Shown here: piece after piece, positions 1 through 64,000 of the stretch
Layout of the letters: each line of letters opens with the position of its first letter
Position numbering within the stretch: position 1 is the first letter of the stretch
Source of the DNA: Corynebacterium singulare
GTDB lineage: Bacteria; Actinomycetota; Actinomycetes; Mycobacteriales; Mycobacteriaceae
DNA: 64,000 nt
Reading direction: 5' to 3'
Assembly: GCF_000833575.1 (NCBI RefSeq)
Contig: NZ_CP010827.1
Span: 1,182,980-1,246,979 of the forward strand
Position numbers and translations under genes: made by a program
The notes under the pieces: generated by a model
Database searches by the model: none
What the model saw: only the letters and a program-made list of their open reading frames with translations
Told to the model about the DNA's origin: nothing

Positions 1-2
1 TG

Positions 3-1958
3 GAGAAGCTGGTCAACTATGACTGGAAGCTCTCCGTCGGTGATACACAGCTCACTGATTCTGAGATGGAGGAGCTGGTCCGGTCTAAGTCGGGCCTCAT
101 TAAGCTGCGTGGTGAATGGGTCATGGCGGATACGCAGTCCCTCAACAAGATCCAGCAGTACATGCGTGAGCTTGCCGATACCGCCCGCAGGCGCGCGCTC
201 AAGGAATTGGAGAAGCTCGCCGCCACTGCAGAGATGGCGCGTCAGTTGGGTCAGCCCGGCTGGGAGGAGCTCGTGGCGGAGGTGGAGCGCCGCCGCAAGG
301 AGTTCAACGAAGGCGAAGAAGAAGCCGTGGTCTCCCTCGCGGATCTGCGCGAGATGGCGCTCAAGTCCATGGCGGAGGACCCGATCGCCTTCACCGGATC
401 TGAGTGGCACGCTTCGTTGCTCGGCGGGATGGAGACCACCGCGCCCGACCGCGTCGACATCCCTGATACGGTTCACGCGGAGCTGCGTGATTATCAGCGT
501 CGCGGCGTTGACTGGCTCTATTGGATGTCGCAGAACAATATTGGGGCAGTGCTTGCCGACGACATGGGTTTGGGCAAAACCCTTCAACTACTGTCGCTGC
601 TTGCCGTCGAAAAGGCGGCGTCTGACGACGCCGCGCAGGACAAGGACGCCGCGGGGGATACCAACTCTGCATGGAACCCCACCCTGGTCGTTGCACCCAC
701 CTCCGTCGTGGGCAACTGGGCCCGCGAAGCCGCACGCTTCGTGCCGGACTTCACCGTCCTGGTTCAGCACGGCACGGGACGGCTCAAGGGCGAGGAGCTT
801 GTCGCGGCCGCCCAAGCCTCCGACGTTGTCATCACGTCCTATGGCACCGTGGCCCGAGACTTCCTGACCTTGAGCAAGGTGGACTGGGATCGCGTGGTCC
901 TCGATGAAGCTCAAGCCATTAAGAACGCCGCGACCCGTTCGTCCAAAGCTGTGCGCGCCATCCCGTCGCGTCACCGCGTGGCGTTGACCGGTACGCCCAT
1001 TGAGAACCGGCTGTCGGAAATGCGCTCCATTCTGGATTATTGCAACCCAGGAATTCTGGGCTCGGCATCGTTCTTTCGCAACCACTTTGCCAAGTCCATC
1101 GAACGCGAAGGCAGCGATGTCATGGCAGAGCGTTTGCGCCTGCTCACCGCGCCTTTCATTCTCCGCCGCCTCAAGACAGACCCGAATATCATCGATGACC
1201 TGCCGGAGAAGTCCGAGCAAATCATCACCGTGCGAATGACCGATGAACAGGCGGCGCTGTACAAGGCCTTGGTCAATGACGTGGACGAAGCGCTGAAAAA
1301 CAAGGAGGGCATGTCGCGCCGCGGCCTTGTGCTCGCCTCACTAACCCGCATTAAGCAGATCTGCAACCACCCGGCACACTTCCTTGGTGATGGCAGTCCC
1401 GTCACCATCAAAGGCAGGCACCGCTCCGGCAAGGTAGAAGAGCTTATGCGCATCGTCGACCAGGCCATCGAGTCTCGCGAGCGCGTGCTCATTTTTACCC
1501 AGTACAAGGCCTTCGGTGACATCCTCCAGCCCTATCTCTCCGACCAGTTGGGCTGCGAGATTCCTTTCCTCCACGGCGGAGTGAGCAAGAATCGCCGCGA
1601 CACGATGGTGGAGGAGTTCCAGGCCGCGGATGGCGCCCCGGCCATGCTGCTCTCCCTTAAGGCGGGCGGTACGGGCCTGAACTTGACGGCGGCGTCGATT
1701 GTCGTGCACATGGACCGCTGGTGGAACCCGGCTGTGGAGAATCAGGCCACCGACCGCGCCTTCCGCATCGGACAGGAACGCAACGTGCAGGTCTACAAGA
1801 TGATTACCGCTGGCACGCTCGAGGAATCCATCCAGGACATCCTTGATGGCAAGATGCAGCTCGCGGGCGCCGTCGTGGGCGAGGGCGAAGGATGGCTCAC
1901 CGAGCTCACCCCAGAACAACTGGCGGAGCTTATGAGCTACAAGGGAGAGGAGAATTAA
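3..1958 (+). CDS. SNF2-family DEAD/DEAH-box helicase (5' end outside window)
   Basis: Superfamily 2 ATPase of the SNF2/RapA type, expected to translocate on duplex DNA and remodel protein-DNA complexes. The frame is open from the first bases of the window, so the N-terminus is missing; 651 residues are visible. In order it shows the Walker A motif DMGLGKT (near 561-581), the Walker B box DEAQ (near 904), the motif III element TGTPIENR, and the C-terminal helicase lobe with GGTGLNLT and the motif VI-like block ending in DRAFRIGQ. It is followed directly by a SWIM zinc-finger gene (stop TAA, then ATG with no gap), a pairing often seen with bacterial SNF2 proteins and suggesting a joint role in DNA processing. 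The family is certain; the biological substrate is unknown. Confidence 0.93.
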   Translation, partial: EKLVNYDWKLSVGDTQLTDSEMEELVRSKSGLIKLRGEWVMADTQSLNKIQQYMRELADTARRRALKELEKLAATAEMARQLGQPGWEELVAEVERRRKEFNEGEEEAVVSLADLREMALKSMAEDPIAFTGSEWHASLLGGMETTAPDRVDIPDTVHAELRDYQRRGVDWLYWMSQNNIGAVLADDMGLGKTLQLLSLLAVEKAASDDAAQDKDAAGDTNSAWNPTLVVAPTSVVGNWAREAARFVPDFTVLVQHGTGRLKGEELVAAAQASDVVITSYGTVARDFLTLSKVDWDRVVLDEAQAIKNAATRSSKAVRAIPSRHRVALTGTPIENRLSEMRSILDYCNPGILGSASFFRNHFAKSIEREGSDVMAERLRLLTAPFILRRLKTDPNIIDDLPEKSEQIITVRMTDEQAALYKALVNDVDEALKNKEGMSRRGLVLASLTRIKQICNHPAHFLGDGSPVTIKGRHRSGKVEELMRIVDQAIESRERVLIFTQYKAFGDILQPYLSDQLGCEIPFLHGGVSKNRRDTMVEEFQAADGAPAMLLSLKAGGTGLNLTAASIVVHMDRWWNPAVENQATDRAFRIGQERNVQVYKMITAGTLEESIQDILDGKMQLAGAVVGEGEGWLTELTPEQLAELMSYKGEEN

Positions 1959-2783
1959 ATGGCGCCAGCACGTCCCAAAGACGACAACGTCATCTACGCC
2001 AACTTCGGCACCCGCAAACGCGTGAGCACGCCGGAGGAGGTTCACCGCGTCGACCGCGTGCGCACTATGCAACCGGCGGCCACGCGCGTGATCAACTTTG
2101 TCAATGAGCAGACGGATTCCGGGCGCATCAGCCGCGGCCGCCAGTACGCAGCCGAAGGTCACGTTGTGGGCCTTGACGTGCGCAATGGTGCGGTGCACGG
2201 CAAGGTTGCCGGCTCGCAGAACGAGCCTTTTGCGGTGCTCATTCAGGTGCCCTACCGCAACAATGAGGACATCGCGCGGCTGTCGGAGATGTTTGCGCGC
2301 ACCCCCAACTCCGTGGCGAAGGCCAGGGAGGGCATGCTTGCCGACGACGCCCTCGACATCCTCTTCGCCGAATTCGCCGACGACCTGCGCTTCTCCTGCA
2401 CCTGTCCGGACTCGGCGTACGTCTGTAAGCATGTCGTGGCGGTGGCTGACCGCCTAGCCGCCCGTATGGACGCAGATCCGTCTGTCATTTTTGCACTGCG
2501 CGGTCTGGACTTCGCCCGCCTCGAGCAGTCCGTGATGGAACAGGCCAAGTCAGCTTCGGAGGATTCCTACAGCGGAGCAGACTTAGATCCAGAGGAGCGT
2601 AATGCGTTGTTTTGGGCGGGGCGAGAGCTGCCTTTGCTTCCCGAACCTAAGTCCGCACCGGCGGTGGATGATTCCGACCCTGACCTGCTGCGCAAGGCCA
2701 TGCGCTCGGTGAGCCATACGAACATAGATGTGCTTCGCGCGGTCTCCGATGTCGACGACCTTTACTACTATCTGACGCACTAA
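1959..2783 (+). CDS. SWIM zinc-finger family protein
   Basis: A 274-residue protein with a SWIM-type zinc motif (CxCx6CxH: Cys147, Cys149, Cys156, His158) in the middle. SWIM fingers bind DNA or protein and often accompany SNF2 helicases. The N-terminal third has no recognisable domain; the region after residue 200 is acidic. The ATG directly follows the stop of the helicase gene, which implies one transcript and probably one complex. I infer an accessory DNA-binding partner of the helicase; no catalytic motif is visible. Confidence 0.88.
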   Translation: MAPARPKDDNVIYANFGTRKRVSTPEEVHRVDRVRTMQPAATRVINFVNEQTDSGRISRGRQYAAEGHVVGLDVRNGAVHGKVAGSQNEPFAVLIQVPYRNNEDIARLSEMFARTPNSVAKAREGMLADDALDILFAEFADDLRFSCTCPDSAYVCKHVVAVADRLAARMDADPSVIFALRGLDFARLEQSVMEQAKSASEDSYSGADLDPEERNALFWAGRELPLLPEPKSAPAVDDSDPDLLRKAMRSVSHTNIDVLRAVSDVDDLYYYLTH

Positions 2784-2822
2784 GGATTCCCGCCGCCGCG
2801 ACCTCGAGGGAGAAAAGGCTAC

Positions 2823-3956
2823 ATGACAGCAGTAACGTTCATCCACACCTCCGATTTTCAGCTGGGTATGACCCGCTGGTTTCTCAGCCCCTCGGCGCAA
2901 TCGCGCTTTGATGATGACCGTGAAGAAGCAGTCGTTCGACTAGGGGAGTTGGCCACCGAGACCGGGGCGGAGTTCATTGTCGTGGCCGGAGACGTGTTTG
3001 AGCACAACTCTCTCACCACGTCCACGTTGTTGCGTTCCAAGGAAGTGTTGAAGAACCTACCGGTGCCGGTGTACCTGCTACCCGGTAACCACGATCCGCT
3101 CGTGGCGGATTCCATTTTCTTTAATTCCTTTGCGGATAACGTCCACGTCATTGCGGACTCTGAGCCCATCGAGGTTCGCTCGGGCGTGGAGATTGTTGGC
3201 GCTCCCTACCTTTCGAAGCGAGCAAACTATGACCTCGTGCGCCGAGCACTGGAACCACTCGAGCCGCTCGACCGCGCCTCCGGTGCGGTGGCACGCATTG
3301 CCGTGGGGCACGGCCAAGTTGAATCCCGCGCAGGTGAGGCCGAGGAATCTGATGCTGACACCATCGATCTGACCTTCGTGGAGGACTGCCTCGATCGCGG
3401 CGTCATCGATTATCTAGCACTCGGGGACACACATTCCACGGCTTCGTTGGGGCGTACCGGGAAAGTGTGGTTCTCCGGCAGCCCGGAGACAACGGCTTTC
3501 GATGACCGCGAGCGTGACTCCGGCAATGCCTTGGTGGTGCGGGTTGAGGGGGAGGCGGTGGACGTCGAGAAGCGCAGCGTCGGCCGGTGGGCCTTCCGCG
3601 CGCTTGACGCTGACGTCAACTCGATGGACGATGTCGAGCGTTTTCTTGCGGAGCTGGAGGAGATGCCGGGCAAGACGCGCACGGCAGTGAAGTATAGCCT
3701 GCGCGGCACGCTGGGCCTCAGCGCCCAAGCACGCCTGGAGCAGGGGCTCGCGAACCTAGAGGAGGTCTTTGCCTCCCTCAAACCCCGTGAACGCACGATG
3801 GATCTGCACTTGGCGCCGTCCGAAGATGAGCTTAGTGAGCTGAGCCTGAGCGGATACGCCGCCGATGCCCTCTCCGAACTACTCGAGGACCTGGAGAATC
3901 CCACTGCCCGTGATGCCGCCAACCTGCTGTTTCGTCTCAGCGCGAAGGGAGCCTAA
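2823..3956 (+). CDS. SbcD/YhaO-like DNA repair metallophosphoesterase
   Basis: A 377-residue calcineurin-like phosphoesterase of the SbcD/Mre11/YhaO group, expected to act as a Mn-dependent DNA nuclease with the ATPase encoded next. Metal-binding blocks visible are SDFQLG (Asp11), GDVFEHN (Asp57), GNHD (88-91) and, further on, GHGQ and GDTHS. The first block has Gln13 where many SbcD proteins have a metal-binding His (D-x-H), so metal coordination may differ. The start at 2823 lies just after GAGAAAAGG. The partner ATPase begins 3 nt after the stop, so the two are surely co-expressed. Confidence 0.9.
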   Translation: MTAVTFIHTSDFQLGMTRWFLSPSAQSRFDDDREEAVVRLGELATETGAEFIVVAGDVFEHNSLTTSTLLRSKEVLKNLPVPVYLLPGNHDPLVADSIFFNSFADNVHVIADSEPIEVRSGVEIVGAPYLSKRANYDLVRRALEPLEPLDRASGAVARIAVGHGQVESRAGEAEESDADTIDLTFVEDCLDRGVIDYLALGDTHSTASLGRTGKVWFSGSPETTAFDDRERDSGNALVVRVEGEAVDVEKRSVGRWAFRALDADVNSMDDVERFLAELEEMPGKTRTAVKYSLRGTLGLSAQARLEQGLANLEEVFASLKPRERTMDLHLAPSEDELSELSLSGYAADALSELLEDLENPTARDAANLLFRLSAKGA

Positions 3957-3959
3957 ACC

Positions 3960-6530
3960 ATGATGCACCTGCATTCTGTTGAGTTGAGCAACGTCCGCGG
4001 CGTGGAGCATCTTGAGGTCACGGACCTACCTGAGACCGGCGTCGTGGTGATTGGTGGACCTAATGAAGCTGGTAAGTCCACGCTGGTGGAGGCCATTTCT
4101 TTCGTGCTGACGGAAAAACACACCGCGGGTTCGAAGAAGATTAAAGCGTTGAAACCTGTTGGCCGTGACGTGGCCCCAGAAGTGACGCTGGAGGCCACTG
4201 TGGGGCCGTACCGTTTTCGCATTCACAAGCGGTGGCTGAAGAAGCGGGCCTCGGAGCTCCAGGTGTTTTCTCCGCGTCCGGGGCAGTGGACGGGAGCGGA
4301 GGCAGATGATGAGTTGGATCGGATTCTGTCTGAACACCTTGACCGCGCGCTGCTCGACGCACTTTTCGTGCGCCAAGATGATCAGCACGAGGGGATTGCT
4401 GCGGTTGGTATTCCTTCGCTGACTGCGGCCTTGGAAGAGGAGACCGGGTCGAATGCTGTGGCCGAGGACTCCGAGCTGCTCACGCGCATTGAGTCCGAAT
4501 ACATCCAGTACTACACCGCTAAGACAGACAAGCCGGCCGGAGAATACAAGGCAGCTATCAAGACGCTTGAGGAGGCTGAATCAGCCTATGCTGCTGCTGA
4601 GGCCTCCATGCGTGAGCTCGATGGTGTTGTGGAGCGTTATGAAGCTGCGGAGCTGAGGAAAACTGAGGCGGAGACTGCTCTTCCTGCGGCGGAAGAGGAT
4701 TGTGTGCGGCTCGATGCTGAACTCGCTGCCGCCCGTGTGGCCCAGGAAAAGGTGACTGCCCAGGAAGCTGCCGTGGCCCGCGCGGCAGCGGCTGTGGCAC
4801 GGGCCCAGGAAGATGCTGCTCGTCGCACCACTCTGGTGAAAGAACATGCGGACGCCACCGCAGCTGCTGAGCGTGCCGCGGAGGTCGTGGCAGAGGCCAA
4901 GGAACGCGCGGAGGCAGAGGCCGCTGCTCGCAGCAAGCTGGAGGAGGAACGCGCTGATATCCAGCAGAAATATGACGCTGTGCGCGAGGAACGTCAGCGT
5001 GCCCGCCGTGCCCAGCTCCGCGCGGAGCACGCGGCCCTCGGAACACGTTTGGAGGCAGTGGCGTCTCTTGAAGACGCACTGGCTTTGCGCCGTCGTGAGC
5101 TGGCAGCAGCACCTGCGATTCCGAACCTGCGAGAGTTGGAGGAGGCCGAGCGTGAGGTGGGCATCCAGGACCGCTTGCGGGCGGCCGCTGCGGCGAAACT
5201 CTACGTAACTGGAACGGGCGAGGTTGTCGTGGAGGGAGAGGCCTTCTCTTTGACGTCAGGGGAGGAAACTCCGGTTGAGCTGCACGATGGCACGGAGCTG
5301 CGCATTGGCGATGTCACCGCACGGTATGCGGCCGCGGCCGGTGAATCTGGCGAGGAGAGTGTTGAGAAAGCTCGCGCGGAACTCGTGCGACTGCTCGAGG
5401 ACGCCGGGTGCACCAACGTTGCGGAGGCCCGCGAAGCACAGGCGAAGCATGAGGAGCTTGCTGCGGCTGTGGAAGGTGCATCCCGCGAATTAGCAGCGGC
5501 CCTCGGCGGTGACGACCTCGGTGAGTTGAAAGCTCGCTTCGAATCGAGTTCGGCTGATCATGAGGAGAACGCAGAGGACGACGGTGAGCCCCCGCGCGAG
5601 CTTGCTGTGGTGGACAAGGAAGAAGAAGAGCTGCGTGGACGCCTCGATGAGCTGGACCGAGCTGTGGCACCCTACCGCGAGAACAAAGCCGCCGCGGCAC
5701 TCGACGTTGCCACAGTCCGAGCCGAGGATGCTGAGGCTCAGCGCGTCCTCAAGGCGGAGGGCCTCGACGCTGCCCGCGCCCAGCTGAGTGACGCGGACGT
5801 CACTGCCGCCATTGAGGCTGCCCGTTCAGCCCAGGCAGCAGAGCAAGCTGCGCTCAAGGACATGTCAGGCGTCGATGTTGAGACTGCGGAGACCTTGGCT
5901 CAAGGCGCACGCACGCACGTGGACTCCCTGAAGAAATCCGTCGCCGATGCCAACGGCGACATGCGCGAGCTCAGCGGACGTATCGAGATGCACTCCGGTG
6001 CAGCAGAAGCCGTGGAAAAGGCCGCCGCGGAACTGGAGGTGGCCCGTGAGCGCCATGCGGCCACCGAACGCCGCGCGGAGGCGGCTCGATACCTGCGCAT
6101 GCTCATGCTGCGTCACCGCGATGCCGCTCGGCAGCGCTATGCTGCACCTTTTGTTACTGCGCTCAGCGGTTTGGCCCGTACCGTCTTTGGCGGCGACGTG
6201 GACTTCCACTTGTCTGAGGAGCTCAAAGTGGAAGCGCGCAGCCGCAATGGGGACACCGTGGCCTTCGACGGTCTATCTGGTGGTGCCAAGGAGCAGCTGG
6301 GAATTTTGACTAGGTTCGCCATCGCCCAGCTGGTGTCCGGGGATTCTGTGCCGGTTATCATCGATGATGCTCTCGGCTCGACCGACTCAACGCGCCTACA
6401 GTTGATGGCAGCGCTTTTCACTAAAGCCGGTAAGAATTCGCAGGTCATCGTGCTGACATGCATGCCTCAGCGCTACTCCTGGGTTGCAGGCCGTACGGAA
6501 TTAAGTATGGAAACTCTGAAAAAAATTTGA
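3960..6530 (+). CDS. SbcC/YhaN-like AAA ATPase with long coiled coil
   Basis: An 856-residue SMC/Rad50-like ATPase. The N-terminal Walker A is GPNEAGKST (33-41). A long Ala/Glu/Arg-rich coiled coil runs from about residue 190 to 720 with a small non-coiled insert near 400-450. The C-terminal lobe has the ABC signature LSGGAKEQ and a Walker B ending IIDDALGSTD. No CxxC zinc hook is present at the coil apex and the protein is shorter than SbcC (about 1000 residues), so it resembles YhaN more than classical SbcC. Expected partner: the phosphoesterase upstream. Of the two adjacent ATGs (3960, 3963) I keep the first. Confidence 0.9.
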   Translation: MMHLHSVELSNVRGVEHLEVTDLPETGVVVIGGPNEAGKSTLVEAISFVLTEKHTAGSKKIKALKPVGRDVAPEVTLEATVGPYRFRIHKRWLKKRASELQVFSPRPGQWTGAEADDELDRILSEHLDRALLDALFVRQDDQHEGIAAVGIPSLTAALEEETGSNAVAEDSELLTRIESEYIQYYTAKTDKPAGEYKAAIKTLEEAESAYAAAEASMRELDGVVERYEAAELRKTEAETALPAAEEDCVRLDAELAAARVAQEKVTAQEAAVARAAAAVARAQEDAARRTTLVKEHADATAAAERAAEVVAEAKERAEAEAAARSKLEEERADIQQKYDAVREERQRARRAQLRAEHAALGTRLEAVASLEDALALRRRELAAAPAIPNLRELEEAEREVGIQDRLRAAAAAKLYVTGTGEVVVEGEAFSLTSGEETPVELHDGTELRIGDVTARYAAAAGESGEESVEKARAELVRLLEDAGCTNVAEAREAQAKHEELAAAVEGASRELAAALGGDDLGELKARFESSSADHEENAEDDGEPPRELAVVDKEEEELRGRLDELDRAVAPYRENKAAAALDVATVRAEDAEAQRVLKAEGLDAARAQLSDADVTAAIEAARSAQAAEQAALKDMSGVDVETAETLAQGARTHVDSLKKSVADANGDMRELSGRIEMHSGAAEAVEKAAAELEVARERHAATERRAEAARYLRMLMLRHRDAARQRYAAPFVTALSGLARTVFGGDVDFHLSEELKVEARSRNGDTVAFDGLSGGAKEQLGILTRFAIAQLVSGDSVPVIIDDALGSTDSTRLQLMAALFTKAGKNSQVIVLTCMPQRYSWVAGRTELSMETLKKI

Positions 6531-6553
6531 AATCGGGGTGTAGGGTTGGTGCC

Positions 6554-7063
6554 ATGACTGCGGAAATTCGATGGCTGACTGACGATGAGCAACACCTGTG
6601 GCGTCAAGTGCTGAGCAGTATCCGCAAAATTGATCGCGGCATGGAAGAGACCTTGCTCGCCTGCGGGGACATCTCGATGTCCGAGTACTCCGTGCTTGTG
6701 TCCCTCTCAGAGGCCCCGGAGCGCCGTCTGCGCCTTCGCGAACTGTGCTCTGAACTTGAGTGGGACCGCTCCCGTGCTTCCCACCAGATCACACGCATGG
6801 CAAAGCGCGGACTGGTGACCAAAGAAAAATGCGAGGGCGATGCACGGGGAGTCGAAGTCGTCATCACCGACGCTGGGTTCGAGCGCCTCAAAGCTTCTGT
6901 GCCTGAGCACGTTGAATCAGTGCGCCGCTTGGTCTTCGACCACCTCGATCCTGCCGATGCACCTGCCCTCCTTCGATTCTGTGAAGGCGTACTCGCAGCA
7001 AATAACCTTCCGGGCTACTCCGGCTTTGTTCCCGATGAGCGTTTAGGCGGGCGCAGCTCCTAG
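6554..7063 (+). CDS. MarR-family transcriptional regulator
   Basis: A 169-residue winged-helix regulator of the MarR type. The helix-turn-helix lies around residues 58-85 (RLRELCSELEWDRSRASHQI), followed by the wing with KEKCEGDARG, a typical MarR 'D-x-R-G' wing. The ATG at 6554 is preceded by no clear Shine-Dalgarno sequence. A TAGGGT box at 6541-6546 would place the transcription start at or next to the ATG, so the gene may be leaderless; this is inference. The ligand and targets are unknown. Confidence 0.85.
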   Translation: MTAEIRWLTDDEQHLWRQVLSSIRKIDRGMEETLLACGDISMSEYSVLVSLSEAPERRLRLRELCSELEWDRSRASHQITRMAKRGLVTKEKCEGDARGVEVVITDAGFERLKASVPEHVESVRRLVFDHLDPADAPALLRFCEGVLAANNLPGYSGFVPDERLGGRSS

Positions 7064-7130
7064 CGCGTGCACCATCGCGGGTACAGTGGGGATGCCGACA
7101 GCACACTCACCAGGAGGTGATTCCGACATC

Positions 7131-7424
7131 ATGATGGGACAAGAACTTTTCGAGCACCCGGAGCGTCAATACACTCAGTACCGAATTGAGGCGCTGAAGG
7201 ACCTGAGCGCGCAGGTGGGCCCTGTGGATGACGTCGAGAAGCTCAGCGATGAACAGGCCGCTGCACTTGAGCAGGCCTTGGAGAAGCATCCTGACGGCGC
7301 TGTGACCTTTGATGAGCTATCTCAGATGTGGATTATCGGTGCCGAGGATGATATCAACCGCATGTTCCAGGATCGCGAGGAGTTCATCGAAGCCCTTGAA
7401 AACGACGAGGACCCTGGGGTCTAG
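7131..7424 (+). CDS. Hypothetical acidic protein
   Basis: A 97-residue acidic protein I do not recognise. It has no membrane segment, signal peptide or cysteine motif; the sequence reads as a short all-helical domain rich in Glu, Asp and Gln. The start is set by a very strong ribosome binding site (AGGAGGTGA at 7112-7120) 10 nt before ATG 7131; an in-frame GTG at 7086 lies upstream of it and is not needed. It is transcribed in the same direction as the MarR gene after a 67-nt gap and could be its neighbour in one transcript. Confidence 0.7.
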   Translation: MMGQELFEHPERQYTQYRIEALKDLSAQVGPVDDVEKLSDEQAAALEQALEKHPDGAVTFDELSQMWIIGAEDDINRMFQDREEFIEALENDEDPGV

Positions 7425-7600
7425 CCACAAGTGGTGTCAAACTTACGTCGGATAGCGTCAGAGATTTCTGCGTTTGACTACGGCCGACTCTGCATAACCT
7501 GCTAACATACGTTGTGTTAAAGGGCGAGCATTTCTCTGGCGTAGGGGAGATGACTCCGGCGTGAGCATCCTCGGTGAGGAGCTAAGTGAAAGGACTAAAC

Positions 7601-7810
7601 ATGATCGACCAGCGCGATTTGGCTCAGGAGCAGCGCGAGGCTGCCGCACGCGACAAGGCTGACGGCTGGGTTTCTGTCTTCCTGCAGTGGATTCCCCTGA
7701 TGCTCATCGTCGTGGTTGTTATCACTGCTCTCTGGCTCGGTATGTTTTACATTGAGCACGGCACCCTAGACATCACCCAGGAAATCGTGAACCCGTTCAT
7801 CACGCAGTAG
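7601..7810 (+). CDS. Small single-span membrane protein
   Basis: A 69-residue protein with an acidic/Gln-rich N-terminus and one hydrophobic helix (about residues 28-50: WIPLMLIVVVVITALWLGMF). The ATG at 7601 follows GAAAGGA at the right spacing; an upstream in-frame GTG at 7586 overlaps that site and is rejected. A perfect hairpin terminator follows 49 nt later, so this is a real transcription unit end. Function unknown. Confidence 0.72.
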   Translation: MIDQRDLAQEQREAAARDKADGWVSVFLQWIPLMLIVVVVITALWLGMFYIEHGTLDITQEIVNPFITQ

Positions 7811-7858
7811 AGCGAACAGGTGGGACGCCTCTCTTGCGTCCATAAACCTTTATTCTCG

Positions 7859-7896
7859 AGCCCCAGCACCATGGTGCTGGGGCTCTGTTGTGTTTT
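7859..7896 (+). terminator. Rho-independent terminator
   Basis: A perfect inverted repeat (AGCCCCAGCACC / GGTGCTGGGGCT, 7859-7884) followed by a T-rich tail (CTGTTGTGTTTT). It ends the transcript of the small membrane protein gene. Confidence 0.88.
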
Positions 7897-8416
7897 GCCC
7901 CAACGTCTAGCCTGCGGCCACGGGCGTGCGTAGCGATAAAAGTGATACTGAAGGTGTCCTCGTGAGGTTCTTCAAGGATGCCGATTTCCCGATTGCTCCA
8001 GTCTTCTTAATGACTCATTTCCGCGAAGCCATTCACGTTGAGGCGCACCTCTGGTATGCGGGGCGGCGTGGTACCGATCCACAAAAGCCATGCAATTCCT
8101 TTACCGAGCGAACATGTGGGGAAGCTGCTCCACGAGGCTGGTTTGCTCAAGCCTCGTTCCTAGCTTCCATTAGCAACCGACCTTCGCGAGCAACCGACCT
8201 TCGCGCTCACGGGGGAGGCTCGTTGAGCGGTAGGCGGTCTGCCGGTGAGCGCGAAGGGCGTGGAGGCAGGCACACCCACGGTGTATGACACGCGCAGCTG
8301 CTGGGAATGATCGAGGACGAGAGCAGCCCCCCGTGGTGGCCCAACCTTTGGCGCGCTATGCAGCACCACGACTTTTCATTGGATACGCCAGCCCCTGTTC
8401 GGTAGCCTTGTGCTCT
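7897..8416. pseudogene. Decayed intergenic stretch with gene remnants
   Basis: About 520 bases without a convincing gene. Short protein-like pieces appear in different plus-strand frames: one from about 7926 (VRFFKDADFPIAPVFL), one near 8070-8163 (GGVVPIHKSHAIPLPSEHVG, ending LLKPRS and stop), and one near 8300-8404 (LLGMIEDESSPPWWPNLW, then a stop). A tandem 17-bp duplication lies at 8172-8205. I read this as a gene broken by frameshifts, but cannot name the family. Confidence 0.35.
8172..8205. repeat. Tandem 17-bp direct repeat
   Basis: AGCAACCGACCTTCGCG occurs twice head to tail (8172-8188 and 8189-8205) with no mismatch. It is in the decayed stretch and looks like a small duplication event. 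Confidence 0.9.
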
Positions 8417-8893
8417 ATGAGAGAAAGTGTCTACGTGCGACATCTTAACGGACCTCTCCTGTGGCTAGGAATCATTGTTGGCTTAGCTGTGGTGGCCGCG
8501 CTGCTGCCAACGATGGTTGATTCCACATGGGCAGCACTTTTGTTTGGTGTGCTGGTCATTGCGGCAACGGTGGCCTGTATTGCCATGCGAGTCAAGGTCG
8601 TCGTGAGCGACGACGGCGTGACCGCTTCCGTCCTGGGAGTCTTTCAGAAAAGAATTCCGCTCGATGACATCACCGGTGTAAGCATAGGCCCCGAGACGGG
8701 GCTGAAAGAAGGCGCAGGTCCACGTGTTGTTGATGGTGCGCCGGCGTATATCGTTTCAGGCCCCACCGTGCGAATCGACCACGGTGCTTCCTCTTTCATC
8801 GCCTCGGCACAAGACCCTGGCAAGGTAGTCGCTGACATCCAATCCCGCCTCGCGTTGAGCGCTGAGGCGGAGCCTAATGGTGGTGCCGAATAA
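8417..8893 (+). CDS. Membrane protein with PH-like domain
   Basis: A 158-residue protein with two hydrophobic helices (about residues 12-30 and 35-52) followed by a cytoplasmic domain that resembles bacterial PH-like domains: a short beta-rich stretch (VVVSDDGVTASVLGVFQKRI, then PLDDITGV) and a block of the form 'G-x-G-P-R ... A-Y-x-V-x-G-P-x-V-R-I'. The ATG at 8417 is preferred because the upstream in-frame extension to 8285 reads through the decayed stretch and is not protein-like. Function unknown; such proteins are small envelope-associated factors. Confidence 0.68.
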   Translation: MRESVYVRHLNGPLLWLGIIVGLAVVAALLPTMVDSTWAALLFGVLVIAATVACIAMRVKVVVSDDGVTASVLGVFQKRIPLDDITGVSIGPETGLKEGAGPRVVDGAPAYIVSGPTVRIDHGASSFIASAQDPGKVVADIQSRLALSAEAEPNGGAE

Positions 8894-8937
8894 CCCTCAG
8901 ATAGAGGTATAAACGCAGCTCACGACATAAAAAATTG

Positions 8938-9011
8938 TGCCCCTGACAGGGATCGAACCTGCGACCTTCGGTACCGGAAACCGATGCTCTAATCCGCTGA
9001 GCTACAAGGGC
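8938..9011 (-). tRNA. tRNA-Arg (anticodon CCG)
   Basis: On the minus strand the 74 nt fold into a full cloverleaf: acceptor stem GCCCTTG/CAGGGGC with one G-U pair, D stem GCTC/GAGC, anticodon stem TCGGT/ACCGA with loop TTCCGGT (anticodon CCG), and T arm with GTTCGATC. CCA is not encoded. It reads CGG codons. Confidence 0.96.
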
Positions 9012-9212
9012 ATCGCTGGCGAAATGCCAACGATGCGATTCTAGCGCATGGAAGTCAAGGCCAGAAATTGACGCTCATAAGATTGGAGGTGGAGGGGGGT
9101 GGCAGCGCCGTCCCAGGAGGCTAGGAAGCCGAGCACAATGACATAGTGAGCCGTCAGTTACTCTGGCCGCTTGAAGTGACCGCCGGTGAGCGAAGCGGAT
9201 GAAAACGTGAGG

Positions 9213-9268
9213 AAGGCGCATAACAGAACTTCTCGCCGGTCTGGCTATGGTTCTAGGTTATGCGCCTT
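9213..9268. repeat. Long imperfect hairpin in tRNA-peptidase intergenic region
   Basis: The interval 9012-9342 has no gene. It holds a long inverted repeat: AAGGCGCATAAC (9213-9224) pairs perfectly with GTTATGCGCCTT (9257-9268), and inside it AGAAC (9225-9229) pairs with GTTCT (9250-9254), leaving a 20-nt loop. Neither side has a clear T run, so it is not a classical terminator in either direction. It could still terminate the minus-strand peptidase transcript, or be a structured RNA or repeat unit. Confidence 0.8.
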
Positions 9269-9342
9269 GAACAGTACTTTTCTGTCCTCTTCCCCCTGCG
9301 TGCAAGGTTATACAGCAACTCACACGTTAGCTGTCTGACCTA

Positions 9343-10941
9343 TTAATTCTGGGGCTGCTCGGCCTGGGGCTGGTCGAGGAAACCCGGGGCATCGGCGGTG
9401 GTGACTTCGCCGGTGCGTAGGTAATTAACCACAATGTTGTCAACGGCCTTGTTGCCCAAAGCGAAGTGGCCGTGGCCGGGACCATGGACAGTGACCACGC
9501 GGGACTGCATCGGGTCAGACAGTCCGCGGTAGTAGGCGTACGGGGTCTGCGGGTCGCCGGTGGACTGAATCTGCAGCGGCTTGGTAGCCAGCTGCGCGCC
9601 GCTGACCTGTACCGGCTTAGTGATTGGTGCGCGGCCACCGCAGCCGACGCCGGAGGCGTACATGGAGTTAAACAGCGTGAAGGGGTCAACGGTGACGTAG
9701 TTGGACCACAGGAAGGCTGGGATGGCGGTCGGATCCGTCGGCGCAGTGTTCTCATTGCACATGATGATGTTCTGCATGCTCTGCGTGTTCACTAAGGTCT
9801 GCAGCGCAGCTTCCTGGTCCGCTTCGCTAGCCTCCGGTTCGACTGCATTGAAGTCGAGCGGCTCGATGCCCCCGATGTGCTTGGCCATCGCGTCCCAGGC
9901 CTCTGGGCGCGGGACAACCTGATCGCGCGTGACCTGGAGGGTGGGGGAGGTGGCTTGGATGCCCTGCGGGTTGGATGCCTTGCCCGCGAGGTGCTCGGCC
10001 TGCACGCGCAGCTCGCCCGTGGCGGTCATGATGTTGGCTCCAGGCTGGCCGGCGAATTCCAGTCCCGGCGGGAGATCACCAATCTCGGCGTCCGGCGGCA
10101 ATACGGTGGGGCGCACGCCAGCCTCGGCAGCGACAATCTGGGACCAGCGCTCGTAAGCCTTCAGCGGAGTCTTGCCCGCGTGGTAAATGTCATCGTTCTT
10201 CGCCACGAAGCTAAAGAAGTCATGCAGGGCATTCTCGTAGCCTGCCTGTTGGGAGGCGAAAATCTGGTTCCATGCCATTTGCGGGTTCATGCCGGAATCG
10301 AGGACTACCTTGTCCGTGTGCTGCGGGAAGAGCGTGGCATAAGTTGAGCCCAGGAACGTGCCATAGGACAGGCCGACGATGTTGATTGTGTCGTCGCCCA
10401 GCGCTTGGCGAACAACCTCCCAGTCACGGGCGGTGTTTTCGGTGGTGATGGAGTCGGTGTAGCCCGGGGTATTCTTCTCGCAATCATCGCGAGTGATAGC
10501 GCCCGCCTTGGTCAGGCCGTCGAGCGGATTAGCCGCGGCCTCGCTCATGCTGCAGTTAAGAGGCGCGGATTCCCGCAGGCCGCGGGGCTGCACGCCGATG
10601 ATGTCGAACTCCTGCTCAATCTCTTTCGGCCATGCGGCGTTGTTGACCCAGGCATAAGCGTCACCGTTCGGGCCGCCCGGGTTGGTGAAGAGGCTTCCCT
10701 TGCGCTCGCCCGTAGCCTTGAGACGGATGAAGCCAACCTCAATCGTGCCCTTATCCGGAGCGTCGTAGTAGGTCGGCACGGTTACATGACCACACTCGGC
10801 ACGCTCTTGGTCAACCCCCTCTGGGCACTCGCCCCAGGTGATAGTGGGTTGGTCAGCGTGGGCAACAGCGGGTGCGGCAACTAGGCCAGCAGCAAGGGCT
10901 ACAGGGCCTAGAACCGAGCTCAAAACGCGAGAAAAGCGCAT
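9343..10941 (-). CDS. Secreted alpha/beta-hydrolase, tripeptidyl-aminopeptidase type
   Basis: A 532-residue exported hydrolase of the actinobacterial tripeptidyl aminopeptidase (SlpD/SlpE/TAP) group. It begins with a signal peptide (Arg near the N-terminus, hydrophobic core, cleavage near AVAHA, residue 29). The nucleophile sits in GLSYG and the C-terminal TAP-like domain carries the probable Asp in STGDPQTPY and the probable His in GPGHGHF. It probably trims peptides outside the cell or in the envelope space. It is monocistronic, flanked by about 330 nt downstream and about 120 nt before the lut genes. Confidence 0.88.
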   Translation of the reverse strand: MRFSRVLSSVLGPVALAAGLVAAPAVAHADQPTITWGECPEGVDQERAECGHVTVPTYYDAPDKGTIEVGFIRLKATGERKGSLFTNPGGPNGDAYAWVNNAAWPKEIEQEFDIIGVQPRGLRESAPLNCSMSEAAANPLDGLTKAGAITRDDCEKNTPGYTDSITTENTARDWEVVRQALGDDTINIVGLSYGTFLGSTYATLFPQHTDKVVLDSGMNPQMAWNQIFASQQAGYENALHDFFSFVAKNDDIYHAGKTPLKAYERWSQIVAAEAGVRPTVLPPDAEIGDLPPGLEFAGQPGANIMTATGELRVQAEHLAGKASNPQGIQATSPTLQVTRDQVVPRPEAWDAMAKHIGGIEPLDFNAVEPEASEADQEAALQTLVNTQSMQNIIMCNENTAPTDPTAIPAFLWSNYVTVDPFTLFNSMYASGVGCGGRAPITKPVQVSGAQLATKPLQIQSTGDPQTPYAYYRGLSDPMQSRVVTVHGPGHGHFALGNKAVDNIVVNYLRTGEVTTADAPGFLDQPQAEQPQN

Positions 10942-11057
10942 AGAACAAGGCTCCTAAACTTTCAGTGGGTAGGTACTCGCCTAATCCTATGCGCCACGAG
11001 TGATGTACGTCAGCTCTGTGAGGTTAGAGGTGGGGGTGGCTACCCCCGTCGGCCTCA

Positions 11058-11699
11058 CTACTTAACAATCACCACAATGAGATCGCGCGGACCGTGGACA
11101 CCCTCCACACGGGTGAGCTCGATATCGGAGGTCGCGGACGGGCCGGAGATCCACGTCGCCGGGCGCTCCGGGTTCATGCGGGAGACAACTTCCGGGATGC
11201 CGTAGACAATCTGGTCATCGCGCACGATGCAGATGTGGCGGTCCGGCACGAGGGTCAGGGCACGGCGGCCGCAGACGTCGTTGGACTCGAGGACGATGGT
11301 GCCGGTCTGTGCCGAGGTGACGTGGGATTCGGTGAGAACCGCGTCAACGTCGTTGAGATCGCGTGGGTCCTTGGAATTGTCATCCGCGGTTGCGGTGCCC
11401 TCAAAACCGTCGAGCATGCTGGTATCGATACCAGGTGCGTAGGTGACGGTGGAGCATCCCCGGTCCTTGAGGATATCCACGATGGTGGAGTTGAGGCCGG
11501 CCTCGTCGGTGACGCGAACGTCGGCCTTGTAGTCCTCGAGACGGTCCACCAGCATGTCGCGCAGCTCATCATCGTTGAGCGTGCCCTCACGCTGGTACTC
11601 GCGCGGAACTTCGACGTGGTCCGGGAGCCTGGCCTGCTTCTGGGCAGTGGATATGCGCTTCAGAATCTCTTCTTTGGCGGCGCTGTTCTTGATGGTCAC
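11058..11699 (-). CDS. lutC: Lactate utilisation protein LutC (LUD domain)
   Basis: A 213-residue LUD-domain protein, the third subunit of the LutABC L-lactate dehydrogenase complex that oxidises L-lactate to pyruvate. The C-terminal half has the family's conserved GTIVLE, DRHICIV and ISGPSATSDIE blocks. It starts with GTG at 11699, overlapping the stop of lutB by 4 nt (GTGA), so translation is coupled. Order in the operon is lutA-lutB-lutC. Confidence 0.92.
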   Translation of the reverse strand: MTIKNSAAKEEILKRISTAQKQARLPDHVEVPREYQREGTLNDDELRDMLVDRLEDYKADVRVTDEAGLNSTIVDILKDRGCSTVTYAPGIDTSMLDGFEGTATADDNSKDPRDLNDVDAVLTESHVTSAQTGTIVLESNDVCGRRALTLVPDRHICIVRDDQIVYGIPEVVSRMNPERPATWISGPSATSDIELTRVEGVHGPRDLIVVIVK

Positions 11700-13201
11700 T
11701 TGATGCCCTCCTTCTTGGCTTGGGCGAGGAGTTCTTTGGCTTCGTCAGACTCAAACCACTGACGGAAGGACTTCTTCGGCGGAACGGCAGTATCGCGGAA
11801 CTCGGACCAACCGGACATGAACAGCGGCAGGCTATCGATGACACCGTTGAAACCACCGAGTACGCGGCCCAGAGCCACCATACGGGTGACTTGGTTCCAC
11901 ACCTTCGGGTTGCTCCACATTACTTGGGGGACCTTGAAGATCTTCTCCTCAACGGGCGGGGTAGCGTTGGTGACCTTCTGGTGGCGGTTTTCCAAGATGA
12001 CATCCGAAAGCGGGATGCGCACCGGGCAGACCTCATCGCAACGTCCACAGAGGGAGCAGGCGTACGGCAGGCTTGCCGAAGGATCGTTGTGGTCCTTCAT
12101 ACCGGTGAGCTGCGGGGTGAGGGAGATGCCAATCGGACCCGGGTAGACGGAGCCGTAGGCGTGGCCACCGGCGCGCTCGTAGACCGGGCACACATTCAGG
12201 CAGGCAGAGCAGCGGATGCACTTCAGCGCCTGGCTACCCACCGGGGACGACAGGGCAGCGGTGCGGCCGTTGTCGAGCAGAACAATGTGGAAGTTCTGGG
12301 GGCCGTCGCCCTCGGTAACACCGGACCACATGGAGGTGTACGGGTTCATGCGCTCAGCAGTGGAGGAGCGCGGCAGCAGCTGCAGGAAGACCTCAAGGTC
12401 CTGGAAGGTCGGAACGAGCTTCTCAATGCCCATGACGGTGATGAGGGTCTCGGGCAGGGTCAGGCACATACGGCCGTTGCCCTCGGACTCCACGATGTTG
12501 ATGGTGCCGGTTTCGGCCACACCGAAGTTCGCGCCGGAGATAGCAACCTTGGCCTTCATGAACTGCTCGCGCAGGAACTGGCGAGAGGCTTCGGCAAGTT
12601 CAGCTGGCTCGGCGGTCAGCGTGTCATCGGTGTTCGGCATCTTGTTGACAAAGATGTCACGAATCTCGGCACGGTTGCGGTGGATAGCCGGAACCAGAAT
12701 GTGGGAGGGCTTGTCCTCACCCAGCTGAACAATGAGCTCTGCCAAGTCGGTCTCACGGGCATTGATGCCGACCTCTTCGAGGTGCTCGTTAAGGGCGATT
12801 TCCTGGGTAGCCATGGACTTAATCTTGACTACGTCGGTCTCACCGGTCTCGCGGATGAGGCCTTCAATAATCTCGTTGGCTTCCTTGGCGTCACGTGCCC
12901 AGTGGACGATGCCGCCGCGCTTGGTTACCTGCTCTTCAAATTGGAGAAGAAGCTCGCCCATGCGCGCGCCGACGTCCTCCTTGAGGGCGGAGCCAGCGTC
13001 ACGCAGCTGCTCCCAGTCTGCAGCCTCATCGACGGCGCCTTGACGCTTGGTGCGGATGGAGGTGGTGGCGTGGTGCAGGTTGCGACGCTGGGTGGCGTTG
13101 TTCAGGCCTACGTGTGCCAGTGGCACGAAGGCCTTGGAACCGCGCAGGTTGCCGTACCCTTCGGGCGCACGCGGCGGGGTGGTATCGAGGAAGGAAGTCA
13201 T
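11696..13201 (-). CDS. lutB: Lactate utilisation iron-sulfur protein LutB
   Basis: A 501-residue iron-sulfur protein of the LutB/LldF family. The N-terminal part is a LUD domain; the central to C-terminal part has two [4Fe-4S] motifs, CIRCSACLNVCP and CSLCGRCDEVCP. It passes electrons from lactate oxidation towards the quinone pool in the LutABC complex. Its ATG overlaps the lutA stop by one base (TAATG), and lutC overlaps its end. Confidence 0.95.
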   Translation of the reverse strand: MTSFLDTTPPRAPEGYGNLRGSKAFVPLAHVGLNNATQRRNLHHATTSIRTKRQGAVDEAADWEQLRDAGSALKEDVGARMGELLLQFEEQVTKRGGIVHWARDAKEANEIIEGLIRETGETDVVKIKSMATQEIALNEHLEEVGINARETDLAELIVQLGEDKPSHILVPAIHRNRAEIRDIFVNKMPNTDDTLTAEPAELAEASRQFLREQFMKAKVAISGANFGVAETGTINIVESEGNGRMCLTLPETLITVMGIEKLVPTFQDLEVFLQLLPRSSTAERMNPYTSMWSGVTEGDGPQNFHIVLLDNGRTAALSSPVGSQALKCIRCSACLNVCPVYERAGGHAYGSVYPGPIGISLTPQLTGMKDHNDPSASLPYACSLCGRCDEVCPVRIPLSDVILENRHQKVTNATPPVEEKIFKVPQVMWSNPKVWNQVTRMVALGRVLGGFNGVIDSLPLFMSGWSEFRDTAVPPKKSFRQWFESDEAKELLAQAKKEGIK

Positions 13202-13986
13202 TAGAGCATCTTCTCCTTAGAGTAGGCCGCGGAGTCCGGGGTCCACGGGTGTTCCTTGGTGGAAGCGAGAATCTCTGCCATGTGAATGGCGCGAACACCT
13301 GCACGCTGGCGGGACAGAGCACCGCCGATGTTCATCAGGCAGGAGGAGTCACCACCGGTGACGAACTCGGCTGCGGTTTCGCGGACGTGGCGGGTCTTGT
13401 CACCGACCATGGCTGCGGAGACCTCTGCGTTCTTGATGGCAAAAGTACCGCCGAAGCCACAGCACTCTTCCTTGTTAGGAAGTTCAACAAGGTCGATGCC
13501 TTCGACTTCCTTGAGCAACTGATAGGGGCGGTCAGCCAGCTTGAGGAAGCGTAGTCCGTGGCAGGAGGGGTGGTAGGTGACACGGTGCGGGAAGAACGCG
13601 CCCACGTTGGTCACACCGGCCACGTCAACAAGGAACTCCGGGAGGTCCAGGGTCTTCTCCGAGGCCTTCTTGGCGCCGTCGACGTCGGCGGAAGTGCCGA
13701 AACGGTCGGCGATGCGGGTGTGCTGCTCACGGACGGCGCCCACGCACGAACCGGAAGCAGAAACCACGTAATCAATGGATGGGTCTGCAAAGGCATCCGC
13801 GTAGGAGCGAATCATTCCCAGAGTTTCCTTCTGGTAGCCAGTGTTGATGTGCATCTGACCGCAGCAGGTCTGCTCTTCGGGGAAGACGACGTCGTAGCCC
13901 AGGCGGGACAAGACGAGGGCCGTTGCCTTGTGAGCATCGGGGAACAAAGAGTCTCCGATACACGTGGAAAACAATGCTATTCGCAT
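13201..13986 (-). CDS. lutA: Lactate utilisation Fe-S oxidoreductase LutA
   Basis: A 261-residue protein with two CCG domains (QTCCGQMH near residue 47 and EECCGFGG near 190), the mark of LutA/GlpC/HdrB-like Fe-S oxidoreductases. It is the first subunit of the LutABC lactate dehydrogenase complex. The start at ATG 13986 is set by AAGGAG 8 nt upstream; a longer frame to 14100 exists but lacks homology-like sequence. The leader contains a perfect palindrome at 14143-14156 that may bind a regulator. Confidence 0.93.
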   Translation of the reverse strand: MRIALFSTCIGDSLFPDAHKATALVLSRLGYDVVFPEEQTCCGQMHINTGYQKETLGMIRSYADAFADPSIDYVVSASGSCVGAVREQHTRIADRFGTSADVDGAKKASEKTLDLPEFLVDVAGVTNVGAFFPHRVTYHPSCHGLRFLKLADRPYQLLKEVEGIDLVELPNKEECCGFGGTFAIKNAEVSAAMVGDKTRHVRETAAEFVTGGDSSCLMNIGGALSRQRAGVRAIHMAEILASTKEHPWTPDSAAYSKEKML

Positions 13987-14142
13987 TAGTGTTGCGCTCC
14001 TTATCTGCCCCATGCCTCCCCGCACCCCTGCTGGCAGAGAGAAGAGAGGCGTAGGACATGTGCCTACAGGTATAGCGAGAATTCTACCGTGGAAAAACAT
14101 TTTTTTCGAGCTGAAAAACTCGCGCTACCTGCCGTTTTATCG

Positions 14143-14156
14143 CAACATTAATGTTG
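14143..14156. promoter_or_regulatory. Perfect 14-bp palindrome upstream of lutABC
   Basis: CAACATTAATGTTG is a perfect palindrome 157 bp before the lutA start. Lactate operons are commonly controlled by GntR-type regulators (LutR/LldR) through short palindromes, so I suggest an operator. The sequence does not match the LldR consensus I know, and no GntR gene is in this window. Confidence 0.45.
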
Positions 14157-14185
14157 TGAATTTCTCACGTGCACTGATGATGACG

Positions 14186-14225
14186 CATCAGCCGCCGCGC
14201 CCAGTGAAGTGCGCAGCGGCTGATG
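14186..14225. repeat. Inverted repeat between lut operon and lactate permease
   Basis: CATCAGCCGC (14186-14195) and GCGGCTGATG (14216-14225) are perfect inverted arms around a 20-nt loop. It lies between the permease terminator and the lutA upstream region. No T run follows the stem on either strand; it may be part of the lut control region or of the permease terminator. Confidence 0.6.
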
Positions 14226-14251
14226 AAAAATGTGCGCCCGAATCCGGGGGC
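14226..14251 (-). terminator. Terminator of the lactate permease gene
   Basis: Reading on the minus strand, a 7-bp stem with one mismatch (GCCCCCG GATT CGGGCGC) is followed by ACATTTTT. It starts 20 nt after the permease stop codon. Confidence 0.6.
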
Positions 14252-14271
14252 ATTCTATTGTGTCGTGATGT

Positions 14272-15924
14272 TTACGGGACCAAGAAGCCGAGAACGTTGG
14301 TCATGAGGAAGACGATGACACAGACTACGGCCAGGAAGGCCACGGAGTAGCCCACGACGGCCTTGAAGATGCGGGATTCCTCGCCCTCCATGTTCACTGC
14401 GGTGGCAGCGATGGCCAGGGACTGCGGTGAAATCATCTTGCCCACAACACCACCGGCGGTGTTCGCGGCCAGCATAAGATCCGGGTTGACGCCGATGCGG
14501 TCGGCGGCGGTGACCTGCAGGTTGGCAAAGAGGGCGTTGGCGGAGGTGTCGGAACCAGTCACCGCAGTACCAATCCAGCCCAGAACCGGGGAGAAGAGCG
14601 CGAAGATGCCGCCTACAGAGGCCACGAACTGGCCAATGGAGATGGTTTGGCCGGAGTAGTTCATGGTGTATGCCAGGGCCAGAACCAAAATAATGGTGAG
14701 CGCGGAGAACTTCATGCGGTTGATCACCTCGCCGAATTTGGCCACTGGTGCGGAGGCCTCCAGCGTGTAGCGGCCGTTCTCGTTGAAGGCCATGTAGATG
14801 ATGGCCACGATGATGCCGGAGATGAGCAGCAAGGTGCCCGGGTTGCCCAGCACATTGAACTTGAAGGCGGTGTCCATGGCGTTGCCGTCGGCGTCGATAA
14901 TCGTGCCGTCGAGAAGCGGCCATGGGATGTTGAGCTGGATGAAGCCGAAGATGGCTGGCCATGCGGTGGCTACGGCGAAGACGGCGGTCACGACGGCGTA
15001 GGGCAGCAGGGCCATCCAGATGCGGCGGCCGTTGAGATCGGTGACCTCCTCCTGCGCAGGCAGCTCCATGCGCTCACGCAGGCTGTCGACGCCCTTGGGC
15101 TTCCACACGCGCAGGAAGAGGAAGCCGGCGCCTAGGGACACGATGCAGGCTACGACGTTGGTGAGCTGGTAGGCAAAGAAGGTCGCGGTGGCCCACTGCG
15201 CGATGGCGAAGGAGACACCGATGACTGCGGCGGCGGGGCCGGCTTCCTTGACGCCACGCATGCCGTCGAGGATGAAGAGGATGAAGAACGGAACAACCGC
15301 AGCGATGAGCAGCACCTGCAGGGAGATGAGGCTTGCGATGTCCGCGGTCTGCTCGGCGGTACGGCCGCCGACGGAACCGGCGGTGGTCACGGGGATGCCG
15401 ACGGCGCCGAAAGCAACCGGAGCGGTATTGGCAATCAGTACGGTGGTCGCAGCCTTGAGGGGCTTCACGCCCAGCGCCAGAATCATGGTGGCGGTAATAG
15501 CCACCGGTGCACCGAAGCCGGCGAGGGCCTCCAGCAGGCCGCCGAAGCAGAAAGCAATGAGGATGGCCTGGATACGGATATCGCCATCACCCAAGAGGTC
15601 AAAGGTCTTGCGCAGGTCCTCAAAGCGGCCAGAGGATACAGTCACCTCGTAGAACCAGATGGCGGTAATGATGACCCAGACGATGGGGAAGAGTCCGAAG
15701 AGTCCGCCGCGTAGTGCAGAGGAGAGCGCCATATCCGTAGGCATTCCCAAGCCGAAGATAGCGATGAGCAAGGCCACGAGGAGGGCTACCGCACCGGAGG
15801 TGTGGGCGCGAGCCTTGAGGCCCAAGAGCATGATGAAGAATGCAATGAGCGGCAGGGTAGAGACCGCTGCGGTCGCTCCCACGCTGCCGGCAATGGCATC
15901 CGTAGTGATGTTGAAGGTAGACAT
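14272..15924 (-). CDS. lctP: L-lactate permease (LctP family)
   Basis: A 550-residue polytopic membrane protein of the LctP/LldP family, importing lactate with protons. About 12-13 hydrophobic helices are visible, with family-typical stretches such as GGLLEALAGFGAPVAI, AVGIPVTT and, near the C-terminus, NTAGGVVGKMISPQS. The ATG at 15924 (MSTFNITTD) fits the family start; the open frame extends to 16065 without support. It lies directly downstream, in the sense of metabolism, of lutABC on the same strand: uptake plus oxidation of lactate. Confidence 0.93.
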   Translation of the reverse strand: MSTFNITTDAIAGSVGATAAVSTLPLIAFFIMLLGLKARAHTSGAVALLVALLIAIFGLGMPTDMALSSALRGGLFGLFPIVWVIITAIWFYEVTVSSGRFEDLRKTFDLLGDGDIRIQAILIAFCFGGLLEALAGFGAPVAITATMILALGVKPLKAATTVLIANTAPVAFGAVGIPVTTAGSVGGRTAEQTADIASLISLQVLLIAAVVPFFILFILDGMRGVKEAGPAAAVIGVSFAIAQWATATFFAYQLTNVVACIVSLGAGFLFLRVWKPKGVDSLRERMELPAQEEVTDLNGRRIWMALLPYAVVTAVFAVATAWPAIFGFIQLNIPWPLLDGTIIDADGNAMDTAFKFNVLGNPGTLLLISGIIVAIIYMAFNENGRYTLEASAPVAKFGEVINRMKFSALTIILVLALAYTMNYSGQTISIGQFVASVGGIFALFSPVLGWIGTAVTGSDTSANALFANLQVTAADRIGVNPDLMLAANTAGGVVGKMISPQSLAIAATAVNMEGEESRIFKAVVGYSVAFLAVVCVIVFLMTNVLGFLVP

Positions 15925-16172
15925 AAAGCTCAATTCACGGTCTTTCTCGCACACCCGTGGCGCGCCCACAAGAGTTATTGAGCGGTCACAAGGAGACGGT
16001 GCGAGACGATGGAACGATACAGTTAGCGTGTTTAGCGTAGAACCTGTCGCCCCGATGTGCTGCATTGTGCACCCGATGGGGGTGAGTGAGCCTCCTAACA
16101 GTGGCTGCGGTTGGTCCGGTGCATGCGACCTGATAGTGCCTCCCTGCGGGGATGACGATAGACTCTGGGCCT

Positions 16173-17834
16173 ATGAATCCTGAAGATCTTTCCGCCCTGA
16201 TCAAAGAGACCGCCGCTGCCGTGCTCACCGAGCACGAGTTGGACGCCTCCGTCCTGCCGGAGACCGTAACCGTAGAGCGCCCGCGCAATCCGGAGCACGG
16301 TGATTACGCCACCAATCTGGCCCTCCAGGTGGCCAAGAAAGCCGGCGCTCAGCCGCGCGAGCTGGCGCAGTGGCTTGCCGACGCCCTCTCCGGCAACGAC
16401 GCCATCGATGAGGCCTCCATTGCCGGCCCAGGCTTCCTCAATATCCGCCTGGCCGCTGCCGCCCAGGGCGCGATTGTCTCTCAGGTACTGGACGCAGGCG
16501 AAGCCTTCGGCCGCAACGCCGCTTTTAAAGGCATGAAGATTAATTTGGAGTTCGTTTCTGCGAACCCGACCGGCCCCATCCACCTGGGCGGCACCCGCTG
16601 GGCGGCCGTGGGTGATTCCCTCGGCCGCGTCCTGGAGGCCTCCGGCGCCAAAGTTACTCGTGAGTACTACTTCAACGACCACGGCGGTCAGATCGATCGC
16701 TTTGCCCGTTCCCTCGTGGCGGCGGCCAAGGGCGAGCCGACTCCGGAGGACGGTTACGGCGGCGATTACATCAAGGACATCGCTCAAGCGGTGGTGGAGA
16801 AGAATCCTAACGCCCTTCAGGGCAGCGACGCCGAGGTGCAGGAAAACTTCCGCGCCGACGGCGTGGAGATGATGTTCGCCCAGATCAAGGACTCCCTCCA
16901 CGAGTTCGGCGTGGACTTTGACGTGTACTTCCACGAGAATTCCCTCTTCGAGTCCGGCGCGGTGGATAAGGCCATTCAGACGCTCAAGGACAACGGCAAC
17001 CTCTATGAGTCCGAGGGTGCGTGGTGGCTTAAGTCCAGCGAGTACGGCGATGACAAGGACCGTGTCGTTATCAAATCTGATGGTGACGCTGCCTACATCG
17101 CCGGCGATATTGCCTACGTGGCGGACAAGTTTGACCGTGGCCATGACCTGGCTATCTACATGTTGGGGGCAGACCACCACGGCTACATTGCCCGCCTGCG
17201 CGCGTCGGCCCAGGCGCTGGGGTATGACCCGAAGGCCGTCGAGGTCCTCATTGGTCAGATGGTCAATCTTGTCCGCGATGGTAAGGCAGTCAAGATGTCC
17301 AAGCGCGCGGGTACTGTGATTACCTTGGATGACTTGGTGGAGTCCATCGGTGTGGACGGCGCTCGCTACTCGCTCGTGCGTTCCTCGGTAGATTCCAGCC
17401 TCGACATTGACCTGGGCCTGTGGGCTTCCCAGTCGGCGGATAACCCGGTGTATTACGTCCAGTACGGCCACGCGCGTATCTGTTCCATCCTGCGCAAGGC
17501 TGCAGAGCTCGGACTCGATACGTCCGCGCTGGGCAGCGCCTCCCTCGACCTGCTTACCCACGACAAGGAAGGCGACCTGATCCGCACCCTGGGCGAGTTC
17601 CCTGAGGTCGTGGCCACTGCAGCAACCCTGCGCGAGCCGCACCGCATCGCGCGTTATGCCGAGGATTTGGCTGCCGTTTTCCACCGCTTCTATGACCAGT
17701 GTCAGGTTCTGCCGAAGGCTGGAGAGGACACCGAGCCGATCCACCGTGCCCGCTTGGCCTTGGCCAGCGCTACCCGCCAAGTCATGGCCAACGCCTTGAC
17801 TATGGTAGGTGTGAGTGCACCGGAGAAGATGTAA
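16173..17834 (+). CDS. argS: Arginyl-tRNA synthetase
   Basis: A 553-residue class I aminoacyl-tRNA synthetase that charges tRNA-Arg. The N-terminal Add1 domain is followed by the HIGH-like signature in [20 protein letters not shown], the KMSKS-equivalent KMSKRAG, and the helical anticodon-binding domain at the end ([14 protein letters not shown]). The ATG at 16173 matches the usual corynebacterial N-terminus (M-x-P-x-DL-x-x-LIKETA); an in-frame ATG at 16152 lies earlier. lysA follows after 2 nt, the conserved argS-lysA pair. Confidence 0.97.
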
Positions 17835-17836
17835 GC

Positions 17837-19174
17837 ATGCCGGACTTTAATTCTCTTCCCTCTCATGTCTGGCCGCGCAATGCCTCGCGCGGGTCTGACG
17901 GCGTGGTCTCCATCGCGGGCGTCAAGCTCACCGAACTTGCCGCGGAATACGGCACTCCGCTCTACGTATTCGATGAGCAGGATTTCCGCTCGCGCTGCCG
18001 CGATATGGCCAAGGCTTTTGGCGGCCCGGATCATGTGCATTACGCCTCCAAGGCGTTCATCACCAAGCGCATTGTGCGCTGGGTTGATGAGGAAGGTTTG
18101 TGCCTCGACGTGGCCTCCCTGAATGAAGCCAAACTGGCGCTGGCTGCTGATTTCCCGCCGGAGCGCATGACCGCGCACGGCAACAACAAGGAGGACGAGT
18201 ACCTCCAGCTGTGCGTCGACAAGGGCATCGGCCACGTTGTCCTCGACAACGAGGAGGAGTTGTCCCGCCTCAACGGCATCGCCGCGGCCGCAGGCCGCGT
18301 GCAGCCGGTGATGATCCGCGTCAAGCCTGGCGTGGATGCCCATACCCACGAGTTCATCGCCACCGCGCACGAGGACCAGAAGTTCGGCATTTCGCTGTCT
18401 ACGGGTGCTGCTTTCACGGCGGCCCACAAGGTGCTGGAATCCGCAAACCTCAAGCTCGTTGGCCTGCATTGCCATGTCGGCTCCTCAGTCTTCAACGCCG
18501 ATGGTTTCAAGCTCGCCGCTGAGCGCGTGCTCAGCCTGTACAAGCGCATTCACTCTGAGCTTGGCGTGGCACTTGAGGAACTCGACCTCGGCGGCGGTTT
18601 CGGTATCCCGTACATGGAGTATGAGGAAGCACTCGATGTAGCCTCGCTGGCAAAGGATCTGCTGGATGCCGTGGAGCGTACCGCCACCGAACTCGACATC
18701 AAGCCTCCCTTCGTGCTCGTCGAGCCTGGGCGTTCCCTCGTCGGCGCGTCCGCAGTCACGCTGTACCGCGTGGGCACGGTCAAGGACGTGGAAACCGGTA
18801 AGGCGGATCTGCCCATGCGCCGCTACCTTTCTGTGGACGGCGGCATGTCGGACAACATTCGCCCGGCTCTCTACGGCTCGGACTATGACGTGCGCGTGGT
18901 CAACCGCCGCACGCAGGGCGAACCCGTGGACTCGCGCATCGTGGGCTTTCACTGTGAGTCCGGCGATATTCTCGTCGACGAGCGCCGCTTCCCCTCGGAC
19001 ATCACCACGGGGGACATCCTCGCCTTCGCCACCACCGGCGCCTATCAGTACATGATGGCCTCGCGCTACAACGGAGCTCTCCGTCCGGCAGTGGTCTCCG
19101 TGCGCGACGGGAAGCACAAGCTCATGTTGCGGCGAGAGACGGTGGAGGACCTGCTGGCGCTGGACGTCGACTAG
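17837..19174 (+). CDS. lysA: Diaminopimelate decarboxylase
   Basis: A 445-residue PLP enzyme of fold type III that converts meso-diaminopimelate to L-lysine. The PLP lysine is in HYASKAF, the phosphate-binding glycine loop is [11 protein letters not shown], and the active-site CESGD appears near the end. It starts 2 nt after argS and is co-transcribed with it, as in other corynebacteria, where this pair is known to respond to arginine and lysine. Confidence 0.97.
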
Positions 19175-19312
19175 CGCTGCGGCATCATTTCATTCAGTGA
19201 GATGGTGCCGGTCGCAGGGGCACTCTCCAGCACATGCATAGAAATAGACAGCTCGTTCTGTATAGTGATGGGCTGTCACGCAAGAACCACACGCAACTTC
19301 AAAAGGGACACC

Positions 19313-20638
19313 ATGACGACGACGAACCGTACCGCCAAGCCCGAGGGCGAGCCCGTAGGAATCGCCCTGCTCGGATTCGGCACCGTAGGCGCCGAGGTTT
19401 TCCGCCTCGTGCAGGAAAACGCCAACGCTTTTGCTCACCGCATTGGCGGCCCCGTGGAGATCCGCGGCGTGGCCGTGCACAACAAGGATAAGCTGCGTCC
19501 GGGAGTGCCTCAGGAGCTGCTTACCGACGACGCCAAGGCCCTTGTCCTCCGCGATGACATCGACCTTGTTGTCGAGGTCATCGGCGGCATCGACTTCCCG
19601 CGCGAGCTCGTGCTCGCCGCACTTAATGCCGGCAAGTCCGTGGTCACCGCCAACAAGGCGCTCGTGGCAGCGCATGCGGATGAGCTGGCGGAGGCCGCCG
19701 ACCGTGCCGGTGTGGATCTCTACTTCGAGGCTGCGGTGGCCGCCGCCATCCCGGTCGTCGGCATGTTGCGACGCTCCCTGGCGGGTGATCAGGTCCAGCG
19801 CATTTCCGGCATCGTCAACGGCACCACTAACTTCATCCTGGATGCGATGGAGTCCACCGGTGCCTCGTATGAAGATGCGCTGGCTGAGGCTACCCGCCTG
19901 GGCTATGCAGAGGCTGACCCCACCGCGGACGTGGAGGGCCACGACGCCGCATCCAAGGCCGCCATCTTGGCCTCTCTTGGCTTCTACACGCGCCTGACCT
20001 TTGATGATGTCTACTGCGAGGGAATCTCCAAGGTCACCGCAGATGACATCAAGGCTGCCAACCAGGCCGGCTACTCCATTAAACTCCTGGCTATTTGTGA
20101 GCGCCTCGTGGACGAGGAGACCGGTAAAGAGTCCGTTAATGCCCGCGTGCATCCGACTCTCGTGCCGAAGGACCACCCGCTGGCGTCGGTCAGCCAGTCC
20201 TACAACGCCATCTTCGTTGAGGCAGAGGCTGCTGGTTCCCTTATGTTCTACGGAAACGGCGCCGGTGGTAACCCGACCGCCTCTGCCGTCCTGGGTGACG
20301 TCGTCGGCGCCGCCCGCAACATCGTCCACGGCGGCCGTGCTCCAGGGGAGAATACCTACGCTAACCTGCCGATTGCGGAGTTTGGTGAGGTGGAGACCCG
20401 CTACCACGTGGACATGGAGGTTGAGGACCGCACTGGTGTGCTGTCCGCCATCGCCGGAGTCTTCGCTCGCCACGGTGTGTCCCTGCGCACCGTGCGCCAG
20501 GAAGATGGCGAGTCCTCTGCACGCCTTATCGTGGTCACCCACGCGGCCAAGGAGGCTGTCCTCGAGGACATCGTCGCGGCACTCGGCGAGCTTGAGGAAG
20601 TCAAGGCCGTTCACTCCGTTATCCGCCTGGGCGTTTAG
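19313..20638 (+). CDS. hom: Homoserine dehydrogenase
   Basis: A 441-residue NAD(P)-dependent enzyme reducing aspartate semialdehyde to homoserine, the branch to threonine, methionine and isoleucine. It has the nucleotide-binding GFGTVG loop near residue 22, the catalytic Lys region VTANKAL, the IVNGTTNFIL signature and a C-terminal ACT domain (from about residue 360, VEDRTGVLSAIAGVFARHGVS), which in C. glutamicum gives threonine feedback inhibition. The ATG 19313 follows AAAAGGGA. A -10-like TATAGT lies at 19261-19266, giving a short leader. thrB follows after 9 nt. Confidence 0.97.
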   Translation: MTTTNRTAKPEGEPVGIALLGFGTVGAEVFRLVQENANAFAHRIGGPVEIRGVAVHNKDKLRPGVPQELLTDDAKALVLRDDIDLVVEVIGGIDFPRELVLAALNAGKSVVTANKALVAAHADELAEAADRAGVDLYFEAAVAAAIPVVGMLRRSLAGDQVQRISGIVNGTTNFILDAMESTGASYEDALAEATRLGYAEADPTADVEGHDAASKAAILASLGFYTRLTFDDVYCEGISKVTADDIKAANQAGYSIKLLAICERLVDEETGKESVNARVHPTLVPKDHPLASVSQSYNAIFVEAEAAGSLMFYGNGAGGNPTASAVLGDVVGAARNIVHGGRAPGENTYANLPIAEFGEVETRYHVDMEVEDRTGVLSAIAGVFARHGVSLRTVRQEDGESSARLIVVTHAAKEAVLEDIVAALGELEEVKAVHSVIRLGV

Positions 20639-20647
20639 GAAACTGAC

Positions 20648-21571
20648 ATGAGTATCGATATCGAACTGGGCACCAAAGTCATCGTTCAGGTGCCGGCCTC
20701 CTCGGCTAACCTGGGCCCGGGCTACGACACTTTGGGCATTGCGCTGTCTCTCTATGACACCGTTGAGGTCGAAGTCATCCGTTCCGGCCTCGAGGTGGAC
20801 ATCTTCGGTGAAGGCGCCGAAGATTTACCGCGTGACGGTTCACACCTCGTGGTTAAGGCGATCCGTTCGGCCCTCAAGGCCGCGGATGCGGAGGTATCTG
20901 GCCTGCGTGTGGTCTGCAACAACAACATCCCGCAATCGCGCGGTCTCGGCTCCTCGGCGTCCGCCGCCGTAGCGGGCGTGGCTGCCGGAAACGGTTTGGC
21001 GGGTTCGCCGTTGTCCGAGGAGCAGGTCGTGCAGCTCTCCTCGGCCTTTGAGGGGCACCCCGATAACGCTGCCGCCTCTGTCTTGGGCAATGCTGTGGTC
21101 TCATGGACCACGGTGCCTGTTGACGGCCACTCCTTGCCGGAGTACCGCGCGGCGACCCTGGACGTGCACCGGGACATCAAGGCAACGGCTCTTGTTCCGG
21201 ATTTCCATGCCTCAACCCAGGCCGTGCGCCGCGTCCTGCCGTCCCACGTCACGCACGCAGATGCTGCCTTCAACGTGTCCCGCACCGCGGTCAACGTTGC
21301 GGCGCTCACCGCTTATCCGGAGCTGCTCTGGGAAGGCACGCGCGATCGCCTGCACCAGCCTTATCGCGCAGATGTGCTTCCGGTGACCGCTGAGTGGGTC
21401 AACCGCTTGCGCAACCGGGGCTTCGCCGCGTATCTCTCCGGTGCCGGTCCTACCGTCATGGTGTTGCACACCGATCCTATTGAGGAGTCCATCCTCGATG
21501 AGGCCCGTGCGCAGGGCCTTCGAGTCCTTGAATTGGAGGTCGCCGGACCAGTGAGTGTCGAGCGCGGTTAA
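20648..21571 (+). CDS. thrB: Homoserine kinase
   Basis: A 307-residue GHMP-family kinase that phosphorylates homoserine on the way to threonine. The ATP-binding GHMP motif is [13 protein letters not shown] (residues about 98-110), the N-terminal substrate motif is [16 protein letters not shown], and the C-terminal motif is [12 protein letters not shown]. It is the second gene of the hom-thrB operon. A strong GC-rich hairpin follows. Confidence 0.97.
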
Positions 21572-21581
21572 AACCTCTCAG

Positions 21582-21615
21582 CGCGGTGCCGGAGGGCGGC
21601 ACCGCGTTGTCGTGT
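21582..21615 (+). terminator. Hairpin after hom-thrB
   Basis: CGCGGTGCC (21582-21590) pairs with GGCACCGCG (21598-21606), followed by the weakly T-rich TTGTCGTGT. It lies between convergent thrB and the regulator gene and may serve both. Confidence 0.65.
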
Positions 21616-21616
21616 G

Positions 21617-22312
21617 TTAACTCGCGGCCTTGACGTTGACCCGGCAGACCCCATTGCCGGAGTGCGGGATGAGCTTGAGGTTGAGTCGCCCGCCGGCGTC
21701 CACGCCGGACTGCTCAAGGTAGCCGTCGTGGATGGCGCAGACGAAGGGGGAGGGGCGGATACCGGCAGTGACGAACGGACAGGCGTGAAGTTCAAGGTCT
21801 GTCTCGCCCGTCTGATTAAACTTGTCGATAGACGTCACCGGGTCAAACCCCATATCGCGCATGGTGCGATAGAGCGGGGCAAGAGCATCGGCGCTGTTTA
21901 CTCCCTTGTCGGTGGTGGACTGTGCCCAGCGGCGACCAATCTCGCGTGCCTGCTCAGAGGCGAAGTCATCGAGCTGGTCTTTATCAGCCAGCATCTCCGC
22001 GAGCACGCTGATGAGGGTCACGTATTCCTCGGCTACGGAGCGGTTATCCGGCACGCGCACCTGGAAGATGAGTGAGGGGCGCCCGCGGCCCCGTGCCGGG
22101 GCGGTGATGACGCGCACGGCGCCGGCATTGACCAGCTCGTCGAGGTGCCCACGCGCGGTGTTGACGTGCATGCCCATGGCGTCTGCAACGTCAGCTGCTT
22201 TCGCCCCTTGTGGATACTCCTGCAGGGCTTTAAGCACCTCGCGCTGCTTGGGCGAGAGACGAAGAGACTCAGGGAAAAGCTCCGTGGAGGAACGGGGAGT
22301 GCGCGTAGACAT
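21617..22312 (-). CDS. COG2345-type winged-helix regulator (SufR-like architecture)
   Basis: A 231-residue regulator. Residues 20-75 form a winged helix (SPKQREVLKALQEYPQGAKA with recognition helix MHVNTARGHLDELV); the C-terminal domain carries Cys in HACPF, Cys in PFVCAIH 14 residues later, and a last Cys in GVCRV, the layout seen in COG2345/SufR-like proteins that can bind an Fe-S cluster. GAAGGAG precedes ATG 22312. No suf gene is in the window; its downstream neighbour on the same strand is none, while modBC lies upstream in reading direction. The target is unknown. Confidence 0.78.
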   Translation of the reverse strand: MSTRTPRSSTELFPESLRLSPKQREVLKALQEYPQGAKAADVADAMGMHVNTARGHLDELVNAGAVRVITAPARGRGRPSLIFQVRVPDNRSVAEEYVTLISVLAEMLADKDQLDDFASEQAREIGRRWAQSTTDKGVNSADALAPLYRTMRDMGFDPVTSIDKFNQTGETDLELHACPFVTAGIRPSPFVCAIHDGYLEQSGVDAGGRLNLKLIPHSGNGVCRVNVKAAS

Positions 22313-22381
22313 CAGCAGATGGCTCCTTCAGAAGGTTATGAGAAAGATCCTACAACTCGTCCCTGGATTTTCTACAATTTT

Positions 22382-22419
22382 CACCGACTTTTCGGTGGGG
22401 TATTCCCCACGACGTGGGG
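22382..22419 (-). terminator. Tandem hairpins after modBC
   Basis: Reading on the minus strand from the modBC stop, CCCCACG/CGTGGGG with a 1-nt loop (22405-22419) is followed by CACCGA AAAG TCGGTG (22382-22397). There is no strong T run. They lie between the modBC stop and the regulator start. Confidence 0.45.
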
Positions 22420-22432
22420 GGAAGGCCGATCA

Positions 22433-24205
22433 TTAAATACGGGTGTATACAGAAACCGCGCCATGATCGAGATGACAGCGCACCGTTGCTCCCGGCGCTG
22501 GGTCCCCCGCAACTGCGCTGACACGCAGACGGTGTGGCCCTGCATCAGCGAGTATGTCGCCGCCGCCTACTGCGGCCACTGCCCGCAAGGAGAGGTCGCC
22601 GCCTCTATCCGCGGTGAGCGCGGTGGGTGGGAAGGCTGCCCAGGCGGCCCCTTCATCCACGTGTGGGGCGGGGAGAACAATCTCGCCAGAAGTGAAGGTG
22701 CCATCTGTCACCGTTCCCTTAAGGAGGTTGAGTCCCGCAAGCTGGGCAACGAATTCATTGGGAGGCTGGGCGAGCAGATCCCGTGCGGTGCCCTTCGCAG
22801 TGATGGATCCGCCTTCCATAACGAGGATGTCGGTGGCCAGGGCGCTGATGTCATGGAGGTTGTGCGTGACGAGCACGGTCGTGCGATCGGGTGCTGCCAC
22901 GGAGAGGAGGTGGCGCCAGCGCGCGGCTGATTCGACGTCCATGGCCGCGAAGGGTTCGTCGAGTACGAGAACCTCTGGGCGCGCAGCGAGTGCGCGCAGT
23001 AGTGCAACTTGGGCTGCCTGACCGCCGGATAGTTCGCGCACGTGATGCAGATTCTCCAGTCCAGCGTGGTCAAGGAGCTCTTCCGTGCGCGCTTCGTCCT
23101 TAGTCACCATGGTTAGTGCTTGCCGTACCGTCGCGGTGGGTGGAAGGCCCGGGTTCTGGGTGAGCATGACCACGCGCTGTGCGGAGACCGTGGCGCCGAG
23201 CAGGCGGCCGGAGAGAAAGCGCATGAGCGTGGTCTTGCCGGCACCGTTGGGGCCAACCACGGCGGTGATAGCTCCTCCCCGGAAGGTCACATCATGTGGG
23301 CCCGCGGAGAGGCTGACTTTTGGAGGGGTCACCGACGGTGCGGTGAGCGCGCGGAGGGCGTCGGTGTTCATGGGGGATAGTGTGCGGGCGGCTGCTGCGC
23401 GGTGTCGGTGTAGCAGGGATGGCAGGCCTGCTGCAGCGAGGAGGAGAACTGCCAGCGCGATGAGGATGGCAGAGAGCGCATAGGCGGTATCGGCGCTCAC
23501 TTCGCGCTCGAGGTAGATGCCGCTGGACATCGTGCGGGTGAGCCCAGGCATTGAGCCGGCAAAGGTGATGGTGGTGCCGAATTCACCGAAGGATCGCGCG
23601 CAGGCCAACGCGGCGCCCGTGAGGACTGCTGGGGCAATGGCGGGTGCGGTGATATGACGCAGGATCTCGCCGGGGCGCATGCCCACACCCCGGGCACTCG
23701 CGACAACCTCGTGATCGAGCTGTCGGAGCGCAGAGTCCACGGCCACGACCACGAAGGGCACAGTGACGAAGATATGCGCTACCACCACACCCGCAAAGGC
23801 GAAGGCCACACGAATCTGAGCAAGCTCGAGCAGGGGACCGAGAAGGCCGCGTCGCCCCACGAGTGCGGTGAGGGCCAAACCGCCCACCACCGGCGGTAGC
23901 GCCAGCGGCAGATAGACCACCAGCCGCACCGCGTGTGCGGCGCGCTGCAGTTGCTGTAGCCACAGCGCCAAGCAGGTTCCGAGAATAGTGGAGAGGATCG
24001 TGGCGAGCGCGGCGGAGCTCAGCGTGATGCGCAGGAGGTCCTGTGTGGCTGGTGCACGGAGAGTCTCCGGGAGCTGTTCCCAAGGCACGCGCAGCCCCAA
24101 GGCCACGATGGGGGCAAAGATATAGACGGCAGCAAGTATGCCGACGGCGACGACCGCCCACGGCACGCGAGGACGTTGTTCGCGGAGATTCAGTGCAGAG
24201 TCCAT
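22433..24205 (-). CDS. Molybdate ABC transporter, fused permease-ATPase (ModB-ModC)
   Basis: A 590-residue single polypeptide joining two normally separate subunits. Residues 1-265 are a ModB-type permease with about six helices and the EAA-like loop EVVASARGVGMRPGEIL (166-182). Residues 290-590 are an ABC ATPase with Walker A GPNGAGKTT (318-326), signature LSGGQ, Walker B VLVLDEPF and a short C-terminal regulatory tail. The ATG follows the modA stop with no gap. Sulfate or tungstate are alternatives, but the nearby cofactor genes favour molybdate. Confidence 0.88.
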   Translation of the reverse strand: MDSALNLREQRPRVPWAVVAVGILAAVYIFAPIVALGLRVPWEQLPETLRAPATQDLLRITLSSAALATILSTILGTCLALWLQQLQRAAHAVRLVVYLPLALPPVVGGLALTALVGRRGLLGPLLELAQIRVAFAFAGVVVAHIFVTVPFVVVAVDSALRQLDHEVVASARGVGMRPGEILRHITAPAIAPAVLTGAALACARSFGEFGTTITFAGSMPGLTRTMSSGIYLEREVSADTAYALSAILIALAVLLLAAAGLPSLLHRHRAAAARTLSPMNTDALRALTAPSVTPPKVSLSAGPHDVTFRGGAITAVVGPNGAGKTTLMRFLSGRLLGATVSAQRVVMLTQNPGLPPTATVRQALTMVTKDEARTEELLDHAGLENLHHVRELSGGQAAQVALLRALAARPEVLVLDEPFAAMDVESAARWRHLLSVAAPDRTTVLVTHNLHDISALATDILVMEGGSITAKGTARDLLAQPPNEFVAQLAGLNLLKGTVTDGTFTSGEIVLPAPHVDEGAAWAAFPPTALTADRGGDLSLRAVAAVGGGDILADAGPHRLRVSAVAGDPAPGATVRCHLDHGAVSVYTRI

Positions 24206-24925
24206 CTATTTAACGGGGGTAAAACCATACTTTCGCCACTCGGCGTCAAAACCATAATCCAGAAGATCCAAGACCGCATGGGCTTCATCTCGACGGGGTG
24301 AGGCGGCAACCACGGCGCCGAGGATCTGGTTGGGGAACTTTTCGGCGCCGTCGATATGAATGGTCTCCACATCATCGCTGGAGGTGGCATCAGTGGAGTA
24401 GACCAATCCGGCGTCGGCTTCCCCGGAGGCTATCTTGCCGAGGACGTTGGCTACTTGTGATTCGAGAGAGTACGGCGTCACTGTCAGGCCCTTGGCGTCA
24501 AGGATCTTCGCAGACAACGCTCCGCACGGTACTTGAGCATCACAAAGGACGAGGCGTGTGGAGGCATCAATGTCCTCGAGGGAGGCCAGCCCCGCGGGAT
24601 TGCCTTTGGGGACCACCATGACCATCGTGTTGGTGGCCAAGACTTCTGGAGTTTCGACGTCGCCGTGTGACGCGGCACGGTCCATCGTGGCCGCAGAGGC
24701 GGTGATGAGGAGGTCGGCGGGGGCGCCGTCGTAAAGCTGCTGGACCAACGCCGAGGAGCCGCCGTTGTTGATGGCCACGTCAATGTCGGTCCGCGCAGCC
24801 AAGTCGTCATTGATGAGGCGTGTTGAGGATGCCGCAAACACCGAAAGAGGCCTGTCAGCTGGCTGCGCGGTGCACCCAGTAAGGGCGAGCGTGGCGGCGA
24901 GGGCAGGGAGGGCAAGACGGCGCAT
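24206..24925 (-). CDS. modA: Molybdate-binding lipoprotein ModA
   Basis: A 239-residue periplasmic-type binding protein anchored as a lipoprotein: hydrophobic leader followed by lipobox LTGC. The mature part starts with SVFAASSTRLINDDL and holds NNGGSSALVQQL and the ADLLITAS block, all typical of ModA oxyanion-binding proteins. ATG 24925 is chosen over GTG 24931 two codons upstream. Together with the fused permease-ATPase it makes a complete importer from two genes. Confidence 0.9.
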   Translation of the reverse strand: MRRLALPALAATLALTGCTAQPADRPLSVFAASSTRLINDDLAARTDIDVAINNGGSSALVQQLYDGAPADLLITASAATMDRAASHGDVETPEVLATNTMVMVVPKGNPAGLASLEDIDASTRLVLCDAQVPCGALSAKILDAKGLTVTPYSLESQVANVLGKIASGEADAGLVYSTDATSSDDVETIHIDGAEKFPNQILGAVVAASPRRDEAHAVLDLLDYGFDAEWRKYGFTPVK

Positions 24926-24936
24926 GCCCACTTACT

Positions 24937-25197
24937 TTACGCGGTGCGTGTGAACCTAATGTGGACGTCCTCCGGTTCCTTCTTGAGGTACTTCAGCTCG
25001 AAGCTTTCCTCGCGCTGCTCAACTTCCTTGAGTAGGGGGAGGGGGTCGTGCGGAGCGATGAGGATCATGGATTCGCCCACGTTGAGCGTGCCCAGCGCTC
25101 CGTGGATGGCGCCGTGGCGCACGGCGTGGGGAATCTCAGAGGCGTTGAGGGTGGGGATGTCGGCTCCCTTGGAGGAATCAACAATCGGCAGGTTCAT
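24937..25197 (-). CDS. DUF2249 domain protein
   Basis: An 86-residue protein of the DUF2249 family (SirA/TusA-like fold), with the family block 'M-I-L-I-A-P-H-D-P-L-P-L-L' and Phe/Tyr-rich strands. ATG 25197 is preceded by GAAAGGA; a longer frame begins at 25230 without support. It is transcribed towards modA (12 nt gap to the modA start), and divergently from the nitrite reductase unit. DUF2249 genes are often found near respiratory nitrogen-oxide genes; the biochemical role is not known. Confidence 0.85.
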   Translation of the reverse strand: MNLPIVDSSKGADIPTLNASEIPHAVRHGAIHGALGTLNVGESMILIAPHDPLPLLKEVEQREESFELKYLKKEPEDVHIRFTRTA

Positions 25198-25223
25198 GGT
25201 TATGGTCCTTTCCATTGCAGGAA

Positions 25224-25263
25224 GCGGCATGCGTTGCCGCCCAGGTCACCAATTTACTACGAT
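25224..25263 (+). promoter_or_regulatory. Candidate promoter and operator of the nitrite reductase unit
   Basis: TTGCCG (25234-25239) and TACGAT (25258-25263) are spaced by 18 nt and would start transcription at about the GTG of the membrane protein gene, giving a leaderless message. The inverted repeat GCGGCA TGCGT TGCCGC (25224-25240) overlaps the -35 box and lies in the divergent region shared with the DUF2249 gene, which suggests an operator. Confidence 0.5.
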
Positions 25264-25270
25264 TAAAGCC

Positions 25271-26461
25271 GTGAAAAAAGATGTGAACCTGCTTGATGTG
25301 TCCCTCGCCGCCCGCCGGCGCTGGCACACCACAGCCTTCGCGCTGGTGGCCTTCTGGATTCTCGCGGGCATCGGACTCACCATCGCTGGTTCCCTGGGTG
25401 CCCCTGTGGTGTGGTGGGACCTTATCCACCCCTTCACGATTGGCGCGCTCACCACCGCTATCATGGTCTTTTCCACGCACTTTACCGAGGCACTCACCCG
25501 TACCCCGGCGACGAGCTACCACGGCGTCGCCACGCGCGTGGCCGCCATCCAACTGGGGTTGGTGCTCCTCCTCATCGACCGCGCAGGCTATGACTGGGGC
25601 GCGCTTGCCGACGCCTCCTCCGCCCTCCTCATCCTCACCCTCACCTGGCATGCGTGGGCGCTGTGGCAAAAGCTACGCGGCTCGCTCTCCGGGTCCTTCG
25701 CGCTCACCGTGCCCTTCTATCTGGCCGCGGCGGGCTTCATGGTGAGCGCGATCGTCCTCGTCCTTCTCGCGGCCCATGGCGTGGGCAACTATTCGTTGCT
25801 CGTTGCCGCGCACTCGCGCGGCATGGTGTGGGGCTTCGCGTTGTTGACCATCCTGGGCACCGTCGTGACCTTGCTGCCCACTCTGACGCGTACGCCCATT
25901 TCATACACCGCACGTTCTCGCTGCACCCGAGCGCTCATCGTGCACTGTGCCGGGCTTACCCTCGCTATGGGGCTAGAGGCCGTCGGGCTGACGCGGGCCG
26001 CCGGCGTGGCGCAGCTGTTTGTGGTCGTGGCGGACATTCTCATCATTCATCCGGTGCTGGCTGGTGCACTGGCTGGCACGACGACCACGGCGAGCATGTC
26101 CACCATGGCGGGTCTGGTGTGGATGCTGGCCCTGTGCACCGGCGACGCTGTTGCCAGCGGCGTGGGCGCCTATCCGCGCGCGGTCACGCTGTTACTCATG
26201 CCGAGCTTTGTCGGCGCAGGGTTGTTGCAGCTGGTCACCGGAGTGCTTCACCATATGCTGCCCATCCTGGCGCGCGCTCGGCGCACCGAGATGGGTGGCT
26301 ACCTGCGCCTAGGGTTGATCAACGTGGGCGGCCTTTTCTGCCTGCTGGGGATTCCGGCTGTCCACGCTGCCGGGCTTATCATGATGGGGCTAGGCCTTAT
26401 CGCCGCCGTCGCGGTCCTCGTCTGGGCCGTGGTTTCTACCAAAGGAGAAGTTCATGTCTAG
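25271..26461 (+). CDS. Polytopic membrane protein (NnrS/heme-copper-like), nitrite reductase partner
   Basis: A 396-residue integral membrane protein with about twelve hydrophobic helices. Conserved-looking histidines sit in LIHPFTIGALT, STHFTEAL, TWHAWALW, AAHSRGMVWGFALLTILGTV, ILIIHPVLAGAL and GVLHHMLP. The 'A-H-x-x-G-x-x-x-x-x-L-L-T-I-L-G-T' pattern recalls heme-copper-oxidase subunit I-like and NnrS-like proteins, so it may bind heme or copper. The GTG start at 25271 is chosen on the candidate leaderless promoter. Its end overlaps the nitrite reductase gene by 8 nt, so both are translated together. Exact role (electron transfer or NO handling) is inference. Confidence 0.75.
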   Translation: MKKDVNLLDVSLAARRRWHTTAFALVAFWILAGIGLTIAGSLGAPVVWWDLIHPFTIGALTTAIMVFSTHFTEALTRTPATSYHGVATRVAAIQLGLVLLLIDRAGYDWGALADASSALLILTLTWHAWALWQKLRGSLSGSFALTVPFYLAAAGFMVSAIVLVLLAAHGVGNYSLLVAAHSRGMVWGFALLTILGTVVTLLPTLTRTPISYTARSRCTRALIVHCAGLTLAMGLEAVGLTRAAGVAQLFVVVADILIIHPVLAGALAGTTTTASMSTMAGLVWMLALCTGDAVASGVGAYPRAVTLLLMPSFVGAGLLQLVTGVLHHMLPILARARRTEMGGYLRLGLINVGGLFCLLGIPAVHAAGLIMMGLGLIAAVAVLVWAVVSTKGEVHV

Positions 26462-27824
26462 CGTGCCTGCTCAGGCCCCCACCACCAAGAAATGGGCCGC
26501 GTGGCTCATCATCATCCTCGCGATCGTGGGCGTGTCCGCGCTGGCGGTGGTCAACTCTACGGTGGGCAGCCGCGGCGGTTCTTCAGCGGCGCCTGCCGAC
26601 GCCACCACGATCGACGTCTCCGTCGATGGCATGGCCTTCGTCCCCAACTCCGTGGACGTTCCAGCCGGTACCCACCTTTTTGTGAACTTCACAAACACCG
26701 GTGACCAAGTCCATGACCTGAAAATCGGTGGGGCGGAGACCAGCCGGGTCGATCCGGGCGATAGCGCCGTGCTGGATGTTGGGGTTGTTACTGAGTCCGT
26801 CGAGGGTTACTGCACCATCGCCGGGCACAAGATCCAGGGCATGACCTTCATGGTCAACGTCACCGATGCGCCGGCCACCGGTGAACAGTCCACCGCCGGC
26901 CACGACCATGGCGTTGCTGCTTCCGCGAACGTTCCCTCCTTGGCTGAGCGCATGGCCCCACGCGATGACTTTGAGGCCTTCGACCCGGCTCTACAACCTG
27001 CGAAAGGTACAGTCCACGAGGAAACGTGGAGCATGACGGAGGAGGAGGTTGAGGTTGCCCCCGGCGTGCGCCAGACGCGCTGGCTGTTTAACGGCCAAGC
27101 ACCAGGCCCAACGCTGCGCGGACACGTGGGGGATACCTTCCGCATCACCATCGTCAATGAGGGCTCAATGGGGCATTCCGTGGACTTCCACGCCGGTGAG
27201 GTCACCCCCACTGAGACGATGAAGACCATACAGCCTGGCGAGTCCCTCACCTATGAGTTCGTGGCCCACCGCGCCGGTGCGTGGATGTATCACTGCTCCA
27301 CCATGCCAATGAGCCTGCACATTGCCAACGGCATGGCCGGTGCCGTCATCATCGACCCAAAGGGCGAGGATGCGCTGGGTGATGTCGATGCGGAATACCT
27401 TCTCACCGGCACTGAAGTCTTCCTTGCAGCCCCCGGAAAGGAGCAGGACGGCGCGGATCCGCAGCGCGTGAGCGATGGTGATTACGAGCTCACCGCCTTC
27501 AACTACTACCCGAATCAGTACGACGATGGCCTCGCCCCGCTGCACGCGAAGGTGGGCGATACGGTGCGCATCTGGCTGGTGAACCTAGGTCCTGACCTGC
27601 CGCTGAGCTTTCACGTCGTGGGCGAAATCTTCGACACCGTCTACAAGGAAGGCAGCTACCTCATCAAGGGGGCAGAAGAGTCTGGATCTCAGGCGGTGGA
27701 TCTCTTACCGGCCCAGGGTGGTTTTGTGGAGATGACCTTCAACGAGCCGGGCACCTACTCCTTTGTCAACCACATCATGACGAATGCGGAGAAGGGCCAG
27801 CACGGCCAGATTATCGTCGAGTAG
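26454..27824 (+). CDS. Copper nitrite reductase with extra N-terminal cupredoxin domain
   Basis: A 456-residue membrane-anchored protein: one N-terminal helix (about 14-33), a plastocyanin-like domain (about 50-137) and a two-domain NirK/AniA core (about 185-456). The first domain has a type 1 copper set (His87, Cys120, His125, Met130). The core has type 1 ligands His241, Cys281, His289, Met294, type 2 ligands His246, His280 and His440, and the catalytic pair Asp244 and His387. All residues needed to reduce nitrite to NO are present. The extra cupredoxin likely delivers electrons. Its 3' end overlaps the convergent mobA by 14 nt. Confidence 0.92.
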   Translation: MSSVPAQAPTTKKWAAWLIIILAIVGVSALAVVNSTVGSRGGSSAAPADATTIDVSVDGMAFVPNSVDVPAGTHLFVNFTNTGDQVHDLKIGGAETSRVDPGDSAVLDVGVVTESVEGYCTIAGHKIQGMTFMVNVTDAPATGEQSTAGHDHGVAASANVPSLAERMAPRDDFEAFDPALQPAKGTVHEETWSMTEEEVEVAPGVRQTRWLFNGQAPGPTLRGHVGDTFRITIVNEGSMGHSVDFHAGEVTPTETMKTIQPGESLTYEFVAHRAGAWMYHCSTMPMSLHIANGMAGAVIIDPKGEDALGDVDAEYLLTGTEVFLAAPGKEQDGADPQRVSDGDYELTAFNYYPNQYDDGLAPLHAKVGDTVRIWLVNLGPDLPLSFHVVGEIFDTVYKEGSYLIKGAEESGSQAVDLLPAQGGFVEMTFNEPGTYSFVNHIMTNAEKGQHGQIIVE

Positions 27825-28380
27825 TCTGCCGGGCCTTCCTGCGCGCATGCAGCTCATCGACGGTATCGATGTCCCGCACAGAATCATCGCCCTGGACGTG
27901 CACTACTGTGCGGGCTTGACGCAGCAGCCGCATGGCAGGCTGGTTGCGTGGATCTCCTAATTCGCTAAGCGCATGCGCTAGCGCTGCGGTGCGCCACAGC
28001 GCGCAAAGCGGCTGGATGCGCCCCTCAAGGGTTGCTACGGCTACATCGGCCCCGGAGCAGACGAGAGTGCGTTCAAGCACAGGAAGCATCTGTGGGGAAT
28101 CGGGGGCGTCAACAGCCAGGATCGCTGTGGTAGTCAAGCCACCTCCATTCAGTGCAGCATGGCCTGCGGCTATGCCCGCCACCGGTCCGCCGAAAAGGGG
28201 GCTTTCACACACCTGCGGCATACCCAGGTGGTAGGGCGAGACTACTGAGGCGGGGACGCCGTAGGGCAGCTGGCGAAGAAGACGATCAATGAGCCGCTCG
28301 CCACCCAGAGTGACGCTAGCCTTATCGGCACCCCCCATGCGCGTGCCGCGCCCGCCCGCCAGGATGATGACGCCGAGCAT
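27811..28380 (-). CDS. mobA: Molybdenum cofactor guanylyltransferase MobA
   Basis: A 189-residue nucleotidyltransferase with the N-terminal signature LAGGRGTRMGGADKA (residues 7-21) and the AVDAPD metal-binding block. It attaches GMP to molybdopterin to form the bis-MGD cofactor used by nitrate reductase and formate dehydrogenase type enzymes. It is the last gene of a minus-strand run moaA-moeA-moaC-mobA; its end overlaps the convergent nitrite reductase gene. Confidence 0.93.
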   Translation of the reverse strand: MLGVIILAGGRGTRMGGADKASVTLGGERLIDRLLRQLPYGVPASVVSPYHLGMPQVCESPLFGGPVAGIAAGHAALNGGGLTTTAILAVDAPDSPQMLPVLERTLVCSGADVAVATLEGRIQPLCALWRTAALAHALSELGDPRNQPAMRLLRQARTVVHVQGDDSVRDIDTVDELHARRKARQTTRR

Positions 28381-28383
28381 TGG

Positions 28384-28869
28384 CTAGCTCTCCGCGCCGG
28401 GCAGCTCGCGGGACCACTCTCCGGAGCGCCCGCCGGATTTCGCGGTAATGCCGCAACGACGGATATAGGCGGAGCGATCGACGCCCTTGACCATGTCAAT
28501 GAGGGCCAGAGCTGCGACGTTGACGGCGGTGAGCGCCTCCATTTCAACGCCTGTTCGATCCGCCGTGCGGACCGTGGCCTCGATAAAGACGTGGTCCTCG
28601 CGCAACTCGATGTCCACGGCGCAGCCATGCACGCCAATGGTGTGGGCCAGCGGCAAAAGATCCGGCACCTTCTTGGCGGCAGCGATGCCCGCCACGCGGG
28701 CCACGGCGAGGACATCGCCCTTGGGGACGGTGCCATCGCGCAGAGCGGTGAGAATCTCCGGGGAGCAGGCCACCTCGCCCTGGGCCGTGGCGCTGCGCAC
28801 CGTGGGGTTCTTCTCGGTGACGTCCACCATGTAGGCAGAGCCGGAGTCATTGAGGTGAGTGAATTTCAT
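28384..28869 (-). CDS. moaC: Cyclic pyranopterin monophosphate synthase MoaC
   Basis: A 161-residue protein that completes cyclic pyranopterin formation after MoaA. Family motifs: VDVTEKNPTVR at the N-terminus, KKVPDLLPLAHTIG, and [20 protein letters not shown] followed by a conserved Lys and Asp. The stop is 3 nt from the mobA start, so they are co-translated. Confidence 0.96.
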   Translation of the reverse strand: MKFTHLNDSGSAYMVDVTEKNPTVRSATAQGEVACSPEILTALRDGTVPKGDVLAVARVAGIAAAKKVPDLLPLAHTIGVHGCAVDIELREDHVFIEATVRTADRTGVEMEALTAVNVAALALIDMVKGVDRSAYIRRCGITAKSGGRSGEWSRELPGAES

Positions 28870-28899
28870 AGTGTCAGGGTTCCTTTGAGCAGTAGAGAG

Positions 28900-30102
28900 T
28901 CAGTACGGATAAACGGTGAGCTCGTCACCGGCGGCACGGGGCTCAGTAATGAGCGCGAAGCCTCGCGTGCCGGGCAGCGCGCCGACGTGATGGCTGCGCA
29001 TCCGCGGGCCCGGCGGCGGGGCGGCAGTCACCGTGCCGTCGAATTCGATCAGGCAGGGCTGGATGAACGGATACTTCGCGCCTGGGAAGTCGGCGCCCGC
29101 CACGGCGCGAAGTGCCGGCCGGTCCAGCGGGCCTGCCGGGCGCGGCAGGCCCCGCAAGGAGCGCAGCAACGGGGTGAGATAGAGATGCGCGGACACAAAG
29201 GCCGCCACAGGGTTACCCGGCAAGCACACGACGGGCACACCCGCCCACAACGCGTGACCCTGCGGCGCGCCGGGGCGTTGTTCAACGTGACCAAACCAGG
29301 CGCAGTCTGCCTGCTGGCTCAGCACAGCGTGCACCACGTCGAAGGCACCGGCGGAAACACCGCCGGTGGTGACGATGAGGTCGCAGCCGCCTTCTGCCTG
29401 CACCACAGAGTCGAGAACTCGGCGCAGCTCGCTGGGATCATCGCCGCAGCACAGCCGGGTGATGCTAACAGGCCCCGTGGCAGCGATAAGCGCGTCAAGC
29501 ATCGGTCCATTGGAATCGGGCAGGAGGCCGCTGAGCAGTTCCTCACCCGTGGCGATAACGGCAACGCGCGGGATGCGGTGCACCTGCGCCGTGCTGATCC
29601 CGGCGGAGAGGAGGGTGGCTAACAGGGGAGCGTCGATAAGCGTGGCGGGGCCGGCAATCTCCTGGCCGATAGCAATATGGGAGCCGCGGCGGCGGATGTG
29701 GTTTCGGGGCGGTAGGCGGTGGATGGTGACGGCCTCCGGCAGGGGGGCCGGGCCAGCGGACACGTCGGTATCCTCCACGGGGATGACAAGGCCCTTGAAA
29801 CCATCGGGCACCGCAGCGCCCGTCATGATGCGCACGGCCGTACCGGGCGTGGGGCTGAGCGGGGGAGTGCCGGCGGGGACATCGCCGATGACCTGCAGCG
29901 AGCAGGGCGCATCGAGAGGTAGGGTCAGGAAGCCATCCATGGCGGAATTATCCTGGGGTGGCACCGCACTCTGGGCCGTGACAGCCTCGGCAAGGACGAG
30001 GCCTGCCTGCACCGCTGCAGTGTCGGCCGGTACGGGGCGGATAAGAGCCTGAAGGCGTGCGAAATAGTCTTCGATGCTCGTTGTCTGCCCAGTCGTTGTC
30101 AT
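28900..30102 (-). CDS. moeA: Molybdopterin molybdenumtransferase MoeA
   Basis: A 400-residue enzyme inserting molybdate into molybdopterin. It shows PPQDNSAMDGF at the N-terminus, the MPT-binding block TTGGVSAGAFDVV, and LPGNPVAAFVS. ATG 30102 is chosen; the frame runs on to 30165 but the extension overlaps the moaA coding end. The gap to moaA is 10 nt. Confidence 0.95.
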   Translation of the reverse strand: MTTTGQTTSIEDYFARLQALIRPVPADTAAVQAGLVLAEAVTAQSAVPPQDNSAMDGFLTLPLDAPCSLQVIGDVPAGTPPLSPTPGTAVRIMTGAAVPDGFKGLVIPVEDTDVSAGPAPLPEAVTIHRLPPRNHIRRRGSHIAIGQEIAGPATLIDAPLLATLLSAGISTAQVHRIPRVAVIATGEELLSGLLPDSNGPMLDALIAATGPVSITRLCCGDDPSELRRVLDSVVQAEGGCDLIVTTGGVSAGAFDVVHAVLSQQADCAWFGHVEQRPGAPQGHALWAGVPVVCLPGNPVAAFVSAHLYLTPLLRSLRGLPRPAGPLDRPALRAVAGADFPGAKYPFIQPCLIEFDGTVTAAPPPGPRMRSHHVGALPGTRGFALITEPRAAGDELTVYPY

Positions 30103-30112
30103 TGCACCCAAT

Positions 30113-31219
30113 CTAGCCGCCGATGGCGGACATCGGGCGATCGGGCTGGAGGAACCCCTCGTCATTCACACCGTGGCCGGGCAGCTTGCGCCACATCTCA
30201 CCGGCCCATGCGGCGGCGAGCTCATCATCGCTGGCGCCTTCGCGCATCAAATCGCGCAGAGAGGTCTCTGAATTGCCGAACAAGCAGTTGCGCACCGCGC
30301 CATCAGTGGTCAAGCGCGTGCGGTCGCAGGTGCCGCAGAAGGGACGAGTGACCGAGGCAATAACGCCAATGCGCCCCGGTGGCAGGGAGCCATCGCGTGC
30401 CTTAACCTCCCACAGGGCAGCGGGTGCGGAGCCGCGGGGCTCCTCGGTAGGGCGCAGCTCTAATCCCTCACGCAGGCGAGCGAGGATATCATCAGCCGTC
30501 ACCATGCGGGAGCGGTCCCACTCCTCCCGCGGGCCCAGCGGCATCTGCTCAATAAAACGCAGCTGCGCACCACGCTCGAGGCAGAAGCGCGCCAGGGGAA
30601 GGATGGCAGACTCATTGACCCCAGGCATGATGACCGCGTTGATCTTCACCGGATCCATCCCAGCCGACAGGGCTGCATCGATAGACCGAACCACATCAGG
30701 AAGGCGGTCGCGCCGGGTCAAGCGGGCATACAGCTCGCGGTCGAGGGTATCGAGGGAGATATTCACTCGGTCCAGCCCGGCGCGCTGTAGTCCAGGAAGC
30801 CGCTTGTCCAAGCCCAAGCCGTTGGTGGTCAGCGCTGTGGAGGGCGCCACACCTTCGTCGGTGCGTACATCCTTGGTGGCGGCGATGATCTCTTCTAGGG
30901 AGTGGCGTAGGAGCGGCTCACCACCGGTGAAGCGCACCTGGCGAATACCGAGCTTTTCCACGCCCAAGCGGATAAGGCGGATCGTTTCCTCATCACGCAA
31001 CGTCTGCGCGGTGGGCATCCACTCCACGCCGTCCGCCGGCATGCAATACGTGCACCGCAGATTGCAGCGATCCGTGAGAGAGACGCGCAGATCTCGAGCT
31101 TGCCGGCCGTACCGGTCCAGGAGTGCGCGCTCACCATGTGCGCCGGGTTGCGGGAGATCGGCGGGATGATCGGCAGAACCCGGGACGCGGGGCAGTGGTA
31201 GGGAGATGGAATCGGACAT
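30113..31219 (-). CDS. moaA: GTP 3',8-cyclase MoaA (radical SAM)
   Basis: A 368-residue radical SAM enzyme for the first step of molybdenum cofactor synthesis. The SAM cluster motif is CNLRCTYC (Cys52, Cys56, Cys59), followed by RFTGGEPLLR; the second cluster uses CGTCDRTRL and a later Cys in VRNC. The C-terminus ends in Gly-Gly as the family requires. A TAAACT box lies 8 nt before ATG 31219, so the message may be leaderless. moaD, moaE and moaB/mog are not in the window. Confidence 0.96.
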   Translation of the reverse strand: MSDSISLPLPRVPGSADHPADLPQPGAHGERALLDRYGRQARDLRVSLTDRCNLRCTYCMPADGVEWMPTAQTLRDEETIRLIRLGVEKLGIRQVRFTGGEPLLRHSLEEIIAATKDVRTDEGVAPSTALTTNGLGLDKRLPGLQRAGLDRVNISLDTLDRELYARLTRRDRLPDVVRSIDAALSAGMDPVKINAVIMPGVNESAILPLARFCLERGAQLRFIEQMPLGPREEWDRSRMVTADDILARLREGLELRPTEEPRGSAPAALWEVKARDGSLPPGRIGVIASVTRPFCGTCDRTRLTTDGAVRNCLFGNSETSLRDLMREGASDDELAAAWAGEMWRKLPGHGVNDEGFLQPDRPMSAIGG

Positions 31220-31265
31220 TGCTCGATAGTTTAACCCGAATAAATCCGAATTAATAGAGTGGGGG

Positions 31266-33005
31266 TTAATCTCTGGCGTCGAGGCGCTGGGATTCGCCCG
31301 GGCCCTTCAGACGGATGATGTTGTACTCACCTTCAGCTAGGTGAGCACGCAGGTCCTTCTTATCGAACTTGCCCACGGACGTCTTATCGATGGATTTCAC
31401 AAAAGTCCAGTACTCCGGCAGCATCCACGAGGGCAGCTCCGAGCGCATGCCGTCGCGCAGGCGCTCGGCAGTCTCAATGGTGGGGGAAATATCTGCTGCC
31501 AGCACGGTCACGGCGAGGGGACGCTCGACCCACTGCTTATCGGGGTAGCCAATGACGGCGCACTCAAGCACGTCCGGGTTACTCATGATGAGGTTTTCTA
31601 GCTGCACCGAGTAAATCCACTCGCCACCGGAGCGGATGACATCGCGAGCGCGGTCTTCCACGGTGAGGAAGCCCTCCTCGTTGACGAAGCCGACGTCGCC
31701 CGTGCGCAGCCAGCCATCGGCGGTAAATTTAGATTCAGCATCCTCGACATCTTTGCCGCGGAACTCGTGAGCGGCCCCTCCGTCTTCCGAGGCGGGCGAG
31801 TGGTAGTAGGAGCCGGTCACGAGGTTTCCGCGTACCTGAATCTCGCCGGCGTTGAGGTCGGTGGTGTTGACAACGTGGCCATCGTTGACCACGCGGTACT
31901 GCAGTGAGGCGGGGAAGCGTCCTTGGGAGACGCGGTAGGCCCAGCGCGCTTCACCCGAGGCGCCTGAGGGCGGGCGCGCAACGGTACCGACAGTGGTGGT
32001 TTCCGCCATTCCCCAGACGTGCACGACATCCACGCCGTAGCGCTCCTCCCACATTTTGATGAGCTGCGGTGGGACGGGGGAGCCGCCCGCGAAAATTTCC
32101 GTGAGCGTCATGCGCTCCGGTGGGTGCTTGAGGTAGTGGACGAAGAGCTGAATCCAAATGGTGGGAACGCCATGTGCCACGCGTGGGGATGTGGCGGCAA
32201 TGACTTTGGCCAGGGTGGCGGGGGACACGTCGGCGTCGGGAAGCACCAGCGGCGTACCCGTCATCCACGCCGCAAAAGGAACACCCCAGCTCAGCACGTG
32301 GTAAATGGGAATGCAACACAGGAAAGTCTCACCGTGCGTGACGCACAGCGAATCGGAAGAGCGCAGCTGCATACCCTCGAGATACAGCGCGCGGTGCGAA
32401 TAAAGCACGCCCTTCGGCGCGCCGGTGGTGCCCGTGGAATAACACAGAGCGGCGGCCGTGTGCTCATCCAGCACGGGCCAGTCATAGACCGTCGAGCGGC
32501 CATCGAGCAGCTCCTCGTAGCTGTAGACCTCCACACCCTCCGGCATAGGGGCCGTGAGCTTATCGACGTCCGTGAACACCACTGCACGCACGCACTCCAC
32601 GCCCTTGAGGACGTTCGCCAGCTGCTGCCCCAAGCGGCCATCGGCGACAATGACCTGGACTTCTGCGTGATTGACGATGTGCCGGATTTGGTCATTCATC
32701 AGCTGCTTGTTGAGCGGGGTAAATACCGCGCCCTTGCACGCAGTGCCGAAGAGAACCTCGAGGTGTTCTGCGCAGTTCCACATGAGGGTTCCCACGCGTT
32801 CATCCCCGGTGACTCCCAATGTGTCATGCAACGCATGAGCGAAGGCTGCGGCGCGCGCGCCGATATCCGCGAAGGTGGTTTCCTCCCTCTCATTGCCCGG
32901 ATCGGCACTGTGCCAGGTGATGACTTGGGTCTGGCTGTGAACGGAGGAACCGTACTCCAGGATGCGGGTCAGGGACAGGGGGATATCCTGCATTGTGGAG
33001 AGCAT
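31266..33005 (-). CDS. Acyl-CoA synthetase (AMP-binding, AlkK-like)
   Basis: A 579-residue adenylate-forming enzyme that activates fatty acids to acyl-CoA through acyl-AMP. The P-loop is YSTGTTGAPKGVLYSH, then WGMAETTTVG, the A8 block WLRTGDVGFVNEEGFLTVED with RDVIRSGGEWI, and the catalytic Lys near the C-terminus in SVGKFDKK. Length and motif layout suggest medium to long-chain substrates. ATG 33005 is chosen (alternative 32993); the longer frame to 33260 reads through the rho upstream region. Confidence 0.9.
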   Translation of the reverse strand: MLSTMQDIPLSLTRILEYGSSVHSQTQVITWHSADPGNEREETTFADIGARAAAFAHALHDTLGVTGDERVGTLMWNCAEHLEVLFGTACKGAVFTPLNKQLMNDQIRHIVNHAEVQVIVADGRLGQQLANVLKGVECVRAVVFTDVDKLTAPMPEGVEVYSYEELLDGRSTVYDWPVLDEHTAAALCYSTGTTGAPKGVLYSHRALYLEGMQLRSSDSLCVTHGETFLCCIPIYHVLSWGVPFAAWMTGTPLVLPDADVSPATLAKVIAATSPRVAHGVPTIWIQLFVHYLKHPPERMTLTEIFAGGSPVPPQLIKMWEERYGVDVVHVWGMAETTTVGTVARPPSGASGEARWAYRVSQGRFPASLQYRVVNDGHVVNTTDLNAGEIQVRGNLVTGSYYHSPASEDGGAAHEFRGKDVEDAESKFTADGWLRTGDVGFVNEEGFLTVEDRARDVIRSGGEWIYSVQLENLIMSNPDVLECAVIGYPDKQWVERPLAVTVLAADISPTIETAERLRDGMRSELPSWMLPEYWTFVKSIDKTSVGKFDKKDLRAHLAEGEYNIIRLKGPGESQRLDARD

Positions 33006-33410
33006 GGCCACTACTTTAGCCGTGTCAGTGTGATCGCGGTCGATGGATGCGGTATAGTTGCTTGCGACTGGCGGGGAGGCCTTCCCCGCACCTTCCGAGC
33101 ATCCTCCACGGTACGCACGCGGTGTCGGCGCGCGGCGGTGAAGGGGAGTAGAGATACGCTCGCAGTCGCCTCTTATAACATCTCCCATCAGTGACCCACG
33201 GCTGTGTAATCTTTTCCGCGCCGCGGGGGCTTCTTTACAGGGAGAGCCACACATACCCACCGCCCACGGGGATCGCGGTCGCGTGAACTCGCTGGCGGCG
33301 GTGGACCAGATTAATTACACATTGGCTTCCAACGCCCCACGTGGGCTGTCCCGCACACGGTGCGGCCCAGTCATGATGGCGCCCGTTGGTGAAGCGACGA
33401 AAGGATATCC
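33006..33410. promoter_or_regulatory. Divergent control region of acyl-CoA synthetase and rho
   Basis: About 400 bases without a gene. A -10-like TATAAC at 33174-33179 would give rho a leader of about 220 nt. The leader contains the palindrome CCCACGTGGG (33336-33345) and the hairpin CCGCAC/GTGCGG (33351-33365). Nearer the acyl-CoA synthetase there is GCGGGGA/TCCCCGC (33071-33089). A long structured leader fits the known autoregulation of rho, but that is inference. Confidence 0.45.
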
Positions 33411-35384
33411 GTGAGCGATACGGACAAGACCGCAGCACAGGATCTCGCATCCCTGAAGCTGCCGGAACTGCGCAAGCTTGCCGCGGAGCGCGGGCTCCGC
33501 GGCGTCTCCGGACTGCGCAAGGGGGACCTCATTACCGCCCTAACCACCGGCCACGTTCCCCCGCGCGCTGCCAAGGCCGCGAAGGCTGCCGACGGCGCCT
33601 CGGCCGATGCCCCGAAGGCAGAGGAGAAGGACACTAAGCAGCGCCGTGCGGCCCGCAAGGCCTCACGCCCGGCAGGCTCCGCCGATGACCAGCAGGCCGC
33701 CAAGGGTCACGGCTCAGACAAGGATCACGGCTCAGAGAAAAACTCTGAGCAGGGTTCTGAGAACAAGGGCGACAAGAACGATTCCAAGCACGACGGGGGC
33801 ACTGACGAGCAGCGCTATGAGTCGCGTTCGCAGGCCCGCCGCGCTCGCCGCAACCGTGCCCGCCGCCAAGAGCGCGAGGCCCGCGAAGAGAACAACGGTG
33901 GCCAGAACAACGGTGGCCAGAACAACAACTCCGGCGGCGACAACTCTGGGGACACCGAGTCTGGTCATGACAACTCTGGTAACCAGGGCGGCAACAACAA
34001 TGACGGCGGCCAGGGCACATCGGATGACAACCACGGCCGCAACAACGGCCAGAACAACGGTGGTGGCAACAACCGCCGTGATAACCACAACCGCCACGAC
34101 GACAACAACGGTGGCGGCGGACGTCGCAACCGCCGCAACCGCCGCAACCGCCGCGGCCGTGACCGCGATGGCGGCAATGGTGGCAATGACCTGCAGATTC
34201 GTGAAGGCGATGAGGTCCAGGCAGTTGGCGGCATCCTCGAGGTCGTGGACAACAACGTGGCCTTCCTGCGCACCACGGGCTACCGTGCCGCAAGCTCCGA
34301 TGTCTTCGTCAACAACAACCTTGTCCGTCGCCTGGGCTTGCGCTCCGGCGACGCCGTGACCGGCCAGGTCAAGGTGTCTGGCCCGACGCACACGCACGGC
34401 AACGGCCGCAACCGCCGCAAGTACAACCAGCTGGTCCAGGTCGACACGGTTAACGGCCTCGAGCCGTCAACCGCTAAGGAGCGTCCGGAGTTCTCCAAGC
34501 TCACCCCGCTGTATCCGAACCAGCGCCTGCGCCTGGAGACGGATCCAAAGATCCTCACCACCCGCGTTATCGACCTCATCATGCCGATTGGTAAGGGCCA
34601 GCGCGCGCTCATCGTCTCCCCGCCGAAGGCCGGTAAGACGACGATCCTGCAGAACATTGCCAACGCAATTGCGGCCAACAACCCGGAGTGCTACCTCATG
34701 GTTGTCCTCGTCGACGAGCGCCCTGAGGAAGTCACCGACATGCAGCGCAGCGTCAAGGGCGAGGTTATCGCCTCCACCTTCGACCGCCCGCCGTCAGAGC
34801 ACACCTCCGTGGCGGAGCTGGCCATCGAGCGCGCTAAGCGCCTAGTGGAGCAGGGCAAGGACGTTGTCGTCCTGCTGGACTCCATTACCCGCCTTGGCCG
34901 TGCCTACAACAATTCCTCCCCGGCATCCGGCCGCATCCTCTCCGGTGGTGTGGACTCCAATGCCCTCTACCCGCCGAAGCGTTTCCTCGGTGCTGCCCGC
35001 AACATTGAGAATGGTGGTTCGCTGACCATCATCGCCACCGCGATGGTGGAGACCGGCTCCACTGGTGACACCGTCATCTTCGAGGAGTTCAAGGGCACCG
35101 GCAACGCCGAACTCAAGCTCGACCGTGCCATCTCTGAGCGCCGCATCTTCCCAGCTGTGGACGTTAACCCGTCCGGCACCCGCAAGGACGAGCTCCTGTT
35201 GGTTCCGGAAGAGGCGCGCATCATGACCAAGCTGCGCCGTATCCTTTCCGGCCTGGATTCCTTTGCCGCTATCGACCTGCTCATCAAGCAGCTCAAGAAG
35301 ACCCGCTCCAACGGCGAATTCCTCATGCAGGTGGCCTCCTCTGCGCCCATGGCGGCAGATACCGATGAGGAGGACTACAAGTAA
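33411..35384 (+). CDS. rho: Transcription termination factor Rho
   Basis: A 657-residue hexameric RNA helicase that ends transcription. Rho_N domain at about 14-48; then a very long Asn/Gly/Asp and Arg-rich low-complexity insert (about 60-260) with repeated NNGGQ-type units, a feature of actinobacterial Rho; the RNA-binding domain ([18 protein letters not shown]); and the RecA-like ATPase with Walker [10 protein letters not shown] (403-411) and Walker [15 protein letters not shown] start 33411 follows CGAAAGGA. prfA overlaps its stop by one base. Confidence 0.96.
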
Positions 35385-36460
35385 TGTCGAATCAGGTTTC
35401 CCTCGTTGACGATATTGTCTCCGAGTACCAGGGCATCGAGATGCAGATGGCTGATCCGGAGGTAGCCGGTGATCAGTCTCAGTTCCGCAAGCTGTCCAAG
35501 CGTTATGCCGAGCTGCGCCCGATCGTCGCTGTGAATGATGAGCTGGTCCAGGCTCGCCAGGATCTGGCCGACGCCAAAGAGATGGCCTACGAAGACCACG
35601 AGTTCCAGCCCGAGGTTGACCGCCTCGAGCCACTCGTCGTCGAGCTGGAGGAGAAGCTCGCTGACCTGCTCGCTCCGCGCGATGAGCAGGACTCCGAAGA
35701 CATCATCATGGAGATCAAGGCCGGCGCTGGTGGCGAAGAGGCAGCTCTCTTTGCCGGAGACCTTGCCCGCATGTACGAGCGTTTCGCGGACAAGGCTGGC
35801 TTCCAGTGGGAGGTTTTGGGCCTCAACGAGTCCGATCTCGGCGGTGTCAAGGACATGTCCATCTCCTTCAAGTCCAAGACCCCATCCCGCGACGGCGCGT
35901 GGAGCGTGTTCAAGTTCGAGGGCGGAGTGCACCGCGTGCAGCGCGTTCCGGTGACCGAATCCCAGGGGCGCATCCAGACCTCGGCTGCCGGTGTGTTGGT
36001 TTACCCGGAACCAGAAGAGGTCGAAGCCGTCAACATCGATGACAAGGACATCCGCGTTGACGTCTACCGTTCCTCTGGTAAGGGCGGCCAGGGTGTGAAC
36101 ACCACCGACTCCGCGGTGCGTATTACTCACCTGCCGACCGGCCTGGTGGTGACCTGTCAGAAGGAGCGTTCCCAGATCCAGAACAAGGCGCGTGCCCTGC
36201 AGGTGCTGCAAGCTCGCCTGGACCAGATGGAGCGCGAGGCCCGCGAGGCGGAGGCCGGTGAGCAGCGCGCCTCCCAGGTACGCACGATGGACCGCTCGGA
36301 GCGCATCCGCACCTACAACTGGCCGGAGAACCGTATTACTGACCACCGCATTGGCTACAAGGCCAACAACCTTGACTCGGTGCTCAACGGTGATATGCAG
36401 GAGCTCATCGAGGCCCTGCAGGCCCAAGAGCGCGCCGAGCGCCTTGAGGCGGATGGCTAA
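35384..36460 (+). CDS. prfA: Peptide chain release factor 1
   Basis: A 358-residue class I release factor reading UAA and UAG. The catalytic GGQ is at residues 234-236 within [10 protein letters not shown]; the codon-recognising region upstream includes the [12 protein letters not shown] domain. It starts inside the rho stop (TAATG), and prmC, which methylates its GGQ glutamine, follows after 5 nt. Confidence 0.97.
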
Positions 36461-36465
36461 AAACG

Positions 36466-37344
36466 GTGAAGTTTCACACCTATCAGGAGGCGCTTCGCGA
36501 TGCCGCGGGGCGCCTTCGCGCCGCCGGGGTCCCCTCACCCGAGTGGGATGCCCGCGTGCTTGCGGCCCATCTCATCCACTGCGGCCACATGGACATCCCG
36601 CTAAGCCACGAGCCAATGCCGGGCTTTGACGTGGCATACGGGGCGTTGGTGGGGCGTCGAGAAGCACGCGAGCCCCTCCAACACATCCTGGGCACGGCCT
36701 GGTTTGGCCCCCTCGAGCTCGACGTCGGCCCCGGCGTGTTCATCCCGCGACCGGAGACGGAGGTGCTCGCCGAGTGGGGAGTTAGAGCCTTGAAGGAATC
36801 TATCCTGGGCCAGGAGTCTCCGTGCGTCGTGGATCTCTGCACCGGGTCGGGGGCGCTGGCTCTCTACATTGCACACTTTGTGCCGCAGGCGCAGGTGTGG
36901 GCCGTGGAGCTTTCCGACGCCGCCCTGGCCTATACCCAGCGCAATGCCCGCAACACCGCAGGGGACGCCAGCGGTCACGTACACCTGGTCAAGGGCGATG
37001 TGACGGACTCTCACGTGCTCGCCGAACTCGACGGCACCGTGGACCTGGTGCTCACGAACCCACCCTACGTGCCGGAAAATCCGTTCCTAGACCCAGAGGT
37101 CTACCACGACCCACACGAGGCCGTCTTTGGTGGAGCCGATGGGATGGAGACAATCACCGCTATGATCCCCACGATTGCACGGCTGCTTCGCCCGGGCGGA
37201 CGAGTGGGTATCGAGCACGACGATGAGACCTCCGAAAAAGTGCAGGATGCTCTGCTCAGCTACGGTGGCTTCGACCAGGTGGACGTCTTACATGACCTCA
37301 CCGGGACCGCGCGATTTGTGACGGCGGTGCGGGGAGTACAGTAA
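36466..37344 (+). CDS. prmC: Release factor glutamine methyltransferase PrmC
   Basis: A 292-residue SAM-dependent enzyme that methylates the glutamine of the GGQ motif in release factors. The SAM loop is VVDLCTGSGALAL and the substrate motif is TNPPYVPENP. GTG 36466 is the start, 5 nt after prfA. Confidence 0.95.
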   Translation: MKFHTYQEALRDAAGRLRAAGVPSPEWDARVLAAHLIHCGHMDIPLSHEPMPGFDVAYGALVGRREAREPLQHILGTAWFGPLELDVGPGVFIPRPETEVLAEWGVRALKESILGQESPCVVDLCTGSGALALYIAHFVPQAQVWAVELSDAALAYTQRNARNTAGDASGHVHLVKGDVTDSHVLAELDGTVDLVLTNPPYVPENPFLDPEVYHDPHEAVFGGADGMETITAMIPTIARLLRPGGRVGIEHDDETSEKVQDALLSYGGFDQVDVLHDLTGTARFVTAVRGVQ

Positions 37345-37404
37345 ATTGGTCAAGGATTGGCCAACTAGCCGACGCCGCGCGACCGCGGCATGAAGGAGAG
37401 ACCG

Positions 37405-38079
37405 ATGCAGGGGCAGATTTTCAACTGCGCGGATGCTGCTGAGCGCGAGGAAGGCATGGACCTGGCGGTCAAGGCCGCCAAATCCGGCCGCCTCGTCGTT
37501 ATGCCTACCGATACCCTCTATGGTCTGGGCTGCGATGCCTTTGACAACGACGCCGTGGCGAGCCTTCTTGCCACTAAACACCGTGGCCCCGACATGCCGG
37601 TGCCGGTCCTCGTGGGCTCGTGGGACACCGTCAAGGGATTGGTGGCCCGCCTGGATGACACCGCACAGAATCTCATTGAGGCCTTCTGGCCCGGCGGGCT
37701 GTCCATCGTCGTCCCGCAGGCGCCGTCCTTGCCATGGAATCTGGGAGATACCCGGGGCACGGTGATGCTCCGCATGCCTCTTCACCCCATCGCGATTGAA
37801 TTGCTGCGCGAGGTCGGACCAATGGCCGTGTCCTCCGCAAACATTTCCGGCCACCAGCCTCCGACAACTGCCATTGCTGCCAAACAGCAATTGGGTAAGG
37901 CAGTCACCGTGTATTTGGATGGTGGGGAAGCAGAGGTAGGAAAACCCTCGACGATTATTGATCTATCCGGCGAACACCCTTACCTGTTGCGTGAGGGCGC
38001 TTTGAGTGCCGAAGAAATAGCTGAGGTCATCGGCGTGAGCGCGGATTCCCTGCGCACGCGCCCGAGTGCTACTAACTAA
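37405..38079 (+). CDS. tsaC: Threonylcarbamoyl-AMP synthase (Sua5/YrdC family)
   Basis: A 224-residue protein that makes threonylcarbamoyl-AMP for the t6A37 tRNA modification. Family blocks: VVMPTDTLYGLGCDAF near residue 35, then WPGGLSIV, and SSANISGHQPP. ATG 37405 follows GAAGGAGAG; an in-frame ATG at 37390 overlaps this site and is rejected. Co-transcribed with prmC. Confidence 0.94.
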   Translation: MQGQIFNCADAAEREEGMDLAVKAAKSGRLVVMPTDTLYGLGCDAFDNDAVASLLATKHRGPDMPVPVLVGSWDTVKGLVARLDDTAQNLIEAFWPGGLSIVVPQAPSLPWNLGDTRGTVMLRMPLHPIAIELLREVGPMAVSSANISGHQPPTTAIAAKQQLGKAVTVYLDGGEAEVGKPSTIIDLSGEHPYLLREGALSAEEIAEVIGVSADSLRTRPSATN

Positions 38080-38092
38080 GGAGCCCTTCACC

Positions 38093-39268
38093 GTGGCTGG
38101 AACTGGCGTGCCGCTGCGCGAATTGGCCTTGGTCATTTTCGTTGCAGCAGCATTTACGTATCTCACCACCGGATTAGTGCGCACTTTTCTTGTGCGTACC
38201 GGCCGGGTGGCAGAGATTCGCCTGCGCGATAGTCACTCACAGCCCACCCCGCAGTTGGGCGGTGTGGCCATGTTTACCGGTTTCGCTGCGGCGGTGTATC
38301 TCGCCGGCCAGCTTCCAGCCTTGACCCGCGGCTTCATGCCCGTCACCCCGGAGATGAATGCGGCGCTGTGGTCGGCGGCAGCCATCGTCCTCGTGGGAGT
38401 GGTGGATGACCTCATAGAGCTCAGTGCCCTTGTGAAGCTCATCGGGCAGCTTGTTTCGGCAGCCCTCATGAGCGGCTTAGGTCTGACGTGGACGCTGCTC
38501 TTTTTGCCTTTCGGCGATGGAACGACGGTGATTCTAGACCAAGTCCAGGCCACCCTCTTGACAACTTTCTTTACGGTTCTGCTTATTAACGCCATCAATT
38601 TCGTCGATGGTCTCGATGGATTAGCTGCGGGTCTGGGCATGATCGCTGGCGGCGCCATCCTTATTTTCTCCCTCACGGTGCTCCATGACCAGGGCGGGGC
38701 TGTCTCAGCGTATCCGCCGGCGATTATTGCGGCTGCTCTTGTGGGCATGTGTGCGGGTTTCCTGCCTCATAATTTCGAACCTTCGCGCATCTTTATGGGT
38801 GATAGTGGAGCGATGCTGATTGGATTGTTGCTTGCGGCGGCCTCGACCTCGGCTTCAGGCAAAATCAACATGTCGCTTTATGGCACGGTAGACATGGTTG
38901 CGCTCATGTCCCCGGTTATCGTGGTCATTGCCGCGGTCTTCGTTCCAGTCTTGGACCTTGTCTGGGCGGTTATTCGCCGCGTCTCACAGGGGCGATCGCC
39001 GTTTGCGGCCGACAAGGCCCACATCCACCACCGTCTCCTGTCCTTGGGTCACACGCATCGCCGAACGGTGCTCGTGTTGTACTTATGGGTCTCTGCAGTA
39101 GCCTTTGGTGCCGTGTCTTTCTCCATCGTGCCGGCGCCTGTCGCAGTGGTTCTTGCCGTCCTCGCACTCGTCGTAGCCTTCGGCGTCACGCTTATCCCGC
39201 TGCGCCAGGGCAAGATTGGCCGCGCGCCGCGACCCACCAGTGTGGTGCTAGAATCTGATCCCTCCTGA
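38093..39268 (+). CDS. wecA: Polyprenyl-phosphate GlcNAc-1-phosphate transferase (WecA/MraY family)
   Basis: A 391-residue integral membrane enzyme, about 11 helices, which starts cell-wall linker synthesis by moving GlcNAc-1-phosphate to decaprenyl phosphate (linker between arabinogalactan and peptidoglycan in Corynebacteriales). Catalytic motifs: VVDDLIEL, NFVDGLDGLAAG, FMGDSGAM and the HIHHRLL loop typical of WecA. GTG 38093 follows AAGGAG; the frame opens earlier at 38066. Confidence 0.92.
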   Translation: MAGTGVPLRELALVIFVAAAFTYLTTGLVRTFLVRTGRVAEIRLRDSHSQPTPQLGGVAMFTGFAAAVYLAGQLPALTRGFMPVTPEMNAALWSAAAIVLVGVVDDLIELSALVKLIGQLVSAALMSGLGLTWTLLFLPFGDGTTVILDQVQATLLTTFFTVLLINAINFVDGLDGLAAGLGMIAGGAILIFSLTVLHDQGGAVSAYPPAIIAAALVGMCAGFLPHNFEPSRIFMGDSGAMLIGLLLAAASTSASGKINMSLYGTVDMVALMSPVIVVIAAVFVPVLDLVWAVIRRVSQGRSPFAADKAHIHHRLLSLGHTHRRTVLVLYLWVSAVAFGAVSFSIVPAPVAVVLAVLALVVAFGVTLIPLRQGKIGRAPRPTSVVLESDPS

Positions 39269-39284
39269 GGTAGGGTATGGGGCT

Positions 39285-39719
39285 GTGACTGAATCAACGA
39301 CTCCTGAAGAGCCGTCGCCTTATGACGATCACCGCCGCCCACTCAAGCGTGCTTTGCGCCTTGGCGCGATGGGCCTGGTCGTGGTGACTATCGCCTCCCT
39401 CGCCATCTGGGGCGGTGTCCGCGGAACGCCTGGTCTGCTGGGTGTGCTCGTTGGCGCAGCCATTGGCGGAGGCTTCGTTCTGTTTACGGCGGCTTCAGTG
39501 CTCCTGACCGCACGCACAACGCCATCGACGACTATGGCCGTTGTCTTGGGCGGCTGGCTGCTCAAGGTCGTCATTCTTATCATGGTCCTTTTGCTCATCA
39601 AGGACCTGGAGTTCTATGACACTATGGCGCTCTTCGTCACCGTCATCTGTGCGCTGGCGGTTACGCTCGGCACAGAGGTCTGGGGCGTGGTGACATCCAA
39701 CGTGACATACGTCTCCTAG
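39285..39719 (+). CDS. atpI: AtpI-like membrane protein
   Basis: A 144-residue protein with four hydrophobic helices and a charged N-terminus, in the position of atpI between wecA and atpB. AtpI homologues assist c-ring assembly or Mg transport; the sequence itself is poorly conserved so the name rests mostly on position. GTG 39285 start. A strong terminator separates it from atpB. Confidence 0.78.
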   Translation: MTESTTPEEPSPYDDHRRPLKRALRLGAMGLVVVTIASLAIWGGVRGTPGLLGVLVGAAIGGGFVLFTAASVLLTARTTPSTTMAVVLGGWLLKVVILIMVLLLIKDLEFYDTMALFVTVICALAVTLGTEVWGVVTSNVTYVS

Positions 39720-39749
39720 CATGTGAGGCGTCCGCTGACTATATGCACT

Positions 39750-39786
39750 GCCACCCTTACTGGTTGCCCCAGTAGGGTGGCTTTTT
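39750..39786 (+). terminator. Rho-independent terminator after atpI
   Basis: The stem GCCACCCTTACTGG / CCAGTAGGGTGGC (one bulged base) is followed by TTTTT. It separates the wecA-atpI transcript from the atpB operon. Confidence 0.9.
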
Positions 39787-40174
39787 CGTGTCGTGTGGTG
39801 ACAATGTCGGTGCCCGTAGTTACCCCCGTCAAGGTGGGCAAATCATGGCGTGTGACCAAGTCCACTCGCAGGGGTTTCGGCAGAATGTGGGCGTTTTAGG
39901 TCTATCCACGGGGGAGGGGTAGCCCATCGGCTACGGCACGGTGCCCCCACGTGCGAAAACTTGTCATCAAACTGATACCATTCACTTCGGGTTACCGCGG
40001 GTTGGCGTCATGCCGGCCCGATACAGTGCGGTTTATCCTTGTCTTGCTTACGCTGATGTGCGACGGAGTCCGTGAGCAAGGCAAAGAGCTGAAGACGTCC
40101 ATCGCACCACATAGCCTTCGACAAGCTGTGTGGCCCGAACACGGGAGAGAACGCTGAGCGTTACAACATTGGCC
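39787..40174 (+). promoter_or_regulatory. ATP synthase operon upstream region
   Basis: About 390 bases between the atpI terminator and atpB with no gene I can support. It should hold the main atp promoter. Candidate boxes (for example GATACAGT near 40019) are weak by eye and I do not fix a start. Confidence 0.5.
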
Positions 40175-40987
40175 ATGAAGGGTGAATTTCACGCACCCGA
40201 ACTGGATCCAGAATTTTTCCCGGGGCACGTAACCGATGACGGTGAAGTCGTCGACCTTTTGTTCGCTGACTTTGCCAACGGTTGGTTCGCTTTGGATCGC
40301 ATCATGCTGGTTCGCCTGTTCATGGCGGCCATTTTGGTGCTCCTTTTTGTTGTCGCCTTCCGGAACCCCAAGTTGGTTCCTAAAGGATTGCAGAACGTGG
40401 GCGAGCACGCGATTGACTTCGTGCGAATTCACATCGCAGAAGACATTTTGGGCAAGAAGGAAGGACGCCGTTTCCTTCCGATTCTGGCCTCTATCTTCTT
40501 CGGCGTTTTGTTCTGGAACGTAGCAACTATTGTTCCGGCCCTGAACATCTCTCCGAACGCCCGTATTGGTATGCCGATCGTGTTGGCAGTCGTGGCGTAC
40601 ATCGCCATGATTTACGCCGGTGCGAAGCGTTTCGGTTTCGGCAAGTTCATCAAGTCGTCGGTGGTTATTCCTAACCTGCCGCCGCTGCTGCACGTTCTTG
40701 TTGTGCCGATTGAGGCATTCTCTACGTTCGTCATGCGTCCAGTCACGCTGGCACTTCGTCTTATGGCGAACTTCCTGGCTGGCCACCTCATTTTGGTCCT
40801 GTTGTACTCGGCAACGAACTTCTTCTTCTTCCAGTTCAACGCCTGGACTGCAGTGAGTGGCCTCACGCTGGTCGCAGCGGTTCTGTTCACGATTTACGAG
40901 ATTATCGTCATCTTCCTGCAGGCATACATCTTTGCTCTGCTGACGGCGGTATACATCGAACTGTCGTTGCATGCAGACTCGCACTAA
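40175..40987 (+). CDS. atpB: ATP synthase F0 subunit a
   Basis: A 270-residue membrane subunit forming the proton path against the c ring. The essential Arg is in the helix RPVTLALRLMANFLAGHL; the C-terminal helix is EIIVIFLQAYIFALLTAVYI. ATG 40175 is used, but the frame is open to GTG 40130 and no clear Shine-Dalgarno precedes 40175, so a few residues more are possible. First gene of atpBEFHAGDC. Confidence 0.95.
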   Translation: MKGEFHAPELDPEFFPGHVTDDGEVVDLLFADFANGWFALDRIMLVRLFMAAILVLLFVVAFRNPKLVPKGLQNVGEHAIDFVRIHIAEDILGKKEGRRFLPILASIFFGVLFWNVATIVPALNISPNARIGMPIVLAVVAYIAMIYAGAKRFGFGKFIKSSVVIPNLPPLLHVLVVPIEAFSTFVMRPVTLALRLMANFLAGHLILVLLYSATNFFFFQFNAWTAVSGLTLVAAVLFTIYEIIVIFLQAYIFALLTAVYIELSLHADSH

Positions 40988-41073
40988 CAACAACGCGAAC
41001 CTCGCGGTTAACTAAATATCCCCAGAAACCAACATCACTGCGCCCGCGGAACACACTGCGGGAGAAACTTTGA

Positions 41074-41334
<261 letters not shown>

Positions 41335-41378
41335 AGAGCGCTTTACACAAGTAAATCGAACTTTAAGAACGGAGCCCC

Positions 41379-41951
41379 ATGAACAACGTCATTTACTACC
41401 TTGCAGCAGAAGGAAGTGAGCACCTGCCGCTAGAAAGCGGTAACTCCATCCTTTTGCCCAAGATGTACGACTTGGTCTGGTCCCTCATTCCGTTCGCCAT
41501 CATCCTGCTGCTTTTCTGGAAGTTTGTCCTTCCGGCATACAGCAAGATGCTGCAGGAGCGTGAAGACCGGATCGAGGGTGGCCTGAAGCGTGCGGAGGCT
41601 CAGCAGGCCGAAGCTAAGGCCGCTTTGGAAAAGTACAATGCTCAGCTCGCTGATGCCCGAGCCGAGGCTGCAGAAATCCGCGAGCAGGCGCGCGAGCGCG
41701 GCAAGCTGATTGAGGCCGAGGCCAAGGAAGCTGCAGAGGAAGAGTCTCGTCGCATCCTGACCGCCGGTGAGAAGCAGCTTGAAGCTTCTCGCGCACAGGT
41801 CGTGTCTGAGCTGCGTTCCGACATCGGACAGAACTCCATCAACCTGGCAGAGAAGCTTCTCGGTGGCGAACTTTCCGACGCCACGAAGCAGTCCTCCACC
41901 ATTGATAGCTTCCTGTCCGAGCTCGACACTGTGGCACCGGCCGGAAAGTAG
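41379..41951 (+). CDS. atpF: ATP synthase F0 subunit b
   Basis: A 190-residue peripheral stalk subunit: one membrane helix (about 30-52) and then a long Ala/Glu/Arg-rich coiled coil. AtpH begins 6 nt after its stop. Confidence 0.96.
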
Positions 41952-41957
41952 GCAACG

Positions 41958-42773
41958 ATGAAGGCAGCTAGCCGCGAAGCACTCGCTACCGTCGAGTCCA
42001 AGCTGGACGGATTTCTGTCCGGCGACAACTCGGTAGCTACTGCTACCCAGGCAGGCCAGGACCTCTTCGAGGTTGTCCGCGTCCTCGATGGCGACCGCGA
42101 ACTGCGTGTTGCCCTGACCGATGATGCAGCAACTTCCGAGGACCGTAAGACCCTGGTCCAGAAGCTTTTCGGCGGCAAGATTTCCCCGGTAGCACAGCAG
42201 GTGCTCGAGGAAGCCGCCGCTGCACAGTGGTCCACGCCGCGTGATATTGCCCGTGGCCTCATCAAGCTTGGCCGTCGCGCACTCCTGCGTGGCGCTGAGT
42301 CTGAGGGCAAACTGGGCCAGGTTGAAGACGAGCTCTTCTCCCTGTCACGCGTGCTTGACCGCGAAGGCGAACTGACCCAGCTGCTTTCAGACCGTACTGC
42401 GACGTCCGACCGCAAGGTTGGACTGCTGGCAAGCGTGCTCTACGGCAAGGTCACCATGGTCACTGAAGCGCTCGCGCTGCAGGCCATTGGCCGCCCGGAG
42501 CAGAACCCGATTGATGATCTCGCCGGTCTGGCGGACACTGCAGCTGAGCTGCAGGGCCGCTCTATCGCGCGCGTCACCACTGCGGGTGAGCTGAACGATA
42601 GCCAGCGGGCAGCACTCGCTGAAAAGCTGGGCAAAATTTATGGTCGTGCGATGTCCATCCACTCTGAGGTTGACACCAGCCTCCTCGGTGGCATGACCAT
42701 CCGCGTCGGCGACGAAGTTATTGATGGCTCGACGGCAGGCAAGATTGCTCGCCTTCGCGCCGCGATGGCATAA
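41958..42773 (+). CDS. atpH: ATP synthase F1 subunit delta
   Basis: A 271-residue delta subunit, joining F1 to the peripheral stalk. It is longer than the Gram-negative form (about 180), as is usual in actinobacteria. The C-terminal block DTSLLGGMTIRVGDEVIDGS is the family signature. Confidence 0.96.
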   Translation: MKAASREALATVESKLDGFLSGDNSVATATQAGQDLFEVVRVLDGDRELRVALTDDAATSEDRKTLVQKLFGGKISPVAQQVLEEAAAAQWSTPRDIARGLIKLGRRALLRGAESEGKLGQVEDELFSLSRVLDREGELTQLLSDRTATSDRKVGLLASVLYGKVTMVTEALALQAIGRPEQNPIDDLAGLADTAAELQGRSIARVTTAGELNDSQRAALAEKLGKIYGRAMSIHSEVDTSLLGGMTIRVGDEVIDGSTAGKIARLRAAMA

Positions 42774-42833
42774 GCCGAAACGACAGAAACGATTAAGTAA
42801 TTGCTGGAAGATACTACCGAGAGCAGGAAGAAC

Positions 42834-44474
42834 ATGGCGGAGCTGACGATCTCCTCCGACGAGATCCGTAGCGCGATTGCGAACTACACCTCGAGCTACT
42901 CCGCGGAGGCCTCCCGTGAGGAGGTCGGCGTGGTCATTTCGGCAGCTGACGGTATTGCGCAGGTTTCGGGCCTGCCGTCCGTCATGGCGAATGAGCTGCT
43001 CGAGTTCCCGGGCGGCGTTATTGGCGTCGCACAGAACCTTGACACCAACTCCATCGGTGTCGTGGTCTTGGGCAACTTCGAGTCGCTTAAAGAAGGCGAC
43101 GAGGTCAAGAGGACCGGCGAAGTCCTCTCCATCCCTGTGGGCGAGGACTTCCTCGGCCGCGTAATTAACCCCTTGGGCCAGCCGATTGACGGCCTGGGCC
43201 CGATCACCGCTGAAGAGGACCGCGTCCTCGAGCTGCAGGCACCGTCCGTGCTGCAGCGTCAGCCGGTGGAAGAGCCGATGCAGACCGGCATCAAGGCAAT
43301 TGACGCCATGACCCCGATTGGTCGTGGTCAGCGTCAGTTGATCATTGGTGACCGTAAGACGGGTAAGACCGCCGTTTGTATCGACACCATCCTGAACCAG
43401 AAGGCTAACTGGGAGTCTGGCGACAAGAACAAGCAGGTTCGCTGCATCTACGTCGCCATCGGCCAGAAGGGCTCCACCATTGCTGGTGTGCGCCGCACCC
43501 TTGAGGAGCATGGCGCCCTAGATTACACCACCATCGTGGCAGCCCCGGCATCCGACGCCGCTGGCTTCAAGTGGCTGGCACCGTTCTCCGGTGCCGCCCT
43601 GGGTCAGCACTGGATGTACCAGGGCAACCACGTTCTGATCATTTACGATGATCTGACCAAGCAGGCAGAAGCCTACCGTGCGATTTCCCTTCTGCTGCGC
43701 CGCCCGCCGGGCCGAGAGGCATACCCGGGTGACGTCTTCTACCTCCACTCCCGTCTGCTGGAGCGTGCTGCAAAGCTCTCCGATGACATGGGTGCAGGTT
43801 CGATGACCGCACTGCCAATCATTGAGACCAAGGCGAACGACGTCTCCGCCTTCATTCCGACCAACGTTATTTCCATTACCGACGGCCAGGTCTTCCTGGA
43901 GTCCGACCTGTTCAACCAGGGCGTCCGTCCGGCAATTAACGTCGGTGTGTCGGTTTCCCGTGTTGGTGGTGCCGCACAGACCAAGGGTATGAAGAAGGTT
44001 GCCGGTAACCTCCGTCTGGAGCTGGCCGCCTACCGTGACCTGCAGGCCTTCGCTGCCTTCGCGTCCGACCTTGACTCTGCCTCCAAGGCTCAGCTGGAGC
44101 GCGGTGAGCGCCTCGTTGAGCTGCTGAAGCAGTCCGAGTCCTCTCCGCAGCCTGTCGAGTACCAGATGGTGTCCATCTTCCTCGCAGACCAGGGCATCTT
44201 CGACGTCGTTCCCGTCGAGGACGTACGCCGCTTCGAGAAGGAGCTGCACGATCACCTCAACTCTGCAACCCCGCAGGTGTTCGAGCAGATCCAGGGTGGC
44301 ACCGCTCTGACCGACGAGTCCAAGGATGCACTTGTTGCAGCAGCCAAGGACTTCACCCCGTCCTTCCGCACCACCGAGGGCCACAACCTCGGCTCCGAGG
44401 CGCCGGTTGACCCGCTCGCCGCTGAGGACGTCAAGAAGACCGAGCTCAACGTCTCCCGCAAGACGGCCAAATAG
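42834..44474 (+). CDS. atpA: ATP synthase F1 subunit alpha
   Basis: A 546-residue non-catalytic nucleotide-binding subunit. Walker A GDRKTGKT and the signature in [13 protein letters not shown] are present. ATG 42834 follows a GAGCAGGAAG site; an in-frame start at 42801 is possible but less likely. Confidence 0.98.
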
Positions 44475-44529
44475 AGTCCGCACACTCTACGAATTAACCG
44501 TCTAGAAAAAGAAGGGAGGAGCGAAAACC

Positions 44530-45513
44530 ATGGCTAATCTTCGTGAACTGCGTGACCGCATCAGGTCCGTCAATTCCACCAAGAAGATCACCAAGGCACA
44601 GGAGCTCATTGCTACCTCGCGCATTACCAAGGCTCAGGCCAGGGTCGAGGCGTCCCAGCCATATGCGCGCGAGCTGTCCAACGTGTTGAATAAGCTTGCC
44701 GCGCATACGTCCCTGGATCACCCCATGCTCCGTGAACGTGAAGATGGCAAGGTTGCCGCTATTCTCGTGGTCTCGTCTGACCGCGGTATGTGCGGCGGCT
44801 ACAACAACAACATCTTCAAGAAGGCGGCCGAGCTCGAAGCCCTGCTCAAGAGCGAAGGTTTCGAGACCGTCCGTTACGTCACGGGTAACAAAGGTGTTGG
44901 CTTCTACAAGTTCCGTGAAGCTGAGGTCGCAGGCAGCTGGACCGGATTCTCGCAGGATCCGACCTGGGAGTCGACGCACAACGTGCGCCGCCACATCATC
45001 GACGGCTTCATCGCCGGTTCGAAGGGCCAGGCCAAGACCCGCGAGGGCATCAACCTCGAAGGTGAGACCGTTCGCGGTTTCGACCAGGTGCACGTTGTGT
45101 ACACCGAGTTCGAGTCCATGCTGACCCAGACGGCGCGTGTGCAGCAGCTGCTGCCGGTGGTACCGGTTATTGAGGAAGAGGACTACAACATGGGTGAGTC
45201 CGCGCTTTCCGACGCCGAACCGAACAATCAGATCAACCCTGATTACGAGTTCGAGCCGGATGCGGACACCCTCATGGACGCACTGCTTCCGCAGTACGTG
45301 TCCCGCCTCCTGTTTGCGATGTTCTTGGAGTCCTCGGCCTCCGAGTCCGCCGCACGCCGTACCGCAATGAAGTCTGCAACTGACAACGCGACCGAGCTGG
45401 TCAAGGACCTCTCCCGCGTGGCCAACCAGGCACGTCAGGCGCAGATTACCCAAGAAATCACAGAGATCGTCGGTGGCGCTGGGGCGCTCGCCGAAAGCGC
45501 AGAAAGTGACTAG
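44530..45513 (+). CDS. atpG: ATP synthase F1 subunit gamma
   Basis: A 327-residue central shaft subunit, with N- and C-terminal coiled-coil helices (RIRSVNSTKKITKAQELIA; ARQAQITQEITEIVGGA). An acidic insert at about 215-240 is typical of corynebacteria. Confidence 0.97.
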   Translation: MANLRELRDRIRSVNSTKKITKAQELIATSRITKAQARVEASQPYARELSNVLNKLAAHTSLDHPMLREREDGKVAAILVVSSDRGMCGGYNNNIFKKAAELEALLKSEGFETVRYVTGNKGVGFYKFREAEVAGSWTGFSQDPTWESTHNVRRHIIDGFIAGSKGQAKTREGINLEGETVRGFDQVHVVYTEFESMLTQTARVQQLLPVVPVIEEEDYNMGESALSDAEPNNQINPDYEFEPDADTLMDALLPQYVSRLLFAMFLESSASESAARRTAMKSATDNATELVKDLSRVANQARQAQITQEITEIVGGAGALAESAESD

Positions 45514-46965
<1,452 letters not shown>

Positions 46966-46975
46966 GGAGAGGCAC

Positions 46976-47344
46976 ATGGCTGACATCACCGCCGAATTGG
47001 TTTCCGTCGAACGCCTGCTGTGGACCGGCAAGGCCACCATGGTGACGGCTGAGACCACCGAGGGTGAGATCGGCGTGCTTCCTGGCCACGAGCCCATGGT
47101 CGGTCAGTTGATCGATAATGGTGTCGTGACCATCCACCCGGTGGACGGCGAGCGCCGCGTCGCTGCTGTCCAGGGTGGCTTCCTCTCCGTATCCGAGAAC
47201 AAGATCACCGTCCTCGCAGACTGGGCCGTCTGGGCCAGTGAGGTCGATGAGGCCCAGGCTCAGGAAGACCTGAAGTCTGAGCGCGAGCTGACGAGGTCTC
47301 GTGGTGACGCCGCACTGCGCGCCGTTCGCCGCTTCAACAGCTAA
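46976..47344 (+). CDS. atpC: ATP synthase F1 subunit epsilon
   Basis: A 122-residue subunit: a beta-sandwich ([17 protein letters not shown] motif) and a two-helix C-terminal end. Last gene of the operon, followed by a terminator. Confidence 0.97.
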
Positions 47345-47408
47345 CGGATTAGCGGAGAGGGGAGAGAACGGGCAGCAATGACCGCCCTTCCCACTCTGAC
47401 CTAAAGAC

Positions 47409-47455
47409 AGCCCCCTGGTGCTCCTTATCGAAGGAGCATCAGGGGGCTTAGTCTT
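47409..47455 (+). terminator. Terminator of the ATP synthase operon
   Basis: The stem AGCCCCCTGGTGCTCCTT pairs with AAGGAGCATCAGGGGGCT around an ATCG loop (47409-47448). The tail TAGTCTTCTG is only weakly T-rich. Confidence 0.85.
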
Positions 47456-47536
47456 CTGCGAAGCAACTGGCATTGAGCTGTTGCTAAGCGGTACAATCGA
47501 TGAAACAATTCGCATTTCCGTAAAGGACCGTTTGCC

Positions 47537-48013
47537 ATGAATACTCAGGTGCTGCAATGGCTGCTTTTTCTGCTCGCCCTGATTGTTCTGGCTGTCATCG
47601 TTCTTGCAGCGGTGCGCTTTTTCACCCTCCGCTCTCGGGGAACTTCGGTGTTGTTGCGTCTGCTGCCGGCTAAAGACTCGCACTCGTGGCGCCATGGCCT
47701 GGTGCGCTATAACGGAGAGCACATGGAGTACTTCAAACTCCGTTCCGTTCTCCCCAGCGCTAACATGCGCTTTAATCGCCTCGACATCACCCTCAATGGC
47801 ACTCGCCCGCTCGATGATGACGAGGCTTCTTTTATGCCCGCTGGTGAGCAGATTATGCGTATGAGTGTGCACGGCAAGGACTATGAGATTGCCGCCGATG
47901 CACAGGGAATCATGGCACTCAATGCGTGGGTGGAGGCAGCTCCCTCGAAGCGCAAAGAGAAGCTGGATTACCACCAGATGCGCCAGCGTGCCACCCGCTT
48001 TCCGAAGAAGTAG
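47537..48013 (+). CDS. DUF2550 family membrane-anchored protein
   Basis: A 158-residue protein with one N-terminal membrane helix (about 8-28) and a soluble domain with the family's RHGLVRYNGEHMEYFKLRSV block. DUF2550 genes lie conservatively between atpC and nucS in corynebacteria and mycobacteria. Function unknown. Confidence 0.88.
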   Translation: MNTQVLQWLLFLLALIVLAVIVLAAVRFFTLRSRGTSVLLRLLPAKDSHSWRHGLVRYNGEHMEYFKLRSVLPSANMRFNRLDITLNGTRPLDDDEASFMPAGEQIMRMSVHGKDYEIAADAQGIMALNAWVEAAPSKRKEKLDYHQMRQRATRFPKK

Positions 48014-48037
48014 GCCGTACCCGTTAGGGTAGAGTGC

Positions 48038-48730
48038 ATGCGTGTTGTCATCGCCCGTTGCTCTGTAGATTACGTCGGCCGCCTCGACGCCCACCTGCCC
48101 TTGGCGGACCGCCTCATCCTTATTAAGGCTGACGGCTCAGTCTCCGTTCACGCGGACGACCGTGCCTACAAGCCCCTCAACTGGATGACGCCTCCTTGCA
48201 CGCTCGACGAGTCTGACATCACCGATATCGACGGTGAGGACACCGGAGAAAAACTGTGGCTCGTTGAGAACCCCAAAGGTGAGCAGCTGCGTATCACAAT
48301 CGCCGAGGTCCACCAGGACATCGAGATGGAGCTCGGTGAGGATCCCGGCCTGGTGAAGGACGGCGTCGAGGCGCATCTGCAGGAGCTGCTCGCTGAACAC
48401 ATCGAAACCTTGGGGGAGAAGTACTCCCTTGTACGCCGCGAATACCCCACGGCGATTGGCCCGGTGGACATCATGGCGAAGAACGCTAAGAATGAGTTCG
48501 TCGCCGTGGAGGTTAAGCGTAGGGGAGGCATTGACGGCGTCGAGCAGCTCACGCGCTACCTTGAGTTGCTCAACCGTGATGATCTTCTAGCGCCGGTCCA
48601 CGGAGTTTTTGCTGCCCAGGAAATCAAGCCGCAAGCCCGTACATTGGCGGAGGACCGTGGTATCCGCTGCGTCGTGCTTGACTATCAAGAGCTACGCGGC
48701 ATCGAGTCCAACGAACTGCGGCTGTTCTAG
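48038..48730 (+). CDS. nucS: Mismatch-specific endonuclease NucS (EndoMS)
   Basis: A 230-residue nuclease that cuts mismatched DNA and forms the mismatch repair pathway of actinobacteria lacking MutS/MutL. The C-terminal RecB-like domain shows the [14 protein letters not shown] active-site stretch and [20 protein letters not shown]. The family's C-terminal clamp-binding end (SNELRLF) is present, suggesting sliding clamp interaction. Confidence 0.95.
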
Positions 48731-49014
48731 TGCCACGCCGCAATCGTCGAATCCGCGAGGAACCACGCCTCCTACCCCGCGATGGCAGCTCCTTCCTCGG
48801 TTCGCAGACCGTCCCAGGCCCGAGCTGGGCCCATGGCGAACCCTATGTCATGCGGCATATCGGCAGCTCCGCCGCAACTAAGTTCTACGTATGTCCAGGC
48901 TGTAATCAGAATATTCCCCCCGGGGTAGCGCACATTGTGGCGTGGCCTCGCGATACCGGCGGGCAGGGCGATGACCGCCGACACTGGCACCGCCACTGCT
49001 GGGACCGGCGGTAG
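48730..49014 (+). CDS. Hypothetical zinc-ribbon-like protein
   Basis: A 94-residue basic protein starting with GTG overlapping the nucS stop by one base. It has [11 protein letters not shown] and a terminal HWHRHCW: two Cys and then His/Cys, which fits a small zinc site. Homologues next to nucS are common in actinobacteria, often labelled ATP/GTP-binding protein; I see no nucleotide-binding motif. Confidence 0.75.
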
Positions 49015-49024
49015 ACTAGCGGGC

Positions 49025-49333
49025 ATGATTGTTGCCTTTTCTGTAGCGCCGTCCGTCGTGGGCGATGAGAGCGCCGAGATGTCTGACGCCGTGGCGGAAG
49101 CCGTACGCGTCGTCCGCGCCTCTGGCTTGCCCAATGAGACCAACGCCATGTTCACCCTCATTGAGGGTGAGTGGGATGAAGTCTTCGCCGTGATTAAGGA
49201 GGCCACCGATGCCGTCCGTGCCGTCTCACCGCGCACCAGCCTGGTTATCAAGGCTGACATTCGCGAGGGCGTGACTGGGCAGATTACCCAGAAAGTAGAA
49301 TCCGTAAACCGTTACCTAGAGGAGAATCAGTGA
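49025..49333 (+). CDS. MTH1187-family thiamine-binding-like protein
   Basis: A 102-residue protein of the MTH1187/YqgV family, a small ferredoxin-like fold reported to bind thiamine-type ligands. The family blocks [20 protein letters not shown] and [14 protein letters not shown] are visible. ATG 49025 is chosen; the frame runs on to 48935 inside the previous gene. The next gene overlaps its stop by 4 nt. Confidence 0.85.
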
Positions 49334-50247
49334 CCGGACCATACGTAGGCGGCGCCCTCGACTTGGGCGCCATCAAGCAGCAGGCAGAAGCCAAGGCCAA
49401 GGCACAGCAACAGGGCAGCGAAGGAGCTCCTGCAGGCATTCAGCCTTTCTTCGATGTCACCGAAGAGAACTTTGAGCAAGACCTTGTGCGTCGCTCCGCT
49501 GAGGTTCCGGTCATCGCGCTTATCGGTTCGCCGCGTTCGCCTGCCTCGGAGCAGCTGAAGAAGGACTTTGAGGAGATGGCTGCCGCCGGTGGGTTGAAGT
49601 TTATCGTGGGCTACATCAACGCCGATGTTGTACCGCAGGTGGCCCAGGTTTTCGGCGTGCAGAACCTGCCGACCACCGTGGCTATCGCCGCTGGCCAGCC
49701 TGTTACGAATTTTGAGGGTAGCCAGCCGCGCGAGAATCTTGAGCAGTGGATAGCAGCGATTGTGGAGAAGCTTGGCCCCCAGCTGCGCGGCCTTTCTGAG
49801 GCTCAACCAGAGCAGCCGCAGGAAGAAGAAGCAGACCCGCGCCTTCTCGTTGCGGAGGATGCCCTCAACGCAGGCGATTTCGATGCTGCCATCGCCGCCT
49901 ACGACGAGGTCCTTGCCGCCGAGCCCGATAACGCAGAGATTAAGCAGGCACGCGCCACGACCGTTGTGCTCAAGCGCCTCAAGGCATCCTCCAGTGAGGG
50001 TGATCCGATCGCCGCGGCAGAGGCCGCCCCGCAGGACGTCGACAAGCAACTTGCGGCTGCCGATGCCCTCATCGTCGCCGGCACCCCAGATCGTGCCTTC
50101 ACTCAGCTTATCGACGCCATGAAGATCACCGCCGGTGATGACAAAGCACGCCTCAAAGATCGCCTTCTGGAGCTCTTCGCTCTGTATGATTCCGGCGACC
50201 CGCGTGTGCTTGCCGCGCGCACACAGCTCGCTAGCGCCCTGTATTAA
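49330..50247 (+). CDS. CnoX-like thioredoxin-fold/TPR protein
   Basis: A 305-residue protein with a thioredoxin-like domain (about 38-150) and a C-terminal tetratricopeptide region (from about 172). It resembles CnoX/YbbN, a chaperone-type holdase. The usual CxxC site is replaced by SPRSPAS, so thiol-disulfide activity is not expected. GTG start overlapping the previous stop (GTGA). A terminator follows. Confidence 0.87.
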
Positions 50248-50328
50248 GAGCTATTCATCCGCCGCTGGGGGTAATGACCACCTGGTGAAGTGTGCAAAAG
50301 AACGCGGATGAAAGTGGCCCTGGCCTGC

Positions 50329-50355
50329 GCCCCGGTAACCCCGGGGCTATTTTTC
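50329..50355 (+). terminator. Rho-independent terminator
   Basis: GCCCCGG (50329-50335) pairs with CCGGGGC (50341-50347), then TATTTTTC. It ends the nucS-CnoX transcript. Confidence 0.9.
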
Positions 50356-50508
50356 TGCTTACCCCCAAGGTGCGGGATTGTTCATGTCCCACAGCTTGGT
50401 TCTAATATCTTGATTGTCAACGTCGATCAGTGAGCCCTTTTACGCGAGATGAAAAAGTTGTCCTAGGCCACTGTGAGGTTCCCTCTCACCTCATTGAAGG
50501 GAGGACTC

Positions 50509-50820
50509 ATGTCTCTTCTTCCCCCGAACGCCCCACAGGGGCCGAAAATTGCGGAAAACAAGACCCCGAAAAAGGACCGTACTCACTGGCTGTATATCGC
50601 CGTCATTATTGCCGTCGTGGCAGGCATCGTGTTTGGCATCATCGCACCAGATCAGGCGAAAAGCATGAAGGTCGTCGGCACCATGTTTGTCTCGCTAGTG
50701 AAGATGATCATCGCTCCGGTGATTTTCTGCACCATCGTCCTCGGCATTGGATCCGTGCGAGCAACAGCCTCCGTGGGTAAGGCAGGCGGCATCGCCTTGG
50801 CTTACTTCGTCACTATAGCC
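50509..50820 (+). pseudogene. Dicarboxylate/cation symporter DctA-like, 5' fragment
   Basis: The first about 104 residues of a DctA-family (DAACS) sodium:dicarboxylate symporter: MSLLPPN start after GGGAGGA, first helix (HWLYIAVIIAVVAGIVFGI), and the family block FVSLVKMIIAPVIFCTIVLG. After GGIALAYFVT the sequence no longer fits the family and the IS6 element begins at 50829; the chimeric frame ends at 50883. The 3' remainder of the gene lies at 54212-54988, 3.4 kb away. Comparison with the family suggests about 120 central codons are lost, so the transporter is dead. Confidence 0.9.
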
Positions 50821-50828
50821 CCCGAAAT

Positions 50829-51669
50829 GTGTTGTTGGAAAGTTGGGCGGAGAGCAGCGAAGACTCAGTTTCTCATTCCCTGACGGCCGCTGCGTATGGG
50901 CGTTGTTAGGCCGTCTCGAAGACCCGGCTGACGATCACCGCATCCGGGTTCGGTTGCCCGTAGGCAAACATTGCGCCTTGCCCTTTCCGCAATGAGTGCA
51001 TCGCCTCCATCCCTTTCAACGTCCGATATGCAGATGTCCGGTTCTTAAACGCGCCTTTCGGCCCGAGGATCCGCTTCAGCCGACCATGGTCGCCTTCCAG
51101 GATGTTGTTGAGGTATTTCACCTGCCGGTGTTCCACTGTTGGCGGGCAGATTCCCTCTAACTTCAACTCGGCGATTGCCCGGGCTAGGGAGGGTGCTTTA
51201 TCCGTGTTGACCACTCTGGGATACCCGGCTGACGCATTGGATTTGAGGGCCTTGGCTAGGAAACGCTTCGCTGCGGCCACGTTTCGCTTCGGAGAGAGGT
51301 AAAAGTCCAGGGTCTGGCCACCGGCGGTGATCGCCCGATAGAGGTAGCACCACCTGCCGCCGACCCGGATATAGGTCTCATCCACCCGCCAGGAACTGGC
51401 CTGCCAGTCAGGTACCTGTCGGTACCACCGTGTTTGCTTGTCCAGCTCAGGGGCGTATTTCTGGACCCAGCGGTAGATCGTGGTGTGATCGACCGGCACG
51501 CCGCGTTCGGTCATCATTTCCTCCAGATCGCGGTAGCTCACCCCGTAGCGGCAGTACCACCGCACTGCTCGCAGAATGATGTCACGGGGAAAATGACGAC
51601 CGGAGAAGATACCCATGGCTGCGACTATTTCACGTCGCCCTTCCTACTGCCCCAACTTTGCAACAACAC
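50829..51669 (-). mobile_element. IS6-family insertion sequence
   Basis: An element of about 841 bp framed by 19-bp inverted ends: GTGTTGTTG(G/C)AAAGTTGGG, one mismatch, at 50829-50847 and 51651-51669. It carries one complete transposase gene. The flanking octamers (CCCGAAAT left, CCGTGATG right) are not repeated, so it is not a simple single insertion; IS6 elements often leave cointegrate-derived or deletion structures. Confidence 0.88.
50906..51616 (-). CDS. IS6-family (IS1628-like) transposase
   Basis: A 236-residue DDE transposase. The catalytic triad is visible as Asp in WRVDETY, Asp in VVNTDKAPS and Glu in NNILEGDHGRLKR, with the N-terminal helix-turn-helix in GVSYRDLEEMMTERGVP. Length is as usual for IS6, and the frame is intact, so the element may be active. 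IS1628 is a corynebacterial member I recognise by general resemblance only. Confidence 0.93.
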   Translation of the reverse strand: MGIFSGRHFPRDIILRAVRWYCRYGVSYRDLEEMMTERGVPVDHTTIYRWVQKYAPELDKQTRWYRQVPDWQASSWRVDETYIRVGGRWCYLYRAITAGGQTLDFYLSPKRNVAAAKRFLAKALKSNASAGYPRVVNTDKAPSLARAIAELKLEGICPPTVEHRQVKYLNNILEGDHGRLKRILGPKGAFKNRTSAYRTLKGMEAMHSLRKGQGAMFAYGQPNPDAVIVSRVFETA

Positions 51670-51711
51670 CCGTGATGATATCTGCGCTGCGCCTGGGAGG
51701 TTGAATATGAA

Positions 51712-52833
51712 TTATAACCTTGAAACCTTAATTGTTACCATACCGATGATGATAGCAATGGTTGCAATGATAAATGATATGCGGATTGAGTTTGATAACA
51801 GCACTCCAATGGCCGCCGGGCCGACGACTTGTCCTAGGCTATACCAAGTCGTTAGACGTGCAGCTCCTCCGTTTATTCTATAAGCGACTCCCGTTGAAAT
51901 AGTAAGCATCGTAATTCCCATGAAAGTAGCACCAAAAAGAATGGCAGCAACCATCAGTAAAACAGTCGAATTGCCAAAAGTGGCGGCAATTGCTCCAGCT
52001 ACTTGGAGTGTATAGCAGCCAAGTAATGCACGACGTCGGCCAAAACGCTCTGCAAGTGCTGACCAGAAATAGGGAGAGGGGATTGCTGCGACGCCAGCTA
52101 CGGCCCATGTGATGGCAGCTGCTGTTGAGCCGAAAACAGGGCCGGCCAGCACAACGAGATATGTGCCAATAATAATGTATCCGAAACCTTGAAAAAAGTA
52201 TCCCGCATTCAGTAATCGAAAAGCTTGATGAAGTTCTGGGGTGGATCGTTCCGTAGAACTGGCCAGTACCTTGCGATCCTTAGTCTTCTCTTCAGAGCCA
52301 ATGGGCCAAGTCCAGGCGATGATGCTAAATAACGCACTGATTAGGGTAGCGATACCCCACAAGTGTGTCCATGCCAAGGTTTGACCTAGTGACCACACCG
52401 TTAGTCCAGAAACGGTAATGCCTAAGCCAACACCACCATAAACAAAGCCAACTAGAGAGGGGGACTGTACATTCTGGGTAACAAACTGGGTGATGCATAC
52501 AAAAATGAATGCAGACGCTATGCCGGCTAGAAACCGTAGTAAAACATGCATTCCTGGACTATCTGTCAACGCCATTGCAGCAAGCAGTAGGGTTGAAAAT
52601 ATTAAGGAACTGCGATAAAGAGTTCTCGTTTTAGATAGCCAGTTTTTAGAAAGAGTCAAAGACCCGAGCAGGTAGCCGAGATAATTTGATACTGCAATCC
52701 AGGACGAGATGGAACTTGACCAGTGTAAAGCTGCCATCATGAGGGGAAGCAGTGGCGTATAGAAGAACCTGCCGATCCCCATTGCCACTGCAAGTCCAAG
52801 GGTGCCTTGAATGCTTGAATACGTTGCTCTCAT
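51712..52833 (-). CDS. MFS transporter, YbfB/YjiJ family
   Basis: A 373-residue major facilitator protein with about twelve helices and the family-typical N-terminus G-I-G-R-F-x-Y-T-P-L-L-P. The loop between helices 2 and 3 has KNWLSKTRTLYR. Substrate unknown. The base composition is clearly more AT-rich than all neighbours, pointing to transfer. It sits in the DNA that interrupts the symporter gene, reading towards the IS element. Confidence 0.85.
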   Translation of the reverse strand: MRATYSSIQGTLGLAVAMGIGRFFYTPLLPLMMAALHWSSSISSWIAVSNYLGYLLGSLTLSKNWLSKTRTLYRSSLIFSTLLLAAMALTDSPGMHVLLRFLAGIASAFIFVCITQFVTQNVQSPSLVGFVYGGVGLGITVSGLTVWSLGQTLAWTHLWGIATLISALFSIIAWTWPIGSEEKTKDRKVLASSTERSTPELHQAFRLLNAGYFFQGFGYIIIGTYLVVLAGPVFGSTAAAITWAVAGVAAIPSPYFWSALAERFGRRRALLGCYTLQVAGAIAATFGNSTVLLMVAAILFGATFMGITMLTISTGVAYRINGGAARLTTWYSLGQVVGPAAIGVLLSNSIRISFIIATIAIIIGMVTIKVSRL

Positions 52834-52872
52834 CTATCTGAATCCGGTTACTTATGAAGTTACTTATTGCTC

Positions 52873-52914
52873 GGGCCTGACCCCCGACGTGTCCACTTTC
52901 TGGGGGTCAGGCCC
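52873..52914. repeat. Perfect 13-bp inverted repeat between cargo genes
   Basis: GGGCCTGACCCCC (52873-52885) and GGGGGTCAGGCCC (52902-52914) flank 16 nt containing GTGTCCACTTTC. It begins at the stop codon of the monooxygenase gene. No T run follows on the minus strand. It may act as a terminator, but its GC-richness against AT-rich surroundings and the loop sequence look like the end of a mobile element. Confidence 0.75.
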
Positions 52915-53924
52915 TATGGTAAGAGTTCGTCAATGATTTGTTTGGCAGTTGCTTCTCGGCAATAAGCGAATCCTTCGCCTGCCCACAGGTTAAGATATTC
53001 GGGATCCTTTGCGTTATTGGCCTCAGCTCTCATTCCCGCAGTTAAGTAGTGGATTTCGGGGTAGATGTAGGGCGCCTGTGGTGTGAATGTTTTGGTGAAT
53101 GTATTGGAAATTGCTCGAGCCGGTTTCCCGGAGAAGGCATGGGTAATAACAGTGTTTCGGTGAGTTAGCTTCAGAAGTGCATGCCGGTGTGTGTCTTTTG
53201 TCCCTGCTTCCTGCGCAGTGAGGAAACGAGTCCCTACAATTACTGCGGTTGCGCCGGATCTGAGTAGGTCTAGTGTATCTTCTGCTGTACCTACGCCCCC
53301 GCCGGCAAATACAGGTTTTTCCGTCTTCGCTACTGCATGGTGCAGGAGAGTTTTTGCATCGTAGGAAGATCCCTCTATGTTATTGTCTAGGACTGTTGCC
53401 CGGTGACCGCCAGCAGCCTTTCCTTGAAGAGACAGAATATCGCAGTCGAGCTGGATGATGTGATCAATTTCTCGTGGAGTTGTGGCATTGAGAACTACTT
53501 TCTTGCCTGCTCGACGAATCGTTTTTAGCGTATTTGCGTCAGGGTATCCGAAAGTTAAGGAAATGAACTTAGCGTTGGACTTCAGCGCAATATCGAGCTT
53601 TCGATCGTAATGATCATCTGACCACTTAGGGCGTGAAGGAAAATCGGAGTAGCTTACGCACTTTTTAGTCAGTGCCTGATGATACTTAGAGTATTCGGCG
53701 TACTGGTCAGAATTTGGATGGGAAGGGTAAAACAGGTTAATCCCAAACGGCTGAGTAGTTAAAGACTCAACAGTGCTTACTTGTTCTTCAAGCTTCGATG
53801 GAGTGAGGTAGCCGCCGGCGAGAAAGCCTAACCCGCCCGCATTGGTTACTGCTGCGCATAGCTCAGGAGTTGACGGCCCTCCTGCCATAGGCGCAAGAAC
53901 GATAGGTTTTTCGAACAGAGTCAC
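52914..53924 (-). CDS. Nitronate monooxygenase-like flavoprotein
   Basis: A 336-residue TIM-barrel FMN enzyme of the 2-nitropropane dioxygenase/nitronate monooxygenase family. Visible are the N-terminal PIVLAPMAGG, the NAGGLGFLAGGY block, GKAAGGHRATV (FMN phosphate and catalytic His region) and VFAGGGVGTAEDTLDLL with GATAVIVGTRF. Such enzymes oxidise nitronates, or use other substrates in related branches. AT-rich like its MFS neighbour and on the same strand, so the two probably came together; the upstream 53925-54205 has no gene. Confidence 0.9.
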   Translation of the reverse strand: MTLFEKPIVLAPMAGGPSTPELCAAVTNAGGLGFLAGGYLTPSKLEEQVSTVESLTTQPFGINLFYPSHPNSDQYAEYSKYHQALTKKCVSYSDFPSRPKWSDDHYDRKLDIALKSNAKFISLTFGYPDANTLKTIRRAGKKVVLNATTPREIDHIIQLDCDILSLQGKAAGGHRATVLDNNIEGSSYDAKTLLHHAVAKTEKPVFAGGGVGTAEDTLDLLRSGATAVIVGTRFLTAQEAGTKDTHRHALLKLTHRNTVITHAFSGKPARAISNTFTKTFTPQAPYIYPEIHYLTAGMRAEANNAKDPEYLNLWAGEGFAYCREATAKQIIDELLP

Positions 53925-54211
53925 TGGAGCTCCTTTCCAAGTGAATGTGGTGCGATGTGCATGGGATAAAAGCGAGCAGTGGTGGTGCTTTGGGCGCTTC
54001 TAGCGGTTTGCTATCTTGCTTGGATAGGGGGATTGGCTTTCGGATGTAAAGTTTTCACGTTGGCCTCACGGCGGAATGGTGTTAGTTCCCCGTGAGAGGG
54101 TTTCGGCATCCGCTGTAATCAAGGCGCTGTTGCTATCTTTACCATAGATTCATGTTCATAGCAGAGAGTGAGAAAAATGTTAGGACCACGGATTTAGTAA
54201 CGCTGTGGTGA
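53925..54211. other. AT-rich junction region, no gene
   Basis: About 290 bases between the monooxygenase start and the 3' symporter fragment. It should hold the monooxygenase promoter (minus strand) and the right junction of the inserted DNA. I see no coding frame and no second copy of the IS6 end. Confidence 0.5.
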
Positions 54212-54988
54212 GCAATGGTTGGCGCAACGGGCTTTGCAGCCGTGAAGTCCCTTGCCGTACTGATGCTGGCCTTCTACATCACCTGCTTCCTCTTCGTCTT
54301 TGTGATTCTGGGACTGATTGCGCGTGTCTTTGGCGGAATTAGCATTTTCAAGCTGTGCAAGTATTTGGGCCGCGAGTTCCTTCTCATCGTTGCTACCTCG
54401 TCTTCGGAGTCTGCGCTGCCGAACTTGATGCGCAAGATGGAGCATGTGGGCGTCGAAAAGCCTACGGTGGGCATTGTTGTGCCGACCGGATACTCCTTTA
54501 ACCTCGACGGCACAGCAATCTACTTGACCATGGCGTCTATCTTTATTTCCGATGCCATGAACAAGCCTATGAACCTGGGTGAACAGATTGGCTTGCTCGT
54601 TTTCATGATTATCGCGTCGAAGGGCGCTGCAGGAGTGTCCGGCGCCGGCTTGGCCACGTTGGCTGCTGGTTTGCAATCACATAGGCCCGAGCTTCTCGAC
54701 GGCGTCGGAATCATCGTCGGTATTGACCGCTTTATGTCTGAAGCCCGTGCTTTGACCAATTTCGCAGGCAATGCACTGGCCACCATCCTGGTGGGGCGTT
54801 GGACCCACACCGTTGATATGGAACGCGTGCACAAGGTTCTCAACGGCGAGCTTCCGTACACGGAGCACGTAGATGACTCTGAAGTAGACCTCGCGCGTCC
54901 GGATGTGGTGAATCCTGCGACTGAGCGCCTGCAGCCGACCCAGCAGGTGGACCTTGATAACTACCAGAAGGGCGCTGACGCTTACTAG
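54212..54988 (+). pseudogene. Dicarboxylate/cation symporter DctA-like, 3' fragment
   Basis: About 258 residues of the C-terminal part of the same DAACS symporter. It begins AMVGATGFAAVKSL in the middle of the protein, directly after an in-frame stop (54209-54211), and has the family signatures TSSSESALPNLMRKME, PTGYSFNLDGTAIYLTMA and GIDRFMSEARALTN. No ribosome binding site precedes the first ATG (54215). It has the GC content of the core genome, unlike the insert. A terminator follows. Confidence 0.9.
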
Positions 54989-55033
54989 GGCTCCGGCCCG
55001 CAGTGTGTTATTTCACTCCCGGGGTTCGCCTCT

Positions 55034-55083
55034 GAGAAGAGACCTTGTCGCACCTAGTGGTGCGCGGGGTCTTTTCTCGTTTT
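55034..55083 (+). terminator. Terminator of the former symporter gene
   Basis: The outer stem GAGAAGAGACC/GGTCTTTTCTC encloses CGCACC/GGTGCG, followed by GTTTTGC. It is the original end of the symporter gene and is intact. Confidence 0.8.
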
Positions 55084-55170
55084 GCTTGAATGTGACGTGG
55101 CGCATGCTAGATTCTAAAAAGTGTTCTAACCCACATTCTTGTCTTGTGGTGCTCTAGTAGAAGGAATCTC

Positions 55171-56769
55171 ATGCACACATCTCGTACCCTCCGCTCGGCG
55201 GCCGCTGTCTGCGGCACGGCGGCTCTCGCCATGTCCCTCGTAGCTTGCGGAGGCAGCAACTCTGCGTCGGGCTCCGATGACGCGGCCATTATCCGCGTTC
55301 CGGGCACCGAACCCCAGCAGGGCCTCATCCCGGCCATGACCAACGAGAACGGCGGCGGCCGTGTCGTCGACATGCTCTATTCCGGCCTCGTGTATTACGA
55401 CGCCGAGGGCGAGGTCCACAACGAGATGGCAGCGTCCATCGACAAGGATGGGGATAAGACCTACAAGGTCACCCTGAAACCGGACATCACCTTTTCCGAT
55501 GGGACTCCCGTAACGGCCGCGACCTTCGTCGATACCTGGAACTACGCGGTGGCCAATGAGCAGCTCAACGAGAGCTTCTTCTCTTCCATCAAGGGCTACG
55601 GCGAGGGCGTGGAGGAGATGGAGGGCCTCAAGGTTATCGATGACCGCACTTTCACCATCGAGCTCACCCAGCCGGAGAGCGACTTCCCCAGCCGCCTGGG
55701 CTACAACGCCTACTTCCCACTGCCTCCCTCAGCCTTGGAGGACCCGCAGGCCTTCGGAGAACATCCAGTGTCTAATGGCCCGTACATCCTCAAGGAATGG
55801 AATCACAACCAGAACCTCATCATCGAGCCGAACCCAGAGTACAAGGGCGAGCGCACCCCGAAGAATGACGGCATTGAGTTCGTTTTCTACGCCGACAGTG
55901 GTGCGTCTTACATGGACCTGCTCTCCAACAACCTTGATGTGCTGGAGGCCATCCCGTCCTCGGCCTTCGGTAGCTACGAGCAGGACCTCGGCGAGCGTCA
56001 AGAAACCAAGCCGGCCGCCACCTACCTGGAAATGTCCATTCACGTGGACACCCCACATTTCACTGGGGAAGAAGGCACCCTGCGCCGCCGTGCGGTGTCG
56101 ATGGCCATTAACCGCGAGGAAATTGCCAAGACCATCTTCCACGGCACCCGTACCCCGGCCCGTGAGTTCACCTCCCCAGTGTTGCCGGGCTACAGCGATA
56201 ACCTGCCGGGCTCGGAGAACCTGGACTACAACCCGGAGGAGGCGAAGAAACTGTGGGCTGAGGCAGATAAGAAGTACGGGGCCTTCGAGGGTACGTTCCC
56301 CATCAATTACAACACCGACGGCGATAACAAGGACTGGGCCGACGCGGTAGCCAACAACATCAGCAACACGTTGGGCATCCAGGCGGTGGGCAACCCGTAT
56401 CCGGACTTTAAGTCCTTCCGTGAGGCCTACCGTTCCGAGCGCATGGACGGTGCCTACCGCACGGCGTGGTTTGCGGATTACCCGTCCATGGGCAACTTCC
56501 TTGGCCCGAATTTCACCACGGGCGTGGCCTCCAATGACTCGAAGTACTCCAACCCGGAGTTCGACGAACTCATCGTTAAGGCCAACGGCGCCAACAGCCC
56601 CGAGGAGGCGTCCAAGCTCTACAACCAGGCACAGGAGCTGTTGCTGCGTGACCTTCCCTCCATTCCGCTGTTCTACCCGAACGTCGTCGGCGGCTGGTCG
56701 GAGAACGTTCAGGACGTGACGTTCAACTGGAAGTCCTTGCCGGTGTACTACGCGGTGAAGAAAAACTAG
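55171..56769 (+). CDS. Oligopeptide-type ABC transporter substrate-binding lipoprotein
   Basis: A 532-residue SBP_bac_5 (family 5) solute-binding protein. A lipoprotein signal peptide ends in LVAC (Cys about residue 26). The mature domain shows YKVTLKPDITFSDGTPVTA, HPVSNGPYIL and YNPEEAKKLW, typical of DppA/OppA proteins. It binds peptides or similar ligands at the cell surface. No permease or ATPase is adjacent, so partners are elsewhere. Confidence 0.92.
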   Translation: MHTSRTLRSAAAVCGTAALAMSLVACGGSNSASGSDDAAIIRVPGTEPQQGLIPAMTNENGGGRVVDMLYSGLVYYDAEGEVHNEMAASIDKDGDKTYKVTLKPDITFSDGTPVTAATFVDTWNYAVANEQLNESFFSSIKGYGEGVEEMEGLKVIDDRTFTIELTQPESDFPSRLGYNAYFPLPPSALEDPQAFGEHPVSNGPYILKEWNHNQNLIIEPNPEYKGERTPKNDGIEFVFYADSGASYMDLLSNNLDVLEAIPSSAFGSYEQDLGERQETKPAATYLEMSIHVDTPHFTGEEGTLRRRAVSMAINREEIAKTIFHGTRTPAREFTSPVLPGYSDNLPGSENLDYNPEEAKKLWAEADKKYGAFEGTFPINYNTDGDNKDWADAVANNISNTLGIQAVGNPYPDFKSFREAYRSERMDGAYRTAWFADYPSMGNFLGPNFTTGVASNDSKYSNPEFDELIVKANGANSPEEASKLYNQAQELLLRDLPSIPLFYPNVVGGWSENVQDVTFNWKSLPVYYAVKKN

Positions 56770-56808
56770 CGTGTAGGCGCACTGCAAAATTGACTAAAGT
56801 ACGGAGGC

Positions 56809-57207
56809 ATGACCTCCGTACTTTTTCTCTGCAACACAAACCGCGGCAAGTCCCAGATGGCGGCCGCTCTAGCCAAGAAGCATGCTCCTGACTGGAATAT
56901 CTATTCCGCTGGCGTAAAGACCACTGAGCAGCATCGTGAGCAAGGCGTGAACGCCGAAGCACAGGCCTCGTTAGCCAAGGTGGGTGCCGATATGTCGGGA
57001 ACCCCGACGCTCATCGATTCATCCTTGGCAGCCTCCGTCGACCATGTCGTCGTCGTTGGTGATGCACACTACGACGGTGAGGCCGAGCGCTGGGAGATCG
57101 AGGATCCCTCGCTGCGCGGCATGGAGGGCGAGGAACGCATGGACGCGTTGCGCGATGATATTGATTCGCGCGTTCGTGACTTCATTAGCGCTCACGCGCA
57201 AGATTAA
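56809..57207 (+). CDS. Arsenate reductase/low-molecular-weight phosphatase family (ArsC1/2-like)
   Basis: A 132-residue protein of the LMW phosphatase fold. The active loop is FLCNTNRGKSQMA with Cys8 and Lys14, i.e. C-x5-K rather than the C-x5-R of classical phosphatases; the same pattern occurs in the mycothiol-dependent arsenate reductases ArsC1/ArsC2 of C. glutamicum. Arsenate reduction with mycothiol is therefore likely. No ars operon is nearby. It converges on the glgB fragment, with a large hairpin between them. Confidence 0.82.
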   Translation: MTSVLFLCNTNRGKSQMAAALAKKHAPDWNIYSAGVKTTEQHREQGVNAEAQASLAKVGADMSGTPTLIDSSLAASVDHVVVVGDAHYDGEAERWEIEDPSLRGMEGEERMDALRDDIDSRVRDFISAHAQD

Positions 57208-57211
57208 AAAG

Positions 57212-57286
57212 ACAACTGCCCGAACTGACAAAGATAGGCGCTGGGATCGAATCCCAGAGGATACTTTTGTCAGTTCGGGCAGTTGT
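57212..57286 (-). terminator. Large double hairpin terminator between convergent genes
   Basis: A perfect 21-bp inverted repeat (57212-57232 and 57266-57286) with an inner hairpin CTGGGAT/ATCCCAG (57241-57257). On the minus strand the stem is followed by CTTTTT, so it ends the glgB-side transcripts; on the plus strand the tail GTGTTTC is weaker, so it may be bidirectional. Confidence 0.88.
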
Positions 57287-57309
57287 GTTTCGACAGTCTA
57301 GCTTCAGGC

Positions 57310-57750
57310 CTAGCCGCGGAAGGCGTACCACTGCACCGAGTTGGCCGGCAGGTGCAGGTGAAGGTGGTTGTTTTCCGAGCGCACGTGGTGCGGCAGGTCG
57401 TTGCCGGCGCCTTGGTAGACGGCGTCGTCCGTGTTGAGGACGAGTTCCCACTCGCCGTCGCGCGGTACCCACAGGTCGTAGTTCGGGACGGAGCTGCCGG
57501 AGAAGTTGCACACCGCGAGAAGCGCAGAGCCGTCCTTGCCGTAGCGGACATAGCCCAGCATGTTGTTATTCGCGTCATCGGCCTTGACCCACTGGAAGCC
57601 GTCCTGGGTAAAGTCCTGTGACCACAGTGCTGGGTGCTGCTTGTACACCACGTTGAGGTCACGCACGAGGCGCTTGATGCCGTGGTGCCATTCATTGCCC
57701 CAGCCCTCCAAGTTGGACCAGTCCGCGAAGGGGCCTGCCCAAAAGTGTGA
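57310..57750 (-). pseudogene. Duplicated 3' end of glgB (fragment)
   Basis: A second, diverged copy of the last about 134 codons of glgB. It runs from [12 protein letters not shown] to the stop at 57310; the protein differs from the full copy only at scattered places (e.g. DFTQDGF for DYTQDGF and HVRSENNH for RVHSEGNN). Upstream the frame continues only 13 codons with sequence that does not match the glgB gene (SHFWAGPFADWS) to a stop. The homology between the two copies ends exactly at the stop codon. No start signal is present, so it is not expected to be translated. Confidence 0.93.
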
Positions 57751-57788
57751 TTATGGGTCCAAGAAGCGGTGATGCGCCCAATCGAACG

Positions 57789-58472
57789 CTAAGTCAGCGG
57801 CTGCTGGTCTCCGAAACTCCAGTGATAGTCAAATGTTTTGAGCTCTGGCTGGCGCCAGTCATTTCGCTCCTCCAGATGAACCATTGTCCACACGTCATCA
57901 ACGTCCGATCCGATATGACGGGCAAAGAGAACGGCCATCGAGATTTCCGTGTCGATTACGACTTCTTTCCACATCTGGTGTCTTTTCATCTCATCGTCGG
58001 AGTAGCTCACCACGCGGATGTAATGCTCAAACCCTGCTTTGGATGCCCGCGTAATAGACCGCGGATAGTGTAACCACGGTGGATTTTTAAACGTGTTACC
58101 CCAAAATTCCGGATACCGATTGTAGTAGAGAAATACGCTTGGGTTTCCAGCGCCAGAAGGTGGAGCACCTAGGTGGATTAACTGATTATTACAAGCATAT
58201 GGGCCGTCGTGACTGATCTCCACGCCGTTTATGAAGGTAATTAGTTCCGATTGAGCAGGATAAGCATCAACGTGATAGGTCGTGTAGTCAGTGAACGGTC
58301 CGTCTTCATCAGCAGTACCGTCGGGATAATAGATGCAATCGTACGAGACGTTTCTTGTGAGGTTATGTGCCATGAGCTGCTTCAGCACACCAGAGGAACA
58401 CAAATCTACTATTTCTTCGCATTCAATCACTCCTTGGTTTTCGCAAAAATCATCCCACAGAAAGCTGTGCAT
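57789..58472 (-). CDS. Unrecognised 227-residue protein in the glgB-flanked cassette
   Basis: I do not recognise this family. The protein is soluble, without a signal peptide or membrane helix, acidic, and rich in aromatic residues and His; Cys occurs at FCENQ, VIECEE, DLCSS, SYDCIY and YACNN. GGGGAGGAG stands 5 nt before ATG 58472, a strong ribosome binding site, so it is a genuine gene. It has lower GC than glgB on both sides. It follows the 51-codon frame after 15 nt and both lie between two copies of the glgB 3' end, so the two were probably acquired together. An immunity-type or defence role is possible but not shown. Confidence 0.75.
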   Translation of the reverse strand: MHSFLWDDFCENQGVIECEEIVDLCSSGVLKQLMAHNLTRNVSYDCIYYPDGTADEDGPFTDYTTYHVDAYPAQSELITFINGVEISHDGPYACNNQLIHLGAPPSGAGNPSVFLYYNRYPEFWGNTFKNPPWLHYPRSITRASKAGFEHYIRVVSYSDDEMKRHQMWKEVVIDTEISMAVLFARHIGSDVDDVWTMVHLEERNDWRQPELKTFDYHWSFGDQQPLT

Positions 58473-58487
58473 ATTTGACTCCTCCCC

Positions 58488-58643
58488 TTAACGGGGTTTA
58501 CGTATGATCATCAATAGGATTGGTAAACCTACACAAATCAGCATGATGGGAATACTCGGGACAATCGTAACGCCCGATAGCGAACCTGTACCCACCAAAG
58601 CTCTGGTTGTAGCCTCATTCGGGAACTTTAAGCGAGATACCAT
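58488..58643 (-). CDS. Small ORF with one membrane helix in the glgB-flanked cassette
   Basis: A 51-codon frame: a basic N-terminal half (MVSRLKFPNEATTRA...) and a hydrophobic helix (about residues 26-46, IVPSIPIMLICVGLPILLMI) ending in IIRKPR. It stops 15 nt before the 227-residue gene, so it looks like the first gene of a two-gene unit. However, the frame continues upstream through the TAG at 58644-58646 with protein-like sequence (KVTYDIPKEPGTFLPK), so it may instead be the tail of a longer membrane protein cut at the glgB boundary. No strong ribosome binding site precedes the ATG. Confidence 0.45.
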   Translation of the reverse strand: MVSRLKFPNEATTRALVGTGSLSGVTIVPSIPIMLICVGLPILLMIIRKPR

Positions 58644-58703
58644 CTACTTCGGTAAAAAGGTGCCCGGCTCTTTAGGAATATCGTAGGTAACTTTATCTGC
58701 GTT

Positions 58704-60824
58704 TTAGCCGCGGAATGCGTACCACTGCACCGAATTAGCCGGCAGGTGCAGGTGAAGGTTGTTGCCTTCCGAGTGGACGCGGTGGGGCAGGTCGTTGCCT
58801 GCTCCTTGATAGACAGCATCGTCCGTGTTGAGGACGAGTTCCCACTCGCCGTCACGCGGTACCCACAAGTCGTAGTTCGGGACGGAGCTGCCAGAGAAGT
58901 TGCACACCGCGAGCAGAGCCGAGCCGTCCTTGCCGTAGCGGACATAGCCCAGCATGTTGTTGTTGGCGTCGTCAGCCTTAACCCACTGGAAGCCGTCCTG
59001 GGTGTAATCCTGCGACCACAGAGCCGGGTGCTGCTTGTACACCACGTTGAGGTCACGCACGAGGCGCTTGATGCCGTGGTGCCATTCATTGCCCCAGCCT
59101 TCAAGGTTGGCCCAGTCCACGGAGTTTCCCTCAGACCACTCGGTGGTCTGGCCGAACTCTTGGCCCATGAACATCAGCTGCTTGCCGGGGTGGGAGAACA
59201 TGTAGCCGTAGAGGGCGCGGAGGCCGGCGGCCTTATTCCAGTCGTCGCCAGGCATGCGCTCCCACAGCGAGCCCTTGCCATGGACAACCTCATCGTGGCT
59301 AAACGGCAGAACGTAGCGCTCCGAGTAGGCGTAAATCATGGAGAAGGTCAGCTCGCCGTGGTGGTAGCTGCGGTGGATGGGCTCGTGCTTGAAGTATTCG
59401 AGCGTGTCATTCATCCAGCCCATGTTCCACTTCAGGTTGAAGCCCAAGCCGCCCTCGTGCGTCGGGGCAGTCACACCCGGCCAGGAGGTGGATTCCTCCG
59501 CAATGGTGAGAACACCCGGGTGGGTGCGGTTCAGCGTGGCGTTGGTCTCCTGGAGGAATTGGACTGCCTCAAGGTTTTCGCGGCCGCCGTACTGGTTGGG
59601 CAGCCATTCATCGCGGGAATAGTCCAAGTAGAGCATGGAGGCTACGGCATCAACGCGCAGGCCGTCGACGTGGAATTCCTCAGCCCAGTACAGAGCATTA
59701 GCGACGAGGAAGTTGCGGACTTCGTTGCGGCCGAAGTCGAAGACGTAGGTGCCCCAGTCTGCCTGCTCGCCGCGGCGCGGGTCCGGGTGCTCGTAGAGGG
59801 CCTGGCCGTCGAAGCGGCCGAGGGCCCACTCATCCTTGGGGAAGTGGGCAGGGACCCAGTCGATGAACACACCGATGCCGGCCTTGTGGAGGTCATTAAT
59901 GAGCGCGCGCAGCTCATCCGGGGTACCCCAGCGAGCAGAAGGCGCGTAGTAGCCGGAGACCTGGTAGCCCCACGAGCCGCCGAAGGGGTGTTCAGCCACG
60001 GGCAGCATCTCCACGTGGGTAAACCCATGTTCGAGCAGGTAGGGGATGAGTTCTTCGCGCAGGCTGTTGTAGTTGGCGCCCACCTTCCAGGAGCCCACGT
60101 GCAGCTCATAGATGCTTATCGGCACATCGAGGTCGTCGTTGCGCTGGGTCATCCACTCGTCATCGGACCATGCAAACTCGGACTTCGTGACGACGGAGGC
60201 AGTCTCCGGCGGAGCGATGGTGCGCTTGGCCAAGGGATCAGCCTTGTCGACGCGCGGGGCGTTCTTTCCGTGGACGGCGAACTTGTAGCGCTCGCCCTCA
60301 CCGACGCCGGGGATGAAAAGTTCCCAGATACCGGTGGAACCCAGGCAGCGCATGGGGTACTGGGTTGGGTTCCAACCGCAGAAGTCACCAACCACGGCAA
60401 CACCTTCTGCATTTGGGGCCCACACGGCGAAGGCGGTGCCGGTGACCTCACCCAGGTCGGTGGTGTAGGTCTTGAGGTTTGCGCCGAGTACGTCCCAGAG
60501 GCGCTCATGGCGACCCTCACCGATGAGGTGCTGGTCCAGGGTGCCCAAGGTAGGCAGGAAGTGGTAGCCATCGGCGACTTCGATTGAAGGCTGGTCTGGG
60601 TAGGTGATCCGCAGGCGGTAATCAGATTCCTCCGCCAGCGGAGCCTCCCAGATATCGTCACCCACAGGAGCCATGGTGACGATCTCCGCCTCGGTGACGA
60701 GCTCGACGGCTTCGGCGCCGGGGCGGCGAGTGCGGACGGTTCCTTGGTGCCATCCATAGAAATCATGCGGCGCATGGTGGCGGCAATTGTTCAGGCGTTC
60801 AAGATCAGAGGCCGGGATGTTCAT
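58704..60824 (-). CDS. glgB: 1,4-alpha-glucan branching enzyme
   Basis: A 706-residue GH13 enzyme that makes alpha-1,6 branches in glycogen. An N-terminal carbohydrate-binding region is followed by the barrel with the nucleophile Asp in [15 protein letters not shown], the acid Glu in TIAEESTSW and [10 protein letters not shown], and a C-terminal all-beta domain. The ATG at 60824 is chosen over TTG 60833. Its last about 134 codons are duplicated at 57310-57711. glgE lies directly upstream, reading the same way, as in C. glutamicum. Confidence 0.96.
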
Positions 60825-60872
60825 AATGACCAAATTACCTAACTCTGACCGTCCGCGCGGGCCAAAAGGAAA

Positions 60873-62879
60873 CTAGGCGCGGTAGTCCTCGACACGGCGC
60901 CACGCCAGCTGCTCCTGCAGGTCATGGTCGGCAGGGGGCAAGATGAAGATGTGGGCGACGTCGCGAAGCGGCTCTAGGCGCACAAAGTTACGGTCAGACC
61001 ACTCATATGCCGAGCCACTGATGGCGTCTTGGACGGTGAAGTGGTCGCCCGGTTGGCGGCCCACGGCCTTAAGGTCTAGGTAGACCGTTGCTTCCTGGGC
61101 GTTGCGCGGATCAAGGTTGACCACCACGAGCACGACGTTGCCAGTCGCCGCATCTGCCTTGGAGTAGGCGATGATGGCGTCATTGTCGGTGTTGTGGAAG
61201 CGCAGGGTACGCAGCTGCTGGAGGGCCGGGTTTTCGCGGCGAATGACGTTGAGAAGGCGGATGTAGGATTCCAAGGAGTCGCCGGACTTCAGCGCGGCCT
61301 GGAAGTCACGCGGGCGCAGCTCATACTTCTCCGAGTTGAGGTACTCCTCGCTGCCCGGGGCCACTGCCTGGTGCTCGTAGAGCTCGAAGCCGGAGTAGAC
61401 GCCCCACAGCGGGGAGAGCGTGGCGGCCAGGGTCGCGCGGATGGCAAACATGGCGCGCCCGCCGGTCTGCAGTGACTCGTGGAGGATGTCCGGAGTGTTG
61501 ACAAAGAGGTTGGGGCGGCAGACATCGGCCTGCTCCACATGCATTTCGGCGAACGTGGTCAGGTCATACTTGGACGTCTGCCACGTGAAGTAGGTGTAGG
61601 ACTGGGTAAAGCCAGCCTTGGCCAGGCCGAACAGGCGCGGGGCGCGGGTAAAGGCCTCGGACAGGAAGATGACCTCCGGGTGGGTCACGTGCACCTTGGA
61701 AATCAGCCAATTCCAGAAGTTCGCCGGCTTGGTGTGCGGGTTATCCACGCGGAAGGTGGTAACACCGGCCTCTACCCAAATCATGACGATGCGGTAGATT
61801 TCCGCGTAAATACCGTCCGGGTCATTATCGAAGTTGAGGGGGTAGATGTCCTGGTACTTCTTTGGTGGGTTCTCGGCGTAGGCAATGGTGCCGTCAGCGA
61901 GCACGGTGAAAAACTCCGGGTTGCTCTCCGCCCACGGGTGGTCGGGGGAAGCCTGCAGCGCTAGGTCCAGCGCCACCTCGAGGCCCAGTTCCTCGGCCTT
62001 GGTCACCAGCTTCTTGAAGTCCTCCATCGTGCCCAGCTCTGGGTGAGTGGTGGAGTGGTCCTGGATGGCCCACGGGGAGCCGACATCGCCCGGCTCTGCT
62101 ACCACGGAGTTGTTCTTGCCTTTGCGGTGCACCTCACCGATGGGGTGGATAGGTGGGAAGTACACGGTGTCGAAACCCATCCCGGCGACGCGCTCAAGGG
62201 CCTGCGCTGTGGTGTCGAACGTGCCGTGTACGGGATTGCCGTCTGCGTCCCAGCCACCGGTGGAACGCGGGAACAGCTCATACCAGGAATTGAAGAGGGC
62301 ATCTCGGCGTTCGACCAGTACCTCGTGAATCTCACCTTCCACCAGCAGGTGGCGTAGAGGATGGTGGTGCAGAATCTCGGCCACCTCGGGGGACAGTGCG
62401 GTGCGCACGCGCTTGTCGACGTCCCCCTTCTCATCCCGCAACTCCTTCGACGCGGCGAAGAGCAGGTCTGCCTTCTCGCTCGGGCACTGAATTGCGGCCT
62501 CCTCAAAGAGTTCCGCGCCGTGGAGGAGATCGTTGCTGAGCTCTTGGGCAGATTGGCCTGCCTCCATCTTCTTGGTGACGGCGTTGCGCCACGTGGCCAT
62601 GGGATCCGACCAGGCATCGATGCGGAAGAACCAGCGGCCGGGGGTAGCTGGGGTGAAAACTCCGTGGACGCGGTCTTGGTCATTCGGGTCCACCGTCATG
62701 GTGGAGGCAGATGTAGCGGGGGAGTCGTTGTTCCACACCGACAGGGTTGCGGCGACGGCGTCGTGGCCCTCGCGCCACACCAGTGCGGTGACAGGAACAA
62801 CCTCACCTACCACGGCTTTCGAGGCTACTGCGCCGGAGAGAGAAGGGCGGACATCGTCGATACCAAGGCGTTGAGTCAT
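60873..62879 (-). CDS. glgE: Alpha-1,4-glucan:maltose-1-phosphate maltosyltransferase
   Basis: A 668-residue GH13 enzyme that extends alpha-glucan with maltose-1-phosphate, part of the trehalose-to-glucan route. The nucleophile is in TTFRVDNPHTKP and the acid in IFLSEAFTR. ATG 62879 (MTQRLGIDDVRP) matches the family start. No Shine-Dalgarno sequence precedes it; a TATTCT box 6 nt upstream (62886-62891 on the plus axis) would make the transcript begin at the ATG, i.e. leaderless. Divergent from the ABC ATPase gene over about 57 bp. Confidence 0.95.
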   Translation of the reverse strand: MTQRLGIDDVRPSLSGAVASKAVVGEVVPVTALVWREGHDAVAATLSVWNNDSPATSASTMTVDPNDQDRVHGVFTPATPGRWFFRIDAWSDPMATWRNAVTKKMEAGQSAQELSNDLLHGAELFEEAAIQCPSEKADLLFAASKELRDEKGDVDKRVRTALSPEVAEILHHHPLRHLLVEGEIHEVLVERRDALFNSWYELFPRSTGGWDADGNPVHGTFDTTAQALERVAGMGFDTVYFPPIHPIGEVHRKGKNNSVVAEPGDVGSPWAIQDHSTTHPELGTMEDFKKLVTKAEELGLEVALDLALQASPDHPWAESNPEFFTVLADGTIAYAENPPKKYQDIYPLNFDNDPDGIYAEIYRIVMIWVEAGVTTFRVDNPHTKPANFWNWLISKVHVTHPEVIFLSEAFTRAPRLFGLAKAGFTQSYTYFTWQTSKYDLTTFAEMHVEQADVCRPNLFVNTPDILHESLQTGGRAMFAIRATLAATLSPLWGVYSGFELYEHQAVAPGSEEYLNSEKYELRPRDFQAALKSGDSLESYIRLLNVIRRENPALQQLRTLRFHNTDNDAIIAYSKADAATGNVVLVVVNLDPRNAQEATVYLDLKAVGRQPGDHFTVQDAISGSAYEWSDRNFVRLEPLRDVAHIFILPPADHDLQEQLAWRRVEDYRA

Positions 62880-62936
62880 GCCCATAGAATAATGCAGCTG
62901 TGTCAGTTTCACCGGGGAAGGAAAATATCGGCCACA

Positions 62937-63785
62937 ATGGTTCCTGTGAACACACCTGAGCAAACTGGCGACATGAACCTTGAGAACCAGCCCACCGATG
63001 AGGATTGGCTGATTGACTTTCGCGGCGTCGAGCTGCGCCGAGGCGGAAATACCCTGGTCGGCCCCGTGGACTGGCAAGTCGAGCTCGACGAACGCTGGGT
63101 CATTATCGGGCCCAACGGCGCAGGCAAGACCTCGCTCGTGCGCATGGCCTCGGCCGAGGAATTCCCCTCTGCCGGCGTGGCCTACCTCATGGGCGAGCGC
63201 CTGGGCAAGACTGATATGCGCGATCTTCGCGCGGCCATCGGTATTTCTTCCGCCGCCGTGCAACACCGCATCCCGGACGGCGAGCGCGTCGATGACCTTG
63301 TGATCTCTGCCGGATATGCCGTGCTGGGCCGATGGCGCGAGGACTACCAGGATATGGACTTCTCCCGCGCCGATGACATCCTGCACCAGGTCGGCGCCTA
63401 CCACCTAGCCAAGCGCACGTGGGGCACGCTGTCCGAGGGTGAGAAGAAGCGCGTCATCCTTGCCCGCGCGCTCATGGCCAACCCAGAGTTGCTCATCCTC
63501 GACGAGCCCTCCGCCGGCATGGACCTCGGCGGCCGCGAGGATCTCGTGGGGTACCTGGGTGATTTAGCCATGGACCCGGATGCCCCTGCCATCGTCATGA
63601 TTACCCACCACGTGGAGGAAATCCCTTACGGATTTACCCATGCGATGATCCTTGATGAGGGTAAAGTCGTGGCCAAAGGACTCATTAACACGGTCCTCAC
63701 GTCGAAGAACCTGTCCACAGCGTTCCACCAGCCCATTCAGGTGGACCGCATTGGGGATCGATACTTCGCCCGCCGCATTCGTTAG
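62937..63785 (+). CDS. ABC transporter ATP-binding protein
   Basis: A 282-residue ATPase with Walker A GPNGAGKTS, signature LSEGEKKR (in place of LSGGQ), Walker B LLILDEPSAGMD and the switch His in MITHHVEE. No permease is adjacent. It is divergent to glgE in a conserved corynebacterial arrangement. The start at 62937 is preceded by AAGGAAA at long spacing; an internal ATG at 62973 is an alternative. Substrate unknown. Confidence 0.88.
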   Translation: MVPVNTPEQTGDMNLENQPTDEDWLIDFRGVELRRGGNTLVGPVDWQVELDERWVIIGPNGAGKTSLVRMASAEEFPSAGVAYLMGERLGKTDMRDLRAAIGISSAAVQHRIPDGERVDDLVISAGYAVLGRWREDYQDMDFSRADDILHQVGAYHLAKRTWGTLSEGEKKRVILARALMANPELLILDEPSAGMDLGGREDLVGYLGDLAMDPDAPAIVMITHHVEEIPYGFTHAMILDEGKVVAKGLINTVLTSKNLSTAFHQPIQVDRIGDRYFARRIR

Positions 63786-63837
63786 TCGGAACAGCCCTTG
63801 ATAGCGCGTTAGCGGTATCAATGACATGGAAAGTTGC

Positions 63838-64000
63838 ATGAGCCAGCCCTACCACGACGCCCTGGACGCCATCGACCATGGCGACACCACCGGCTTCAAT
63901 GGTGCCCGCTTGGCGGCAACGGTGCTCCTGCTGCGTGATAGCCCCGATGGCCTCCGCGTGTGGATTCAAGAACGCGTGCACACCATGCGCACTTACCCCG
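63838..64000 (+). CDS. NUDIX hydrolase (3' end outside window)
   Basis: The first 54 codons of a gene cut by the window end: MSQPYHDALDAIDHG, then ARLAATVLLLRD and VWIQERVHTMRTYP. The layout (A-x-T-V-L-L-L-R-D ... M-x-x-x-P) matches the N-terminus of actinobacterial NUDIX hydrolases before the NUDIX box, which would lie just beyond. ATG 63838 has GGAAAG upstream; ATG 63826 is in frame and possible. Confidence 0.7.
   Translation, partial: MSQPYHDALDAIDHGDTTGFNGARLAATVLLLRDSPDGLRVWIQERVHTMRTYP

Follow-up and report, generated by a model that had tools for sequence, protein, structure and literature searches.

Immunity genes kept without a working effector are known from the type VI clusters of Vibrio cholerae; according to the available parts of the report (PMC5361080), the 3' end of the effector gene has been shifted back in one case. 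For the orphan arrays of this species, the same parts of PMC5361080 propose an origin akin to homology-facilitated illegitimate recombination and describe such events as rare; the process itself has been reported in E. coli, as stated in the accessible portion of PMC3240628. The LGFP repeat, found in the secreted proteins discussed below, is defined in the accessible portion of PMC2447325.

The locus described here lies within a stretch of 64,000 nucleotides, hereafter the window (G000:C1:1182980-1246979), taken from a 2,830,519 bp genome, 100% complete and assembled in one contig. On the minus strand, a GlgE-like ORF (60873-63404, named by eye) is located close upstream of glgB (58704..60833, minus strand), a complete gene for the glycogen branching enzyme, coding for the GlgB_N, CBM_48, Alpha-amylase and Alpha-amylase_C domains. 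Further downstream, a terminator-like hairpin of glgB (57208..57290, minus strand; -51 kcal/mol, z -10.45) separates it from a convergent low-molecular-weight phosphatase gene (56809-57207, plus strand). Between glgB and the hairpin, an insert and a second glgB 3' end are found. Judging from sequence comparisons, the insert, located where the glg operon ends, is likely to be an orphan immunity gene accompanied by a scrap of the gene for its toxin.

The two glgB ends are both on the minus strand. T2, the last 429 bases or so of the complete gene (58704 to about 59132), is continuous with the glgB body, while T1 (57310..57738), the short, distal copy, is an open frame without a start, which abuts the hairpin. 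A sequence-only reading of this DNA had reported that about 134 terminal codons of glgB occur twice, diverged and with homology ending at the stop; this was confirmed, since the segments 57310-57711 and 58704-59105 (402 nt each, stop included) differ at 36 positions and similarity ends at their stop codons, TAG and TAA, respectively. On the other side homology extends to about 57730-57741 and 59124-59135, giving 420 nt, or about 140 codons, at 91% identity. Chance is excluded as the origin of this repeat. An assembly error is unlikely, because the genome is a single complete contig, the copies are 9% apart, and the same gene and the same remnant are found in database proteins from other contigs (P0001 and P0007, see below).

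Within the 402-nt segment, the differences fall 4, 4 and 28 times on codon positions 1, 2 and 3, and correspond to 28 synonymous and 5 nonsynonymous codons, against about 22% synonymous changes expected for random point changes (dN 0.031, dS 0.394, by the NG86 method). The predominance of synonymous differences (dN 0.03, dS 0.39) suggests that the tails diverged mostly as working genes. An in-place tandem duplication, followed by drift of one copy, was considered and rejected, as 28 of the 36 differences are at third positions. One of the tails is thus, as far as the pattern of substitutions tells, an allele from a diverged lineage and not a drifted local duplicate. When the differences over 420 nt were polarised by using relatives, 7 synonymous and 5 nonsynonymous changes were assigned to T1, 7 and 3 to T2, and 17 were undecided; some relaxation of selection in T1 may possibly have occurred.

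A tree of 12 rows pairs T1 and T2 as sisters (98/93), inside the clade of G195, G065 and G207, which points either to a closely related source or to the action of gene conversion. When compared with relatives, T2 behaves like the glgB body, and T1 shows much the same identity to each of the eight closest ones (86.6-89.0%); the tree and the identities to relatives do not discriminate the foreign from the native tail. These data would be best accounted for if a diverged allele had been imported, with a homologous junction at one end and an illegitimate one at the other.

The region between the two tails (57739-58703) has a GC content of 47.7%, compared to 60.6% for the whole window. Among 315 segments of 965 bp sampled every 200 bp, none is as low (minimum 48.0), and the lower GC pointed out earlier is therefore real. 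A spacer of about 50 bp (57739..57788, minus strand) separates T1 from the 227-codon gene; besides itself, a search of its own genome found a 33-base match (E 3.8e-4) inside an unrelated ORF and weaker ones elsewhere. ORFs between the tails were read by eye and none was integrase-like, as already stated in the sequence-only reading.

In order to establish the state of the site elsewhere, glgB 3' ends were compared in the ten closest relatives, nine of which are informative (L043-L050 and L052), L051 being left out of the count as it ends at a contig edge. In all nine, glgB is followed by short non-coding DNA alone, with no cargo before the phosphatase gene, and the expectation of different cargo at this site was not borne out in these relatives. 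A relative of the window hairpin (inverted sequence) follows glgB in six of the nine (L043-L048). On a larger scale, a glgB-tail match was found in 205 of 242 Corynebacterium genomes, a set with one genome per species, and two tails only in the host genome. Recurrent integration at glgB, the test for an integrative element that restores its target, was not observed among these 242 genomes, and glgB was discarded as an insertion hot spot, given two tails in 1/242 genomes only. At seven other loci of the family described below (one cut by a contig end), no flanking gene has its end duplicated in the surroundings; the repeats found around such loci are two between neighbouring clpP-like genes (L012) and one of 48 nt (L097). 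The proposed cassette carrying the tail of its target gene is not supported by these counts, and the duplicated tail is better described as the scar of a gene capture than as a new kind of element.

The 227-codon gene, a putative orphan immunity gene, extends over 57789..58472 (minus strand) and is preceded by the Shine-Dalgarno-like sequence GGGGAGGAG (58479..58487, minus strand); both the gene and its strong ribosome binding site had been correctly noticed. No signal peptide is visible by eye in the protein, and a half-barrel fold is predicted for it, which may be LolA/RseB-like. Pfam gives no match above cut-off, NCBIfam and PADLOC give none at the limits applied, and no solved structure related to the family was found by sequence. 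A profile of the protein retrieved 11 proteins from a database of 5.8 billion, the only one with a named source being from Corynebacterium; P0001, from another contig, is the same gene (94%). No relative was found in the viral contigs, phages and plasmids searched, and an origin from a phage or plasmid was rejected on this basis. The family is present in 8 of the 242 Corynebacterium genomes; in 298 genomes sampled evenly across the order, it was found in G000 only.

The rest of the insert is occupied by a broken remnant from the 3' end of a toxin-like gene with LGFP repeats (58498..58703, minus strand), identified by an own-genome search. It starts directly after the glgB stop and comprises about 65 codons and a stop, with a frame change and a further stop inside. 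When the 636-aa LGFP protein of G094 was used as query against G000, residues 578-636 matched the window at 58501-58677 (G000:C1:1241480-1241656) with E 3.3e-18, at 56% identity and with stops inside; the C-terminal domain alone found the same place with E 7.6e-19. Against P0013, the remnant is 68% identical over 57 residues (572-628), with 17 more residues in another frame, reaching 58703. The frame of 51 codons with a membrane helix, previously taken as a gene, does exist (58488..58643, minus strand), but according to these alignments it is a spurious, out-of-frame reading of pseudogene scrap and no gene; in place of a two-gene cassette, there is one gene next to a pseudogene scrap. In P0007 the same out-of-frame reading is fused to a relative of the 227-residue protein (90% identity over the matched 54%), indicating that other strains share the broken scrap.

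The genomic context of the family points to the LGFP proteins as partners. The family gene directly follows an intact gene for a 636-aa LGFP protein in G094 (L010), two overlapping ORFs into which a similar LGFP gene is split in G097 (L009), and, for a distant relative, an LGFP gene truncated at the edge of its contig in G237 (L098). By sequence, these arrangements are consistent with the earlier suggestion of a unit of the toxin/immunity kind. Only a 3' remnant of the LGFP gene precedes the family gene in G042 (L012), G067 (L011) and in the window (G000), and no remnant is found before it in G022 (L008) and G210 (L097), where neighbours are trypsin-like and malic-enzyme-like, as judged by eye. 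A large ORF, type II Cas9-like by eye (L008 4102-7482, minus strand), lies about 2.4 kb from the family gene of G022.

For the orphan check, whole genomes were searched with the 256-aa C-terminal domain of the LGFP partner. The domain is full-length in G094, G097 and G237, and nearly full in G090, where the ORF downstream is unmatched by the 227-aa profile; remnants of 40-70 residues only were found in G042, G000 and G067. There was no match in G022 or G210, both drafts of 30-50 contigs from which a toxin gene could be missing. In all, five of the eight family genomes, the host included, have no full copy of the domain, and it is this count that suggests the orphan immunity reading. Searches of G000 itself found only LGFP parts and the remnant, and no intact cognate toxin-like gene. 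The family genes devoid of the full toxin domain look conserved, with dN 0.117 and dS 0.71 between G067 and G042, and dN 0.026 and dS 0.096 between G022 and G210, where both pairs of values may include time before toxin loss.

The LGFP protein used as query matches 239 of the 242 Corynebacterium genomes; many of these matches, judging from short LGFP-only hits, are probably general envelope proteins. Among the matches listed, many end near residue 380 of the 636-aa query, while the ORFs continue. A set of 30 loci returned by the search plus L099 was reduced to 27 by dropping L059, L066 and L078, where the rule adopted gave no downstream ORF (L059 was also short at its end), and L074, which is identical to L073; for L053, L063 and L099, the ends were assigned manually. 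The 27 loci fall into 8 C-terminal families, the conserved N-terminal part being combined with C-terminal domains that are unrelated between families. Of 49 pairs from the same family, 23 have related downstream ORFs, versus 0 of 302 pairs from different families. By family, related pairs are 11/21, 0/10 (phospholipase-like), 6/6, 3/6 and 3/6, the last being the partner family of the 227-residue protein. L054-L057, and likewise L067, L068, L069 and L079, have their own C-terminal families with related, tightly spaced downstream ORFs, and Pfam recognised only LGFP in L054 and L067.

Pfam searches on the C-terminal ends identified Peptidase_C92, Phospholip_A2_3 (just reaching the cut-off) and DUF6973, the first two suggesting enzymes. 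In the peptidase-like family, several downstream ORFs start with a signal- or lipoprotein-like sequence, as seen by eye; a 227-residue protein without a signal sequence would instead fit a toxin acting in the cytoplasm. The LGFP partner of this protein matches no known toxin family at cut-off, and the protein itself no known immunity family. The toxin-like C-terminal domain was modelled with a pLDDT of 73, and its best Foldseek hit has E 6.6e-3 at a TM of about 0.2. The host genome also contains a locus (L100, G000:C1:2553000-2557500, 741-2356, minus strand), where a 280-aa LGFP ORF overlaps a 258-aa ORF downstream of it, for which Pfam gives no match; the two may be another toxin/immunity-like pair. 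In PS1, a mycolyltransferase takes the place of the variable C-terminal domains. By sequence this protein is a relative of the LGFP part, with E-values of 8e-31 and 1.9e-29 (PDB 6swz / 6sx4).

These data may be combined as follows. An LGFP-repeat protein would bind the envelope of neighbouring corynebacteria and deliver its C-terminal domain as a toxin, which the 227-residue protein would neutralise in the cytoplasm; we infer both the toxicity of the domain and the immunity from sequence and gene order. A cell that keeps or gains the immunity gene alone would survive the attack of toxin producers. In the host genome, DNA would have entered by a recombination in which one end paired with glgB and the other was joined without homology, displacing one glgB 3' end (T1) downstream and leaving a complete glgB (T2). 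Homologous recombination at the glgB end, as proposed at the outset, would thus hold for one junction, but the swapping of cargo is not supported. Transcription of the glg operon would then read through into the 227-codon gene, whose own ribosome binding site would serve for translation. Such read-through is probable, since the terminator now lies behind the gene and the search of the insert gave no promoter-like site, although 0 found versus 1.4 expected in shuffles is weak evidence. The defence function suggested earlier might be retained in the sense of protection from the toxins of rival bacteria; a role against phages receives no support, no PADLOC match having been obtained. Two observations are against the immunity reading: downstream ORFs of the phospholipase-like family are unrelated (0/10), and the downstream ORF of G090 is unmatched.

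The insert could also be passenger DNA, that is, a toxin/immunity fragment of a relative which hitchhiked with a recombination at glgB and has no function, its 227-codon gene being not yet decayed. The toxin part already broken, an arrangement found in 1/242 genomes and the missing promoter-like site all agree with this, whereas the intact gene with its strong ribosome binding site does not; moreover, the same out-of-frame remnant before a related gene in P0007 implies some period of coexistence with the broken toxin, and toxin-less family members elsewhere have dN well under dS. We regard a passenger as unlikely. At least as unlikely is that the 227-residue protein is an LGFP accessory, for instance a regulator or a helper in folding or secretion, and that the C-terminal domain is no toxin: a helper is not expected to persist without its LGFP partner, yet it does so in 5/8 genomes, and downstream genes follow the C-terminal domain and not the common LGFP part.

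A duplicate tail stopping exactly at the stop codon and a complete glgB reading frame are also what a mobile cassette would leave, if it integrated at glgB and restored the gene with its own tail, as some integrative elements do. This is very improbable, considering that no integrase-like ORF lies between the tails, that the duplicate is confined to 1/242 genomes, that no target end is duplicated where the family gene occurs elsewhere, and that the searched viral contigs, phages and plasmids hold no relative.

If the orphan immunity reading is extended to the genus, an undescribed arms race among corynebacteria may be envisaged, where LGFP polymorphic toxins act at mycolic-acid envelopes, lone immunity genes are parked beside transcribed housekeeping genes, and the glgB tail is a scar; we give this wider picture an even chance. 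As part of the same picture, the parking sites would be glgB here, and places near clpP/tig-like and malic-enzyme-like genes elsewhere, with neighbouring transcription keeping the genes on. If true, Corynebacterium, a major commensal genus of skin and airways, would offer a testable system of protein toxin and immunity, as well as a clean natural example of an immunity gene captured alone, and LGFP toxin/immunity pairs could be listed by a simple rule: repeats that stop at about residue 380, then a variable end and a tight downstream ORF. An apparent small membrane gene is also corrected into a toxin scrap read in the wrong frame.

Among the open-access papers listed for LGFP together with toxin, immunity or Corynebacterium, evaluated by title and start of abstract, no treatment of LGFP-repeat toxins was found. 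Polymorphic toxin systems, as presented in the accessible text of PMC3482391, likewise combine a common trafficking part, a variable C-terminal toxin domain and an immunity gene; in that text, LGFP occurs 0 times. Orphan immunity genes are also found in rAID, where, according to the accessible account, they were shown to protect against cognate effectors; rAID are recombinase-associated arrays, while a single gene, with no recombinase seen, is present here. The insertion fits the V. cholerae model, as given in the available parts of PMC5361080, in which homology anchors one end, the other is joined without homology and the old 3' end is displaced. There, however, the displaced tail belongs to an effector of the type VI system, whereas at this locus it belongs to the housekeeping gene glgB, in a Gram-positive host with a mycolic-acid envelope and LGFP-repeat secreted proteins. 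What remains novel is the putative LGFP toxin/immunity class, together with a probable immunity gene that stands alone downstream of a housekeeping gene.
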